From Entamoeba invadens IP1 (lineage: Eukaryota > Evosea > Mastigamoebida > Endamoebidae): a DNA stretch of 64,000 nt. Made by a program: the position numbers and the translations under genes. This document shows, in pieces, positions 1-64,000 of this stretch (within the stretch, counting starts at the first letter, position 1; every line of letters starts with the position of its first letter). The DNA is taken from contig NW_004443648.1 of assembly GCF_000330505.1 (NCBI RefSeq), forward strand, positions 180,536-244,535, read 5' to 3'. The notes below the pieces were generated by a model, which made no database searches, had not been told where the DNA came from, and saw only the letters and a program-made list of their open reading frames with translations.

Positions 1-597
1 ACCCAGTTTGTTTAGAATGTATTCTCGAGCTTTTGTGGATTGCAATTTGATTGTTTGATCATCAACAATAAGTTTATTGTTTTTGTGAATTGACAATTTA
101 CCTTCGATTCCATCAGCCTCGTCTATTTCCAATTTAGTATCAAAGTGATATAAGAAGAGAACGTCTTCAAGATAATGCATGATCTCTTGTCTTTTTTCGA
201 AACTAAATCGCCTATTTGCTGTTTTTTGAGACAGACCAGTTTTGAGAAGGTAATTGATTTTGTCTTTTTTTCGCATTGCAACATAATCTAAAATATTAAG
301 GGTATCCTTTTCAAATACAATTTCTTTGACACGCATAAATTGAAGTGTCTTTGTTGCTAAATGACGAGGCTTACCAATTATTACAGTCGAAAAGCTACTT
401 AAAAGTGTAATATAAATGATACCCAATTCACTTTGAGCAGTTTGCATCGTTTGTGCTCGTCGTGGTATTGGATCATTATCTTCTAAATTGGGAGTTACGT
501 GCCGCAGTGGAAGGTAGTGCATCTTCTTTTTCAAACCTTTAAATAAATAGTTCTTTTTCGTTGTCTTTTGAAAATTTGGTTGTTGAAATAAATTCAT
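1..597 (-). CDS. Unknown protein, C-terminus beyond window edge
   Basis: An open frame of 199 codons reads leftwards from an ATG at 597 to base 1 without a stop, so the gene continues outside the window. The visible part begins MNLFQQPNFQKTTKKNYLF. It is basic at the N-terminus, with a short hydrophobic stretch near residues 60-72 and mixed charged helices after that. Base composition is clearly more GC-rich than the desert to its right, as expected for coding DNA here. I do not recognise a family, and no signal peptide is evident. The start is the first in-frame ATG after the AT-rich spacer. Confidence 0.7.
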   Translation of the reverse strand, partial: MNLFQQPNFQKTTKKNYLFKGLKKKMHYLPLRHVTPNLEDNDPIPRRAQTMQTAQSELGIIYITLLSSFSTVIIGKPRHLATKTLQFMRVKEIVFEKDTLNILDYVAMRKKDKINYLLKTGLSQKTANRRFSFEKRQEIMHYLEDVLFLYHFDTKLEIDEADGIEGKLSIHKNNKLIVDDQTIKLQSTKAREYILNKLG

Positions 598-2036
598 TTC
601 GTGAAAATTAATGTTTTTAAAACGACAACGGAAGTAGAATTACGATGATCAATTGAATTAAACAAAAATTTGATTAATAATTTTAATATTTTAAGCTAAA
701 AATTGCTTTATGTAAATCGAAAGTTTTTTTATGATCATATTTATAGATTGTATTTTTTAAAAAAAAGTTACAATTTGACACCTTTTGATTTAAAAACTAA
801 AATAATCAAACTCAAAAAACCAACAATTTTGATTTAAAATCATTCCCATAATGTAATTTGGAAAAAAAATTAAATAAAATAATTTAAAAGAAATAATATT
901 ATTTGGTTTTTTATTAATTAAACTTATATAATAGATAATAATAATTTTTGTTATAAAATGATAAACTATGAACCAATAATTTAAATTAATATTTATTTAT
1001 AATTAATAAATAATTATTTGATAATAACAAATTATTACAATTTTATTTGTTATACATATTATGATAAATTTTTTACAGTTTTCAGCTATTTAAGAAATTA
1101 TTATATATTAGGAAATAAACTAAAAATGTACTAAAATATATAATAATAATATTAATAAATAATAATTGTTATTTTTGGTTATAAAATTGATTAAAAGTTT
1201 TGATATAATTTTAATTTTAATTATTATTTCAAATAAAAAAAAAAGACAGTAAAACAATACTAAATTAGTAAACCAATGGTTTATTTTATTATATAAACGA
1301 TTTGTATTTTAATTATTCCCCAAATTTTAAATAAAACACCTTTAGTTTTGTTAAACTTCAAATTTGATCTGGTAATTAAAAATCAGAAATATTCAATAAA
1401 TGTATGTAAAATGAAACATTTTAATAATGTTTAGTTAAAACAATTTGGTCAATCATTTGTCATAATAATTTGTCAAGTTTTCGGCGGTAATAACTTTAGA
1501 TAATCAAGAAGATTTAATAACCTCATTATTTTAAGGAAATCAAACTAAAAAAATGATATCTGTTAAGCTTTTTATCAGTTAAATTAGTTTTGCCTAAAGT
1601 GCAATATGTTAAAAAAACACATTGTTTTCTTATATTTGTTTACCATAAAAAAATACTGACAAAAACACCTTAATTTTAATAAAATTTGCCTAACATTTAT
1701 ATTATTCATTTTACACATAATAAGTGTTAAAGTGTCTTTTGTTTGCCTCATCTACAAAAAATCTTTAAACCAAGATCAGACCTCAAACACAAACCGAGAA
1801 AAATTCCGATTTTAAAAATATTCTTTGTTGCACGAAGTTTGCAGAAAGCCCAGAAAATTCGATGGACTCTTCTTTTGATGTTTAAGAATTTCCATCCAAA
1901 AGCCCCGCTTGACGGCCAGACAATGCCGTGAAAACTTCAAAGAACATTCGATACTTTAAAAAAGAAACAATGAATATATAGTAAAAGAACCATAAAAAAA
2001 CCAAACGTGAATAACAGGGTTTGGAGACCTTTGCAC
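598..2036. other. AT-rich intergenic stretch, no gene seen
   Basis: About 1.4 kb of very AT-rich DNA with homopolymer runs. Short open frames in 1743-2103 lack ATG starts and read like chance. No RNA gene or terminal repeats were recognised. Confidence 0.6.
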
Positions 2037-2052
2037 TATAAAAACACTGAAC
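2037..2052 (+). promoter_or_regulatory. TATA-like box plus GAAC core element
   Basis: TATAAAAA lies at about 2037-2044 and CTGAAC directly follows, 20-37 bases before the ATG at 2074. Entamoeba core promoters combine TATA-like, GAAC and Inr elements; the downstream TTCATTTCTC could serve as Inr. The assignment is by position and motif only. Confidence 0.45.
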
Positions 2053-2073
2053 AACAAGATTCATTTCTCCTCG

Positions 2074-2493
2074 ATGAACGTAATTCAACCCACCGCACTT
2101 CACTTGCTTGATTGTTACAAGTTTGTTTCGGCGTCCGAAAGAGGGTTTTCTCCTTCGACTAAAAATAAATGTTTAATATAGTTAACGCCTAGTGATTACG
2201 TTCTGGAGAACGATGAGGACGACTACCAATTCGACATGTCAGACGACAACGAAGCCACTTCGAATGACAGAATTGGTACTTTTAATGACACTAATTGGTC
2301 TGTCCATGACGTCATTATTCCACCAAGAGGCACCAACCCAATCTCTTTGGTTTTAAGTAGTGTTCCTGTTGTTGACTCGGATAACTCAGACTCTGTTTTT
2401 GTTCAAACTGCTGACCCCCGTCTGTGTAAAAGCACTCCATCTGTAAATCATTTCGACGACGACGAAGAGTTCTTCTTTGAGGACGAATTCTGA
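2074..2493 (+). CDS. Small acidic protein, two exons, unknown
   Basis: Exon 1 is 2074-2120 and exon 2 is 2193-2493, giving 115 residues. The 72-nt intron (2121-2192) starts GTTTGTTT and ends CCTAG. Joining restores one frame: MNVIQPTALHLLDCYN continues into DYVLENDEDDYQFD and then the longer open frame that could otherwise be called from the ATG at 2236. The protein is rich in Asp/Glu/Ser and ends in an acidic-aromatic tail (DDDEEFFFEDEF). There is no TM segment or signal peptide. The family is not recognised. The spliced model is supported by the donor consensus, phase, and the GC content of exon 1; the alternative is an 85-residue product from 2236. Confidence 0.65.
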
Positions 2494-2846
2494 TACTGTT
2501 TTTATCTCAACAAGTCTTGTTTTTTGCACACTTTGGTTTTCCTATTTGTTTATAATATATTAATAGTAATATATAGTATAGACATTTCGCTTTTAATTTT
2601 AAATTATTAAAATTAAAAATTATTAACTATCAAATTATAATTTACTTTAATTAATTTTAAAACTAAAGTATGGTTATTTTATTATTATTTTTTTACTATC
2701 AAATGTGTGTAGTTGAATTTATAATAAAGAATTAATATATATAGCTTTTTGATGTAAACCATTTGAAATAATAAAAATATTAGAAATAAAAGATGAAGTT
2801 TTTAGGCTTCGAATTTCTAGCGAAACGACTGAAAAATTAAAAGGTG

Positions 2847-3425
2847 ATGGAAACACGGAATTTCAACTTTAAGGCAGCACCCTTTTTACCTCGGAGCAAA
2901 AGCCTTCAACTCGAAGAAGAAAAAATGAAAAACATCATCAAGCTTTTACCATCGGACACACCACAAGATATCATCGAACAAATCGAAAAGGCAAAACCGG
3001 AGATGCGAGAAATGATTGTCGAGAATTACATATCACAACTGTATGGAAACGTTTTTGATTCGGACGATTCGAGTGGGTCTTGGGAAACCGACACCAACTT
3101 CTGGGAAGAAGAGGGATTGCCGTCGGTGGAGGATTTGATTCAATACGGGAACTACGTGAAGGAAGAGAAATTGAAAGAGGAGTTAAACAACATTTGTGAG
3201 TATATAGACAACACCCCCCCTGATGAAAAAGGACAGGCGCTGTCTTTGAAAACAGCGAAAGAGTATACAGAGAGGTATAACAATGATCCAAGCGTGAATA
3301 CAGGGTATAAGGTCAACCACTGTCAATTGATGACTGTTTCGCAAATGACAAAGAATCAGACGTACGACGAGATAAAAATGACACTTGCAAGATATCACAC
3401 CTTTTTTAATGGCAACTTCGCGTAA
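2847..3425 (+). CDS. Unknown protein, possibly CUE-like helix bundle
   Basis: 192 residues from the ATG at 2847; a GTG three bases upstream extends the frame but is not a credible eukaryotic start. Residues 27-66 (from MKNIIKLLPSDTP) have the spacing of a small three-helix ubiquitin-binding CUE-type domain, with an LPSDTPQDII start and a LYG-type end, but this is a weak resemblance. The middle is acidic (SDDSSGSWETDTNFWEEE), and the rest is charged and helical. No signal peptide or TM helix. It lies in the same orientation as the next gene and is separated from it by about 120 bases. Confidence 0.6.
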   Translation: METRNFNFKAAPFLPRSKSLQLEEEKMKNIIKLLPSDTPQDIIEQIEKAKPEMREMIVENYISQLYGNVFDSDDSSGSWETDTNFWEEEGLPSVEDLIQYGNYVKEEKLKEELNNICEYIDNTPPDEKGQALSLKTAKEYTERYNNDPSVNTGYKVNHCQLMTVSQMTKNQTYDEIKMTLARYHTFFNGNFA

Positions 3426-3543
3426 TGAGGTTTAAAAGCATTGTTAATTTAATAACTTGTTTGTCATTTGTGTTACTTATCAAGGGTTTGTCAATGACTT
3501 TTATTCGTCTTTTTAAAGACGTATCTGTATACAACAAACATCA

Positions 3544-5166
3544 ATGAAGATACTTGAACAGGTGTTTATTAAAAACGTCGTGTTGTATCTCGAAACCAAA
3601 GAAGATGTAATTAACTTGATCTTAGTCAATAAAACAATGACAGAAGCTATCAACACTATGTACATTAATCCTTACAAGCTGACAACAAAATGCTCAATCC
3701 AGGAAGTACTCCAACTCTTCCCAGCACTCCAAACTTTGTATTTATACAGTGGAAACTCTTCAAATTTGAATAACGACGATTTAAAGTCGCAATTGGAAAA
3801 ATTTCCAATCATTGATTTGAACTTGGATGGATACTACGAAAATACAAAAGGAAAAAAAATAGAGAAACACCCACTTTTCAACATCAGAAACATTTTTCAG
3901 AAAATAAGAAAGTTGCGTGTGAATGTGGAACAGATCAAAGCAAGAAATTTTAATTTAGAAGCATGTAAACAACTCACTTCAATTACAGTTATTGAGCACA
4001 ACAACAAAATTGATAGTGCCGAGGTAATGAGTCGTATCGCAAAACACAAGACGTTGAAAACAGTAGTTTTAATACTCACATGTACCAACGCATTGGAATT
4101 GATAAAGAGAGTCAACTTTAGTGAACACATGCAAACGAATTACAAGCTTATAGTGATAGCTTCACAAAAAATTGTTAAAGAACCAAATTACATAAATTTT
4201 ACACAACTTCCTGAAAACGTCAAAGTGTACACCACGTATATTTCTAAAAATACAATCGAACAGAACATCGATTTTGTACCTCTGACAAAATGTGTTGTGA
4301 CACAACTAGACTGCGGAATCAAAATTATGAAAGACGTTGGAAATCATGTGGACTATGTGACGGATATACTACAAAAGTGTTTGACTAACAAAGTGCGAGT
4401 TGCTTCATTTGGCAAACACAAATACACAGAAGTTAATGATTATGCAGACAGACAAATCAACACCCTTGATTTAAGTCAATGTGAAACAATAAGCGAAATT
4501 GAAATTAAAAATGTCCACCATTGCGTAATAACTGTTCCAAATAGGGCAAGAAATATTTTTATCCAGCATGTGAACAAAGACACGACAATAGAAATGGCTA
4601 ACTGTCGTCCAAGTGTTTTAAATATTTTTTATTGTAAGGCGGACATGTCTTGTATTAATGATGACAATATAAAAGAGCTTTGGATCGATTCTTTAGATAC
4701 TATTCAATTTAAACATAAAAATCAAATCATCGGACACAAATATGTCGTCAACTTGGACATCGTCAAGACGTATATAGTTCAAAACTACTCAACTCCTCAT
4801 GAATTTGTTTTAGAAAAGGGTGGCAAAGTAATTACAAGTTTTAGTGTTGGTGTCTTTGAAATGGAATATCCTCTTAAATTACAAATTGATATTCCTGGCT
4901 CTCTTATTGATCTAACACAAATACCATTAAATGAGTTCACTATTTATAACGACCAGGAAGAGTTACTAGAATTTGATAATCCAGTAAAACTTGGAGATGT
5001 CAAGGATGTTTCAATAAGTGGTGTTTGTTTGAATGATTTAAGTGTTGGAAATGTCAATTCCATTTCATTGAGTGTGGTGAAAATACGGAAGTTCAAAATT
5101 ATAAGTGCAAAATATTTTAGCATTCAAGAATCGACACTCAATATAGAAAATTTGGAATTCCTTTAA
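3544..5166 (+). CDS. F-box-like / leucine-rich repeat family protein
   Basis: 540 residues in one exon from ATG 3544. Residues 1-40 (MKILEQVFIKNVVLYLETKE followed by DVINLILVNKTM) have the F-box-like helix pattern that opens a large family of Entamoeba proteins. The rest is a string of irregular leucine/isoleucine-rich beta segments (for example LQTLYLYSG, IDLNLDGYY, ELWIDSLDTI) like a degenerate LRR solenoid. No signal peptide or TM helix. An adaptor role in ubiquitin ligation is only what the N-terminal fold suggests; no substrate can be inferred. The start is set by the first ATG, following CAAACATCA. Confidence 0.7.
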   Translation: MKILEQVFIKNVVLYLETKEDVINLILVNKTMTEAINTMYINPYKLTTKCSIQEVLQLFPALQTLYLYSGNSSNLNNDDLKSQLEKFPIIDLNLDGYYENTKGKKIEKHPLFNIRNIFQKIRKLRVNVEQIKARNFNLEACKQLTSITVIEHNNKIDSAEVMSRIAKHKTLKTVVLILTCTNALELIKRVNFSEHMQTNYKLIVIASQKIVKEPNYINFTQLPENVKVYTTYISKNTIEQNIDFVPLTKCVVTQLDCGIKIMKDVGNHVDYVTDILQKCLTNKVRVASFGKHKYTEVNDYADRQINTLDLSQCETISEIEIKNVHHCVITVPNRARNIFIQHVNKDTTIEMANCRPSVLNIFYCKADMSCINDDNIKELWIDSLDTIQFKHKNQIIGHKYVVNLDIVKTYIVQNYSTPHEFVLEKGGKVITSFSVGVFEMEYPLKLQIDIPGSLIDLTQIPLNEFTIYNDQEELLEFDNPVKLGDVKDVSISGVCLNDLSVGNVNSISLSVVKIRKFKIISAKYFSIQESTLNIENLEFL

Positions 5167-5580
5167 AGTTTTGAACCTTTTTTTAAATTGATCTGTTTTT
5201 TTTATTTTTTTATAGTACTTTTATAACTTAATAAAAGCTTCCTAGATAATTTATTTATAATTTTGATTATAGAAATAATTTAATTAATTTGTTTTTATTA
5301 TATAATTAAATATAAATATACTATACTAAAATTATTATAATAATATAGTATATAAATATAAATTATTTTACTATTTAAACTGTCACATAATAAATCAAAA
5401 ACCAACAATAAAAGTGTAGAAAAACTAGAGAACTTTTGCAAAACTTCTTGTTGCAAAACAAAAAAAAATGCTCAGTCTTATAATATAGAAGTATAAAAAA
5501 AACTATTTCATAAATAAGTGTTGTTGAAAGTTTCTTTTTTTAATTTCTCAGGGTGCGAACTTTGATGAACATATACAAAG
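5167..5580. other. AT-rich intergenic stretch
   Basis: About 410 bases, dominated by A/T runs and TATA-like words; nothing coding seen. GAAC words at about 5549 and 5565 sit just upstream of the phosphatase start and may be core promoter elements. Confidence 0.5.
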
Positions 5581-7495
5581 ATGAAAGGTGGGCTTCTGAC
5601 ACGGCGTGACTTCTTTAAAGACGGTCGTTACAATACAGATATTCTTCAAGAACATTTCCAACATGGTGGGTTGATAGAAAAAGAAACTGTTATAACAATA
5701 ATTGATGAAGCAAAGATGCTACTAATAAAAGAACCAAACATGGTTGAAGTCGAAGAGAATGCTCTTATATTTGGCGATATCCATGGCAATTATTTCAACT
5801 TTTTAAATATTTTGAATGATGCACAATGGGTAAATTTGTCACATGTAAAGGTGTTTCTTGGTGATTATGTTGACAGAGGAAAGTACTCGACGGAAACAAT
5901 GATCACTTTGTTGTGTCTTAAAATCAATTCACCAGAAGGGTTTGCTGTCTTTGGTTCTTTTTTTAGAACATCAGTATAGTATAAATTACTATACAAATCT
6001 AGAAAATGTTATATTTATTTATAGCATTCTATTCAATATATTCAACTGACTGTATAGTGTTATTTTACTACGAGGAAACCACGAGTCTGCTGCAATGACA
6101 CACATTTTTGGGTTTGAAAGAGAGTGCACGTGGAAATACGACAGTGGGGTCTACAACAAATTTATCGAACTTTTCAGAACATTACCACTTTGTGTCTATT
6201 TGAGTCTCCCTCTTGGAAATTTCTTCTTGTGTCATGGAGGCCTGTCGCCGTCACTTCACTCGGTGAACCAAATCAAATTGATTGATAGATTTAGAGAAAT
6301 TCCAGAGATTGGTGTGTTCAGTGATATGTTATGGAGTGACCCGTTAATGTATGAGACCTATGACGAGAAGTATGAGAATGGTGAAATAAATGATGATTGG
6401 TTCGATGTGACGTACTTACACAATGACAGTAGAGACTGCTCTTACTTCTATGGATATGAGGCCATCGTCACTTTTCTTGAAAACAACGACTTGCGAGCAC
6501 TAATAAGAGCACACGAGTGTGTAGATGGTGTTCAACAATACGACTTTGAAAGTGATGACCACATTCCAATTATGTTTACTGTATTTTCATCTGCTGGATA
6601 TAATGGAACCAACAGAGGAGGTTCTATTTTTATGGGAGATGATGGGATGAAGGTGAAGTTGTACGGGTACACCGACCCTGTTTTCAAAGACCCATTCTAT
6701 TTCGATACATTCAATTACTCTCTTCAAGCGTTCTTTGATCAGTTCCAGGGTATCTGTGGACAAATGATGTTGTATATGTTCGATGTCCAAGAAGAAGATA
6801 AAGAAGAGGACATTACAAAGACGTTAGAACAATTGGACTCGAGTCTGTCTAACACACTTCATCCATTTACAATCGAATCTTTTGAAAAAGATAAGGAGAC
6901 AAAAGAGAGTGTTAATGATACCAGTGAAAATAAAGTCATAATTGAAAAGAAGTATATACCTGACAAATGCGAACAGAAGGTCGAACAGAAAGTAAAGCTT
7001 CCTGAACCAAAGTTTGTCAAGAAGTCGGAGGAAACTCCACTACAAAATCAAATAGAAGCACTTCAAAAGAGGCAAAATAATAGAAAAGTCGTTGTGACCA
7101 ATTCTTGTGTAAATGCACCACTGATTAATACAAATAAGAATATACAACCATCAAGCAGAATAGATATGGTCAATAAAACTTCTTCATTGGCATCGTCCCA
7201 AGAAAATGATATATCATCACTACCTTCAACTAATATCATCCTCGGCAACACAGAAAGAAAATTGTTTATGTCACTCACGGGATTCGAAAAGAAGAAGTCT
7301 GGATTTAAAAATAGACTCAACAAGTTCTACGAGTCAGCACCACCAACTCTGGCACAACTCAGAGAGTACTGGAATAAGTCTTTGAAAGAATCACAATCTT
7401 CAAAAGAAACACCAATGGACTCATCTAAAAATTCACTGAATTCTTCAGAGTCTGATCTCATCTCCAAGCACTTAGTTTTTAATTTCGATAATTGA
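5581..7495 (+). CDS. PPP-family serine/threonine phosphatase, two exons
   Basis: Exons 5581-5939 and 6058-7495 give 598 residues. The 118-nt intron starts GTTTGC and ends TATAG; joining yields SPEGVILLRGNHE, the family's third catalytic block. All the signature motifs are present: GDIHG (65-69), GDYVDRG (94-100), GNHE (126-129), HGG (179-181) and RAHE (about 270). The metal ligands and the catalytic His are therefore intact, and the enzyme should hydrolyse phosphoserine/threonine. Residues after about 370 form a long low-complexity Ser/Lys/Glu tail, unlike the compact PP1/PP2A catalytic subunits, and may target or regulate it. An inserted acidic loop (NGEINDDW) follows the SDPL block. The subfamily is unresolved. 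Confidence 0.92.
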
Positions 7496-7736
7496 TTTGC
7501 TGTTTTGTTACATTATTTGAAAAACCTTTGTTGGTGTCATCTAGTGACGGGGAAACTCCAAACCCATTTTAATGTTTTTACAAATGTTATATCAAAATAA
7601 AACCGTAGATTTATTTTCTGGTAAATATAAACTATTTATATGGAATTTGTTTACAAAACAAAGAGAGAATATTAGACTCCGAGCGGAGATATGAAAAAGC
7701 CCTTATAAAGTCTGAACTTGGCGAGCAAAGAGATTG

Positions 7737-8243
7737 ATGGGTTTCTTTGTTTTAATCACACTTGTTATACTCAAAGCATCAAGTGAAGACTTACATAAGA
7801 AAAAAGAAGATATTGTATGTCAAAAAGATGGATTTTATTGTGTAGATGGACACCCCNNNNNNNNNNNNNNNNNNNNNNNNNNNNNNNNNNNNNNNNNNNN
7901 NNNNNNNNNNNNNNNNNNNNNNNNNNNNNNNNNNNNNNNNNNNNNNNNNNNNNNNNAGTGTGGTACTAAAGGCTATTATTCTTTCCATGAGCAGCCATGT
8001 TTCAGTATCAAAAGAACATTCAACAGTGATGTCAAAAAGATAGACAACAACAATAATGAGTATGAAGGGATATGTCAGTCAGATGGTTATTATTGTGTGA
8101 ACGATGGCGAACATAATGACCAATTCTATATGTGTTCCGATTCTTTCAAAGGCTTCCTGAAATGCCCAAGAGGAACGAAGTGTGGAAATGTATTAAATAA
8201 TCCATGTCACACCAATCCATGTGTCAATATACAAGAAGAGTAG
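7737..8243 (+). CDS. Jacob-like chitin-binding cyst-wall lectin (gap inside)
   Basis: Starts at ATG 7737 with a signal peptide (MGFFVLITLVILKASS). Cys-rich modules follow, each with the spacing C-x-(S/K)DG(F/Y)YCV...C...C (DGFYCVDGH, DGYYCVNDGEHN, CPRGTKCG). This matches the six-Cys chitin-binding domain of Entamoeba Jacob lectins and chitinases, which cross-link chitin in the cyst wall. A 100-N gap removes the middle; the frame happens to be open across it, but its true length is unknown, so the number of modules is uncertain. TTATAAAG and TCTGAACTT precede the start by 20-40 bases. Expression during encystation is inferred from the family only. Confidence 0.8.
   Translation: MGFFVLITLVILKASSEDLHKKKEDIVCQKDGFYCVDGHPXXXXXXXXXXXXXXXXXXXXXXXXXXXXXXXXXXCGTKGYYSFHEQPCFSIKRTFNSDVKKIDNNNNEYEGICQSDGYYCVNDGEHNDQFYMCSDSFKGFLKCPRGTKCGNVLNNPCHTNPCVNIQEE
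7857..7956. other. Assembly gap (100 N)
   Basis: Exactly 100 N inside the lectin gene, most likely a placeholder rather than a measured distance. Confidence 0.95.
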
Positions 8244-8321
8244 ACTTTAACTTAGTGCGAATGTATTTCTTTATTGTTACCTTTGATATATATTATAGTA
8301 TTATACATTATACTATAATAA

Positions 8322-8448
8322 TATAACAATATAACAATATAACAATATAATACTATAATACTATAATACTATAATACTATAATACTATAATACTATAATA
8401 CTATAATACTATAATACTATAATACTATAATACTATAATACTATAATA
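8322..8448. repeat. 8-bp minisatellite, ACTATAAT units after ATAACAAT units
   Basis: A head-to-tail array with period 8. Three to four copies of ATAACAAT (about 8322-8348) change into roughly twelve copies of ACTATAAT (about 8350-8448). It lies in the spacer between the convergent lectin and PPTase genes. Copy number is read by eye. Confidence 0.85.
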
Positions 8449-8485
8449 ATAACAATAGTAATATAATAATAATATAATAATACCA

Positions 8486-9265
8486 TTATAAGTCAGACAA
8501 GAAGTGGGTGAATTGAATTGTAACATTGTCATATTGCTTCAGAGAAGCACAACAACACACAAATTGAGTATTGATGTGAAACAAGTTACAAAACAATTGA
8601 ACTCCTCCACATTCGACGCAAAATTGAGTTTCTTTTGTATTTAATTGTAGCTCATGTCGACTCTCTTGAATTCTTATTAATGGTACCTCAGTTATTACTA
8701 TTTTATTCATTTCCTCTGTTATTCCATCTCCAGTTGTTTTTAACACTGCTTCTTTTATACACCAATGAATTCCAAAAAATTCAATCCGCCGGTCAATCTC
8801 ATTATTGTGAGATGTCAGAAATTCCAATTCTTTTGCTGTCAAAAAGTCACTCATCAACTCAACCATTTGAATAAACTTGTCTTCGTTTCGGGAAAATCTG
8901 TTCAGATTAACAACATCAACACCAACAGGACATTCACTTTCAAAAAAGACAACAACTCTGTCGTGACTCCAATTACATTGAATTTTACTTGAAATCAACT
9001 CGACTTTCCCGTACTTCCCTACTCTTTCGTTTTCTTGTGTGATCCCAAAACGTGTGTAAAACTCGTTTCTCATTGCTCTTGAAACTACAAATTCAACGGC
9101 AACTGGAATTTCATGGGTTTTTCGTTTTTGCCCAAATTCGTCAAAACCCTGAAATTTGGTGATTTGTAAAAATTCGTCATTGCGAACAAAACGAAGGAGT
9201 TTGTTGAACTGAGAAAGGCTAACTGGTTTCGGAAGTTCAATTGATAACTTTCCTGCTCTCTCCAT
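8486..9265 (-). CDS. 4'-phosphopantetheinyl transferase (AASDHPPT/Sfp type)
   Basis: 259 residues from ATG 9265; an upstream extension lacks an ATG and hits a TAG. Two diagnostic blocks are present: VGVDVVNLNRF (about 114-124), holding the Mg-binding Asp, and FFGIHWCIKEAVLKTTGDGI (about 163-182), holding the W-x3-KE-x3-K motif. The enzyme moves phosphopantetheine from CoA to a Ser on acyl- or peptidyl-carrier domains. The two-half layout and length fit the Sfp/AASDHPPT group rather than AcpS trimers. No carrier protein is in the window, so the substrate is unknown. A short upstream exon adding an N-terminus cannot be excluded. Confidence 0.88.
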   Translation of the reverse strand: MERAGKLSIELPKPVSLSQFNKLLRFVRNDEFLQITKFQGFDEFGQKRKTHEIPVAVEFVVSRAMRNEFYTRFGITQENERVGKYGKVELISSKIQCNWSHDRVVVFFESECPVGVDVVNLNRFSRNEDKFIQMVELMSDFLTAKELEFLTSHNNEIDRRIEFFGIHWCIKEAVLKTTGDGITEEMNKIVITEVPLIRIQESRHELQLNTKETQFCVECGGVQLFCNLFHINTQFVCCCASLKQYDNVTIQFTHFLSDL

Positions 9266-9463
9266 CGAACAATCAAAAAAATACAAACCAGTTTCCAATG
9301 ATGAATTCTAATAATAATACTCATTAAAACTATATAGTATAGTTGTTTTATAGTTTATGATGTATTATATAAAAATACACGCTTTGAATTAGTTAAATGT
9401 ATTATAAAAAACTATATTTTGAAGGGTATAAAAAAGAAAAGAGAGAACTGTAAGTTATTCAAG

Positions 9464-9954
9464 ATGGTGACTTTCCAGCAACTCATAGAAAACCTAAAGG
9501 TTTGGTTCGAAGATTTCGAGTTGACTGAGTATCACATCTACGCTCTTTGTGTCGCTGCAGTTCTGATTATAGCTTTAATGATATACATTGTAATTCGCAG
9601 AATGTTTGTTTTAGTTACTTTTAATTATAAAGAAATGAGAAATTATAATTAACTGTAATTTTGACGGAAAGAAAACACCAAAACGAAGTCCTCAAATGGG
9701 AACAACAAACACACGGACCAACAACTACAATGTCGAACCTGTCATCAGTCTCGTCCGCGTCAACTATCCGGAGACTCTCCACACAAAAAGAGAAGACACT
9801 TTCTATTGTGAGTTGCCCATCAGACGGGAAGATCATTCCACCATCACAACTCCCGTCAGTCAAGTCCCGACTTTTTGAAGAGGAAAGAACTTACTCGGGC
9901 TCCCTGGCCTCTCATCAGAACTCGTTCCTCCAGTCAAAATCTAAATTGAACTGA
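9464..9954 (+). CDS. Single-pass membrane protein with Ser-rich tail, unknown
   Basis: Exons 9464-9603 and 9672-9954 give 140 residues. The intron (68 nt) begins GTTTGTTTTAG and is closed at GGAAAG; this acceptor is the only one that joins TM helix and tail in one frame (IVIRR-I-KHQNEV). A short N-terminal amphipathic stretch is followed by one TM helix (YALCVAAVLIIALMIYIVI, about 27-45) and a roughly 90-residue cytoplasmic tail rich in Ser/Thr/Pro. The protein resembles a small type III membrane adaptor; the family is not recognised. If unspliced, the first exon would encode about 63 residues ending after the TM helix. Confidence 0.6.
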
Positions 9955-10233
9955 TTGTTTTTTACTATTTCTTATTATTTGTTTTTACTCTTTGTTCTAT
10001 TTTTATATTAGTATTTGATTATACTTAAATATATACTATATATTTAATAAAAAAATGATATAGTAATAAAACGATAAAAAAAAGCATATAGTTTCGTTTT
10101 TGACAAACACAACCAACGGATTTTACCGTTTTGATGACGAACTGAACAAATCTCGTCTCGTTTTGATGAACAGTTGATGTGTCAGTGAGAAGTTGACAAA
10201 TATAAAGATTTTTGGTGGAACGAGAACCTAAAA

Positions 10234-10527
10234 ATGCAAAAAGTTCAGCCTTCACAAATCCGCAGTGCAAAGAGCAACCTTTCGCATGTTGAGTTTGTCA
10301 ACGACAGGAGCTCTCCAGCTATTCCGGACAAAAAAGACTTTGTTTTTAAAAGAAAAGAAAGCGATCCCTTTGCTTTTCTTCCATTTCAGCATTACTTTCT
10401 CAAACATGTGACCACTAACGACAAAAGCGCTCCAATCATTCCAAAGAACATCAACAATCTTTTCAACCCAAAGTATCAAATGGTGATGTCAGAAATACTT
10501 TCCAAGACCCAAAACCGGGTGGACTGA
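10234..10527 (+). CDS. Small basic protein, unknown
   Basis: 97 residues from ATG 10234, with GAGAACCTA 8-16 bases upstream (GAAC-like element). It is rich in Pro, Lys and Phe and largely predicted unstructured; two similar words (SSPAIPDKKDF and SAPIIPKNINNL) suggest a short internal repeat. No TM, signal or Cys motif. The function is unknown. Confidence 0.6.
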   Translation: MQKVQPSQIRSAKSNLSHVEFVNDRSSPAIPDKKDFVFKRKESDPFAFLPFQHYFLKHVTTNDKSAPIIPKNINNLFNPKYQMVMSEILSKTQNRVD

Positions 10528-10658
10528 TTTATGTTATTTAAAATGTTTTTATATTTTTTTTAACAAATTTAAAATGTTATACAAAACATTTTATGTTTTA
10601 TATAACAAAATTGTATAACAAAAAAATAATTTTAAGGAAAGTACTAGAAAGATCAAAG

Positions 10659-11225
10659 ATGCCAACGAATACTTCAATCCTTCTGTTGAGTTTATTTGGC
10701 ATAATTGTCGGAGTTTTTTTCCCCGTAAATTTCTACTTGTCACTTTCAAACACTGAAGTCACTTTAGAAGAGAAATTGGGGAAATTATACATCTCGTTTG
10801 GTTGTGTCGTTGGATTATTACTCTTTGTCGCGATGTTTCTTTCTTCCTTCTGTTTTTCTCGGAGCCCCAAAATCTGTGGGATCATTGGTTCCGTCTTAGT
10901 CTTAATATTTGGTCTTATTGGTGCCGTCTTTGGGTATACCTTATATTCAATGAATGAGTTTGAAGATGGCTCCGAAGCGCTCCACAAAGTTGAAATGAAG
11001 TCGAATTGCTGTGGGTGGAAAGCGTTTAACCCCTCAGCATGTGCAGCTCCAAACATCACACAGACAACTACAACGTGTTACAACACAATAGGAAAAGCGT
11101 TTGATACTGCATTCCAAGAGATCTTCTTCTTCTACGTCTTCTTTACACTCTTTGTTTTCTTCTTATGTGTTGTCATCTGTAAAGCAAACGTCGACACAAC
11201 AGAACCTAAAGAGAAAACAAGTTAA
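10659..11225 (+). CDS. Tetraspanin
   Basis: 188 residues from ATG 10659; a longer frame starts at 10593 in AT-rich leader DNA but would add a poor basic extension. Four TM helices can be seen: about 6-28, 46-70, 75-100 and 162-184. A small extracellular loop lies between helices 1 and 2, and a larger one between 3 and 4 carries the hallmark CCGW motif (SNCCGWKAF) plus two more Cys (SACAAP, TTCYNT). This is the minimal tetraspanin plan, with a shorter second loop than metazoan members. Such proteins organise membrane microdomains. The tail KTS is short and lacks a sorting motif. Confidence 0.88.
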   Translation: MPTNTSILLLSLFGIIVGVFFPVNFYLSLSNTEVTLEEKLGKLYISFGCVVGLLLFVAMFLSSFCFSRSPKICGIIGSVLVLIFGLIGAVFGYTLYSMNEFEDGSEALHKVEMKSNCCGWKAFNPSACAAPNITQTTTTCYNTIGKAFDTAFQEIFFFYVFFTLFVFFLCVVICKANVDTTEPKEKTS

Positions 11226-11247
11226 TTATTTTAATTGAAGCACTTCT

Positions 11248-11754
11248 TCATTTCTCGTCACGTATCACACTCTTCCTCCATTGCACGGCACAGAGCGCCG
11301 TGCAATCAGATTCGATTTGATCTTCCAATTTGAGTTTTTTGATGAATGTGAAGTCCTCGCCAACACGTTCAAAGCCGTTTTTGTTGACCAAGAAATGGAC
11401 CAAGAAGTTGTCTTCGAAATTAATACGGAGCATGCAATACCTTGCTCCGTAGACTTCTATAGCCGCGTTAATAGCCATCCGAAGTAATAACGATCCAATT
11501 CCACAATTCCGAGAAGACAATTGGACGTTCAAAGAAGTCACTGAGATGACGTTTTTCAGACTTATACCGTCCTCACATTTCAGAATAATATGGCCAACAA
11601 TACTCTTCTTGTCATCCTCAGCAACATACATGATATACGGCCACGACAAATAATGGAAGTAATAGTATTGGAGGGGATACCCTTCAAACGACGTAAGCGT
11701 GTAATTCTGAAGAGAGAGTAAATCAACAGAAGTCACTGGACGTACGTTGATCAT
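11248..11754 (-). CDS. NAA10/ARD1-like N-terminal acetyltransferase (GNAT)
   Basis: 168 residues. The N-terminus (INVRPVTSVDLLSLQNYTL, then YYFHYLSWPYIMYVAEDD) follows the start of NatA catalytic subunits closely, including the LSWP-x-x-x-YVAED stretch. The acetyl-CoA motif R-x-x-G-x-G appears as SSRNCGIGSLLL. The enzyme would acetylate protein N-termini on the ribosome with an NAA15-type partner, not present here. After the GNAT core the C-terminal half diverges (FERVGEDFTFIKKL), and the typical acidic tail is missing. A NAA50 or other GNAT role is possible. Confidence 0.82.
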   Translation of the reverse strand: MINVRPVTSVDLLSLQNYTLTSFEGYPLQYYYFHYLSWPYIMYVAEDDKKSIVGHIILKCEDGISLKNVISVTSLNVQLSSRNCGIGSLLLRMAINAAIEVYGARYCMLRINFEDNFLVHFLVNKNGFERVGEDFTFIKKLKLEDQIESDCTALCAVQWRKSVIRDEK

Positions 11755-11890
11755 TTTAAGTTCCTTTTTGCATTTTGAGTTCTTTCAATCTTTTTCTGCA
11801 CATTTCTTCAACTTTTTCAAAAAAGTTTCTTAGTAAAATCATATAATAATAATAAACTATTAAAATAGAAAATGTCATTAATTTGAATGC

Positions 11891-12916
11891 TCACAAGAAC
11901 TTCCTTAAAACGTTGAGTCTGCGCTGTTTATCGTCGATCTCTGCTGGAGAGTAGTTGCTTCTGAGAGCACTCAAATGGAATTGGATCTCTTGAATTTCAT
12001 TATCAATGAAGTCCATTGATTTAGTGCTTTGGATCTTTCTCATAATATCGACATAAGTGTTACCGACGATGAACTCTCTGCACTTCTGAATTCTTTTTTC
12101 TTGTTCTTCTGGTGTTTGATGAATAAAGTCGACTGCTTCTTTGTCGAACTCGTAGAACGTGCCGAACGTGTCTGGCTTGTTTCCGTATTGGTCTCGATCC
12201 TTCATGAAAAATTTGTTGATGATTTCACTGAGTTCTTGTTGGTCTTTCGGTCTGCGAACGGGGAATGCGAGTTTATCTGTGAACGAATACTTCTTTAACT
12301 CGGGAAGTTCTTTTGCGTTCTGCGAGTCACACAAATCTTTGTAAAAAGTGCACTCCACAGCAGCAATGACCAAGTCCTTTTCGTTGCCATACCCTGTTGC
12401 GATGTTCTCGAACAGCTCCAGTTGCTCTCTGCCATAGTAACATGTGTATGTATAGAATAACACTATAGCTTGTTTGTTGACATCATTGATGTATTTATCA
12501 AAGGTTTTGTTTGTCAATCTCTTGATATATGATTGTGTGGAATTGACCAATTGAAAGACTTGATAGATGAAACGACTCAATTTGTTCACGTCGTGGTCCC
12601 ATGGATAAAGCTGAACACCATTCTCATTTTGAGTGTATGCTACATAAAGAGGCCATTTCTTACTCAGATTGTGTTCGTCACAAAAGTCGGCATATTTCGA
12701 ACAGTCGAACTCACCAAAAGCAAGGTCGTCGTACTCCTCAAATGAATCTGCCAAGCCCTCAAAAGAAGATTGTGTACTTCTGCACTCGGCATCTAACATT
12801 GGGCAGAACCGAATTAAAATATCTGCACCCGTTGTGACCTTATCAAAAGTCTTTGGAGTGATTCTATACACTTCACTGGAGTAGACGGAGTAGATTAAAA
12901 GTGTAAGTAGTAACAT
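11891..12916 (-). CDS. PDI-like thioredoxin-fold protein with lost CxxC motifs
   Basis: 341 residues with a signal peptide (MLLLTLLIYSVYSSE). Two thioredoxin-like domains occupy about 17-120 and 130-230, followed by a helical C-terminal domain (about 245-341) reminiscent of ERp29. Where active PDIs have WCGHC, the first domain reads FCPMLDAEC, so the paired cysteines are displaced, and the second reads YTYTCYYGREQ, which keeps only the first Cys. An oxidoreductase role is therefore unlikely; a chaperone or escort role in the secretory pathway, as for ERp29, is the inference. The C-terminus is RKFL, not a KDEL-type signal, so retention in the ER is unproven. Confidence 0.75.
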   Translation of the reverse strand: MLLLTLLIYSVYSSEVYRITPKTFDKVTTGADILIRFCPMLDAECRSTQSSFEGLADSFEEYDDLAFGEFDCSKYADFCDEHNLSKKWPLYVAYTQNENGVQLYPWDHDVNKLSRFIYQVFQLVNSTQSYIKRLTNKTFDKYINDVNKQAIVLFYTYTCYYGREQLELFENIATGYGNEKDLVIAAVECTFYKDLCDSQNAKELPELKKYSFTDKLAFPVRRPKDQQELSEIINKFFMKDRDQYGNKPDTFGTFYEFDKEAVDFIHQTPEEQEKRIQKCREFIVGNTYVDIMRKIQSTKSMDFIDNEIQEIQFHLSALRSNYSPAEIDDKQRRLNVLRKFL

Positions 12917-13839
12917 ACAACTTTTGGTATAGCCAGTTCACTTTTTATTGAGTTAAAAATTGGGTTGTAAAAACAATAATGCCAAATTGTATAAAATAAG
13001 TTTAATACATTCATAACATTTCTATTTAATTATATTAGTATTAATAATTAATAAAGATAATCAATACCAATATTGGTTTCTTGGTAAAAATTTTCATCTT
13101 GATAACTCGAAGTAATCTTGTCATAACATCTTCTGCGTCAAAAACAGAACCACCTAAAAATTATAACAAAAAATTATAATAAATGATATAATTATTATAT
13201 TTCCTAAACCAAAAAAAGTTTATTATAATCAATAATTTATATTTTTATACATATTATAGTATAATAACAATTAAAAATATATCATATAATTATTATGAGT
13301 TATAGTAATTATTATTTACTATTTTATAATTTTATTATTACAAAGTTGTTAATGTTTTATTTATAATTATACATACTATTGATTTTTAGTTTATTGGTTT
13401 ATTATTATATCTATATTATATAATAAGAAATATTAATATTTATATTATAAATAACAACTGTTATATATTAAAATATAATTATATTATAATACATAGGAAA
13501 ATAATGAGTATTTTATTTATAATACATTTTATTATATGAAAATACTATTTGATTTATTTCCAAGTCCAAACGATTTAAAAACGCCGAAATTATATCCCGA
13601 AAGTTTGGTTGAATTTATTCAACAAATTATCGACCGTTAATGAACTAAATAAAAAAACAAGGTCGTCAAAAATTTATATTTCAAGAGGTAACTATACTAT
13701 ATTAATACTATTAACTATATTAGTTAGTAACACTTTCTAAGTAAAACTCCATAGAGTTTTAACTTAGAAATGGATTCAAACTCTTCAAAAACTTGAAAAG
13801 CGGTTCAAAAATTCAAAAGAAAAACTTGAAAATCAAACC
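12917..13839. other. AT-rich intergenic stretch with two short coding-like islands
   Basis: Mostly A/T runs. Two patches stand out by base composition. At 13060-13160 the minus strand can be read as about 28-36 codons after a TAG. At 13536-13640 a plus-strand ATG opens 34 codons (MKILFDLFPSPNDLKTPKLY and on). Neither is assignable; both could be gene remnants. Confidence 0.4.
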
Positions 13840-14503
13840 AGTTTGTTATACACCAATGTCTCAAGTATAATATTAACAAGAAGTGTCACTCTGCCCAGTT
13901 TGCAACAAGAAGGCGTACCCAATGGAAGCGATTTCTATTGAAGGTGTCACCATGCACAAAACCTGTTTCAAATGCAGTGTATGTAAAAAGGTGTTAAGTG
14001 GTTCCAATTTTGCCAAGAACCATGGCGTCTTCTACTGCAAAGTTCATTTTGCTCAGATGTTTAAAGAGAAAGGAAATTATGATGAAGGATTTGGGTGCAA
14101 GAAGGCATCAGCAAATTGGGAAGAACACCACGGTGAAGAACCAAAGAAGGTGGAGAAAAAGGAAGAGCTAAAAGTTGAACCAAAGAAGGAAGAACCAAAG
14201 GTCGAAAAGAAAGAAGAGCAAAAGGTTGAACCAAAAGTCGAAGTCAAGGAGAAGATAGTTGAAAAAGTCGTCGAGAAAGTCGTAGAGAAAATTGTTGAGA
14301 AGGAAGTCCCCGCACAACTCTCAAAAGAGACATTCGACCAAGTCAATGCCATTTTGAAACAAGTCGAAAAGATTGAGGGTCAAGTCGGTACATTAGAAAA
14401 AACAGGGATAACCGCCCCACAAACTTCTGGCTCATTAAACAACGAGTTCAATGGTGTTTTTGACAGACTCAATGCTGCACTTGATAAGCTTGAGAAGAAG
14501 TGA
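13840..14503 (+). CDS. LIM-domain protein; start codon formed by splicing
   Basis: The LIM domain is complete: CPVC, then H-x2-C-x2-C-x2-C (HKTCFKCSVC), then C-x2-H (CKVH), residues 4-57. The open frame has no ATG ahead of it: it starts at GTG 13883 with a TAA just upstream. An intron 13841-13883 (GTTTGT...AACAAGAAG, 43 nt) joins the A at 13840 to TG at 13884-13885, giving ATG-TCA-CTC-TGC, i.e. MSLCPVC. After the LIM domain come Lys/Glu/Val/Pro-rich repeats (KVEPKKEEP type, about 83-135) and a C-terminal coiled coil (about 140-206). LIM proteins of this build act as cytoskeletal adaptors. An exon containing a further upstream ATG is the alternative. Confidence 0.75.
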
Positions 14504-14699
14504 TTTAATTCAACCTTTTTTCAGTCTTTTTTGGATTGTCTATAATTAATAATATTATACTATAAAGTTATAGTTTTATTTTGACAGTACATTTTATTAG
14601 TATTAAATTAATAAAGAACTATATTATTATTAGAGTTAAGAACAGTAATAATGGAAGCAATGAATTACAAATCCATACGAATCTAAGAGACGAATGAAT

Positions 14700-14933
14700 T
14701 TAATAGCCACCTCTCAACCTTAAAACAAGGTGAAGTGTGGACTCCTTTTGGATGTTATAGTCAGACAAGGTCTTTCCTTCTTCAAGCTGCTTTCCCGCAA
14801 AAATAAGTCTTTGTTGATCTGGGGGAATACCTTCCTTCTCTTGAATTTTTGCTTTAATGGCATCAATGGAATCATTTGGCTCGACTTCCAATGTGATGGT
14901 CTTTCCAGTAAGGGTCTTCACAAAAATTTGCAT
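14700..14933 (-). CDS. Ubiquitin, single-unit gene with one-residue tail
   Basis: 77 residues: one complete ubiquitin ending LRLRGG plus a single Tyr that must be removed to expose Gly76. All seven Lys used for chains are present (6, 11, 27, 29, 33, 48, 63). Differences from animal/plant ubiquitin lie at [12 protein letters not shown] and LEEGKTL, as in Entamoeba ubiquitins. It is unusual that the gene is a monomer and neither a polyubiquitin nor a fusion to a ribosomal protein. It supplies conjugatable ubiquitin for the proteasome and signalling. Confidence 0.97.
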
Positions 14934-14952
14934 TGTCTGACTTTCTATTCAG

Positions 14953-14966
14953 AGTTTTCTTTATAT
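14953..14966 (-). promoter_or_regulatory. TATA-like element of the ubiquitin gene
   Basis: On the minus strand TATATAAAG lies about 28 bases before the ATG at 14933, followed by AACTCTGAATAG. Position and sequence fit an Entamoeba TATA element with a loosely conserved GAAC/Inr region. Confidence 0.45.
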
Positions 14967-15168
14967 AGTCTTTTTCTTTTTTTCAAACCTCATCACTTGT
15001 ACTTCATGACTTATATAGTATATATTAATAGTTTTTTATTAGACATGTTTATTTTTGTTTTGAACAATCTTCAATGACGAGGCAATACTTGTATTATTTA
15101 ATTTATTAAATATTTATATTATTAAATGATATAATATAAATATTATAATTATATTATAATAATATATA

Positions 15169-15341
<173 letters not shown>

Positions 15342-15416
15342 TTAATTAATGGAAATAATTAATAATAATAATATTTCCATTATTACCAACGAATACAAAA
15401 GAAACAAAGACATATC

Positions 15417-18400
15417 TTAGAAATCAGACCCCTCTCCACCTATTCGTAAAGACGATGCGCTTGAAGAAACATTTGTATCCTCTGAACTTGCACTCTTTTT
15501 CAAGTCGATTGAACCTTTCGACTCAATTGATTTTCTCCCCTCTTGTGGTTCTTCATTGGGCTTCTCTGCGACTTCCTTCATTTCCTTGACTTCTTTACTC
15601 TTTTCTTTACTCTCTTCTATTGATTTGTTCGACTTCTTTGACGATTTTGATGTCTTTGAACTTTTAGACTTCTCTGATTTGTCGGAAAGGGAAGTGTCTT
15701 CCTTCAAATTTTTAGTATCGACGCTTTGTGTAGTTTGCTCTGACTGTGGGAGGAGCGATTTTCTCTTTGAATTTTCATTCGAACCTTCTTTGTTAGTCAT
15801 CATAAACAATTTATATATTTTGTTGAGCATAATAGACACTTCATCGAATGGTGGACGGTCTCTTGGTGTTTGCATCCAACACTTTGTAATTGTTTCTTTA
15901 AATAAACAGTCGTCTGGGATATCGAGTCTTTTTCCATTCCCCACGAACTTCAAAATGGACTCTCCGTCCGGGAATTTGTCTTGTGGATAGCAGTCCTTTC
16001 CTTTCCAGATTTCCAACATACAAATCGAGAATGAATACACATCACTCTTCAGTGTCATTTGTTCAGTGACTTCATCTTTGTGGAGTGTCATTTCTATGAG
16101 TCAGTCTTTTGTAATCAAGTAATACAAAGATAAAACAAACCGGGCGCCATGTACATTGGTGTTCCAATATGTTGAATACCAAGTTTCTGTGAACTTTCAA
16201 TGAATGATCGTGATGTCCCAAAATCAGTGACTTTAGCTGTGACTGGGTCGTACGGATTCTTAGAGACTACCAAGACGTTGTCTGTCTTCAAATCTCTATG
16301 GACTATATCATTCTGATGCAAATATTCCATCCCTCTTGCAATGTCTTGACAGAACCGAATCTTCAAATGTGTAGTCATGTCGGTTGGGGAATTCCTCATG
16401 AACTTTCTTAAAGATCCCAATGGACAATACTCAGTCACTAAACATAATATCTCTGTTGTAGTAACACTTCCAATGTAATTGACAACGTATTGACATCGAA
16501 TACGCTCCATCATAGACGCCTCTTGCATAAAGTTAGGAAGAAGATCACTAATATTGACTAAATCAGTCTTCATCTGTTTGACAGCGACATCGACACCACG
16601 CCACTCTGCTCTGAAAACAGTTCCAAATGTGCCGGCTCCAATTGGTGGTCGAATCAAATTGATTTCGTCCAAATCAAGTCGAGTGGACAAGGCAGATTCA
16701 ACTTTTAAGTCTAAGTACACATAAAATTTGTTTGGAGTCTTTGGTTGCACCTTCTTCTTATCTTGTGATTTGGATTTGGACTTTGATTTGTCAGTCTCTT
16801 TAACAAATGACTTGTTCCGTGTATTTCTCGAGTTTGCTAGTGACGAACTCTTCGACTTGGAGTCGTGCGACATCTCTGAATTTTGTGAAGAGTGCGACTG
16901 AAGCTCTAACAAGTTTGGATTCTCCTCGACTAGTTCTTGCATGATTTGTTTGAATTTACCAAAGCGAACGGTGACGGGAATCTTCTCTTTTAAAACACAA
17001 GTGCAACTCACCGTCAATTTGCACTTCACTTCAGCAGATTGTCCCGGTCTGATGCTTTGCATAGCTGGGTCAAATGAGACAATGTACTTTGAATATTCTC
17101 CGCCGTGCATAATAACTCTCATTATCTCATTTGAGTTGTTATAGATCTTCACAGTCGCTTGTGTTTCCGTTTCCACTTCGACGTGGTTCTTACAGTCTTC
17201 AAACAAGATTTCGGTGTTATCAAATTGGAACAATTTATTTGGTTGCTTGATATCAATGTACTGCGCATTCTCTTTGTTAAATTTGATGATGGTCGAGTCT
17301 AACATGAATCGTTCATCTTTTTGTTGTTCATAAAGAATCAAGTCGGTCAAGTAGTTGTATCGAGCAAAGAACCCAATCATCAAGAAGATGTATAAAATGA
17401 TCCAAAGCCCAACACCACAAACAGCTATCGAGACATCAATGACATACTTCGGCTTGCGCTGACATGAAAGTTCTTTCCAAGTGAACCAATCTTCCTACAG
17501 TGTTATTCGTGTGTTTGGTGATACAAAGAGACAAACTTGACATTCACACTCATAACACCCATCACCTCCATCACACTATATTGTAAGTCACTCATTGGTG
17601 GTATTTAATTGAACAAACTTCTTCATCGTCATCTAACTCTTTGTTCCCACATAATGTGCTCAGACAGCCAAGTCTTGGCTTCTCATACGGTACATATCCT
17701 TCAGTACACATACAGTGCTGACATCCAAGTCCACCATCACACTCTTCATTTGAATCTATTTTATTGTTGTTACATGTTGGTGGAGCGCAATATGTCTTCC
17801 CAAGAATGTCCATTGGGTAGTATCCTTCTCTACATGAGCAAGTGGTATAATCACAATTTAAGTCGACGTAAGGGTCGTCAGTCTTTTCACACTCTTCTCC
17901 GTCGTTGTACACTCCATTGCCACATTGCGAACACGTGTCTGTCAACAAGACGTATCCTGCATCACATATACAAGTTTGAGTAACTCTGTCACACACCCCA
18001 TTTCCTCCACAATCATATGGACATAATGTTGTGATACTCAAATTAAATGCAGCGTTGTTCTCAGATACAACAGCAGCATAAATAAAGTAATCGTAGTCCT
18101 TCGATAATTTGACCATCATGGAAGAGTGGTGACTTCCTGGTTCAGGGCATCCAGATGTGTCATACCTCTCACATGTCACACCCAACAGATTCTCACCACT
18201 GGGATACCCACAGTCATCTGTCTCACTAATTGATGTTTGATGAAGTCTTTTAACCAAGTGAATTGCTGTGTAGTAATCTGTCTCCGAGTTGCATGTTGAT
18301 ATCAAGACATTTCTATCTGCACCTTCCAAGTAATACCACGACCCAAGTTGTTGAGTTAGAATACAAGCGGACCCAGATCTCACAGAATATGCCGTGTTGA

Positions 18401-19334
18401 CTACCGCGGTGAATCCATTTGTTGCGATTTCAGGCCAATTGACTGTATTATAGAAGTATGAACAGGGGTGTACTATTGGAGTGAATAGAATTTTAGTCAC
18501 TTCATCAGCAAGGAATAAGCTTCCAAATGGTTTGTGGACGAAGATATAATAATCAACGTTTTTTTGGAAGAGCATGGCAATTCGCGAGTATTTTATGTAT
18601 GGAGATACATTGTCGTTTTGTCCGTAACATTTCTGGACTGAGGTAGAACCTATTTCTGTAGTGTCTGGGCAATCCGATATAACAAAAACTGTGTCATCTC
18701 CAACAGCATTTTCTTGTGTATCTAAGAAATCGATTGAAACTGCGTCGTAATGTTCTTCCGCCTCGACAGCAATGTACTTATCAACAGAAGTACTCAACTT
18801 AATCCAAAACCCTGGAGCATAGGGTTGTTGTAAGAAGAGTCTTTTGGAGCACGTGTTCATACTCATCTGTGCATTACTACCACTAAGTGTTAATATTTGT
18901 TGCTCAGTGTTTTCGGCGAAAGTGACTTCATTGTGATAGTTCACGTCGGCTTGAAGAGTCTTACATGATTTTACTGTTGTTTTGTTGAAGGATTCACATT
19001 TGAGATATCCTTGTGCCAAATACCCGTCTAAACAGCCTTGACAATCACTTCGATACCCTTTAGTTATATCACATAAACCACACTCGTCTGGGGTATAACA
19101 AGTCTCATTGTTTTGTTCAATACATCCCGAAATGGCACAAGACGGAACACAGTTGGTAGACGTGTCTTTGTTGAGAGGAGTATACCCATCTGCACACAAA
19201 CAATTCGATAGACAAAACTTCCCACTATCGCACTCCTCTTCAAAGGCGTCACGAACTCCATCCCCACAAAACGCAGTTACAAAATGCACAAAAATTATTT
19301 GAAAAAAGAAGAAACGAAATAAAAGACTCATCAT
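15417..19334 (-). CDS. Receptor-like transmembrane kinase (TMK), TKL type, four exons
   Basis: Exons in transcription order: 19334-17619, 17575-17537, 17494-16141, 16093-15417 (1261 residues). Introns of 43, 42 and 47 nt begin GTTTGT and end TAG; the last restores the activation-segment APE (MAPE-MTLHKDE). The order is signal peptide, ectodomain with CGDG/CGNG...EECD Cys-rich repeats flanking a beta-rich region, TM helix (about 602-626), a beta-rich MSP-like domain (about 680-765), then a kinase with GAGTFG loop (about 871), VAVK (891), HRDLKTDN (984) and DFG (1009). All catalytic residues are intact. The Ser/Lys/Glu-rich tail may be regulatory. This is an Entamoeba TMK, a family linked to surface sensing; the ligand is unknown. 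Confidence 0.92.
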
Positions 19335-20355
19335 CTTACTTTTTTTTAGTTTCAATTTTTATTTCGGTCATTTGACTTTTGTTCGTATGTTCGACGAGTG
19401 TTTCATGGTTTATTATACATTGTAATTATATTACTATTGTGTATTATTCAAATGGTTTGAAGTATCAATGGTGCGGAAATATCTTGGTTAATATAGATCT
19501 GATTTAAAGATTTTTGGAACTCAATACAAGTTACTCATCGAAACGATTTGCTTTGACGAATCGTTTTTAAAATTTTTATTTGTGTAGATGAAAAAATGTT
19601 TAAAAAATGGTTTAACAACCCGAGTATTACACAAATTTGAACAAGAAATAATCAATGATGTTAATGATTAAATAAAAGATTTTTAAAGAAAGAAAAAATC
19701 CAATTTTCACGATTTTATTACAATTAAAAATCATAGTTTCATAATAAAAATATTATAATATGGTAACTTTTTATTTTTAATATTGGTTTTTTGAATTATT
19801 GTTTTATAAACAAAAAACGAAAAAATCAATCTTATAACATTACACTATTATTAAACTATAATAACTCAAATAGATGAAAACTAATTATTTTTAAAAAACA
19901 ACAAAAGTTCATGTGGGGTTGTGTTACTAAAAACATATTTTGTCGTTCTAGTAATTAGATAGTTTTTAATTTATTAATTATCATTACTAAATTAAAACAA
20001 CGAAAAAGGAAAATATTACAAACTTAAAAAAAATCGACTCGAGTGTTTAATAAATTGTTAATTATTCTTATTAAATTTAAAGTTATTATATATATATAAA
20101 GTGATTATTAATTTACTATATATCTATTATTTGAAGTTATACTAAAATTTATAATTTATTTAATTTTTAATTATAATTGATTATTCAATACAATAACCAT
20201 TAAATGTTTTAACAATAGTAAATTTAGATACAAAAAACAATAATAAAACTATAAAAAAATAATTAAAAAAATTCTTATATATTATTTTAATTAACTATAC
20301 TATAATAAAACTAAGAGATTTTAAAGATTGAACTATAAAAAAACTATATTAAGAG
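19335..20355. other. AT-rich intergenic stretch
   Basis: About 1 kb between divergent genes. The portion near 19335-19560 is somewhat less AT-rich and may hold the kinase promoter; the rest is homopolymer-rich. No gene, RNA or terminal repeats seen. Confidence 0.5.
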
Positions 20356-20637
20356 ATGGAAAAAGTTAAGTCAAAGAAGCTGAGTTTTAAAAAGTCTGAC
20401 AAAGACAAAGAAAAAAAGCCACGGAAACCACAGAGTGACGAGAGTGAGACAAAACTCACAAAAGCGGAAATTCAACAAAAAATAGCACAAAACGAGCGAT
20501 CCCTTGAAGCCGTCAAAAAACAAGACTCCTACCAACAGCGACGCAAAGATTTTAATGACAAACTTTCAAAACAGACAGACATCAACGATTTGTTCAGGAC
20601 GAATTGCTCGTGGATCGAAAAGGCGGAACACATATAA
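20356..20637 (+). CDS. Small lysine-rich protein, unknown
   Basis: 93 residues from ATG 20356. The first 35 residues are strongly basic (MEKVKSKKLSFKKSDKDKEK); the remainder looks like a charged coiled coil (LTKAEIQQKIAQNERSLEAV) ending RTNCSWIEKAEHI. No TM or signal. It is convergent with EMC4, about 46 bases between stops. Function unknown; a nucleic-acid or cytoskeleton binding role is speculation. Confidence 0.6.
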   Translation: MEKVKSKKLSFKKSDKDKEKKPRKPQSDESETKLTKAEIQQKIAQNERSLEAVKKQDSYQQRRKDFNDKLSKQTDINDLFRTNCSWIEKAEHI

Positions 20638-20683
20638 AAAAGAATTTAACATACTTAGTTTTATTGTATTACTTTGGCACGCG

Positions 20684-21115
20684 TCAAATCACGATTTGTT
20701 GTACTGGCTTGTTGTTACTACCTTTTGACAAGTATTTACAATCAAAGAAAGAACAAACGACTCTCACGGAGAGTGACGGAATGAAATCGGAAGGTTTGTT
20801 AGGGAGGATCCCCATGTTACTGAATTTATAAATAGCCAAAAGGAGTGTAGTCGATGAACATAAGATATACAATCCTTTGAAAATCAGTAACATCCCACGC
20901 TCTAGCACATCAAATTTGGCAAAGACTTCGTTGACCTTAGAAAGTGACGCAAAAAAGTTGGAGACCAACATAAAAGTAAACATGATGCTAATGTAACTCA
21001 CAGAAGACCCCATAATCCACGCCATAAGCAACATCATCACATTTTGCGTCAATGGACTCAACGACGCAGAAAACGCTTGTTTCACTTTTGCTTGGATCTG
21101 CTGTTGTTTATTCAT
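20684..21115 (-). CDS. EMC4: ER membrane protein complex subunit 4 (EMC4)
   Basis: 143 residues from ATG 21115 (two GTG codons precede it in frame). Two hydrophobic segments (about 27-53 and 70-96) and the conserved tail YKFSNMGILPNKPSDF are the EMC4 signature (YK-x2-SMGLLP-x3-SDW in other eukaryotes). The EMC inserts tail-anchored and multi-pass membrane proteins into the ER. The protein is shorter at the N-terminus than animal EMC4, which carries a cytosolic extension. No other EMC gene is in the window. Confidence 0.88.
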   Translation of the reverse strand: MNKQQQIQAKVKQAFSASLSPLTQNVMMLLMAWIMGSSVSYISIMFTFMLVSNFFASLSKVNEVFAKFDVLERGMLLIFKGLYILCSSTTLLLAIYKFSNMGILPNKPSDFIPSLSVRVVCSFFDCKYLSKGSNNKPVQQIVI

Positions 21116-22284
21116 CACCACTCTTTTTCTAGTTCAACTAACCCTAAATAACTAACTTAAAACAGATTTCGCTGATTCAAAGTTCATTTTCATATCAGTT
21201 AAGTTGCACTTGATGTCATACTTTGCTTCTTAACACTTTGGTATTCTTTGTGTGTTCAACTTAATGAAAGTGTAAACTTGACTGCTTTGTTCTTCTTCCT
21301 CATTTCTTGTTATCAATAATAAGAACTTTGAATAACATTTGATTTAAAAGAAAATGTTATATTTCTACATATAAAAGTAGAGCTAATTTAATCATTAATT
21401 AATCATTTAATTAACTAAATATAAATAGATTGATTTTAGTTACTAGACTTTTTTTTTATTAATCAATTAGTTCAAACTTGATATTTAGAGAACTCTATGA
21501 TTTGACAGTTTTCACATCAAAGTAATGATGTAAGCGGTTATGTTTTTTTTGCTGTTACTAATTGATTTTGTTGTTATTTTTCGAATTATTATCGAATAAT
21601 TACATTGATTGTTACTTAGTTACGGGATGAATAAATATATTCACAAATTTAACACTTTTGCCGTTTCAATCCCACTCTCTTATGAGTTTTTTTAACAAAT
21701 AAAAACTTAACCTATTTATTCCTTTTTATAATCCCCGATTTAATGAATCAATACAATGTGTTTTTATACCACTTTTTCCTCTTGTTTTCTCTTTGTAATT
21801 TATTGAATAAAATAAACCCTACTATTTTTTTTCTGTTTTTCTTCCCCATTTTATTTTACAAAATCCCGAAAAATTAAATTATAATAATATAATATAAGAA
21901 TCGGAAACCAATAGCGCGGCAATTTGAGTCTCATGATTCAAATTAATCATCGATGAAATATATTTTAATTCCCGAATTTTTTACATAAAATAACACCAAT
22001 ATATCTTTAATCATCACTTTGGGTCACAACAAGTGTTTTTCAAACTATAAAAAAACTAATAATAAGCAATTAATATACTATATTAATTGATAAAAATAGA
22101 TCATTAAGTTCTGTTCTTTTTCCCCTTTTGGCCTGTTTACTTTGTCCAATTTCTTTTTACTCCAGCAGCCATATAATATCTATTTTTTCGGGAAATAGGC
22201 CTGATATATAATTATAAAAAACTACTACTTTGCTCTGATCTAAAGAGACAACGCTGTCATTTTTAAAGTCGTCACTTCTAAGTT
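21116..22284. other. Intergenic stretch, divergent promoters
   Basis: About 1.2 kb between EMC4 and the oxysterol-binding protein gene. Less extreme in AT content than other deserts, but without an open frame worth calling. Confidence 0.5.
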
Positions 22285-22305
22285 ATTATATAAACCCATA
22301 TGAAC
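22285..22305 (+). promoter_or_regulatory. TATA box and canonical ATATGAAC element
   Basis: ATTATATAAA at about 22284-22293 is followed by ATATGAAC at 22298-22305, 20 bases before the ATG at 22325. ATATGAAC matches the Entamoeba GAAC core element exactly, the clearest example in this window. Confidence 0.65.
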
Positions 22306-22324
22306 TAGAAAACATAGAGTGCAC

Positions 22325-23609
22325 ATGTCAACACCAATCAAAGTTGTCTCAGAAAACATCGAAAAACTTCACGGTACTGTCTACGTTCAACAAGGTGAAA
22401 AGAGTCAAGACTACATCGACGCAATGGAGAAAGGTGACGGAAAGTCAATCATCTGGGCTATTTTGAAGCAGTTAAGACCAGGCACTTCACTTGAAAGAAT
22501 TACTANNNNNNNNNNNNNNNNNNNNNNNNNNNNNNNNNNNNNNNNNNNNNNNNNNNNNNNNNNNNNNNNNNNNNNNNNNNNNNNNNNNNNNNNNNNNNNN
22601 NNNNNCCCCCATTTCTTCCATTTATGCGTGCAACAGACAAGCCGGGTGGGTTGGTACCGGATCGCTCGACTTTGTGACAACATTCAACGGACTTTCTGCG
22701 TCTGCGGGGATTCAAGGAATGATCAATGCAAAGTTTTTGAAGTGGGACGAGGATTACACTTGGAACTTCCCTATGGCTCTTGTCACTGGTATTTTCATTC
22801 CACCTTTGACGATGGAAATTGGCGGGTTACTCAACTTCGAGTGCAAACAGTCAAAGTACAAAGCATCTGTTGAGTTCAAGACGATGTCCATGTGGTCTTC
22901 GTCCAACTTCAGACAAATTGCTGGAACAATTAAAGACCCCGAAGGGAATGTCATCTATGAGATTAGTGGAAGATACGACCAAGAACTCTTCATCACTGAT
23001 AAGAGAACAAAAGAAAAGAAGAGCTTCTTTAAGATCGAGGAACTCAAGGATACAAAGGAACACAGACTTGTCAGGGAATTTGAGAAGTTACACCCATTTG
23101 AATCGGAGAAACTCTTCAAGAAGGTATCGGACGCCATCATTAAGAACGATCAAACCCTTGCAATGGAAGAGAAATTTACGTTGGAAGAGGCCCAACGAGC
23201 GGAGAGAAAGCTTGTTGTCGACAATAAAGAAGAGCACGTCCGAAGACTCTTTGACTTCAAGGACAAACAGTGGCGCTACAAATGGGAGAATTGGGAGAAA
23301 TACGATGCAGAGAAAGATGGGGAAGAGATAGAAGTTGGCGGGAAGTTAGTGACATTAAAGAAAGGGGAAGTGTTAACAGAGGAACGTATTCAAGAACTGT
23401 TGAGTGATGTTGCATACCCTGAGTGGAAAGAGGGAGAAGAACCGCCACACATGTTAAGAAGTTTCAAGTACATGGTGACGAAGCCTGAGGAGACGAAAGA
23501 GAGTATCCCCGAGGAAAAGGGTGAAGAGAAGAAAGAAGAGAAAAAGGAGGAAGCCAAAGTAGAAAAAGAAGAAGAAGCGGCCAAACAAACAGTTGTAGCA
23601 ACCGCATGA
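22325..23609 (+). CDS. Oxysterol-binding protein family lipid transfer protein (gap inside)
   Basis: The N-terminal part from ATG 22325 carries the ORD start (LKQLRPGTSLERIT). The part after the gap resumes with PISSIYACNRQAGWVGTGSL, directly following where the family's EQVSHHPP motif must lie. The two halves are in different frames, so the 100-N gap has the wrong length; they are one gene. Downstream are the GGLLNFECKQSKYKA strand region, the W-x-R/K-rich helix (KDKQWRYKWENWEKYD) and a Glu/Lys-rich tail (EEKGEEKKEEKK). No PH or FFAT motif is visible, so this is a short ORP exchanging sterol or PI4P between membranes; the ligand is unknown. Confidence 0.88.
22506..22605. other. Assembly gap (100 N) with frame change
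   Basis: 100 N within the ORP gene. Coding frames on either side differ by one phase, showing that the gap length is nominal. The missing part should include the OSBP fingerprint. Confidence 0.95.
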
Positions 23610-23692
23610 AGTTGTGTATTAGGCGTGACAATTTATTTTAAATTACTTTTTAGAGTTTTGTTCAAAATAATGAATTGAAAAAGAGGAAGAAA

Positions 23693-24463
23693 TCACTCAA
23701 TTCTTAAAAGAAACATCTTGTCCCAATACTTCCCCGTCACAAGAATTTGGTTTTGAGAGATCGTTGCAATGCCATTCATAACTTCTTCGTTGCCAGTTCG
23801 CTTTACATTACACCAGATCTCACCATCGACGGTACCTGTTGTTGGATCGACTACGACTATTTTGTCTTCATAATACACATTGATGTAAAAGTGCTTGTCA
23901 AAGTATGACAAGTCATTCAACTGTGACACATAGTTATTGCCACGACGAACGAAAAATTCGGAAATAAGTGCAACACCACTCGGAGTGACTGCAATACGAC
24001 GAATCTTGTTAGTACCATCTGTCACATAAAGTGCAGAGGAATTGATGGATGTTGCACCCCACCCATGATATGGATAGGTCATCTTCCGCTCGATCTCAAG
24101 AGTCTTGTGGTTGAAGAGAAAGATCTCGTGTTCTCGCCACGTCAACATGACAACAGTGCCATTTGTTGCTGCTATGCCTTCACTGAAATATTTGTCTTCT
24201 ATACGCTTCGAAGAGAGGAGTTCCATCTCTGGATATTTGTATTTCGAAAACGCAGAGTTATTATATTGCCCACACGACTCATAAAGAATATCGTCTTGTA
24301 AAAAGATGCCTTGTGTGTAACACTTCTTTTCATGGAACAACGCTTTCTCTATTGTTATTTGCTTTTTCTCTGTGGAGTATGGAATGTACATACACTTCTT
24401 GAGTTCAACACTCAGAACAAAGGGAAATACAACGCAAAGAAATACTGATGTGAAGGCAACCAT
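23693..24463 (-). CDS. Glutaminyl-peptide cyclotransferase (bacterial/plant beta-propeller type)
   Basis: 256 residues with a signal peptide (MVAFTSVFLCVVFPFVLS). Family blocks follow in order: CYTQGIFLQDDILYESCGQY, FSEGIAATNG, VMLTWREHEIFLF, YPYHGWGATS, LYVTDGTNKI, LNDLSYFDKHFYINVYYEDK, VMNGIAT and LVTGKYWDKMFLL. This is the Glu_cyclase_2 (PF05096) fold, a five-bladed propeller converting N-terminal Gln to pyroglutamate, not the zinc-dependent animal enzyme. Two Cys pairs (around C24 and C48/C64) may be disulfides. Secretory or vacuolar location is inferred from the signal. Confidence 0.9.
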   Translation of the reverse strand: MVAFTSVFLCVVFPFVLSVELKKCMYIPYSTEKKQITIEKALFHEKKCYTQGIFLQDDILYESCGQYNNSAFSKYKYPEMELLSSKRIEDKYFSEGIAATNGTVVMLTWREHEIFLFNHKTLEIERKMTYPYHGWGATSINSSALYVTDGTNKIRRIAVTPSGVALISEFFVRRGNNYVSQLNDLSYFDKHFYINVYYEDKIVVVDPTTGTVDGEIWCNVKRTGNEEVMNGIATISQNQILVTGKYWDKMFLLRIE

Positions 24464-24556
24464 AGTTCACTAACAATGCCCTTCCTTTTTAAGTTCTTTG
24501 TTTCAAGTTAATTCAAATCTTCAAAATAAGAATACATTCAATTCAAACTCAATACC

Positions 24557-27147
24557 TTACACAAGCTGTATCGATATTATTGTCGTCGTAAACGAGTTTA
24601 ACGACTGCTTTGCACTGTCATACAGCACTGATACAACTTTAATCGCTTCTTCCCTTCACATCAATTTACTATAAATTATAATAAATATACTATAAATATA
24701 TTATACCTATTGTCGTTATAAAGTTTGTAGATAACAAAAGTGGAATGAACAAACTGAAGCACTTTGAGATTCACCGAGATGTTGGCACCAACTAACGCAA
24801 CCTGGGACTTTTCCATAAAGTTCAAAAGGACTTTGAGGAGTGAGTTGTAGTCCTTCCCGTGTAACACCAAGAGTAATACTGTTTGGACAATTGAGATATC
24901 AAATTTGATGTAACACGCCAAAGTCTCAAGAGCGGCGCATGCCTTCATATTGTCGCGTTGCAGTCCGTACAACAGTTTAGGTACCAACATGTTCAAAATC
25001 ACGTCTTTGATCAAATTGTAGTGTTGATTACAATACTGGTAATGACTCACTATGAAATCAAAGACAGCGTCATGAAGTTCAGCTGATGATGAGAGCATTA
25101 CCGTTGCGATGACATTATTAAACACCTTTTCCACAATGATTTCCGAATTTCTGAATTGGATGAGTTGTGAGCAACACTCGATATATGGGACACAAATGAG
25201 TTCCAGTGGAATAGACTTGATGTCTTCAAAGACAACTTCAATCAACACAACTCGCACTTCATTTCTCGTCACTGTCATTGCCAAAAATGAGATGATCAAG
25301 TTCATGAGTGGTTGCGTGACTTCGATACTTCGACTCTCTTTCTTCGCAATTGCACTAATACGGATGTAATAGTATTTCAACAAATCAACCACCGTCAAAA
25401 ATGCAGGGAAGTTTGTGTTGCCGCACTTCGGTATTAAGTGACAAACGGTTATTAAATGCGACAGAATCTGCATCACCCCAAATTCGTTGATATCATCTTG
25501 ACAATACATTTTACTCTCCTTCAACCCAGTAATCCCTTGTTCACTAATCACACCTATGTAATCATAGTACATCGGATCATTCGTTTCAAACTCCCGCGAT
25601 ATCGTCGCCAACCCATCGTAAAACCCTCCTCGAAGGACTCCAGACAACTTACTCCCAGACGTATGTCCTCTATATATCACATTCAGACATTTGGGGTCTT
25701 TCACAATCGCCTCACCACAGTACTTCGCTATTTCCACAAACGTCCCAACTGCTATGACTTCTATCTCAAGCCGGGGGTCTTCACAAAATTCAAAGATCTT
25801 CTTTAAAACAATTTCTAGTATCTGTGGCTTGTGTTTAAGGAAGCGCGGGTATTTCGAGACAAGCATCATCACGTCTTTCGCTATTGTCGTGCGTAGTGGG
25901 GTGTCGGGCAACTCACTAAAAAGGGTGAGCAAATACGTGAGACTTTTTACAAACAAAAAGGCCTCCGTCTTGTATGGGATCTTCGTCGCAACTCCACTGA
26001 TCGCCCAAATGGTTTTTGTGAGCAACGCGCCGTTCACCTTCTTGTCTGCACCTAAACAACTCGAAAGAATTTCTATGAGTCGTTCGCCACATCCCGTCTC
26101 ACATAAGACAACTAACAACTCCACGTATTCCCCATACCCAACACCTCCAACTTCAACATTCTCGAAAAATCCAAAATCGTCAACTACAAAGTATCCATTC
26201 GGAGGTTCTGGTATCATTTGAATCACCTTTTGAAGTAACAAATAGTGGTGTGAAGTCGTTGTGAGTGGATTTGATGTGATATATCTCTTGAAATACTTCA
26301 TTGCTCCGTGTGTCCCAAAACACGTCAGCATCAAATTAAAAAGATTCGGCGGGGCAGAGACCTCCGGCAGAATCGAGTTGAGGCAATTTGCCAATTCGAT
26401 GGAGGGTTTGAATTGATAATTGAATTTTTCAAACTGTTCTACAAGCACTTGTTTCATTGCTTGAGTGTGTAAAACAATTTTAGAAAACGCCTCTGATAAC
26501 ATTGCAAGCGTTTCTCTTTCATATGCCTGCAGATATGGTAAAACAAGTTGTGAGATATTTAACACTTGTTGGAGTGTTAGATTCGACATCGACTTCTCGA
26601 GTAATTTTAAGACAACGACGGGGAATACTTGTATATGTGTAATTGAGTATGTGGCGATATCCGATGACGCATTTGCAAAGAATTGAGGATCGTTGTAATA
26701 GAAAGACAGTAACGTTTTGAGGACAAAAACTGTTGGAATAGTTCCGTTTTGAATCACACCACGAATGACAGAGACATCCTTTCTTAGTATTACGGAGTAC
26801 GTGAAAATGTCAATAATTTTGTCGGTCAAGATATTGTCCATTTGTTGTGTGATCGCGCAGTACCAACGTTCTATTGATTGATAAAGTTTGAGTTTCCACT
26901 GTTCTGGGTAGTACAAAAATTCCTTTGAATGAAGAGTCGTTGCGATAATATTAAAAGCAAACAAATGAGTCAACTGATTGGACGACTTCGACAGGATTTC
27001 ATAGACAGAACGAATCCCATTCTTTGTTGAGGCAAATTTCGAGAGTATTTGTTGTGATTCGTTTATTTGTTCGTTCGTTCCAATGACGGAGTAATGAACC
27101 AATTGATCAATCAAGTGGACGTTAGGTGGGTAAGACAGTTCTTGCAT
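24557..27147 (-). CDS. Exportin-1/CRM1-like karyopherin, probable small last exon
   Basis: The main exon runs from ATG 27147. The central block is CRM1-like: IWAISG, FLFVKSLTYLLTLFSEL, SKYPRFLKHKPQILEIVLKK, IFEF and FVEIAKYC align ungapped with the CRIME/HEAT region that contacts RanGTP and NES cargo. CRM1s are about 1070 residues; this is about 820-830, so the C-terminus is short. Left unspliced the frame ends in AT-rich DNA at 24676. A GTTTGT donor at 24754 and a GTGAAG acceptor at 24654 would instead add exon 24557-24653, encoding EEAIKVVSVLYDSAKQSLNS and on to a stop. At the leptomycin-reactive Cys528 position the residue is Phe. Role: nuclear export of NES proteins. Confidence 0.8.
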
Positions 27148-27363
27148 TGTTTTCTTATCTCTTTTTTTTAGTTTCTTTTAACTAGTTGTAATAACTATAT
27201 AAAACAATAGAATATTGAACTATTGTTATACCATTACTGTTAATAAGTAAATGGATTGGTAAATAAACTATTAAGTATTAGTTAATTACAATTACTATAT
27301 GATTAATTAAGACTTACTATAATAACAATAACAAAGAAATGAAACACCTCGAAAATAAATGAA

Positions 27364-27881
27364 TTAGTGTTTCTCCTCGTCATCTTGTCCTGCGAAGAAA
27401 CTGAAGAAGATACCAACAATCGACACGACAACAGTGATGAAGCAGAAGATTGCGACAATCAACCCGAATATACCTTCATATGAGTATTTTTATATAAAAC
27501 ATATATTGAAATACAAACCCGTCATGAAGAGACACACAACACCATGAATGAAAAACCAGGGAATAACTACATATGGTGAGAAGAAGCTTCCAAATCTACG
27601 GATGACTGGGAATGGGATGTATCCCAAAAACGGTGAAAGGAGTGTGCAAAGACCAGAGAGTAACATAATCAACGCAACAATCGAGCATACGATCGCGCCT
27701 TGTGTATTTACTCCTGAAATCTTGAACGAGCCAAATCCGTTGCAACACAAGTGGATTAATCCGGTCAAGAAAATCACTTCAAGTGAGGACTATGACTTTA
27801 TTTATATTAAAAAAAGAACAAACAAAGACCAATAAAAGCAACCCAGATTCTGAAAAACAGTGAGACGTTAAGGACGATCAT
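27364..27881 (-). CDS. Four-TM protein, TVP15/COPI-associated-like, three exons
   Basis: Exons 27881-27824, 27776-27519 and 27473-27364 give 141 residues. Both introns (47 and 45 nt) start GTTTGT and end AAG (CTTGAAG and TATGAAG); phase and continuity of TM helices 1 and 4 require these acceptors. Four hydrophobic segments (about 8-30, 45-66, 85-105, 107-130) are followed by a short acidic tail (GQDDEEKH). The size, helix spacing and Arg-rich N-terminus (FFRIWVAF) resemble the COPI-associated/TVP15 family of Golgi membrane proteins, but the match is to pattern more than to sequence. Confidence 0.65.
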
Positions 27882-28429
27882 CTTATTGATTTTTGAGTTA
27901 GAAAGACGTTTTGTAGGACGATATTTCAGATTGATTTGTCTTTGTGGTTTAGAGAGGTACTTAGAAATGCCTACTGGTCGGGATTTTAGGGAATGGTGTA
28001 TCGTTTTTTTTGTATTTTCAATTCGTGTTTTCGCTGTCGCTTTTTCATTGGAATATAATATAAGATACTATCTATTTCTTTTATTATAAAGTACTACTAT
28101 TTTATTATAAATGAACATGTATTATGATTAATTATAATCTAATAATTTATATTAAAAAATTTTAGTTAATTAATATATATATTATTAATAATTTATAATT
28201 GTATTATATTTTTTATTAAATAAATATTATTATGAATTGATATATTAATTAATTTATATAAAGTAATATTTAATTATAAATATATAATTAAATAATTATA
28301 TATACAAATTAGAGGTGTTATTATTTATATATAATTATTTTTAATAAACAATAATATTCTAATTTAATTATATATTTTACTAATCAATGAAGTAAAAAGA
28401 ACTATAACTTTGATAATAGTTGAATTGTA
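27882..28429. other. Intergenic stretch between divergent genes
   Basis: 27882-28085 is moderately AT-rich with an open frame lacking an ATG start; 28086-28429 is extreme A/T. No gene supported. Confidence 0.5.
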
Positions 28430-28994
28430 ATGGAAACAGAACCAAGTGACCAAAGTTTGGAACTTCTAAACGATCCGACTATAAAAGAAGTCACAAGAGA
28501 AGCCTTTGTAACAGTTTCGTCATCAAGAATTGGGTATGGTCTAAGTAACATTTTCGACAATGATAAAACCACATTTTGGCAGAGCAATGGAAACGTCCCA
28601 CACACCATCACTTTTTTATTCGACGAAATCAAAAATTTTGCTGTTTGTTCTATTGATGTACAAAGAAAAACACATGACAAAGTAGTTTGTTCGGGTGTAC
28701 ATATCACATTCCCAAGACGAGACCTACACGCCGACAAAACTCATATTAAAAATTGGTGTTTCGATGTATGACATGATCGACAATGTGTGGTTTGAATCTG
28801 AAAATCCTGAAGGGTGGTGTTACCTAACTCGGAATCCCAAAGTGAAGTGTCGAGGGTCATGTCTTCAATTGGTTATAACAGAAAATAGTAACGGTGGAAG
28901 AGATTCACACATCAGACAAATAGAAGTCTACGCCTTCGATGAGTCAAATCTGTTTTCCATTAAGTCAAATGCTTTTTCTTGTTGTGCCTTATAA
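28430..28994 (+). CDS. APC10: Anaphase-promoting complex subunit 10 (APC10/DOC1), two exons
   Basis: Exons 28430-28642 and 28686-28994 give 173 residues; the 43-nt intron starts GTTTGT and ends GTAG. Splicing replaces a spurious continuation with NFA-FVRVYISHSQDETYTPTK, the DOC-domain core. Other blocks: FDNDKTTFWQSNGNVPH (about 42-58), GWCYLT and NGGRDSHIRQIEVY (about 141-154). The DOC beta-sandwich helps the APC/C recognise D-box substrates. The protein is close to a bare DOC domain, and its C-terminus (SCCAL) lacks the Ile-Arg tail that docks yeast and human APC10 to CDC27. Confidence 0.92.
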
Positions 28995-29047
28995 TGTCCA
29001 AAACTGTTCGAGAGAAGAATAAAAAATATTGAATGTAAATTTAAAAT

Positions 29048-31185
29048 TTATTGTGATCGCACCTCGAAGAAGATGTACGGTAGCAGTGCGCCGCAGAGGA
29101 CAACCCAAACAAACACAGGCAATCCAAATACAAAGAATTCCCACATCGTGTACTTCGCCTTACGACATACTATTAGATGCGTCGAATACCCTATTTCCAT
29201 TAAGAAGCAACTCGAAGAAGCAATCATCATGGTGTACATTGCCGATTTGATTCCGATAATAGCACCATGTGGTGATGAGTCGTTGATACCGTAATACATG
29301 TTCCATACCACCGGGAACATGATATCGACAATCATCGTATTTGCAAGGGGCTGCGCAAGTAATAATGTGGGAACAAAGATGCCAAGCAAGACCCCAAATT
29401 TGCCTAACGGGTACAACCACTTCGTTGCACTGAGCACAAGCAACGTGCCAACACTACTCTTGTCGATCGCAGAACTCACTCCAAAAGACGCACCAAGCAC
29501 ACACAATACTTGTACATCAATAGACCCGTACAACTCTTTCACTGTTAAACACCCACTTAATATCAATACTAATACACCTACAAAGCCTGAAATTGCTAAA
29601 GAAGTCACTTTGAACGCTTCGAGAATGCACGGAATAACCAGACACAATATCGGAAACAGAATCTTCAACAAGTTTGTCGGAGCTGGCAATTGAATTCCGA
29701 TATCAGTCACGATATGAAAAGTGTCGCTTTGCAGTTCTTGATCACTCTTAGCCAAAAGAATGTATGTCGATGTTGCAGATAAAATATCGATTGTTTTGAT
29801 CTCATTTTCCCAATTTTCTTCGTTGATTGACACGCCCAATACACTGACATTCAATTCAAATAATGTATCGATTTTTTGACCAATCAGTGGGTCGGCCGGG
29901 TTCAGTGAGACTTCATACACTTTGGTACTTTCCAAATCTTGGATTGTTGGGTCTTCTGGAACAATACCGTTGTACGTTAGCACGTCGTTCAATATCCGTG
30001 AAGGAGCAGTGTAACACAAAATGTCATTCGCTTGTACAATCAAGTCTTCTGTGACTTCTTCATATGTCGCTCCTCTTCTTATTGTTCTCAACACGCCACA
30101 AGGTGGTTTGATCAAGACCGTCCTCCCAATAGGGAGTCCAACAAATCGGGACATTTCTGTCACTCTGAACGAGAAGTAATATACTTTACTTTCAGTTAAT
30201 ATTATTGTATGGCTGCGTCACATAAAAATGCAACAAACTTAGTGATATGCGTTGTCAAATCCTTCCTCTTTGGCAGCATCCGGTCTGCAAAAATTGAATA
30301 TATGAGGGCTGGAATAGCGATGATACACGTTGCCATTGATATTTCGAAAATAGGCATTTTTATGTCGAGATGTACTCCTTTCTTTGCAAGTTCATTGACC
30401 TTCTCCAACAACAATTTTCTCGCTCGATGGAACGATGAGTTTCCAAGCACTGAATTCATCCCACCCAATATCGCTGCAAAAGAAATTGGAAGGACGACTT
30501 TACTGAGTGGAATGCCGGAAGTCTTTTTGAATGAATTGACGACAGACATCCCAAGCATTACAACGGGCATATTGTCAATCACAACAGACAACAAGGCCAC
30601 AATAGTGACAAGTAATAACAGTGATGGCCACACGCGTGTTTGGTATGTTTCTGGAAGCACATGTCTTGTGATGAATTCCAACGACCTATTCTTCACAATG
30701 GCCTCCGAGAGAATATACGAGACGATCAATGTAATGAACGACTTGTCCGCAAAACCGGAAAACCCTTGCGCCGGTGTGATGACATTACACGATATGAGAA
30801 ATCCGACAATTGCCATCATAACAACGCCCGGGTGGTACAACTCGCTCAATATGATGGTCATCATAACTCCAATTGACAACAACGTTAGCAACGTTTTCCA
30901 TGATACTCCGTCGATTGCCTCTTTCTTCCAGTCTCCGTAATATATCGCAAATGAAAATATGACAAATCCAATCAGAAACACAAAACAGAACCATTTCCGT
31001 CTCGAAAAGTCGATGACGTTCTTAATCGACTTCCGCAGCGTCAGCGCGTCTTTCTGCTCTTCCTTTCGAAAAATTTCTAAGTCCGTGTCTGAAAAGGGAC
31101 TCTCATCGTCAAAAGCAACAGCGCTCTCCGGAATAACTTGAGTGAGTAACTTCTCGTCGTTTGTCAAGAACGGCTGGTCCATCAT
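29048..31185 (-). CDS. SLC13/DASS-like anion transporter with central RCK-like domain
   Basis: Exons 31185-30239 and 30188-29048 give 695 residues. The 50-nt intron starts GTTTGT and ends CTGAAAG; joining gives THITN-KVYYFSFRV. About eleven hydrophobic segments form two halves: one holds GFSGFADKSFITLIVSYILS, the other VCVLGASFGVSSAIDKSSVG-like transporter hairpins. Between them (about 330-450) soluble stretches such as SRFVGLPIGRTVLI and NPADPLIGQKIDTL resemble TrkA-C/RCK modules. This is the plan of Na+/sulfate-type symporters (SAC1/CitMHS group). Entamoeba imports sulfate for activation in mitosomes and encystation lipids, so sulfate is a reasonable but unproven substrate. The N-terminus is acidic and cytosolic. 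Confidence 0.85.
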
Positions 31186-31459
31186 AAAAGTGTGATTTTG
31201 AAGTTCAACTTGTTTTTCAGTTCAAAACATTTTTGGTGAACATCAGATTGTTGAAGCTAATTATTAACATTATAATTTCAATTAACGAGTAATTCTTTTA
31301 AAAATACAAAAATTGTGGATGATGCGTTAATTATTATAACTATATAATGTAAATCATTAAATAAAAAAGAAACGTTAATTAAATAAAAAATAAATAAAAA
31401 TAATGTGTTAAATTGTTGCGAGCAAGGTTTGAGTAGATGAGAAGATATAAAAAAATGGA

Positions 31460-32896
31460 ATGACAAACTGGAAAAAGAGAGCGATGGAGGAAATTGATGA
31501 AATAGAAAAGTCCATCCAAGACGTTGTTAAACTAATCGATCAGTCATTGCCAAACCTTCAAGAGCGCACAGAGAACTTCCGTGTTGTGATTGAAAAAGCC
31601 TCTCAAAATGCGTCTTCGATCAATATGGAGATTAAACGGATCGAACGAACACAAACACGCATTTCACAGGTTTTGGACACACTTTTGAAAGCCAAAGAGC
31701 AACGTTCTGTTCTACAAAAATGTAAAGACGCTTTTCGTGCGAAAGACTTTGATAACACCGTTCGGCATTTCATTCAGCTGAAGAGTTATGGCACCAACTG
31801 CAGTCGGCTGATGAATGACGAGATCTCGGTGTTAGAAAAAACGATTCGAACTGAATTTTCAAGTGGATTGAAAGGCGCGACGGAGAAAGGGGATATGAAA
31901 CAGACTCTGCGATACACTGATTTGTTGATGAGAATTGGATTTGAGGATGAAGGGTTACAACAATACGTTTTGTATTATACCGGACTTATTAATAACGAAG
32001 CTTCTTCGATTAAAGAGAAGTTACTTCGACTTGACATCGCGACGATAAAGACAAACGCAGTCTTTGCAGAGTCCGTGAAGGGGTTTGCTGATTTTTCTTT
32101 AAAACTTGTGATGCGGCAAAGTGCAATTAAAGCGGAGGAAATATTTAAACCTGACATCATGTATACCATTGTATCTAAGATGTACAGCGAGATCAGTACC
32201 TCAATGTTGATGCTGTTAAATACGTTCTCCACTGTGAGGAGAATCAACGCATTGCAACAGGTCAAACCCAAAGATATGAGTGAGCAAGAGGTGATCATAG
32301 TGCTTGACGAGATGTCGATGATCAGTTCTGTTTTTGTGGTTTGCAAAATGAAAATGGAAGAGTATCTTGGTAACATCAAAGCAAGTGAAGAAGTTAAAAA
32401 GAAGCCAGTTGACAGTTTGGTGAAAGTGGTTAATGAAATGGAGAAGGCGATGAACACTTTTATGATCATTCAAGAGAATTACATTACAATGATGTTCTCG
32501 AAGAACATCAAAGAAAAGGTAAAAATTGGGGAGTACAGCGAAGTGCTTGACTTGATATTCTACGAACTCCAACAAAGTGCAAATCGTGTTGTAATCAGTG
32601 GTTCCTTCCAGACGAGTTGTGCGGTCTTGAATTTGATAGTCACGACAATTAAAACGTATTTACTCAACATGACAAAACAGGTGGTCCGTGATAACACAAG
32701 TTTCAACAACGTCAAGTCTTCTGACGTCCTCAAAAAAGTCGACGATTGCAAATTGAAGATACAAAAGTTGCATTCTTCGATATCAGTGCGAATGAACGAC
32801 ATGTGGAGAAACAACGAGAAGAGTTTGGAGATGATCAACATCGGGTTAGACGAATTACTTGACACGCAATTACTATTTGACGCACTCAAAGCTTAA
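31460..32896 (+). CDS. COG4: Conserved oligomeric Golgi complex subunit 4 (COG4)
   Basis: 478 residues. The start is ATG 31460 (MTNWKKRAMEEIDEIEKS); Met9 is an alternative. The N-terminal coiled coil (about 8-85), then the segment LQKCKDAFRAKDFDNTVRHF and GDMKQTLRYTDLLMRIGFED-EGLQQYV, match the COG4 family's conserved block (GD-x-x-x-x-x-RF-x-x-x-FPLLGL-x-EEGL). COG4 is a core of the tether that captures intra-Golgi retrograde vesicles. Human COG4 is about 785 residues; this one lacks much of the C-terminal domain, as if reduced. No downstream exon was found before the convergent eS19 gene about 100 bases away. Confidence 0.82.
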   Translation: MTNWKKRAMEEIDEIEKSIQDVVKLIDQSLPNLQERTENFRVVIEKASQNASSINMEIKRIERTQTRISQVLDTLLKAKEQRSVLQKCKDAFRAKDFDNTVRHFIQLKSYGTNCSRLMNDEISVLEKTIRTEFSSGLKGATEKGDMKQTLRYTDLLMRIGFEDEGLQQYVLYYTGLINNEASSIKEKLLRLDIATIKTNAVFAESVKGFADFSLKLVMRQSAIKAEEIFKPDIMYTIVSKMYSEISTSMLMLLNTFSTVRRINALQQVKPKDMSEQEVIIVLDEMSMISSVFVVCKMKMEEYLGNIKASEEVKKKPVDSLVKVVNEMEKAMNTFMIIQENYITMMFSKNIKEKVKIGEYSEVLDLIFYELQQSANRVVISGSFQTSCAVLNLIVTTIKTYLLNMTKQVVRDNTSFNNVKSSDVLKKVDDCKLKIQKLHSSISVRMNDMWRNNEKSLEMINIGLDELLDTQLLFDALKA

Positions 32897-32994
32897 TTGA
32901 ATATCTTCGTCTTTACATTATCATCAACTTGATACCCAGAACCAATGAGTGTAAATACAAAAATGAAGAACAACACAAAAATTAAAAAATTCGA

Positions 32995-33462
32995 TCAGTT
33001 CAATGGCATGAGGATCATTGGGGTGACTTTAGCCTCGTGCTCCTTGTAGACTTGGTAAGCGATCTTGTCGATGTCTTTTCTTCCTTCCTTAGTGGCGGCT
33101 CTTCCCTTGGCGATCTTTTCGATGATGCCCATCTTAGTGAGTTGGTTGAGGATGTATCTGTTGACCTTTTGAGAGCCGTTTGTACGCTTGGTTGGGGTCA
33201 AATGGCCACCCTTCTGTCCTCCATAAATTCTGCAGATGTCGGTGATTCCAAGTCCTTGGTTCAAGTAGACTTGTCTAGCGATAGCAGCAGCTCTGATGTA
33301 CATCCAGTCTGGGTTCAATGGGGCGAGTTCCTTAGTGACGCCGGTCTTGACCAAATCGACCCACTCTGGGATTTCCAATTTGCCTCCCTTCTTCAAATGG
33401 TCAGCGTATGCCTTAATGAATTCGTGTGCCTCGACGTCTTTGATTGAGCTGAAGTGGTGCAT
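32995..33462 (-). CDS. RPS19: 40S ribosomal protein eS19
   Basis: 155 residues with the eS19 blocks VPEWVD-like (EIPEWVDLVKTGVTKELAPL), DWMYIRAAAIARQVYL, GGQKGGHLTPTKRTNGSQKV and R-x-ILNQLTKMGIIEK. Full length for the family. It is needed for 18S rRNA 3' maturation and head assembly of the small subunit. Divergent with eS24, sharing a 204-base promoter region. Confidence 0.97.
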   Translation of the reverse strand: MHHFSSIKDVEAHEFIKAYADHLKKGGKLEIPEWVDLVKTGVTKELAPLNPDWMYIRAAAIARQVYLNQGLGITDICRIYGGQKGGHLTPTKRTNGSQKVNRYILNQLTKMGIIEKIAKGRAATKEGRKDIDKIAYQVYKEHEAKVTPMILMPLN

Positions 33463-33666
33463 ATGACCTGATCAAATGGTAGGGTTCTTTTTGGAGTTCC
33501 TAAGCCTGGCGTGAACTATATGTTTCTATAATTTTACCATTCCAACTACTATTTCTCAATGAGCATGTATAGTATCCTAATTAATAAACTCTATTATACA
33601 AGGTAGTAATTCTTAGTCCTCGAAAAAGGGTTTTAGGTTTGTGAAACTGGAAAAGTAATTGTAACG
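33463..33666. promoter_or_regulatory. Shared promoter of eS19 and eS24 with AACCCT motifs
   Basis: 204 bases between divergent ribosomal protein genes. TAGGGTT (33480-33486), read as AACCCTA towards eS19, lies about 20 bases from its ATG, and AGGGTTTT (33627-33634) lies about 33 bases from the eS24 ATG. Similar words flank uL30. Telo-box-like AACCCT motifs mark ribosomal protein promoters in several eukaryotes; a role here is inferred. Confidence 0.5.
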
Positions 33667-34089
33667 ATGGCCACACAGAAAGCGGAAGTTACAATTAGAA
33701 CCAGAAACTTGTTAGTCAACCCGTTGTTGAATCGTAAGCAGGTGATCGTCGACGTCTACCACCCAGGAGTGGTTCAGCCAAAGTCCCAACAAATCAGAGA
33801 GATGGTTGCCAAGGTTTTCAAAGTCAAGGACCCACAAACCATCGTGTTGTCCGGTTTCATGTCCAAGTTCGGAGGAGGAAAAACCACCGGTTTCGCTATG
33901 ATCTATGACACTTTGACTTCAATGAAGAGATACTCAGCCAAATACGTCCTCATCAAGGCTGGTATGGAAAAGAAGACTAAGGCTCCAAGAAAGCAAAGAA
34001 AGGAGATTAAGAAGAAGTGGAGAATGTGCCACTCCCTCAAGGACTATAAGCGTAAAGAGATGAAGAAGGCTTCTCGTAAGAAAAAATAA
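33667..34089 (+). CDS. RPS24: 40S ribosomal protein eS24
   Basis: 140 residues with the eS24 pattern: VTIRTRNLLVNPLLNRKQVI, VDVYHPG, FGGGKTTGFAMIYDTL and a strongly basic C-terminus (RKQRKEIKKKWRMC ... KKASRKKK). Full length. It is involved in small-subunit biogenesis. GTTTGT occurs in the leader at 33638, so a 5' UTR intron is conceivable, but no acceptor is clear. Confidence 0.97.
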   Translation: MATQKAEVTIRTRNLLVNPLLNRKQVIVDVYHPGVVQPKSQQIREMVAKVFKVKDPQTIVLSGFMSKFGGGKTTGFAMIYDTLTSMKRYSAKYVLIKAGMEKKTKAPRKQRKEIKKKWRMCHSLKDYKRKEMKKASRKKK

Positions 34090-34366
34090 GTAAGCTATTT
34101 GGTTCTTTTTTTAGTATAATGTGTTATTCTTTTACTATATCCTCTGTTCTTCAAAATATATTAACGTTGTAAATAAATTAGCGTAGTACGAAATCGCGTC
34201 GTTTGTCCACATGAACATTTCCATCAAGTCTTAATTTAACAATCTGTTTTTAATTAGCGAAATGGACGAGGTGAACTATACGGATTATAAAAAAAAGCTA
34301 GGGATATAGTAAAACAAGTGATTGAAACCCTAAATTCGGAAACAAATCGAATTAACCCAATACCCA
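34090..34366. other. Spacer with intron-like block and possible cryptic transcript
   Basis: Between the eS24 and uL30 stops. GTTTGT at 34201 and TTAATTAG ending at 34257 look like a 57-nt plus-strand intron, followed by a 15-codon frame from ATG 34262. On the other strand 34178-34249 reads as a coding-like run ending DKRRDFVLR then stop. GAAACCCTAAA at about 34325 repeats the AACCCT word. I cannot choose between these readings. Confidence 0.3.
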
Positions 34367-35089
34367 TTAGATCATAGTTCTGAGGAGCTTGTTGATCATA
34401 GTTTCACGATTACCAAAAGCGCCGCCCAAGATGAAGTGGATCTTCTTGTTCTTTCTAGCGAGTTTACCCTTCTGGTTGTTCAATTTGAAAGGAGCCAAAG
34501 CCGAGTTGACGAGCTTGAAGTTCTTTCCGACGGTGAAGATCTCGTGGACGATATCTTCGACACAAACGATATCAGCTCTCTTGTCAAAGACTTTTTTGAC
34601 TAACTCGTTTGAAGTGATTTTCTGTCTGTCGCCCTTCATCTTCAAAGCGCCTCTAGCGTAGATAAGGTCAGAAACAGTCTTCAATGATGGATATCCGTAA
34701 GTGATGTATGGCTCGACGATTTTCAACATCTTAAGTGTCGAAGCATTTGCGCGAATGAAGACGGCGTTGTTGATTTGTCTCAATTTCAACAATTTGAGTG
34801 TCTTTCTAATCTTTGGGGAGACGTTGTTAATACCTCTGATTCTGATCGCAACAATCAATTTCTGTTCCGCTTCGGCATACAAATCACCGTTGATCATCGC
34901 TTCCTTCTTGGCCTTAGCAATGGCTCTGTCCTTGGTGAGTCTCTCTTTGCGATGTGCGATGGCTCGCTTCACTAACTCAACACGAATCGCCTTGATTTCT
35001 TCGTGGCGTTTCTTCTCAATCTCGGCCTTGGTCGGCTTCTTAGCAGCAACGGCTTGTCTTTGGTCGGCGGTGGATACTTTCCCTTCCAT
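34367..35089 (-). CDS. RPL7: 60S ribosomal protein uL30 (L7)
   Basis: 240 residues with the long basic eukaryotic N-terminal helix (KKRHEEIKAIRVELVKRAIA) and the uL30 core: VAIRIRGINNVSPKIRKTL, LLKLRQINNAVFIRANAST, VEPYITYGYPSLKTV and the Gly-rich end FILGGAFGNRE. Full length. A component of the large subunit near the central protuberance. Confidence 0.97.
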   Translation of the reverse strand: MEGKVSTADQRQAVAAKKPTKAEIEKKRHEEIKAIRVELVKRAIAHRKERLTKDRAIAKAKKEAMINGDLYAEAEQKLIVAIRIRGINNVSPKIRKTLKLLKLRQINNAVFIRANASTLKMLKIVEPYITYGYPSLKTVSDLIYARGALKMKGDRQKITSNELVKKVFDKRADIVCVEDIVHEIFTVGKNFKLVNSALAPFKLNNQKGKLARKNKKIHFILGGAFGNRETMINKLLRTMI

Positions 35090-35103
35090 GAAAGCTACAC
35101 TAT

Positions 35104-35135
35104 CAACCCTTCAAGAGTTCAAGTTTCAAGGGTTT
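35104..35135 (-). promoter_or_regulatory. Paired AACCCTT/AAGGGTT motif upstream of uL30
   Basis: AACCCTT (about 35105-35111) and AAGGGTT (about 35128-35134) face each other across 16 bases, 15-45 bases before the uL30 ATG, forming a short inverted repeat around AGTTCAAG. The same word occurs in the eS19/eS24 promoter. Confidence 0.45.
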
Positions 35136-36198
35136 TGTTCCAGTCTTAAGAACTCTCTTTAGTTCTTTTGTAATTAGTTTTACTATAGGTTTTAGCTCGT
35201 TATTTCTTTTATTTTTTGTATTTTGCATGTTTTTTATGGATTTATGCGGGATGTATATTGTATTATTTTTTATTAGAATGTGAATTAGTTGGAATTATTT
35301 TATAATAAATTTATTATAACAAAATGGTTTGTTGATATTATTAAAATATAGTATATAATCATTAACATTTTTAATACCATTTATAAAAAAAAATTGCATT
35401 AAAATTTTTATTGTGATAAAAATAGAAAATAACCAACAGTTTATGAAAAGTAATTTTGTGGAATGATGCAATGGTAATTACATAGATTACAATAACAACC
35501 CATATTGATATAAAATAATGGGAAGTTATTTAAACCAAAAATTTAATTTTGATAAACCAAAAAATAATCGATGAATGATAATGGAATTCTACAAAACACA
35601 AATGCATATGTGTCTTTTCTAGTGTGGTACAAATTTATTTAATATTTTAATGGTATGTTTTTAATAAATTTATTACATTTATAATAGTTTAATATATTCA
35701 TAAATAGTGGTAAAAGTAATACATTAATGGGCTAAATTATCCCATAAGTCTTTTTTTTTACCAAAAAAATTCATATCAATCGAACAAAAAAGTCAGCTAC
35801 CCAAAAATGCCGAGTATAGTAATCAAATAGTAAAATAACCATATTTTAACTCGATCAAAAAACAGTGTTACTTTCCTTGCAGCAAAATTTCTTCTTTTTG
35901 TTTTCCACAATTCGCATTCAGAAGTAAATAAGATCGAATGACCATCGACAGCAGTATTTCATCTTGAATTCGGCATTTTCAGAGCTTATTGGAGTCCACT
36001 ATAAATAATGAGACATGAAACACACAAAAATCGAAATATGCCGGCCTTGATCGTTCTACTTCCCAAAAATGCTATAAATAAAACAATAAGCAATAGTTAA
36101 ATACTAATACATCAATAGTTTCAATAACATACTCCAGACGAGACGACGAATTGGAGGCTGATGGGGATTAAATAAAAATCTGTGAACTTATTTGTTGG
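35136..36198. other. AT-rich intergenic stretch with repeated AAAATGCCGA words
   Basis: About 1 kb. CCCAAAAATGCCGA near 35820, its inverse TCGGCATTTT near 35970, and CCCAAAAATGCT near 36064 suggest decayed inverted repeats, but no clean element boundaries were found. No gene. Confidence 0.4.
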
Positions 36199-36750
36199 AT
36201 GTCGAAGCGCTACAAGGAGGAGCGCGACTATCAATCCCTTGTCCGCGCAGTTTGTATAGTATTATTAAACCAATATGGCAACGTGGAAGTGAAGAGGAAG
36301 AGTAAAAAGGGGAGTGTAGCATTACCATTTCTTCGCATCGGGCGGCTTCAATTTTCCGAGAACGATTGTCTTAATGTGAAAGACTTTGTCAAAAAGAGAG
36401 TGCAAATACAATGGAATCTTGACATTGAAAATCAAATGAATGAGACAACGGCGCTCTGTAGGAAGAAAAAGAACGCGATTGGGGAGTCGATTAATTTTGT
36501 CGTTGACCTTCTGGGTGAGCTTGGATTTCGGTTTAAAGCAAAGGTGTCGAGTGGGAGGAATAACACAATGAAGGTCGACCGAGTCCTGGAAATAGAGAAA
36601 CAGGGATTGGTTCTCACCAAGCAGCGGATCATTGACATTGGGCTATGTGTATGTGACTTCATTGTTAAAAAAACAGGCGAAGAAAAATTTGTTGTCTTCC
36701 CCAAAAATGATCTCATCCTTCAAAAATTTATGGAAGTTGCGACAAAATAA
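36199..36750 (+). CDS. Unknown basic protein
   Basis: 183 residues from ATG 36199. Basic and helical, with blocks YQSLVRAVCIVLLNQYGNVE, LPFLRIGRL and a C-terminal FVVFPKNDLILQKFMEVATK. No TM, signal or zinc motif. The next unknown gene (41832-42527) has a loosely similar build (hydrophobic LNYLG-type helix near the start, basic middle), but I cannot show homology by eye. GC content is typical of genes here. Confidence 0.6.
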   Translation: MSKRYKEERDYQSLVRAVCIVLLNQYGNVEVKRKSKKGSVALPFLRIGRLQFSENDCLNVKDFVKKRVQIQWNLDIENQMNETTALCRKKKNAIGESINFVVDLLGELGFRFKAKVSSGRNNTMKVDRVLEIEKQGLVLTKQRIIDIGLCVCDFIVKKTGEEKFVVFPKNDLILQKFMEVATK

Positions 36751-37293
36751 AACTTGAATATATTGTGCGATCACAAAAAAAGATTCTCATGTAATAACAC
36801 AAGAAAGAATGGTTCTACTTTGAGGTCTTTCATCGACTTCAATGGAATTCTTGGTTGGAACTTTTCACTTTGGTCTCAATTGTATTTTACTGTGGTTTTA
36901 TGTTTTTATTTTGTGTGTGATCGAATTTATGTTTCTCTCAAAACGTAATTCTTCCCAATTTTAAAAACAAATTGGAGAATTGCGACAAAATTTTGTTCAT
37001 TTTTTGTCGCAATGTCTTATTAAAAACTTTGAAAAGTTTTTTTTTCAAATTAATTTTTTATTAATATAACTATTATAAAAGAAAAATATGTTCAATACGA
37101 AAATAATCATTCAAAAAAGATATTTAAAATTAAAAAATTATAAAATAATAATAACAAATAAATTAATAGTTTATTAATAGTTTATTAATAATAAATAAAA
37201 ACGAAATATATTCAACAAAAAAGTTGGTTTATTTACATAATAATGGCTTCTCTAAAATTTTGTTTTAAAAATGTTATAAATAAAAAAAAAATA
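36751..37293. other. AT-rich stretch, 3' flank of the preceding gene
   Basis: 36754-36948 is less AT-rich, but its open frame has no ATG; it may be 3' UTR. The rest is A/T-rich with short duplications (TAATAGTTTATTAATAG). No gene. Confidence 0.5.
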
Positions 37294-37295
37294 TA

Positions 37296-37366
37296 CAGTA
37301 AAAATTCTATCGGTGTCTAGGCGACTTTTGATTGGTCAAAACCACACACCGATAGAATTATTACTG
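37296..37366. mobile_element. 71-bp Tc1/mariner-like miniature element, TA target duplication
   Basis: Perfect 14-bp inverted arms AATTCTATCGGTGT (37303-37316) and its complement (37346-37359). They extend with one mismatch out to CAGT (37296) and ACTG (37366), and TA lies on both sides (37294-37295, 37367-37368). TA duplication and CAGT...ACTG termini are typical of Tc1/mariner elements. The 29-base centre carries a second hairpin (TTTTGA/TCAAAA). Confidence 0.65.
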
Positions 37367-37380
37367 TAAAGTGACTTCCC

Positions 37381-37398
37381 CAAGGTGTGCAAGTTAAA
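37381..37398. repeat. 18-bp direct repeat, copy 1
   Basis: CAAGGTGTGCAAGTTAAA, repeated exactly at 37871-37888. Together they bracket about 470 bases that contain coding remnants; the second copy abuts an assembly gap. Confidence 0.8.
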
Positions 37399-37582
37399 AT
37401 TTTTAGTCTTTTTTACAGGGAAAGGGCGTGCAAGACTAAATTTTAGTTGAAAAACATTTTATTAAAAAATGTTATTCGTTTCCAAATTGTTTCACAAAAC
37501 ACACAACCCTTTGGTGCTTGAATTAATAAACTACAAAAAGCAAATTAATTAATAAAAATTGGGTTATGGTTTGTCTATGTGT

Positions 37583-37829
37583 TTAATGTAAAAACAATTT
37601 TGTTTCAAGACGTGAATAAATGTCGATGTCTCTTGTGTCAGCGTAATTCAAAGTGACAAGAAAAGGTGTAATAAACTTTATGTTTTTCTCTGTGCCATTT
37701 TATAGCAAACAATAACAAATAGTCTGTTTAATAGGTGCAGTTCATTGTCTCAAATCGATGTGCACTGTTGTCCAGAACTGGTCCTTCGATAATTTCCATT
37801 GGGTCGCTTTCCCGAAATTGTTGCTTAAT
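37583..37829 (-). pseudogene. Coding-like remnants on the minus strand, broken frame
   Basis: Two stretches have codon-like composition but no start. 37583 to about 37690 reads ...FITPFLVTLNYADTRDIDIY... then stop. 37728-37829 reads ...FRESDPMEIIEGPVLDNSAH... then stop. Beyond the gap, 38004-38100 reads ...NPLEHDNYVEKSQINCLNCR... on the same strand. They may be pieces of one decayed gene or transposon cargo. The family is not recognised. Confidence 0.35.
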
Positions 37830-37870
37830 TTATTGTATTCGAAGTGTGAAAGTTAAAAATTGCAACGTCA

Positions 37871-37888
37871 CAAGGTGTGCAAGTTAAA
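37871..37888. repeat. 18-bp direct repeat, copy 2
   Basis: Second exact copy of CAAGGTGTGCAAGTTAAA, 15 bases before the assembly gap. Confidence 0.8.
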
Positions 37889-37903
37889 GTATAGTTTAGT
37901 AAT

Positions 37904-38003
37904 NNNNNNNNNNNNNNNNNNNNNNNNNNNNNNNNNNNNNNNNNNNNNNNNNNNNNNNNNNNNNNNNNNNNNNNNNNNNNNNNNNNNNNNNNNNNNNNNN
38001 NNN
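37904..38003. other. Assembly gap (100 N)
   Basis: A placeholder gap next to a repeated sequence, probably where the assembler failed on a repeat. Confidence 0.95.
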
Positions 38004-38221
38004 ACCCGATATTGTCAATAGAAACAACCCTACAATTTAAACAATTAATTTGACTCTTTTCAACATAATTATCGTGTTCCAATGGATTTTTCAAAAACAA
38101 GATTAGTGTTACATTATTCACAATATTTAACACTATATGGTTAATTGAATACAATTTTGCCCTGTAATAAAACTTTCAAAGTTATTGAACTTGTTCGAAC
38201 TCGAAAAAGAAAGTGGGTCAT

Positions 38222-41200
38222 ATGATCAAAACCAACAAAAATGATGTGGTCCAAAGTAAAGCAATATCAAACTGGGTATCGGTCATAATCAAAGAACCCC
38301 CAATCGACATCATTTCACTGACAATTAATGCGATGGTCACATTATTGGAAACATTAAGTGGGACTAAATGCCCTTACAAATATGATAAAAACCCCAAAAC
38401 AAAGTTTTCGCATATTGGCAATTTGGATTGTTTTGTTCAATTTGCAATTTCTCTGGGTGTCAAGGTGTATGGCATCAATGGTACAGATTTAATGGATAAA
38501 AATATTCGGACATATTTGGCTTTGTACAACGGCATTATAAATCGCTTTGTCATGATCAACGCAAAGGAACTTAAAATCATTCACCAGTGGTTTGGTAACT
38601 TAATAGGGCAACCCATTCGATCAACAAAAGACTGGGGAAATAAGAAAACACTAACTAAATTATTAAGGTGTGACACCCCATTTCAGAGACTTACTGAAAT
38701 TGGAGTGCCCACAATTGTCGAAGAACAAGACTTTGGAAAGGACGACTTCTCAATGAATTTGTTGCTTGTCTACATCTATGAAAAAAGAATTAACATTGAT
38801 GTGATGCACAAAGAAATGTTCATTGATTTCACTGGAGATAAACGCATAGTTGAAGGCACTGTCGAAGAACTCAAGATCATTAAAACTGGAACTTTGATTA
38901 AACCCACTTTAATTGATGCAACAAAAAACACTCCAGTTGTTGTCGAGGAAAAGGAAAGTGAATTGAAGTCTCAAGTCACAAAACTCAGTCAGAAAGACTC
39001 GACATCCACTTTTAGTTCAAGTGAAGAGGATGACAATTCCCCACGATATATTGAAGATGAATCAAATGAGAAAATTAAGAAGGAAGAAAGGAAGAAAAAC
39101 GTTGGACATCATTCAAAAGAGAAAAATTTATTAAACACTCAGCGCATAAGTAACAATCAAACACTGAACACTGTCCAACCAAAAGTCGAGAAAATTGAAA
39201 TTATTCCGCCAAAGAATTTAACAAAAGAAATCAAAGAAAGTGATATTAAACTTGTTGAAACAAACATTCAACCTCCTATAGAGAAAAATGAAGTAAAGCC
39301 AATTTCAGAGACAAACAGAAAAGAGAATTTCATTCGAGAAAATTTACTGATAGCAAGAAATCTGCATCAAAACGAAATAGCACATAAATCCCTTCCAAAT
39401 ATTTTGCATTTGGTAGAACCAATAAAACACACTGAAGTGGAACAGAATCGCCAATTAGTCGAACAAAAAGTCTTGGACGAAGTCGAAACACCACAAGAAG
39501 TTTTTCATGAAAAAGAAGAAATACCAAAACTAAGTGAAAAAGAAATTGAGAAGGTAATAACAAAAGATGAAGAAATGCAACAAAACGTCATTGAAAAACA
39601 AGAAGATATAATTCTTGTGGAAAAAGAACAACACAAAGAAATTCAAGAAGATGTAAACTTTACAATTATAGAAGAAACAAAAGAAATCCCAAATAAGAAA
39701 AATCCATTAACTTTTAATGAAGAAAATTTACACCACGAAGTAACTGAAAAGGAATTGCCACCACCTCCAGTGTTGGATTCTTCATATTTAGAGAGTCTAA
39801 ATAACGAAGAGGAAGTCAAATACACTCCATTGGGGTTACCTCCTCAAATTCCACAGGAATGTCACAAAGAGGAACAAAAGGCGCTTCAAAAAGAGATAGT
39901 GAACACCAGAGTTGAAACACAAGTTGAAACTCCTGTTGTTTGTGAGAAAGAAAGTGGTACAAAAACAGTGCCTGAAACAATCAAACAAATAAGAGAAGGT
40001 GAGAAACTAGACACTTTTTCAACACAAACGGATGTATCACAAGAGTGTACAATTGCACCACAAATTGAAGAGATAAAAACACCCAAAGAGGTCATTGAAA
40101 CAAAACCAATTGAAGTTCCTATTGCACCACAAAAGACGGTTACAGTCGAAGGTTCGCCGACCGTGAAAGCAATTGTGAATCCAATTCATATTCCCCCTCT
40201 ATTGACACAAGAGAACCATTTAAAAGACGATGAGTACTTGGAACAAGACGAAGACTTCATTAAAGAGACTGAACAACAAATAACTGGTCGTCAAAAATCA
40301 CACGTGTCGACCTCAAGCGATTCATATACTGTATCAGCCATCGCACAATTGGCTATCTCAAAAAGTGCGCAAGATGTCACAAAGTGTAATCCACTCAATA
40401 CCGACAAAACAGAGGAGGTGTCGCCAGTAATGATCACTATAGTCCCACAAAACACAAACGGAAAAGAGGAAGAATTAGCAAAGAAGAAAAAGATCAAAAA
40501 GATCGACTTTACACGACCAAGAATATTGGCGATGTCTCAAGACACTATGCCAGACAGTCCCGGAAGAAATCGGATTGCTTCACTCGGGAACTCTTCCCCA
40601 AGAAATACAGACACCGGTAAATTCAAGGCTGCAGGAGCTCTTTCTTGTATTCAACGACAACGGAATAACACCTATTTAAAGGAAGAATATATCAATCCCT
40701 CAATTCTGACTACGCCACGTGGAATGCTATTAAAAGACCAACGTGTTGAAGGGGATCGACTCTTCAAAATGGAAGTGGAGAATAAAATTCGAATGGAACA
40801 CGACATGGCGAAGATCAGAACATTTGAGGAGAAGAAGAATGAGTTTTTGAGGTCTGTTGATCCAAATTATCTGATCAAGTCGTATTTCGACGAGTTGAAA
40901 GGGTGGGTCGGCAAAGAGGAATTTACTATTGTGTTTGATTCAATGAAAACAAATGCATTTGATCCTGCGGGGTTATCTGACTTAATGGTCATTTGTGTTG
41001 GTAAGAATATGAATATCTTCGGGTGGTACAATTCAAAAGTTTGTTTTAATTGCTTCAATTATATTTATAATAAATATCATTTATAATAATTATAGTAATT
41101 ATAATAATAACATATAGAAAGTGCCCGAAAGTGGATTTATTAAAAACGACCCAAAACACTTTATGTTCACCCTTCAAAATCAACTCAATGTGCAACCGTC

Positions 41201-41426
41201 ACAAATCTTCCCAATGAAAAAGCGTTGTTTCACGTTTGGTGTTGACGACGCGCCTTCATTTTATTTAAAAAAGACATTAAAGGTCATGAAGAAAGAAAAG
41301 GTGTATGTGGTCGAAATGGGAATGAAGTTCAAACAAAGATATAAAGACTTTACACTTGCGGGAGATGGTCTTTTTATAAACAAAGACAACGTCCTTGAAA
41401 AGGTGATAATTGTTCAGTGGAAATAA
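38222..41426 (+). CDS. CH-domain and TLDc-domain protein with long Glu-rich linker
   Basis: Exons 38222-41038 and 41118-41426 give 1041 residues. The 79-nt intron starts GTTTGT and ends ATATAG and splits the C-terminal domain (YNSK-KVPESGF). Residues about 5-112 look like a calponin-homology domain (AISNWV..., NPKTKFSHIGNLDCFVQFAI, then GTDLMDKNIRTYLALYNGII). A second, weaker CH-like unit may follow (112-210). Residues 215-820 are Glu/Lys/Pro-rich and disordered. The end (about 890-1041; FTIVFDSMKTNAFDPAGLSD ... GKNMNIFGWYN ... KHFMFTLQNQLN) matches the TLDc pattern. CH suggests actin binding. GAAC words precede the start. ATG 38222 is used; GTG 38213 is not credible. Confidence 0.78.
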
Positions 41427-41831
41427 TTTGTTATATGTTGTATTCTTGGTATTTAAATGTTATTTATAACATTTTCCTGATTTTTGTTATATAAAAATCA
41501 AAACTACAATATGTGAACTACAAAATAAAATTCACAAATTCTTCATCTCTAATTTGAGGTGTTTCAGACATAGTCTAATAATAATATAGTTCAATAAACT
41601 ATACATTTTGTTGAAATATCTAAATTTATACCTTCTTCTTACTTATTTCGAAGAAAAAGAACGCAGAATCGTCTTGAAATATCCAAAAATAGAATGTGAT
41701 TATTGTCGAGTTTTTATGGTTTCAAAAGTATTATAAATATATTATAATCTTATTAAAAAGAGAAAATGACGAACCAGAATAGGGGGGTATAAAAGAGTTC
41801 CAAAATCGAAAACTTCACCGCAGAAAAAGAG
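41427..41831. other. Intergenic stretch with one 17-codon minus frame
   Basis: About 400 bases. A minus-strand ATG at 41571 opens a 17-codon frame (MSETPQIRDEEFVNFIL) that I do not call as a gene. Otherwise AT-rich. Confidence 0.4.
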
Positions 41832-42527
41832 ATGGAAAGCACGCCCCACACATCAGAACGAGATAATATGAAAGCTCGGAAGTATAGTTCAGTTGCTAAT
41901 GAAAATAGAAAAGAGATGATCTTAGTTAGTGTATTAAACTATTTAGGATATTCCTTTCTCTTTCAAAAACCCAAGAAATTCACTGTTCATACTTCTCTTC
42001 CTTTTATTAATATAGAAAAGTGCTTTGATCAAACAAACAATGTTGTTCTCTCTTATGAAGAATTAAGAGCGGAGGCTTTATCTCTTAAAGTTGGTGAAGG
42101 GAGAAATGACAAAGAGAGGAGAATCACGCAGTTCATCAGAAACAAAACGGTGAATCGACTTGTTGACATCCTCCAAACACTTCCTTTTGTTACAGTAGAA
42201 GAGAAGAAATCAACAAAACAAATCACAGTCAACACATCCACTCCAATCACTCGGAAGTTGAAATCTATTAGCTTAACTGACCAAGTCGGTAATATCTTTG
42301 TCATCAACTTGAAAAAGGAATCGATGATAACTTACGTCGACCAATTGCATTCTTCAGTGTTCCAACAAGCCATTAACTTGGATCTTTATCTTCAACAATA
42401 CACAATCGATATCAATTCATTTGTTGAAGTTCTTCAGTCGCCAGAGGCGGTTTCCTGTACCAATTCTAATTCTTTTGAATTAGAACAACAAATAACACCT
42501 CAAAACTATTACTATTGCATTTATTAA
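41832..42527 (+). CDS. Unknown protein
   Basis: 231 residues from ATG 41832, first of two nearby Met (MESTPHTSERDNMKARKYSS). A hydrophobic helix near 30-45 (MILVSVLNYLGYSFLF) is too polar for a clear TM. The middle (RRITQFIRNKTVNRLVDILQ) is basic and helical, and the end is rich in Asn/Gln/Tyr. The unknown gene at 36199 has a similar size and layout. Function unknown. Confidence 0.6.
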   Translation: MESTPHTSERDNMKARKYSSVANENRKEMILVSVLNYLGYSFLFQKPKKFTVHTSLPFINIEKCFDQTNNVVLSYEELRAEALSLKVGEGRNDKERRITQFIRNKTVNRLVDILQTLPFVTVEEKKSTKQITVNTSTPITRKLKSISLTDQVGNIFVINLKKESMITYVDQLHSSVFQQAINLDLYLQQYTIDINSFVEVLQSPEAVSCTNSNSFELEQQITPQNYYYCIY

Positions 42528-42583
42528 ATATGTTTACTTAATTTTATGATTTCTTATGAAACTTCAATTTATAGTAGTTGATA

Positions 42584-43402
42584 CTAAACTGTTTTTCAAA
42601 AGTCGGTACCGAAAGGACCCGACTTTTTGAAGTAAATGATTCCAAATATTTTTCATTTTGTTTGACATCGTTTTTTTGCTTATTTTTTTCCCTCTTATTT
42701 TTTAAAAAACAAACTTGACTGAACCTTGAATTTAGACCAAGCTAAAAAATTAAATAAAAAATAACAAGGAAAATATCAAATAACTTACTTCTTCAAAAAT
42801 TTTGCTTGACCATATGGTTGTTTTTGCCGTGAGTAAAACCGACTTTTTCTCTTTTCAAAAGAAAATGTTAATGATCCAACAAATAATAAAAATCTTTCAA
42901 TTTCATTAACACTTACAACACAAAGAAAAGATTATTGAAAATAAAAATAACCATTTAATATGTGTAGTGTTTCAAAGTTTGTTTTTTTTAAAGAGACAAC
43001 CATAAAATAACAACAAGTTAGAACGATTTATTGTGTATTTTGAAGTGGGGGAGAGTCGTAATGTGAGAGGTAAAATACGGTTATCTCACCCATTCAAACT
43101 ACTCGTCCATTACCAAAAGGCAAAAATGCCGATTTTTTGAGAATCTCAACAGTGAAAAAGACTGAATAACAGTCTCAGAAAATCGGACAAGTTTGTTCTA
43201 ATTTTTTGTTAAAATCCCGAAATTTTAATTGAAATTTATAACTGTATTGGTTTTGAGGGTTAAAAAGTCGGTACTGTTTTTTCTTTTTTTCAAATGGAAA
43301 TTATAAATGAAAACAACAAAAAAACTTTAAAAAACGGGAATTTATTATAAAAGGGTTTCCACTAATAATTGGTAAAGTACCGACTTTTGGCATACAGTTT
43401 AG
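42584..43402. mobile_element. 819-bp non-autonomous element with 26-bp TIRs and TA duplication
   Basis: The left end begins CTAAACTGTTTTTCAAAAGT at 42584 and reaches CGGTAC at 42609. The right end is its inverse at 43377-43402, differing at 3 of 26 positions. TA flanks both ends (42582-42583, 43403-43404). Inside are more inverted copies of the AAAAGTCGG word (42620, 42848, 43263 with 43376) and a 14-bp stem CCGATTTTTTGAGA (43129-43142 with 43173-43186, one mismatch). No transposase frame was found, so it is a MITE-like derivative, probably Tc1/mariner class because of the TA. Confidence 0.7.
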
Positions 43403-43532
43403 TAATTAATTTCCATACTCAAGACTAGTAATAATTAATATTAATAGTTTCAAATTAATTTACTCGTTATAATAAAATACTATAATAAAATACTATAATA
43501 GAACCCAAATGATGTTCTTAATTACGAATACC

Positions 43533-45149
43533 TCAACTCATTTTGAGGAGCTTTCCAACACCTTCAAGCCCAGAAAGTATTTCAAAGTATTCCTGTGGCA
43601 TTGAAGACTCAGTGCAAAATTGTGAAAAGTTCGTTTCTCCAATTTCATTAGCTATGATATTCAGATTGTCTATTGCTTTTTGGTTCTTATTATACTTATC
43701 AAGTGATTTGAACCCATACTTCTCTCTATATTTCGATACAAGAAATAGAACCACATTCCTCAGTTTTTTCTCTTGTTCTTCTTCTTGCATTTCGTTCCGA
43801 ACATTTTCGACGATTTCAACGATGTCAAACATCGGGTCGTCTTCGACTAAATATTCAATTTCAAAGCCATTCGCTGTTTCAAAGTAAATGTAATCATTCA
43901 CATCCCACTCATCCATCCCGATGTTATTAATGCTCCTTTCCTTAATACCTTGTCGAAGATACAAATCCCTCTCCATTGAAATCTCAATATTCGAACACTT
44001 TTGAACAACATCAGAAGTTTTGTATGACCTCCCAGTCACATTATCTTCCACCTGTAGTATTCCACCGTCACACTCAAAGTGTTGTAATAGCAAAACTCCA
44101 CATCGCGTCATCTCACTTTGAGATGGAAACTTCATTTGCTGGTCAATTCCATTCTGTTTGTAATATATAGTGAACCGTTCTTTGTCGACTTTCTGTTCGA
44201 CTTTGACTATCCGAATGGCATTCTGATCTTTGTCGATTAGGTCTGTGACAATTCTCCCTATGAAACAACACCCCGCAGCTACTGTTGGCTCGTTCTTACA
44301 TGTTAAAAGTAGTTTATACTCGTTGGACTTGAATATCTTTTGAAAGCCAAGTGGAGCAGCTCCACGCCCGGTAATAACACAATCACACGTCCCTTGAAGT
44401 TTTCTGGTGTTCATGTCTTCAATAAGAGCAACAGCACTCTCAGTCACTGTTTTATCATATATCTCATAGAATTCAGTTTCAGTGATTTTGATCTGAGTCA
44501 TTGTAATGTCGTTGTCGATACACAAATCGCACCACTGCGCATTCGACTGGAATAAATTTTTGACCTTCTGAACCGCCTCTTTGACTGAGTCGGTGAAGAA
44601 TTTGTTTCGCTCGAGAGAAATTGTGTCGTCCGACTTTTGAATGATCAACTTCTCCAATTCCGTTTCGAACGTGGTGGTCTCGTTGATGGATTTTTTAAAG
44701 ACGCTGTCGATGGTAACAACATTGTTTTCGTACGACACACACCACTGAGTTATATGCGTATGGCCAACATCGAAAAATGCGACGTTTTGTTTAGTTGGGT
44801 GGTTCAACTTGAAGTTGAAATAAAACATTGAAACGGCAACATGTGAAGGTACAAAGAGTGTGTTGATCCCCAAGTACTCTGCAATCGTTGTAAAATAAGG
44901 CGCATAAGCTTCATCTTCACAAGAGATGATTAAATAATACAGTGTAGTATGAACTGCTTGTAAGTCCAACACCAGTTTCGCGAACTGTTTGCAATTCTCA
45001 TTCAAAAATTCAATGCTCTTTGTTTTACTTGGAATATAATGTGATGGAAGAATTTTTGTTTTGAAGGAGAATTTATCGACTACACAAACCGTTGTTTGTG
45101 TTGCTCCCAGGTCTACACCAATTATATACTTTTCAGGTTGCTGTGCCAT
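43533..45149 (-). CDS. Divergent Hsp70/actin-fold ATPase
   Basis: 538 residues. The nucleotide-binding fold shows phosphate-1 (IIGVDLGATQTTVCVV, 8-23), phosphate-2 (NVAFFDVGHTHITQ, about 121-134) and the adenosine motif (CDCVITGRGAAPLGFQKIF, about 258-276). The order matches Hsp70/Hsp110, but identity is low (GATQTT for GTT-type loops) and the C-terminal 200 residues are not a normal substrate-binding domain, resembling the helical tail of Hsp110/Hsp12A-like proteins. No signal or organelle tag. An ATP-dependent chaperone or nucleotide-exchange role is inferred. It sits about 130 bases from the transposon-like element. Confidence 0.78.
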   Translation of the reverse strand: MAQQPEKYIIGVDLGATQTTVCVVDKFSFKTKILPSHYIPSKTKSIEFLNENCKQFAKLVLDLQAVHTTLYYLIISCEDEAYAPYFTTIAEYLGINTLFVPSHVAVSMFYFNFKLNHPTKQNVAFFDVGHTHITQWCVSYENNVVTIDSVFKKSINETTTFETELEKLIIQKSDDTISLERNKFFTDSVKEAVQKVKNLFQSNAQWCDLCIDNDITMTQIKITETEFYEIYDKTVTESAVALIEDMNTRKLQGTCDCVITGRGAAPLGFQKIFKSNEYKLLLTCKNEPTVAAGCCFIGRIVTDLIDKDQNAIRIVKVEQKVDKERFTIYYKQNGIDQQMKFPSQSEMTRCGVLLLQHFECDGGILQVEDNVTGRSYKTSDVVQKCSNIEISMERDLYLRQGIKERSINNIGMDEWDVNDYIYFETANGFEIEYLVEDDPMFDIVEIVENVRNEMQEEEQEKKLRNVVLFLVSKYREKYGFKSLDKYNKNQKAIDNLNIIANEIGETNFSQFCTESSMPQEYFEILSGLEGVGKLLKMS

Positions 45150-45515
45150 TCACTCTTTTTTAAAGTTTTTTTGGTATCTATTTGTCTCTTCAAATGATGT
45201 TTGTCAAATTTCTATTGAATAATTTGTTTATAATTTATGTACTAATAAACAGTGAATTTAAAAATTGAACTTTTGGCTATATTTGATAGTTTTTATTTGA
45301 ATGAATTCAAATTGAAATGAAATTTAAAGCATTATGGAAAAAAAAAAACAAAGGAAATAATACAAAATAAAACATCTGGTTTAAAAAAAAATAAAAAAGC
45401 CATTCATTAATAATAAATAAATTAAATAAAAACAATAAAAAATAAAATGGATGAAAATAAAACGACAGTTAAAGAAACAGCATTTGTTTGATGTAAAGAA
45501 CTAAAAAACAATAAT
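45150..45515. other. AT-rich spacer between divergent genes
   Basis: About 366 bases, A-rich towards the CDC25-like start; nothing coding seen. Confidence 0.5.
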
Positions 45516-46187
45516 ATGACGGATACTCCAGACCTTCATTTGACTCCAAATAGCTTTAAGCCGTCACATCCATCAATGTTCCACAGAATATTTAGCGCTG
45601 TATTTGACCAACCTTTCAATGTGATTGAGCCGTACTACCTTAGAAATTTGATCTTTGAGAAGAACTTTGACCTCTATATTTTCGATTGTAGGTACAATTA
45701 CGAGTATAATGGGGGTCATATTTACTCTGCTGTGCCTTGCCCTTCTCTCTCACAAATTATTGAAATGTTTTTTGGAAAGAAGAAGGAAAACGTTATCATT
45801 GTATTCCACTGCGAATTCTCTCAGAAGAGAGCCCCCGAACTCTGGATGAAATTTAGAGATTTAGATCGATCTGTTAATAAGGAACATTACCCAGAGCTTT
45901 GGTACCCAGATATATATGTTCTTAATGGTGGGTATAGGCTTTTCAGAGAGATCTACCCTGTTTGTTCTATTCTATTATTAGATATTATAAAGTATAATAA
46001 TAGAATATTATTATAATATTTATTTTATAAATTAACTAGTTAGGAGTGTTGTGGTGGATATGTCAAAATGGAAGACAGGCCACTTGGTTCTTCTCCGAAC
46101 ACGAAAGCAAAAATCAGCTACTGCAAACGGTCCACAGACAGAGAACACGGGTGGGATGATTCTCCTCTCCTCCCTCACAAACGTTAA
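45516..46187 (+). CDS. CDC25-like dual-specificity phosphatase, two exons
   Basis: Exons 45516-45959 and 46044-46187 give 195 residues; the 84-nt intron starts GTTTGT and ends GTTAG. Without splicing the protein would end in AT-rich DNA. A rhodanese fold contains the catalytic loop HCEFSQKR (98-105, HC-x5-R), preceded by LYIFDCRYNYEYNGGHI and followed by YPELWYPDIYVLNGGYRLF, all as in CDC25/MIH1. Exon 2 adds ECCGGYVKMEDRPLG, the family's Cys/Tyr-Met C-terminal segment. CDC25 activates CDKs by removing inhibitory phosphates. The long regulatory N-terminus of animal and yeast enzymes is missing; this is close to a bare catalytic domain. Confidence 0.9.
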
Positions 46188-46262
46188 ATGTTTTTTTGTA
46201 TTTTGAGCTATTAACATAGTTCTTAAAATGAAAGATTATAACACCAACTTGAATCATTAAAA

Positions 46263-46973
46263 TCATTTGGAGTAAGTGGCTAGATCTTGATAATACTTCT
46301 CAAGTAAAATATCAAGATCTCCCTCTGGCAAAGCAGGACGTTGAACACCATCGTCATCAGTTATTTTCCCTTGAAGAACATCATTAAATTTCTGATCTAA
46401 CATGGGGTTAATACCTTTGAAGGACTCAACTACTTTACACGACCAGACAAAGTATCCCTGAGCTATACAATATGGTTTACTATTGATTAATATATAATAC
46501 AGGTCATATTGAGTATAGTAATTTTTATAATAAAAATATTATATATATGGTACAGAGAATACAAACAAAGCACAAGGAATGTCTGTGATGAGGTTGTTAA
46601 GGTTGTGTATCTTGTCAGCATACTTGACATACTTTGCACCAAGTGAACACGTTTTCGCATGTTCTACTTGGAGTTTTTTACGTGTGATTTTTGGGAGAGA
46701 CTTATCATCAGTCACTTCTCGAACTATATCAGAAACTTCCTTTCCAAAAGTTGTTTCTATTTCTTCGAAAGTAGTGTGTGTGTCCTCCACAGTATCATGA
46801 AGAAGCGCTGCTTGAAGAGCTTTTATGTCTGTTATTCCACACTCGATCAAGATTTTACTAACGCCAATTGGGTGTACCAAATACGTCACACCATCTTTTC
46901 GACGCTGGTCTTGATGTTTCACTGTTGCGAAAAGTAAAGCGTCGATGTATTGTCCGAGTTGTAATTGGTTCAT
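46263..46973 (-). CDS. MESH1/HDDC3-like HD-domain pyrophosphohydrolase, two exons
   Basis: Exons 46973-46574 and 46462-46263 give 199 residues. The 111-nt intron ends TATAG; its donor GTGCTT is unusual but is the only one restoring phase (TDIP-S-QGYFVWSCKVV). Motifs: ATVKHQDQRRKDG, VHPIGV (H34), ALLHDTVEDT (H59-D60, E63-D64), REVTDDKSLPKI and YADKIHNL. Length and layout match metazoan MESH1, a Mn-dependent enzyme that hydrolyses (p)ppGpp and NADPH 3'-terminal phosphate. No synthetase domain is present. The physiological substrate here is unknown. Confidence 0.9.
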
Positions 46974-47150
46974 ATGGCTTTTTAAGGTTAAATTGTTTTT
47001 CGACAATTTGTAAAAATGAGAACTATGAGGAATTAGAATTATTAGATAGAAGATTTGAGATCAAAAGAAACAACAATAAACACACAATTAAAGCTAAAGA
47101 AAAAGCGCATCGACTTATTATTAGATATATATAAAAAGAACGTGTGAGAT

Positions 47151-47651
47151 TTATTTGTGTTTCTTTGTCATATGTTTGAGCCATTCAAGTCCATCTTTAA
47201 GACCATCCCCTTTAAATGCATCACACTCGATTAATGTCACCTTATCATTTAAAAGTGACTCAAGACCATCAACATGTCCTTTATTTGCCCAAATTAATAC
47301 AGGAAAATGTAATCCCTTAGCATCGTTGACTAACTCTATTAAAGCAGTCTTCGCATCACTAAGTCGTTCCTTGTCAGTGGCATCAATGACAAAGGCAAAA
47401 CATATGACATTACTGTAATAAGTTTTCCAGAGTCTTTGAAACTGTTGTTGCCCACAAACATCCCAAAATATCCATTTGATGTGTTTGACCCCTTTCACTT
47501 TGGCTTCAACTGAATTAAACCCACGCGTCGGCTTGGGAGGAAATATGGCAGGATCAAGCCCATTCAATTTGAGTGTTATTGCTGTCTTCCCAGCTCCATT
47601 CAGTCCACAAAGAAGAACATTAACATGTCGACTATGGAAAAAGAAACCCAT
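47151..47651 (-). CDS. ARF-like small GTPase with altered G motifs
   Basis: 166 residues. Gly2 (MGFFFHS) could be myristoylated. The P-loop GLNGAGKT is intact. The switch I block is PTRGFNSVEAKVK, and W-x-x-WDVCGQQQFQRLWKTYY takes the place of WDVGGQ...R-x-LW-x-x-Y, so the second switch Gly is Cys. The base-recognition motif NKxD is replaced by NKGH(VD). The length is slightly short for ARF/ARL. Guanine specificity may be weakened, or Asp two residues later may substitute. A membrane-traffic role follows from the family. Confidence 0.85.
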   Translation of the reverse strand: MGFFFHSRHVNVLLCGLNGAGKTAITLKLNGLDPAIFPPKPTRGFNSVEAKVKGVKHIKWIFWDVCGQQQFQRLWKTYYSNVICFAFVIDATDKERLSDAKTALIELVNDAKGLHFPVLIWANKGHVDGLESLLNDKVTLIECDAFKGDGLKDGLEWLKHMTKKHK

Positions 47652-48959
47652 CGTTTGAATTTGATGTTTGAAATCTTCATTTTTATATCGAGAATTGTAG
47701 AACTTCCAAGTGACGCTATTTTTAACTTATTTTATTAGTAAAAGTTCTATCGAATATGAAATTTGTTATTGTAAATTGCCATGCTGTTTTTTGTATTTTT
47801 GTTTATGAATTGTTTGTCATTTTTCAATATCTTTTACTTAATAATGAAGGAAAATAAAAAAAAAAATAGATTTTTTTATTTTTAAAAAATATCTTAAAAT
47901 AACATTTTATTCTAATGACACGAAATTAACATTAAAAATTTATGATAAATATACTAAAAAATCGTTATAAAATTACATTAAATTATTAATAAAAAGAATG
48001 TCATTTTGTAGTTTGTTATAATTTATTTTACTTTTAATTATTATAATTATATTTTTTTTACCTTTTCATTTCTTCATTTGAGATTATTTTATTTGGAAAA
48101 GCCAGAAAAATTACATTTTAATACTGGATATTGTTGTTATATTTAACACTTAAGCTATTGTTTTCTAAAGTTATAAGTTATAAGTTATAACTTTAATTAT
48201 TTAAAATAATACAATAGTTTATTTATAAAACAGAAACCAATTTGAATGATAATTAATTATTAAAATTAAAATCAATACATTTTATTATTAATTTTATAAA
48301 AAAGTTAAAAACACACAATTAAATACTGAACTTTAATCTTGTAAACTTATTTATAAAATATGTGATAATTTCGCTTTTGTACGGAACCTTCATCATTTAA
48401 TGTAAATACCATCACGATGACAAACGTATTCTTTTTGTTTATCTAAATCTTATTATTATGTTCATTTGATGTTCGTTAAAACTAATTTCCAAGTTTCAAT
48501 TACTATAATTTACTATTTTTTGGTTAAAATTTGTAATTTACAATATTTTAATAATAACATTGCTTATAACATAATATTAAAAAAATAAAACTTATTATCT
48601 AACTTAAATTGTTGTATTTTTTTTAATAGTTTATAAAGTGTTTAGTTATTATTATATTTATGATTAATTGTTTTATTTATTATTAAGATACTAAAAATAA
48701 AAACAAATTATTGAATGGATTAAATTTTGGGATATTATGAAACAAGAAAAACAATTCCTGATTCCACAAACAATTCTAATAAAAATTAATTAATACAAAT
48801 AATTCAAGTAAACTATACGAAAAACGTTGAAAAGTATCGTTGAAAATTCGTTGTTATTTTAAAAATTATATTTTAACAATATAATAATTATTAAAAAACT
48901 ATATTTCTTAATCGTTTTTGTGAGAGTAAAAAAGACTAAAAAAACTCAGATTTCAATTT
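47652..48959. other. AT-rich intergenic desert
   Basis: About 1.3 kb of very AT-rich DNA between divergent genes, with small direct duplications (TAAGTTATAAGTTATAAC near 48173). No gene, RNA or terminal repeats found. Confidence 0.5.
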
Positions 48960-51900
48960 ATGTTACTCATATCTCTTCTACTCATTTTCTATGTTCGAAG
49001 TGCTCCAGAGAACTGTGTCGAGTACATATCAGAGAACCATTGTGTCCAATGTAGTGATGGGTATTACCTTCAAATGGTGGACAATCCAACCACAGGGATT
49101 CCCTCTCTTCTCTGTGTTCAAAAGGGAACAATTGCGAATTGTGATGCTGAAGACTCTGGTCAGTGTGTCCGATGTCAGTCTGGGTACTACTTAAAGAATA
49201 ATCAATGTGTTGGTTGTACCACTGGGTGTAACTACTGCGATGAGAACCATTGCTTCCAGTGTGGGTCTGTAGATGGTGTTCAGTTATACCTTTCTACCGA
49301 TGAAACGCAATGCGTCGATTGTAGTAAATCAATCAATGATGAAGCTTGTGGAAGATGTTCGTCTGGGACGTACTTCGATACCACCACAAAGTCTTGCGCA
49401 AAGTGTTTCGACAGTTGCGCGTTATGTACGGAAGCAACGAACTGTTTCCAGTGTTCTGAAAAGTTACTTGAAAAGCACGCGGGCACTGCAGCCGACCCAG
49501 ACAAATGTGTTGACATAGTACATTGTTCGACTGGTAAGAATGATGATCACTGTGAGTCGTGTGATGCTGGCTATCGTCTTGAAGGTGGTAACTGTGTTCC
49601 ATGCAATTCCAATTGCACGTTGTGTTATAAGAAAGATGACGGAAAGACACAGTGCACCAAATGTGATGAAGGTTTTGTTCTGAACAAAGGAGAGTGTCAA
49701 ACGAAAGACTCATTAAATTGTGAAGTTGGGAGTGTCACTTATGGGTGTTTGCAGTGCAAGACTGGGTATTTCTTTGATAGCAATTTGGAGTGTGCAGAAT
49801 GTTCTTCTGACTGTGGGTCGTGTGTTTCCGAAGCAAGTAATTGCTTGTCGTGTTCCAAAGACCATTACTTCAAGAGTGGGACAACCACGTGTACAATGAA
49901 AGATGGAAATTGTTCGTTAGTTGATCAAGCTGGATGTAAAGAATGTGCGAACGACTTGAGTGGTGAAGGGTTGAAAAAGACTGGATACTATGTTCCGCCT
50001 GGGAAACAAGAGTGCGAAGAATGTGAAAAGAATTGTAAGCTCTGTGAAGGTGATAAAACGCATTGTACGGCATGTGTCACCAATTATGTGTTAAAAAAGA
50101 ATGGCGATCATTATGAATGTTACAACAAAAGTGAGACATGTATTGCCACTGGTTTGTTGTTTTCCGTGACTTATTGAAAAGAAATACTAACTGAATAGAA
50201 ATGGGGTATTGCACTGAATGCGAGAAAGGATATTTCATCGAAGCTAATGAAAACCAAGACTGCATCAAATGTGATCCGTCATGCGGTACTTGTAAAGACA
50301 AAGACAACTGTTTGACATGCGCAAGAGACTATTACTTGCCTAAGAATATGTCGTCTGTTGAAATGAAAGGGTTCTGTCGCCCTCAAAGTGAAATTAATTC
50401 CGTGTGTCAAGCGAACGTGAACGGATGCGAGAAGTGCAAGGAAGGGTTCTACATCAATAGCAAAGACCCAACCCAATACAACTGTACAAAATGCACAGAT
50501 GAGTGTAAAGATTGTGATTGGCTCTCAGAGGATGGGACTGATGTCACGAAAGGTCATGTCATTTGCACGTCATGTCCGACGGAATTTGGGTATGTCAATG
50601 ACGAAGGCCATTGTGTGCCCTGTTCCGGGCTAAAGAATTGTGCGACGTGTGATAAAGACAAATGCGCGACATGCAATGACGGATACAAGATGGATCCTGG
50701 ATCGAAGTCATGCTCGAAAACCAATTGGGCGTTAATTATTCCCCTTGTGATCTTGGGTGTTATCATAATTGTCATTATCTTGGTACTGCTCATAGCCTTT
50801 GTGTGGTGGAGAAGAACAAAAAGCGTCAAAGCGGAGACTGCAGCGATTAAACCGTTCCACGTCTCTTCTGATCTGGAGTTGATTCTCCTTGGCGCTGATA
50901 ACGAAAAGTTCCCATTGAAGACGGAGAAGTGGGAGCTGACATTCAACCTTGCGAAGTCGAAGGCTGTTGTTGATCAAGAGTATACAGAAACGTTTAACTT
51001 GGCGAATATGTCAAAGAAAGAATATTACTTTGAGTTCCATTTCACGCCAAGTCACAAATACGACTTAGATATCACACCAAAAAGTGCGACACTGAAACCA
51101 TCCACTGCTGTTCCCATAACTTTCAAAATTAAGATGTTGTGCACGGCTTCAGTGAGTGACAATATTGGTATCTCGGCGATGGATATTGATGATCAGAACA
51201 AAGAAACCGCGAAATTCACGATTGTGGTTGAATCCGACTTATCTCTTAAATTGGACCACACTGAATTAAAGCCAATGATGCCGCCAATTGGTGAAGGTGC
51301 ATTTGGGATGGTATTCAGAGGGACGTACAGAGGTAGAGATGTCGCCATTAAGAAAATGAAAGCGAGAAATTTGACACAAGAACAAGAGAAGGAGTTCAAT
51401 CACGAAGTTTCGATGATGACACAGTTGCGCCACAGCTGTGTTGTTGAGTTGATTGGAGCAGTCTACACGGAAGGAGAAATATCTATAGTCACTGAGTTTG
51501 CTGAATATGGATCTCTGAGTAAAGTGTGGGGAAAGCACCCAATTACGTACCAACTCAAAGTGAAGATATTGGACGATATGGCTGTTGCGTTAGCTTACTT
51601 GCATCAGAACACCATTATTCATCGTGATGTCAAAGGCGAGAATTTGTTGTTGTTTTCACTCAACCCCCGTTCGCCAGTCTGCGCGAAGTTAACAGACTTT
51701 GGGACGTGCAGAAACGTATCTGAGAGAAACTTGGCATCAAAGGCGTTATCACAAGGGATTGGAACGCCAACGTACATGCCGCCAGAGTGTTTGCAGAACT
51801 CTTCGGAGTACAGTTACCCCGTCGATGTGTATGCTTACGGTATGGTTTTGTATGAGACATACACCGAGAAGAACGCGTATGAAAATGATGAGCGATTCAA

Positions 51901-52261
51901 TCAGCCGTGGATGATTCCACAGTTTGTCATTGAAGGTAACAGACTTGACAAACCCAGTGGTGTTCCAGAGAATTACTGGGACTTGACCACAAAGTGTTGG
52001 TCACAGAATCCAGAGGACAGACCGACATTTGCTGAGGTTCTCACAAAAATCGAAGGGTGGGGTGAAGACATCAAATATGCTCTGAAGAACGACGGTGACA
52101 AGCATGTGGAAGAGTCCGATGTCTCAAGTAGTTCCACTCCATCTTCCCAAAGCAAAGACATGAGTAAAGGACAAAGCAAGCAACATGAAAACGTCCCCAC
52201 TGAAGCTGATGGAGTGGACAAGAGTATATCCTCGAAGAGTTCGAGTGATGATAAGCACTAA
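48960..52261 (+). CDS. Receptor-like transmembrane kinase (TMK) with CxxC-rich ectodomain, two exons
   Basis: Exons 48960-50151 and 50199-52261 give 1084 residues; the 47-nt intron starts GTTTGTTG and ends GAATAG (CIAT-E-MGYCTEC). A signal peptide (MLLISLLLIFYVRSA) is followed by about 550 residues of furin-like CxxC repeats (for example C-x2-C-x-SGYY), then a TM helix (about 574-600), an MSP-like beta domain (about 625-740) and a TKL kinase: GEGAFG loop (about 764), VAIKK (Lys about 782), HRDVKGEN (872), DFG (897) and MPPE. Catalytic residues are intact. The C-terminal tail is Ser/Lys-rich. This is the CXXC-type TMK family of Entamoeba; the ligand is unknown. Confidence 0.93.
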
Positions 52262-52374
52262 TTGAATGAGCACTGCGTTTCTAATTCAATTGTTTGAGGA
52301 ATTAGGTTTTCCACAATTTGTGGACAGTTGTGGTGTTGCAATAAAAAAAAGACCTTGAATCATAGAAAAATGGA

Positions 52375-53025
52375 TTAAACGAAGGAGGCGTACTCTGACT
52401 CATCTTTTGGCTTGAAGAAGAACGACAAGACGACAGCGGACGCCATTGCAATGGTCTGGAACATAGAGCCGAAGAGATGTAAAAGGAATCCCGACCCGAC
52501 TCCTCGTGAGAATTTACTTTGTTTTGCCTCGTCTTCGAATCCAGCACTCGCAGCAGCGCCGATTCCGATGAACGTTGCAATGTAAAAGAAGAACGAAACG
52601 GCGAAGAACGCGATGTAGACGTAAAGGGAGAATTTGAACATTTTGTCGGCTTGTTTTAAGACAAAAGCTTTCTGTCTGATGTCCAAGAAAGTGTATCCGA
52701 TAGTTCCTAAGAGATAGATAAATTGAATGCACACAAAGCCACAAATGCATTGAAGACTTGCAGACGCATAGTTGTAATTCTTGTCCGCCGTTTCTTGGAA
52801 GTACACCGATGACCCGACATATCGAATAAAAGTCTCCATCGTGTATGTTCCCATATCATTCTGAATCCCGTAATAAGTCAACCCACCGACGTGGCGGATG
52901 CGTAATGAATCCGCCACGTCATATGTGTTTGTGGTCCACTCGTTGAACAACGACGACCCCACCAATATTGCCGCCAAAATCGACAAAGAGAGTGGGACAT
53001 ATTTCACGTATAATGAACAGTCCAT
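52375..53025 (-). CDS. Four-TM membrane protein, claudin-like topology, unknown
   Basis: 216 residues. TM helices at about 8-27, 88-112, 131-158 and 178-205; the first loop (about 28-87) is long and polar (EWTTNTYDVADSLRIRHVGG) and the last segment is followed by a short acidic tail. The topology is that of claudin/PMP22/SUR7-like proteins, but the W-GLW-C-C signature is missing. Family unknown. Its 3' end faces the TMK gene with about 110 bases between stops. Confidence 0.7.
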   Translation of the reverse strand: MDCSLYVKYVPLSLSILAAILVGSSLFNEWTTNTYDVADSLRIRHVGGLTYYGIQNDMGTYTMETFIRYVGSSVYFQETADKNYNYASASLQCICGFVCIQFIYLLGTIGYTFLDIRQKAFVLKQADKMFKFSLYVYIAFFAVSFFFYIATFIGIGAAASAGFEDEAKQSKFSRGVGSGFLLHLFGSMFQTIAMASAVVLSFFFKPKDESEYASFV

Positions 53026-53272
53026 CTTATGATTTTTGAGTTCGTCACATGCAAATTTTGAAGAACTGAAAAGTTGTCAGCTGAAGAGGTTTCTTTTTTT
53101 TCTTTCAAAAATGTTTTTTTAATGGCGGTTTATTACTATAATATATAGTTTATTGAACTAGTAAACAGTTAGAGTATTAATAACATTTTTTGGTAAAAAA
53201 ACAAACTGTTATTCGAATTTATATGAAAAATCGACGATGCGAGAAAGTAAAATGCTCAATCAAAAATTACAA

Positions 53273-53599
53273 TTACAGAAAGACGCAACCGTCTTGCGTG
53301 TTGGGTTGGAAGATTTGTTCATCGGTTGGTGTGTCAACCCTTCCGTCCTTGAATTTATATTCGACATTCTCTTCCTCGCCAATATCGTCTTGATATGTTT
53401 CGAGTAGGGATTCGTCGTCAAGCCACTTTTTAGCAGTTGGGAGGTAAAGTCCAATTCCGTCTTCGGGTAACATGTGGAGTTGACCTGCTATGAATTGAAC
53501 GGAATCTTTTACGGACATGTCGCCGTCGACACGAAGAGTCTTGTATATGATTGGAAATGAGATTGGAAATTTAATGCGCATAGTAACGACTCGGCTCAT
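53273..53599 (-). CDS. Talin-F0-like ubiquitin-fold protein with CaaX box
   Basis: 108 residues from ATG 53599 (an upstream frame extension starts with TTG). Residues 5-85 have the pattern of a talin F0/FERM-F0 ubiquitin-like fold: hydrophobic beta hairpin, VDGDMSVKDSVQFIAGQLHM helix, then GIGLYLPTAKKWLDDESLLE-TYQDDIGEEENVEYKFKD, close in order to talin's DFGLFL...WL...L-x-YY-x-NGD-x-x-EY-x-x. The C-terminus CVFL is a CaaX motif ending in Leu, favouring geranylgeranylation. A lipid-anchored, free-standing F0 module would act at membranes, perhaps binding a Rap/Ras GTPase as talin F0 does; that is inference. Plant MUB/UBL3 proteins have an analogous ubiquitin-fold plus CaaX plan. Confidence 0.65.
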   Translation of the reverse strand: MSRVVTMRIKFPISFPIIYKTLRVDGDMSVKDSVQFIAGQLHMLPEDGIGLYLPTAKKWLDDESLLETYQDDIGEEENVEYKFKDGRVDTPTDEQIFQPNTQDGCVFL

Positions 53600-54213
53600 C
53601 AGTTGCAATGGAATGTATTTGATAATTTCCAGTTTGTCTGTTATTTTGAGTATTTTTTGTTTTTGGTTTAATTTCTATATTCCCGGTTTTGTTCCAACTT
53701 TTGAAGGTAGATTGACAAGTAATGATTTGTGTTTTTGTGATTTGAAAATAGTCTTATTTTGGATTATTAGCAAAAAAAAGTAAAAAAAAGAATTGGGTGG
53801 CTATTTATTTTCTGAATTAGTGGAAATAAAAGAATTGTTTTGTTTAATAATTTGTAATATATTTTTTTATTTTTTTTTGTTCTGTAATATAACTTATTAT
53901 AAATTTTTAATAAAAATTATAAAATAAAAATTTAATTAAATATAAAATATAATAATATTAATAAAACACATAAATATAAAAACATTCATAATGTTATGTA
54001 AAAATATGTTTTTTATCGGTTAATTATATTTAATTATCAGTAAATACTAATATATAATAATACCTTGTATTATAAAAAACAACAACACATTAATTATTCC
54101 GTTAAAACCCGAAAAAATGTTTTTTTTCTGAACTTGGCCTTATGTAAAAAAAGTCAATCTTGAAATATGTTGGAATAAACTTTATTGGTCTTTGAACTTA
54201 AAATTTCAACCCG
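53600..54213. other. AT-rich spacer between divergent genes
   Basis: About 610 bases. TTTGAACTTA about 20 bases before the next ATG may be a GAAC element. No gene. Confidence 0.5.
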
Positions 54214-56328
54214 ATGGAATCATTAAAATCTCCATACTCTGTGGGACTTTTTCCAACGCTTTACCAACGTCGAATCTTTCCAACTTCGAAACCTCAACAA
54301 AATGGTGATATAATCACGCCACTTCACGTTTCGGTTTTTTTAAATCACCCCGAATTTATAGAAAGTTTAATAAATGATTATAGTATCAATGTTAATTCCC
54401 AAGACTCGTTTGGCAACACACCACTCATTTTAGCAGCTCAAGTTGGTAACATGGAAACGACAAAAATCTTGATGTCACACACACCATCAAATTCGCTGAC
54501 AAATCAATATGGACAAACGCCCATTCTCGTAGCTCTTCGATTCAATCATCCGGAGATTGCGCTTGAGATTGTCAAATCAATAAAAAATGCATTTCAAATC
54601 TTGAATACTCCAGACAACTGTGGGTACACCGTATTACACTACGCAGCTTTCTGTAACGACGAGAAAGTTCTTTCCGCGATCGAACAAATTTGTTTTGTTG
54701 ATGACATCATTGAGAATTCCATCAACCCGACATGCTCGACTCCGCTCCATATCGCTGCTCTGAATGGTTCGTACGTGACTTTAAAATGGTTACTCACCAA
54801 AGGCGCCAATCCAAATGCGGAGAATTGTATGGGGCAGAGTCCATTGTTGCTTGCTATCAAACACAAACACATTGAATGTATCAATTTGTTAATAGAAAAG
54901 ACTCTCTTAAACGTGCCAGATAATTACGGACAATTGGCACTTCACTATGCTGCTGCTGTCGGATGTCCCGTTGATATTATACAGAAACTCTGTGACAAGT
55001 ACCCCGATGCTTTGAATAAAATGGACGCAAATGGAAACTACCCTTTCCACCATGCAGTGAAGTCTAACACCCTCGTACTCCTCCAATTCTTCTTTAAAGA
55101 TGGGAAGTTACTTAAAAAGAGAAACTCGAATGGGCTCACCCCTATTATGTTGGCTGTCGCTTGTGGGGCTACGACTTCATTTGCATTCTTAATAAGACTC
55201 GGAGATGATACATACGGAAGATCACTCAGTGGGACGTCTGTGTTCATGTTGGCGTGCGCTTACAATCAACTGGAAATAGCAAGGGCTCTCTTCCAAGAAG
55301 ACCCTTCTGTCATTTCAGATGTCGACAATAACGGAAATACAGCAGCTCATTATGCTGTGCAGAACAATCGTGTTGAAGTCCTCAAGTGGATCAAAAGCAT
55401 TGCTTGCGAAATTGTGAAAAAGCCAAATGTCGTAGGAGAGACACCACTCCACATCGCGTGTTTGTGTGGGTACCAACAAATCACCGAAATATTGTTGGTC
55501 TTTGGGTTGACTATGACAGATACGACGACGATGGGAAGGACTCCCTTCCATTATTGTGTCCTCGGAGGCCATTTGCAATTGGTCAAGTTGTTACGACGCA
55601 ACGCGGAGACCGGGTGCTTTGTAGGAGATAAGAACAAACTGACACCGTTACACTACTGTTGCTTGTATGGGATGGTTCATCTGATGGACGATTTACTCTC
55701 TGCGTGTCCTGTTCTTTTAAATAGTCGAGACGGCTGCGGAAGGACACCACTTCATGTTGCTGTTGTTATGAATGATGCATTGAGTGTTAAAAAGTTGTTA
55801 GAACATGGTGCTGATACGACACAGATTGACATTCGAAAGATGTCTGCACTTCAGTCGTCGATCAACCGAGGATACATTCATTGTTATGAGCTAATAGCGA
55901 AAAAGGAGAGTTACACGACAATCAAAAAAGTGAAAATGGTCAACGACTTTTTGCGGGACGAGGATTACTTCCTCCGAGTAAAAAAAGACGACATTGTCAA
56001 TGTTTTTTGGGAGCATAAAAAGGGGTGGGCGTTAGGTATGGCTCGTGGGAAATATGGGATCTTTCCGATAACGAGGAGTATTGTAGTTTCACTTGAAAAA
56101 GATGAGCTCGACAAAATAGCGGAGATATTGATCAACAAAAAGATGGTGGAAAAAGGAGTTGATAAGAAGAATAGGTCGGCATCTGTGGCGACAAAAGAAC
56201 CGGAGAAAAAGAAGTTTAAAGCATACAGCCCAGTCGAACCGACAGAAATACTTGCGAATAAACAAATGCAAGAAGTCAAAAAGAAACAGAAGACAATATC
56301 TAAGTCTAAGACTCCTAAGGAATTTTAA
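54214..56328 (+). CDS. Ankyrin-repeat protein with C-terminal SH3 domain
   Basis: 704 residues in one exon. From about 30 to 560 there are about 15 ankyrin repeats (GNTPLILAAQVGNMETTKIL, GYTVLHYAAF, GETPLHIACLCGYQQITEIL, GRTPLHVAVVMNDALSVKKL). Residues 573-625 form an SH3 domain (NDFLRDEDYFLRVKKDDIVN ... WALGMARGKYGIFPITR), with the WxxG and GxFP hallmarks though the ALYDY entry is altered. The last 75 residues are basic. Such ANK-SH3 proteins scaffold cytoskeletal or signalling complexes; no partner is implied by neighbours. Confidence 0.88.
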   Translation: MESLKSPYSVGLFPTLYQRRIFPTSKPQQNGDIITPLHVSVFLNHPEFIESLINDYSINVNSQDSFGNTPLILAAQVGNMETTKILMSHTPSNSLTNQYGQTPILVALRFNHPEIALEIVKSIKNAFQILNTPDNCGYTVLHYAAFCNDEKVLSAIEQICFVDDIIENSINPTCSTPLHIAALNGSYVTLKWLLTKGANPNAENCMGQSPLLLAIKHKHIECINLLIEKTLLNVPDNYGQLALHYAAAVGCPVDIIQKLCDKYPDALNKMDANGNYPFHHAVKSNTLVLLQFFFKDGKLLKKRNSNGLTPIMLAVACGATTSFAFLIRLGDDTYGRSLSGTSVFMLACAYNQLEIARALFQEDPSVISDVDNNGNTAAHYAVQNNRVEVLKWIKSIACEIVKKPNVVGETPLHIACLCGYQQITEILLVFGLTMTDTTTMGRTPFHYCVLGGHLQLVKLLRRNAETGCFVGDKNKLTPLHYCCLYGMVHLMDDLLSACPVLLNSRDGCGRTPLHVAVVMNDALSVKKLLEHGADTTQIDIRKMSALQSSINRGYIHCYELIAKKESYTTIKKVKMVNDFLRDEDYFLRVKKDDIVNVFWEHKKGWALGMARGKYGIFPITRSIVVSLEKDELDKIAEILINKKMVEKGVDKKNRSASVATKEPEKKKFKAYSPVEPTEILANKQMQEVKKKQKTISKSKTPKEF

Positions 56329-56400
56329 CATCAATTTATCTTTTGTTATCAATGCTTTGTTGTTGAATGGATGTGACGAATTGGGATGAAATAAAGCAAA

Positions 56401-56646
56401 TTAATTTAAACGACGGATACATTGAGCATATGCCTTTTGTGGAGATGAGTCCCGACCATTCACTGATTTACCATTGACTTTTACGTTCGCTAGATACTCT
56501 TTCATATACCCTGCCATATATTCTGTCGCACTATATGTATAGGTCACACCATTAACTGTTGCTACACCACTTAGGCCACTAAAGTGCGAAGCTATAGTCG
56601 CAGCTTCATCTTGAGGACTATTCGTAAAGTGTGGATGTCCGATCAT
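56401..56646 (-). CDS. Small conserved-looking protein, unknown
   Basis: 81 residues from ATG 56646. Composition is well structured (HFSGLSGVATVNGVTYTYSA, EYMAGYMKEYLANVKVNGKS, NGRDSSPQKAYAQC), alternating short strands and helices. No TM or signal. It reads as a genuine compact domain, but I cannot name the family. It ends about 70 bases from the ANK-SH3 stop, convergently. Confidence 0.55.
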   Translation of the reverse strand: MIGHPHFTNSPQDEAATIASHFSGLSGVATVNGVTYTYSATEYMAGYMKEYLANVKVNGKSVNGRDSSPQKAYAQCIRRLN

Positions 56647-56833
56647 GTTGATTGAAATGGTTTGTTCGTTTGTTTTTATTTGACTTTCACAAAAGTCTCT
56701 TCAAATCGGGAATATATACTTCAACATTTCTTAGTTCTTATTAACTAAAAATGAAAGATTTATTCTAATTATAAGTGAGACTTAAAAATATTTTTTTAAT
56801 AAGAATAAACTAATTAAAATATATGTTTAGATT

Positions 56834-57273
56834 GGGTCAGGCTTATTCCACCACCACCTCTAAAAATAGACTATTTTTACTATTTGATATAATATTCAAA
56901 TTAAAATTATAGTAAATAGGAAACTGGGAAGATATTAGGTCTGGTTCCCGAATTCAAGAAATGCCGAAAATTCACCTTGATTTAGTGGAAACCGAGTGAG
57001 ACGGAGCATTGAAAAGAAGGCTCTGAAGACACACTCAAACAGTCTGTTTGTGCACCGTTTCACCCACTTTCCAAGTCCTCCCTTGGCGCGGAACCCCCCT
57101 GACCCCCCCCGCAAGCGGGGGGGGGGGAACCACATCCGCGTCCACACAGTACGGACAAGGAAAGTGGGTGACATGGGGACGCACAAACAGTGGCTGAAAA
57201 ATGGACTTCCTTCAAAAAACACTCGCGGCAAATATTTTTTTTGGTAAAGGTGGTGGTGGAAAAAGCCGGTCCC
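56834..57273. mobile_element. Mutator-type miniature foldback element, 26-bp TIRs, 9-bp target duplication
   Basis: The left TIR (56834-56859, GGGTCAGGCTTATTCC then ACCACCACCT) and right TIR (57248-57273, inverted) differ at 3 of 26 bases. A perfect 9-bp duplication GTTTAGATT flanks them at 56825-56833 and 57274-57282. 9-bp duplications with long TIRs are the hallmark of Mutator-like elements, known in Entamoeba. The interior (56930-57250) is unusually GC-rich and partly self-complementary (CACCCACTTTCC with GGAAAGTGGGTG; GTTTGTGC with GCACAAAC), meeting at a CCCCCCCCGC-AA-GCGGGGGGGG hairpin (57103-57124). No transposase is encoded; open frames on both strands are by-products. Confidence 0.85.
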
Positions 57274-57282
57274 GTTTAGATT

Positions 57283-57810
57283 TTGAAGTTAATTTTTTCA
57301 TAACTTATTATTAAGTTATTATTGTTTTAATTGATAATTATATTTTAACTTTAGAAAAAATCTAACAATTAATTAATTTTTTTTCTATTCCAAAAGTAAA
57401 AACAATTATTTTTTTTTCATTTTGATAAAAAGTGTAGTTTTAAAAACAATTTTTAATAGTAAAAATATTAATAGAATGATAAACACAGTTTGAAAGTATT
57501 TTTTGTAAAAAAATAACATTTTTTTAAAAGTTACACTGAAAAGTAATTTGCCAAATATTCAGTACAAAAAAGTATTAAATACCAAATTATCTAATATACT
57601 TAAAAAACCTAAAAATAAAGGATAACACAAAACAATTTTTCTTCCGTTTCCTTTCATTAATTTCTTTTAGTTAATATTAGCTAACACAATACAAAAATAG
57701 ATGGCAATTCTTATACTGTCTCAATGCACAACATTTTTTGTGTTTTTATATGATGAAAAACAACTTTTTTATTGTTTTATCCCAATTCGAATAGAATCTT
57801 CAAAAGCTTA
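57283..57810. other. AT-rich intergenic stretch
   Basis: About 530 bases between the transposable element and the PP2C-like gene; homopolymer-rich, no gene seen. Confidence 0.5.
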
Positions 57811-59241
57811 ATGGATCAATTATTGGAGGATTTACGTGTTTGTTTTGTTGCCTCTAACTTTGTTTGTGTGATAAAACGTTGACAGACAGCAGTGTAAAGA
57901 CCCTCAGTCAATTGTGGACTTCCCCGAATTAAAACCGGAGTACTTAGAACAACTCTCCACTTTTCAACCAAAAGGTGATGTGGTGAACTGTGTTATCTCC
58001 ACTTTGAATCAGAATAAGTCCTCCCTTCATTATTCAAATTTGCGAGAAGACCGTATTACTCAACCAGGTCTGACTGTCCAAACGAAGTCGAATTATCCAT
58101 TCACCGAAATTGGCAGTAAAGACAAAGTTGGGCAACCTACTGCCGATGCCTATTGTGTATGGCGTTGTGCAAATTTCATGGTGTTCTGCGTGTGTGATGG
58201 GTGCGGTTTGCTTCTTAGATAACACAATTTTCAACGTTACAAGTGTATAGACATGATAAGTATAACAAATAGGATGGGGTCAAGACTCAAGTTACGTGGC
58301 GCGAGTTGCCAGTGCGGTCTTTGTCAGTTACATGCAAAAATATATTCAAGAGAATGAAAACGCGATGACCACAAAGTCGATGATCGAGCACGTCAAAAAA
58401 GCTGTAGCAATTGCGCACCAAATTGGGTCAACAACGTACTTCATTCAAGGCAAAAACATAGGGAGTTGCACATTATGTGGTGGTGTTGTAGTTCCACTCG
58501 TCCCCGAAGAAGAGTTAAAAGGCCTTCAAGTGAATGAGAGTGACATGGTAGACTCAAAGAGTGCTTTAAGACACCGTGTCGATGAATACAAACATACAAC
58601 CAAGACTGACAAAATGACAGAGAAGTATCAATACATAGGGGTGAGTGTAGGAGACTGTAAAGCGTATTTTGTCGATCGTAGTCTTCCCAAGCATAATTGT
58701 GTTGATTTAACATATGGAAGTCGTTTGAAATCAAAAATTGGGAATGACCCGGGAGGACGTATAGGGAAGACCAAAGAAGAGTTAACAAAGATGGACTTAC
58801 GCAATGGGATCTACTTTGCTCAGATGATGCATTGGAACGATTATTTAATCGTCTGTTCCGATGGTATTCACGACAACTTAGAGCCAAAAACTCGAGGAAT
58901 GAGTGTCGAAGAAGTTTTACCCACCAAAAAGGGAGTGAAATGGAACGCATTGACTTCCGAAGACGTCGAACTGATTAACAAAAATTATAGGTTTGTTATT
59001 AATAGTTATATAGTTCATGCATGCAACAAGAAAATAACTCCATAGTCTCGCGTTTCTCGAGGAAATGGAATCGCACGCCGTTAGTGTCCACCAGTTCCAT
59101 CAAATCATTATGGACTCTGTCGAAGGAGTCGTTAAAGATATTAGAGACTTCTCGGAAAAGTACCCCCTCGAAGCTATTCCTTCTCAATTCTCCGGTAAAC
59201 TCGACCACGCCACTTTACTTGTTGCTCGTCCCGCGATGTGA
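57811..59241 (+). CDS. PP2C/PPM-like phosphatase, DGCGWG type, four exons
   Basis: Exons 57811-57837, 57890-58205, 58273-58990 and 59046-59241 give 418 residues. Introns 2 and 3 (67 and 55 nt) start GTTTGC/GTTTGT and end TAG; the first (52 nt, GTTTGT, ACAG) is less certain, an alternative being donor 57836 with acceptor AAAG at 57899. Joins give CDGCG-WGQDSSYVARVAS and KNY-SLAFLEEMESHA. Metal-site blocks are TADAYCV, DGCGWG (112-117; DGHGG in classic PP2C) and CSDGIHDNL; the end is GKLDHATLLVARPAM. It should be a Mg/Mn-dependent Ser/Thr phosphatase of the group with DGCGWG. Substrate unknown. Confidence 0.85.
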
Positions 59242-59304
59242 TCTAATTGATTTTTTGAACCATTTGTGAACCATTTTTATTTTATAGAAAACTTTTAATT
59301 GCAA

Positions 59305-59787
59305 ATGGAAAAGTTAACATCGTTAGACCACGATATCCACATGGACATCGAAAAAATCATTCACGAGACAGAACAACCAAAACGTGACCCAAAAACAATC
59401 AAACCAAACGAAAAAACAGTCGTCTGTTCACATTGGCTCCGTGGCTCATGCAAACTTGGTAACAACTGTGGGTACCTTCATGAGTACGACTTGGACAAAA
59501 CCCCAATGTGCAACCATTTCGAGAAATACGGAAAATGTGATAAGCCGGAGTGCCCTTTCCGTCATGAAGCTCCAAGTAACAGTCCAAAGTGTGAGTGGTA
59601 CATCAGAGGGTTTTGTTCCCGTGGGAAGAAGTGTCACAACTTACATCCAAAGAAGTTGTTATGTCCTTTATATTTCATGGGATTTTGTCCATATGGAAAG
59701 CAATGCAAATACTCACACCCATCCCCGGCTCCTATGAGAGATAATGATCGCCCAAAAATGCCAAATAAAGAACAACAACAACAGTGA
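59305..59787 (+). CDS. CPSF30/YTH1-like CCCH zinc-finger polyadenylation factor
   Basis: 160 residues from ATG 59305. Four C-x7/8-C-x4/5-C-x3-H fingers in a row: CSHWLRGSCKLGNNCGYLH, CNHFEKYGKCDKPECPFRH, CEWYIRGFCSRGKKCHNLH and CPLYFMGFCPYGKQCKYSH (about 41-140). These match fingers 2-5 of CPSF30/YTH1, which reads the AAUAAA signal with WDR33. The first of the usual five fingers and the zinc knuckle are absent. Finger 2's VVCSHWLRG-x-CK and LHEYD are strongly family-specific. Confidence 0.9.
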   Translation: MEKLTSLDHDIHMDIEKIIHETEQPKRDPKTIKPNEKTVVCSHWLRGSCKLGNNCGYLHEYDLDKTPMCNHFEKYGKCDKPECPFRHEAPSNSPKCEWYIRGFCSRGKKCHNLHPKKLLCPLYFMGFCPYGKQCKYSHPSPAPMRDNDRPKMPNKEQQQQ

Positions 59788-59869
59788 ATTGTACTTCTTT
59801 TCTTTTTATCAGTTATGCCCGTTATAATACTATAATTATAATAAAATTATAATAAAACTATGGTTCTAA

Positions 59870-61390
59870 TTACGAGAAGAAGAAATCTGCAGGATGGTCG
59901 GGATCTGTAAGCCCTTCTTTGTCTTTAGCAACGTCGACTTGAGCAACTTCTACCTTGTCGTCTTCTTTCACAACGTCTTCAGTTGTTTCCACCACCTCTT
60001 TTTGACTCGCAGCTTTTTCAATTTTCATTTCTTTATCCTTTTCAAGTGGTTTCTCATCTTGTGAAACTTCTTTTGGAACGTCTTGTTTACCTTCCTCTTT
60101 AACAGTCTTTTTGCCACTCTTTTTAGACCAAGCAGAAATTTTTGAGGCAAAGTCGTTAAATGCTACAGTTGATCCGATGGTGAAGTCATTATTAAAGAAG
60201 GACTTCAAGTTCTCTTCAACGGACGTGGAAATGCCTTCTTCAAATGAGGGGTGTACCCTTTCAAATGACTTCCCTTCCATTCCAACATTCGTCATCTTTT
60301 CTCTCCAGTTATGGAAACAATTCGTCTGTAAGAAAGCTCGTACAAAGGCCTCGCCAAAGTCGACAAACACTTCTTCTAATGCACTCGTAAATCTGAATGG
60401 CTTCTTTGTGAAGAGTTCCTTGTTTCTGGCAAGTCCATGCAACAACGCCATAATGTAATTCACTAACTCTCTGAAAACCCAGTTGTCCGTTCCTTTCTCA
60501 ACGTTTGTTGTCGACATGGCGTTCACTCTGATCTCCTTTTTGACATTGAAAATAAAGACCTTGTCAGTTTTAGTCAAAGAGCAATCCATTTCGACGTTCT
60601 TGTCGCGATACAAAATTTTACCAGTGGAGACATCAACAACGGCGTCATAATCCGGTGACTTCTGTAATACAACATTGGTGGAGACAGCAGCAATAACGCC
60701 GTTGCCATTTCCAATTCTATCGAAATTGTTAATCGAGAGGTGTAAGTACACTTCTCTCTCTTCAGTATTCAACGAAAGTGGTAATTGTAGTAAGTCCACC
60801 TCTTTCAAATTGGGTTTTGTGAAGAAGACACCGGGTACCAGTGACAACAAAAATAAGACCGTTTCACTAGCCAACAGTGCTTGTTCGCGTGAAGCGACGA
60901 CCAACACTCTCTTCTCGAGTAAAAAGAGTTTGAGCAAGCATAGTACGTTGGTGTCGAGTCTGTTAACAAGGGCGGTTGCTGTTGGTGCCGATGTATATAT
61001 TGGTGAGAAAGCGTAATTAGCCACAGTCAGCATATGGCCGATCAATGTCACGTTGATCTCTTCCACTTGCGTGATATAAGCATTAGCCAAAGGTAATAAT
61101 ATGTGTACGATCTGATGGAGATATGGTACAGTAACAAAGGCAACGATGGCATATTTCTTATACTTCCATTCCTTCCTCCCATTGAAGACCACCGAAACTC
61201 CAAAAGTCTTTCCGTTGTTAAAGTAAACGTAGTCGGGCAGTTTAGTTTCTTGGTCTGGAAAAGCGGTTGTCATCATGAAAGTCTCATCAGTCGTATTTAA
61301 CTCTCCGGTAGTGTGGAGGAGGACTGGGGTATTCTCTCCGTTCTTTCCCAAAAGAACTAAATGGGTGATAGCGTCTTGTGTTTGTGTCAT
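59870..61390 (-). CDS. DENN-domain protein, AVL9/DENND6-like
   Basis: 506 residues. The N-terminal uDENN-like part (LVLLGKNG ... YVYFNNGKTFGVSVVFNGRK) is followed by the DENN core (TNVLCLLKLFLLEKRVLVVA, ETVLFLLSLVPGVFF; about 145-185) and a helical dDENN region (VFVDFGEAFVRAFLQ, about 355-370). The last 85 residues are Lys/Glu-rich. DENN proteins are mostly Rab exchange factors; AVL9 acts in late secretion. The subfamily call rests on the compact layout and is tentative. Confidence 0.75.
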   Translation of the reverse strand: MTQTQDAITHLVLLGKNGENTPVLLHTTGELNTTDETFMMTTAFPDQETKLPDYVYFNNGKTFGVSVVFNGRKEWKYKKYAIVAFVTVPYLHQIVHILLPLANAYITQVEEINVTLIGHMLTVANYAFSPIYTSAPTATALVNRLDTNVLCLLKLFLLEKRVLVVASREQALLASETVLFLLSLVPGVFFTKPNLKEVDLLQLPLSLNTEEREVYLHLSINNFDRIGNGNGVIAAVSTNVVLQKSPDYDAVVDVSTGKILYRDKNVEMDCSLTKTDKVFIFNVKKEIRVNAMSTTNVEKGTDNWVFRELVNYIMALLHGLARNKELFTKKPFRFTSALEEVFVDFGEAFVRAFLQTNCFHNWREKMTNVGMEGKSFERVHPSFEEGISTSVEENLKSFFNNDFTIGSTVAFNDFASKISAWSKKSGKKTVKEEGKQDVPKEVSQDEKPLEKDKEMKIEKAASQKEVVETTEDVVKEDDKVEVAQVDVAKDKEGLTDPDHPADFFFS

Positions 61391-61684
61391 TTGTTTGTTT
61401 TTGCTAGTTCTTCAGTTAATCTTTTTAGTCATTTTTTGACGTTTCTGTTCCTCTTTTGATTTCTCATAAATAACATTTTCGTTTTTCTTTTTTTTAAATG
61501 TTTTTTAAATGTTGTTGTTGCCAAGTAAATATGTATTATAATTAAAATATTTATACTAGTATTACTATTTATGTATTATTAAAAACAATAAAATAAACAA
61601 GAATAAGAACAGTACTAAATAATATAGTTTCAATTAATAATTAATAATTCAAAAGTAGAATGATGTTAAACTAACAAACATACT

Positions 61685-63262
61685 ATGGAAAGTGATTTCA
61701 ATGAAATAACCGATGAGCAATTAAAGGAATCTGTCGAGAGAATGAAGACGTATGAGGAACTTTTAAAAGCAGCAACTTCACGCCAAAAATACAAACAACT
61801 TCCCGAATATTCAATTTTAGAGGAACTTTTGACCATCGAGGCGGCGGAAAAGATCGAAGATGTCGAATTAGTCTTTGTCGTTGAGTCGAACAAAGAAAAG
61901 CGAGTGAACGAAATCATAGCGAAAATGAACTCCCTGCAACGTCGATTTCCGTTAATCCGACTTGGCCTCTTACACTTTTATACAGACAAAGGGACTCTCT
62001 GTTATTCCCAATGCAAATTCTTTGCTCCAACTTCATCGATATCGGAGTTAGTCAACTTAAGTTGGTCATACACTGATTACAAAGCCGTCACAGTGAACTT
62101 CGACGATCTAATCACAAACATTTCATACATCGATTGGCAACGCAAGTTGAAGAACGTCTTTGTGATCTTGAATCAAGGCATAGTCACAAAAAATCCAATT
62201 AAGCCACAACTTGAATTCTTCAACCACGTCTTTGTGACGTCCACCGCACTGTATAATGGAAGTGAACAACAGTCTTTAGATCAATTAGTTCTTTTGAGTA
62301 AGAAGTGTTCACACATTTTTTACAGTCGAGTCAATTTGTTCTCCCCGTTCATTACCAATGGTATTTGGTTCAATCAATTACTCCCAATAGAATTGAATGC
62401 ACTCACAATGGAAGATAAAATCGCCGCGTTAAGACAACTCGAGCAGAACCCAAACTTCGACGATGTCCAGAGACTCAAGGGCGTCGTTGTGACAGTACCA
62501 ACTAACTACACCAGTGGAGATTCGTGTTTGTATACATTTGGCGTCAGTCCGACTTTATCAACAAAGCAAAGTGTGATAGAAATAAACCCTCAGATCGAGC
62601 ACCACGGAGCTTTCAAAGTCATGATGAAAGGGATTATAGATGGCGAGAATGTCGCAGTGAAGTACGATCATGACCTTGTTAATAATACTTTTGATAATTA
62701 CGTTGGCATCTTAGAGGGTTATTCCGTCACACAGAAGCTTTTAGATGAGTTCAACACGATGAATGAACGTCAGGTGAAATGTGTCGATTGTAAACTCTTC
62801 ATCGCAGACATTACTTTGCCAGATGGGATCTATCCAGTCTCACATTTACGACACTTAGCTGAAGGAAAGATGCTCTTTCTAGTCGAGACACTCCTCACAG
62901 ACTCGTTTATTAAGTGGAATTCAAACAATGGAGACGTCAACTTCACGAACTATTCTGCAACATTAAATTGCTTCAGTCATTATTCCTTCATTCGTTCCGC
63001 TAAACGGTTACTAGTTGCTGATATCCAAGGGTGTCTCCACAACGATGTGTACTTAATCACAGACATGGCAATTCATCATGAAATGCTCTGTCGATTTGGT
63101 GCGAGTGGCGATAATAGTAGAGGCGTTGGGATGGTCCACTTCTTAAAGACGCATGTCTGCAACCAAAGTTGTATAAAATTGGGTCTCGACAAGGTTTTCA
63201 TCTGTGATAAAGACGAAGAAATGGTGACACAGGCGGTATTGCCTGTTATAACCGTGAAGTAA
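61685..63262 (+). CDS. Alpha-kinase with vWFA-like N-terminus
   Basis: 525 residues. Residues about 58-200 resemble a von Willebrand A domain (VELVFVVESNKEKRVNEIIA, then RLGLLHFYTD, KNVFVILNQG), with a degenerate metal site. Residues about 300-525 are an alpha-kinase (MHCK/EF2K): ENVAVKYDHD (Lys), LVETLLTDSFIKWNSNNGDV, FSHYSFIRSAKRLLVADIQG, VYLITDMAIHHE and the Gly- and Cys-rich end GMVHFLKTHVCNQSCIKLGL with the zinc-binding Cys and His. The pairing is that of VwkA-type kinases, which in Dictyostelium regulate myosin II. Substrate here is inferred at best. Confidence 0.88.
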   Translation: MESDFNEITDEQLKESVERMKTYEELLKAATSRQKYKQLPEYSILEELLTIEAAEKIEDVELVFVVESNKEKRVNEIIAKMNSLQRRFPLIRLGLLHFYTDKGTLCYSQCKFFAPTSSISELVNLSWSYTDYKAVTVNFDDLITNISYIDWQRKLKNVFVILNQGIVTKNPIKPQLEFFNHVFVTSTALYNGSEQQSLDQLVLLSKKCSHIFYSRVNLFSPFITNGIWFNQLLPIELNALTMEDKIAALRQLEQNPNFDDVQRLKGVVVTVPTNYTSGDSCLYTFGVSPTLSTKQSVIEINPQIEHHGAFKVMMKGIIDGENVAVKYDHDLVNNTFDNYVGILEGYSVTQKLLDEFNTMNERQVKCVDCKLFIADITLPDGIYPVSHLRHLAEGKMLFLVETLLTDSFIKWNSNNGDVNFTNYSATLNCFSHYSFIRSAKRLLVADIQGCLHNDVYLITDMAIHHEMLCRFGASGDNSRGVGMVHFLKTHVCNQSCIKLGLDKVFICDKDEEMVTQAVLPVITVK

Positions 63263-63387
63263 CTGAGTTGGTGTTTCATTTATAACAACTATCATTTAAT
63301 AATTAAAAAACTAATTATCATAGTTTTAATAATACTTGAGAACATTCATATTATACAATAATTGCTTTTGCTTGAAGCTTTTTCGAC

Positions 63388-63425
63388 AATGAGGGTGAGT
63401 GAATTTGTTATTACTCACCCTCATT
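63388..63425. repeat. Perfect 13-bp inverted repeat hairpin
   Basis: AATGAGGGTGAGT (63388-63400) and its exact complement ACTCACCCTCATT (63413-63425) with a 12-base loop, 126 bases after the alpha-kinase stop. It could be a 3' RNA hairpin or a transposon footprint; no duplication was found at its edges. Confidence 0.7.
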
Positions 63426-63488
63426 AATTATTATTTTATAATATTAGAAACCACTAAGTATAGTTTTAACTATTATTAGTTTTTTGTA

Positions 63489-63764
63489 ATGGTTTCTTAT
63501 TATTTAATGAACCATGTAAAGGGTTTCTATATTAAGGATGCAACGCCAGAATGGCATTATTTAAGTGCCGAACTTGAAAAAATAATCCAGCGCTTTAAAC
63601 TTTACAGGTGCACATATGTACAACTGATATACAAGGCGCTAGAAATCAATTTCGGTCAGCAACTGCGTTATTCGCAGCATGTTAATTGGAAATTAACATT
63701 TATTAGACTCTATATAAGTCACTCTTGTTCTATTTATATACATTTTAAAACCATAATTGAATAA
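63489..63764 (+). CDS. Possible small gene, unknown
   Basis: 91 residues from ATG 63489. The segment DATPEWHYLSAELEKIIQRF and LRYSQHVNWK is GC-richer than its flanks and looks coding, but the ends are AT-rich and hydrophobic in a random way. It may be an exon or remnant of something longer. No family recognised. Confidence 0.35.
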   Translation: MVSYYLMNHVKGFYIKDATPEWHYLSAELEKIIQRFKLYRCTYVQLIYKALEINFGQQLRYSQHVNWKLTFIRLYISHSCSIYIHFKTIIE

Positions 63765-63893
63765 TTACTTATAATCTATTTAACTATTTTAATATAGTTT
63801 GATATAGTTAAATATTGTACTATATAATAGTAAAGAATAGTTATATTCTCTTCTATTTTAAAAGACCAATTAAAAAGAACTTATTTATTACTA

Positions 63894-64000
63894 ATGCCTC
63901 TCATACAAATAGAGCATTTAGTAAACAACGGGATCATCAATGTCGTCTCTTCTTTCTCACCAGACCAAACATTTTTTGGGACCAAAATGGATGAAGCTGA
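63894..64000 (+). CDS. Start of an unknown gene, cut by window edge
   Basis: ATG 63894 opens a frame (MPLIQIEHLVNNGIINVVSS) that stays open to the end of the window (35 codons). Base composition switches from A/T desert to coding-like at the ATG, and AAGAACTTATT lies about 18 bases upstream as a possible GAAC element. Too short to name. Confidence 0.6.
   Translation, partial: MPLIQIEHLVNNGIINVVSSFSPDQTFFGTKMDEA

Follow-up and report, generated by a model that had tools for sequence, protein, structure and literature searches.

The window, that is, the whole stretch of 64,000 nucleotides of the Entamoeba invadens IP1 genome analysed here, contains a 440-bp mobile element whose features are collected in Table 1. 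The element is flanked by an ankyrin/SH3 frame, which ends at 56328, and by another frame, whose start is at 58332; about 190 bp separate it from the start of a short minus-strand frame (56401-56646), to which it lies upstream. The best named relatives of the window's ankyrin protein, at 54-61%, are found in E. nuttalli, E. marina and E. invadens, and the protein may be one of several paralogues. Elsewhere in the window, a 686-aa frame (50201-52261) carries a protein kinase domain (PF07714, E 5.5e-53) and, as judged by eye, an N-terminal part rich in CxxC and a transmembrane stretch; we class it with the transmembrane kinases of Entamoeba. Two adjacent minus-strand frames (16115-17383 and 15417-16091) match consecutive parts of a single protein kinase domain and represent either an intron-containing gene or a disrupted copy, and a TAT repeat of 66 copies (about 200 bp, 95% matches) occupies positions 15141-15339.

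Table 1. Features of the element and of its insertion site, in window coordinates.
Feature	Position	Strand	Basis or remark
Left target site duplication GTTTAGATT	56825..56833	.	exact, pairs with 57274..57282
Non-autonomous Mutator-type element (MITE), 440 bp	56834..57273	+	copies and target duplications
Left terminal inverted repeat, 26 bp	56834..56859	+	inverted-repeat comparison and end pattern
Outer 14-bp module, B type, GGGTCAGGCTTATT	56834..56847	+	8/14 positions unlike the majority A type
CCACCACCACCT tract, common to A- and B-type ends and several MULE ends	56848..56859	+	proposed joint of end exchange (inferred)
Left subterminal block, 8 fixed A/B differences (consensus positions 29-59)	56860..56892 (window end approximate)	+	
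GC-rich foldback core	57044..57190	+	stems 57044-57053/57181-57190 and 57055-57078/57153-57176
Poly-C/poly-G hairpin	57103..57127 (about)	+	run lengths differ from copy to copy
Right terminal inverted repeat, 26 bp	57248..57273	-	matches a MULE-remnant end on contig C90 at 25/26
Right target site duplication GTTTAGATT	57274..57282	.	exact

A previous reading of the bare sequence had described a miniature element with 26-bp terminal inverted repeats bearing three mismatches, a perfect 9-bp target duplication, a self-complementary GC-rich interior and a poly-C/poly-G hairpin. Each of these features was recovered, and the anatomy of the element is confirmed as real. The inverted arms extend over 56834-56862 and 57245-57273, with 23 matches in the outer 26 bp, and the end pattern was matched twice in the window and never in 100 shuffles. 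The GC content of the element is 0.47 overall, rising to 0.75 and 0.70 in two core bins of 40 bp and falling to 0.10 in the second bin, the interior being AT-rich near the left end; the 2-kb bins of the window range from 0.24 to 0.43. The folding energy of the DNA, calculated on 441 bases including one base of the right duplication, is -93.4 kcal/mol as against -52 +/- 4 kcal/mol in 100 shuffles (z -10.4). Transposase coding is absent from the element; its longest listed ATG frame, of 79 aa, was given no weight.

A search of the genome for other copies, as the sequence-only reading had proposed, was successful: a 24-bp segment of the core, with up to three mismatches, was matched at 147 places (control 0), corresponding to about 150 relatives. 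Since many of these relatives have a different duplication of their own, the structure seen in the window goes beyond chance. Of 205 first-look candidates, 40 were scored in the DNA search: the window copy plus 39 more with 92-95% identity, which mostly align over bases 15-426 or 15-441 of 441. Most copies carry an end of a majority type, here called A (GGGACCTACATTGA), and the A-type end GGGACCTACATTGACCACC occurs 129 times with at most one mismatch (control 0); the window copy bears the rarer type B. Fifty-four loci (L001-L030 and L067-L090) were examined, picked among the best-scoring or end-bearing places, so that the rates given here are biased towards intact copies; the ends could be paired in 44 and not in 10. 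With the ends anchored, exact target duplications of 8-11 bp flank 36 of the 44 paired copies (9 bp in 19, 10 bp in 13, 11 bp in two and 8 bp in two), and three more have a duplication with one mismatch, giving 39 of 44 with at most one. The other five have no duplication of at least 8 bp (only 6 bp in one, none in four). When left and right flanks of different copies were paired as a control, an exact repeat of 9-11 bp was found in 0 of 1892 combinations. The duplication length of the family is not strictly 9 bp. An extra base had been seen at left ends because a first pass fixed the duplication at 9 bp; it is part of the 10- and 11-bp duplications, and capture of a flanking base was dropped as an explanation. 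The duplications are AT-rich, approximately like the flanks (81% vs 84%, 40 copies). In length, 42 of the 44 paired copies measure 429-448 bp and the other two 488 and 610 bp. The family is short, multi-copy, uniform in length and devoid of transposase coding, as is characteristic of miniature inverted-repeat transposable elements (MITEs).

Insertion is moreover demonstrated, by means of empty paralogous sites, for two copies of the family: L026 has empty counterparts at L027 and L006, and L014 at L028 and L062, all 80-82% identical and holding, with small differences, a single copy of the duplicated sequence. The flanks of the window copy have no other match in the genome, and no empty paralogous site was found for it there. 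Five older copies, 74-80% identical (L062-L066, on contigs C22, C23, C51, C189 and C201), have flanks in common and look like one old insertion multiplied within a larger repeat; on account of these common flanks, their treatment as a separate end subfamily was dropped. Contig C201 (L066) also has a beta-amylase frame, which matches an Entamoeba invadens record at 100% identity over 431 aa. The B-type copy at L068 (about 2721-3330) measures 610 bp, has an extra stretch inside its core, possibly a nested insertion, and is bounded by a 9-bp duplication that is exact.

As to the age of the insertions, the A copies have a mean mutual identity of 95.2% and L020 reaches 99.8% identity with the majority, which makes some of the A amplification look fairly young. 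For the window copy, the identity is 93.6% with the majority and 95.8% with L002. Its insertion had been considered recent, from the near-identity of its ends and the perfect duplication. The exact duplication is indeed consistent with an insertion that is not very old; the near-identity of the ends is uninformative, since the three mismatches between left and right end (positions 4, 6 and 12) recur in L002 and L003, were very probably inherited, to judge from this distribution, and do not date the insertion.

Candidate partners were found among the Mutator-like elements (MULEs) of the genome, in which the MULE profile PF10551 has 105 matches at E up to 0.001. A MULE of 2562 bp on contig C180, with ends GGGACCGACTTATTTCACCACC, is bounded by the exact duplication GTCTAATTA; its 515-aa frame matches PF10551 at E 1.2e-14, and is 45% identical to E. 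invadens EIN_462100 over 444 positions; after a stop, a second frame of 165 aa comes next. Contig C90 has an end matching the right end of the window element at 25 of 26 positions; it is situated about 670 bp past a stretch, preceded by N, that is 44% identical to the C180 transposase over 79 aa. On contigs C43 and C49, MULE transposase-like sequence is accompanied by an end resembling the majority subfamily, with 97% identity over 37 bp and about 70% over the left ~147 bp of the MITE; the far ends of both are unreadable. A 41-base MULE-specific end pattern occurs, with up to three mismatches, at these two places only. Beyond the C43 transposase piece the stretch examined is N throughout, and of the three matched stretches of C49 two contain stops; the far end of C49 could not be located, and the sequence there resembles, by eye, a Tc1-type element. 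Inside or beside the C49 MULE lies a strongly diverged, AT-richer relative of the MITE (L079 805-1101, about 71%) with an A-like end. Among 30 MULE loci (L031-L060), three (L042, L054 and L057) belong to other families of 2582-2685 bp, with GATGGATA ends and 9-bp duplications, and three others (L038, L039 and L051) have ends of a build similar to those of the window element (GGG, a variable stretch and a CACC-type tract). From these end types it follows that window-like ends belong to a part of the MULEs. The expectation of a MULE with the same terminal repeats therefore held for the ends, related ones being present on C90, C43, C49 and C180, but no intact transposase gene between exact A- or B-type ends was seen in the readable sequence of these four contigs. 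Derivation of the MITE from the C180 MULE by simple deletion was rejected, as only the ends match. In their readable stretches the partners have the ends but lack the GC-rich core, so that origin of the MITE from one of them by simple internal deletion may be supposed but does not follow.

The window element is, in our judgement with very little doubt, an ordinary non-autonomous Mutator-like element (MULE-type MITE) of Entamoeba. The duplications of 8-11 bp, exact in 36 of the 44 paired copies and of 9 bp in the window, are those of the Mutator superfamily, and the terminal repeats appear, from their identity to the ends on C90 for the window type and on C43 and C49 for the A subfamily, to be common to MULE-bearing elements. 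In the proposed mechanism, a MULE transposase supplied by a larger element elsewhere in the genome would bind the terminal repeats of the MITE, both the choice of transposase and its action through these ends being inferred from end likeness; it would then cut the MITE out (or copy it), the element would be joined to a target cut mostly with a stagger of 9-10 bp, and host repair would fill the stagger, leaving the direct duplication.

The family is unusual in that two sets of transposase-type ends are found on one common interior. In the A copies, both outer 14-mers together have at most two mismatches in 36 of 39 copies and none in 22 of 39, the figure being biased because many of these loci were picked for carrying that end. 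The window copy, L002 and L003 bear B ends and differ from A at 13, 14 and 14 of the 28 outer positions, and in the inner part at only 15/407, 23/405 and 22/404 positions, respectively. L068 and L069 are more diverged B-type copies. Intact B-type ends are few: a pattern for right ends that start with GGGACC but do not continue as A was matched at six places, namely the B-type window copy, L002, L003 and L068, a third type at L025, and L089. The change flagged in L089 is a one-base insertion in an A end and not an end replacement; the end mismatches of L084, which was not flagged, likewise reflect an indel. When a fixed difference is defined as one that all three B copies have but fewer than 20% of the 39 A copies, there are 18, of which four fall at positions 1-14, eight at 27-59, two at 98-99 and four at 428-434; positions 100-427 have none. 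Sets of three A copies drawn at random gave at most three such differences, with any within the outer 14 in 3 of 2000 draws. Furthermore, mosaic copies were found: in L012 a B subterminal block stands between A ends, and positions 98-99 are in the A state; in L006 the block itself is mixed; L068 joins a B right end to the A state at 98-99, and L025 has an A left end and a third-type right end (5/14 changed) with an exact 9-bp duplication; the B state at 98-99 also occurs in six A copies.

The layout of the fixed differences and the mosaics suggest an exchange of transposase-type ends. We lean slightly towards a model in which the ends were swapped as modules, of about 60 bp at the left and 14 bp at the right, through gene conversion or recombination with the shared CCACCACC tract as joint, so that the family would have passed between MULE transposase lineages. 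A possible, though rather doubtful, alternative is that the ends of one lineage diverged fast under selection for a diverging transposase; it competes with the exchange of ends only and leaves the MITE reading untouched. It is favoured by the tree of the interior, built on 49 rows with L075 and L079 left out, in which 27 of 46 inner branches have support under 80 and which does not reject that the B-type copies arose only once (p-AU 0.095 with 11 rows, 0.383 with three), so that one change could suffice; for this reason no number of end switches is claimed. It is also favoured by the diverged relative L079, whose A-like end means that A-type ends may be old; a separate tree that included L079 had poor support. 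Against fast divergence stand the confinement of all 18 fixed differences to positions 1-99 and 428-434, the existence in the genome of MULE elements with each end type, and the mosaic copies L012 and L025. As for the direction of the proposed exchange of ends, older B-like copies suggest a passage from B, the type of the window, to A, followed by amplification of A; the A-like end of L079 speaks against so simple an order.

It was also considered that the core might be a functional RNA or a regulatory hairpin under selection, to which the spread of the element would be due. Its strong folding is in line with such a role, as is the pairing of 89.6% of the cells in the two main stems against at most 51.2% with partners slid (23 pairs, 16 sequences), although an excess over slid controls is expected because the stems were taken from these same sequences. 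The covariation count, made on 16 of the 19 aligned sequences (L020, L068 and L085 omitted), found none of the 23 stem pairs with both partners altered, and pairing at the level of shuffled data (89.6% vs 89.6%); a compensation apparent by eye in L079 is absent from the pair count. In addition, Rfam gave no match at gathering score in the window, with four weaker matches in the element region far below the cut-offs, and in L062-L066 the left arm carries more changes than the right. A functional hairpin was rejected on the absence of covariation and is regarded as very improbable; the foldback core is best read as unconstrained cargo.

Transposons of the hAT, P and Merlin superfamilies produce duplications of 8-9 bp. 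That the MITE belongs to one of these, its likeness to MULE ends being coincidental, is a very improbable explanation, to which the 8-bp duplications of two of the 44 copies and the hAT element recorded for E. invadens in PMC2657916 lend some colour, against the exact duplications of 9 or 10 bp in 32 of the 44 copies and of 11 bp in two, and the end identity to MULE-bearing elements of 25/26 (C90) and 97% over 37 bp (C43 and C49). The Mutator-type assignment made from the sequence was thus upheld by the roughly 150 relatives, by the MULEs with related ends and by empty sites, the last for two other copies only.

One of the Mutator elements of E. invadens, EMULE-Ei1, is said to go back to Pritham et al. 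EMULE and phantom are listed among the Mutator elements of this species (PMC2657916); EMULE-Ei1 is reported to measure 2,882 bp, with 187-bp terminal repeats, a 456-aa protein and a 9-bp duplication (PMC2725143, PMC2657916), and MULE target duplications to range from 8 to 11 bp (PMC6446971). The window element resembles EMULE-Ei1, as described there, in coming from the same genus and probably the same species, in its relation to a Mutator-type transposase and in the 9-bp duplication; it differs in its 440 bp, the lack of a transposase, the 26-bp ends and the GC-rich foldback core. By its description in PMC2657916, phantom is likewise a Mutator-type class II element of E. invadens. MuTAnT of Medicago, as presented in PMC4486113, also consists of Mutator-like elements in many copies, but is described as targeting TA microsatellites, whereas the duplications described here are close to their flanks in AT content (81% vs 84%). 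A literature search by title and beginning of the abstract, covering sources other than subscription papers and Repbase, returned no record of this MITE family and, within the same scope, no description of an exchange of ends in Entamoeba MULEs; the family may already be catalogued in Repbase or in subscription papers.

These results add to Entamoeba a well-documented family of Mutator-type MITEs together with candidate partner elements. If the exchange of ends is true, the family would represent a natural case of a non-autonomous element changing its transposase, in which the joints and the mosaics can be identified, and the outer 14 bp would be indicated as what decides the choice of transposase.
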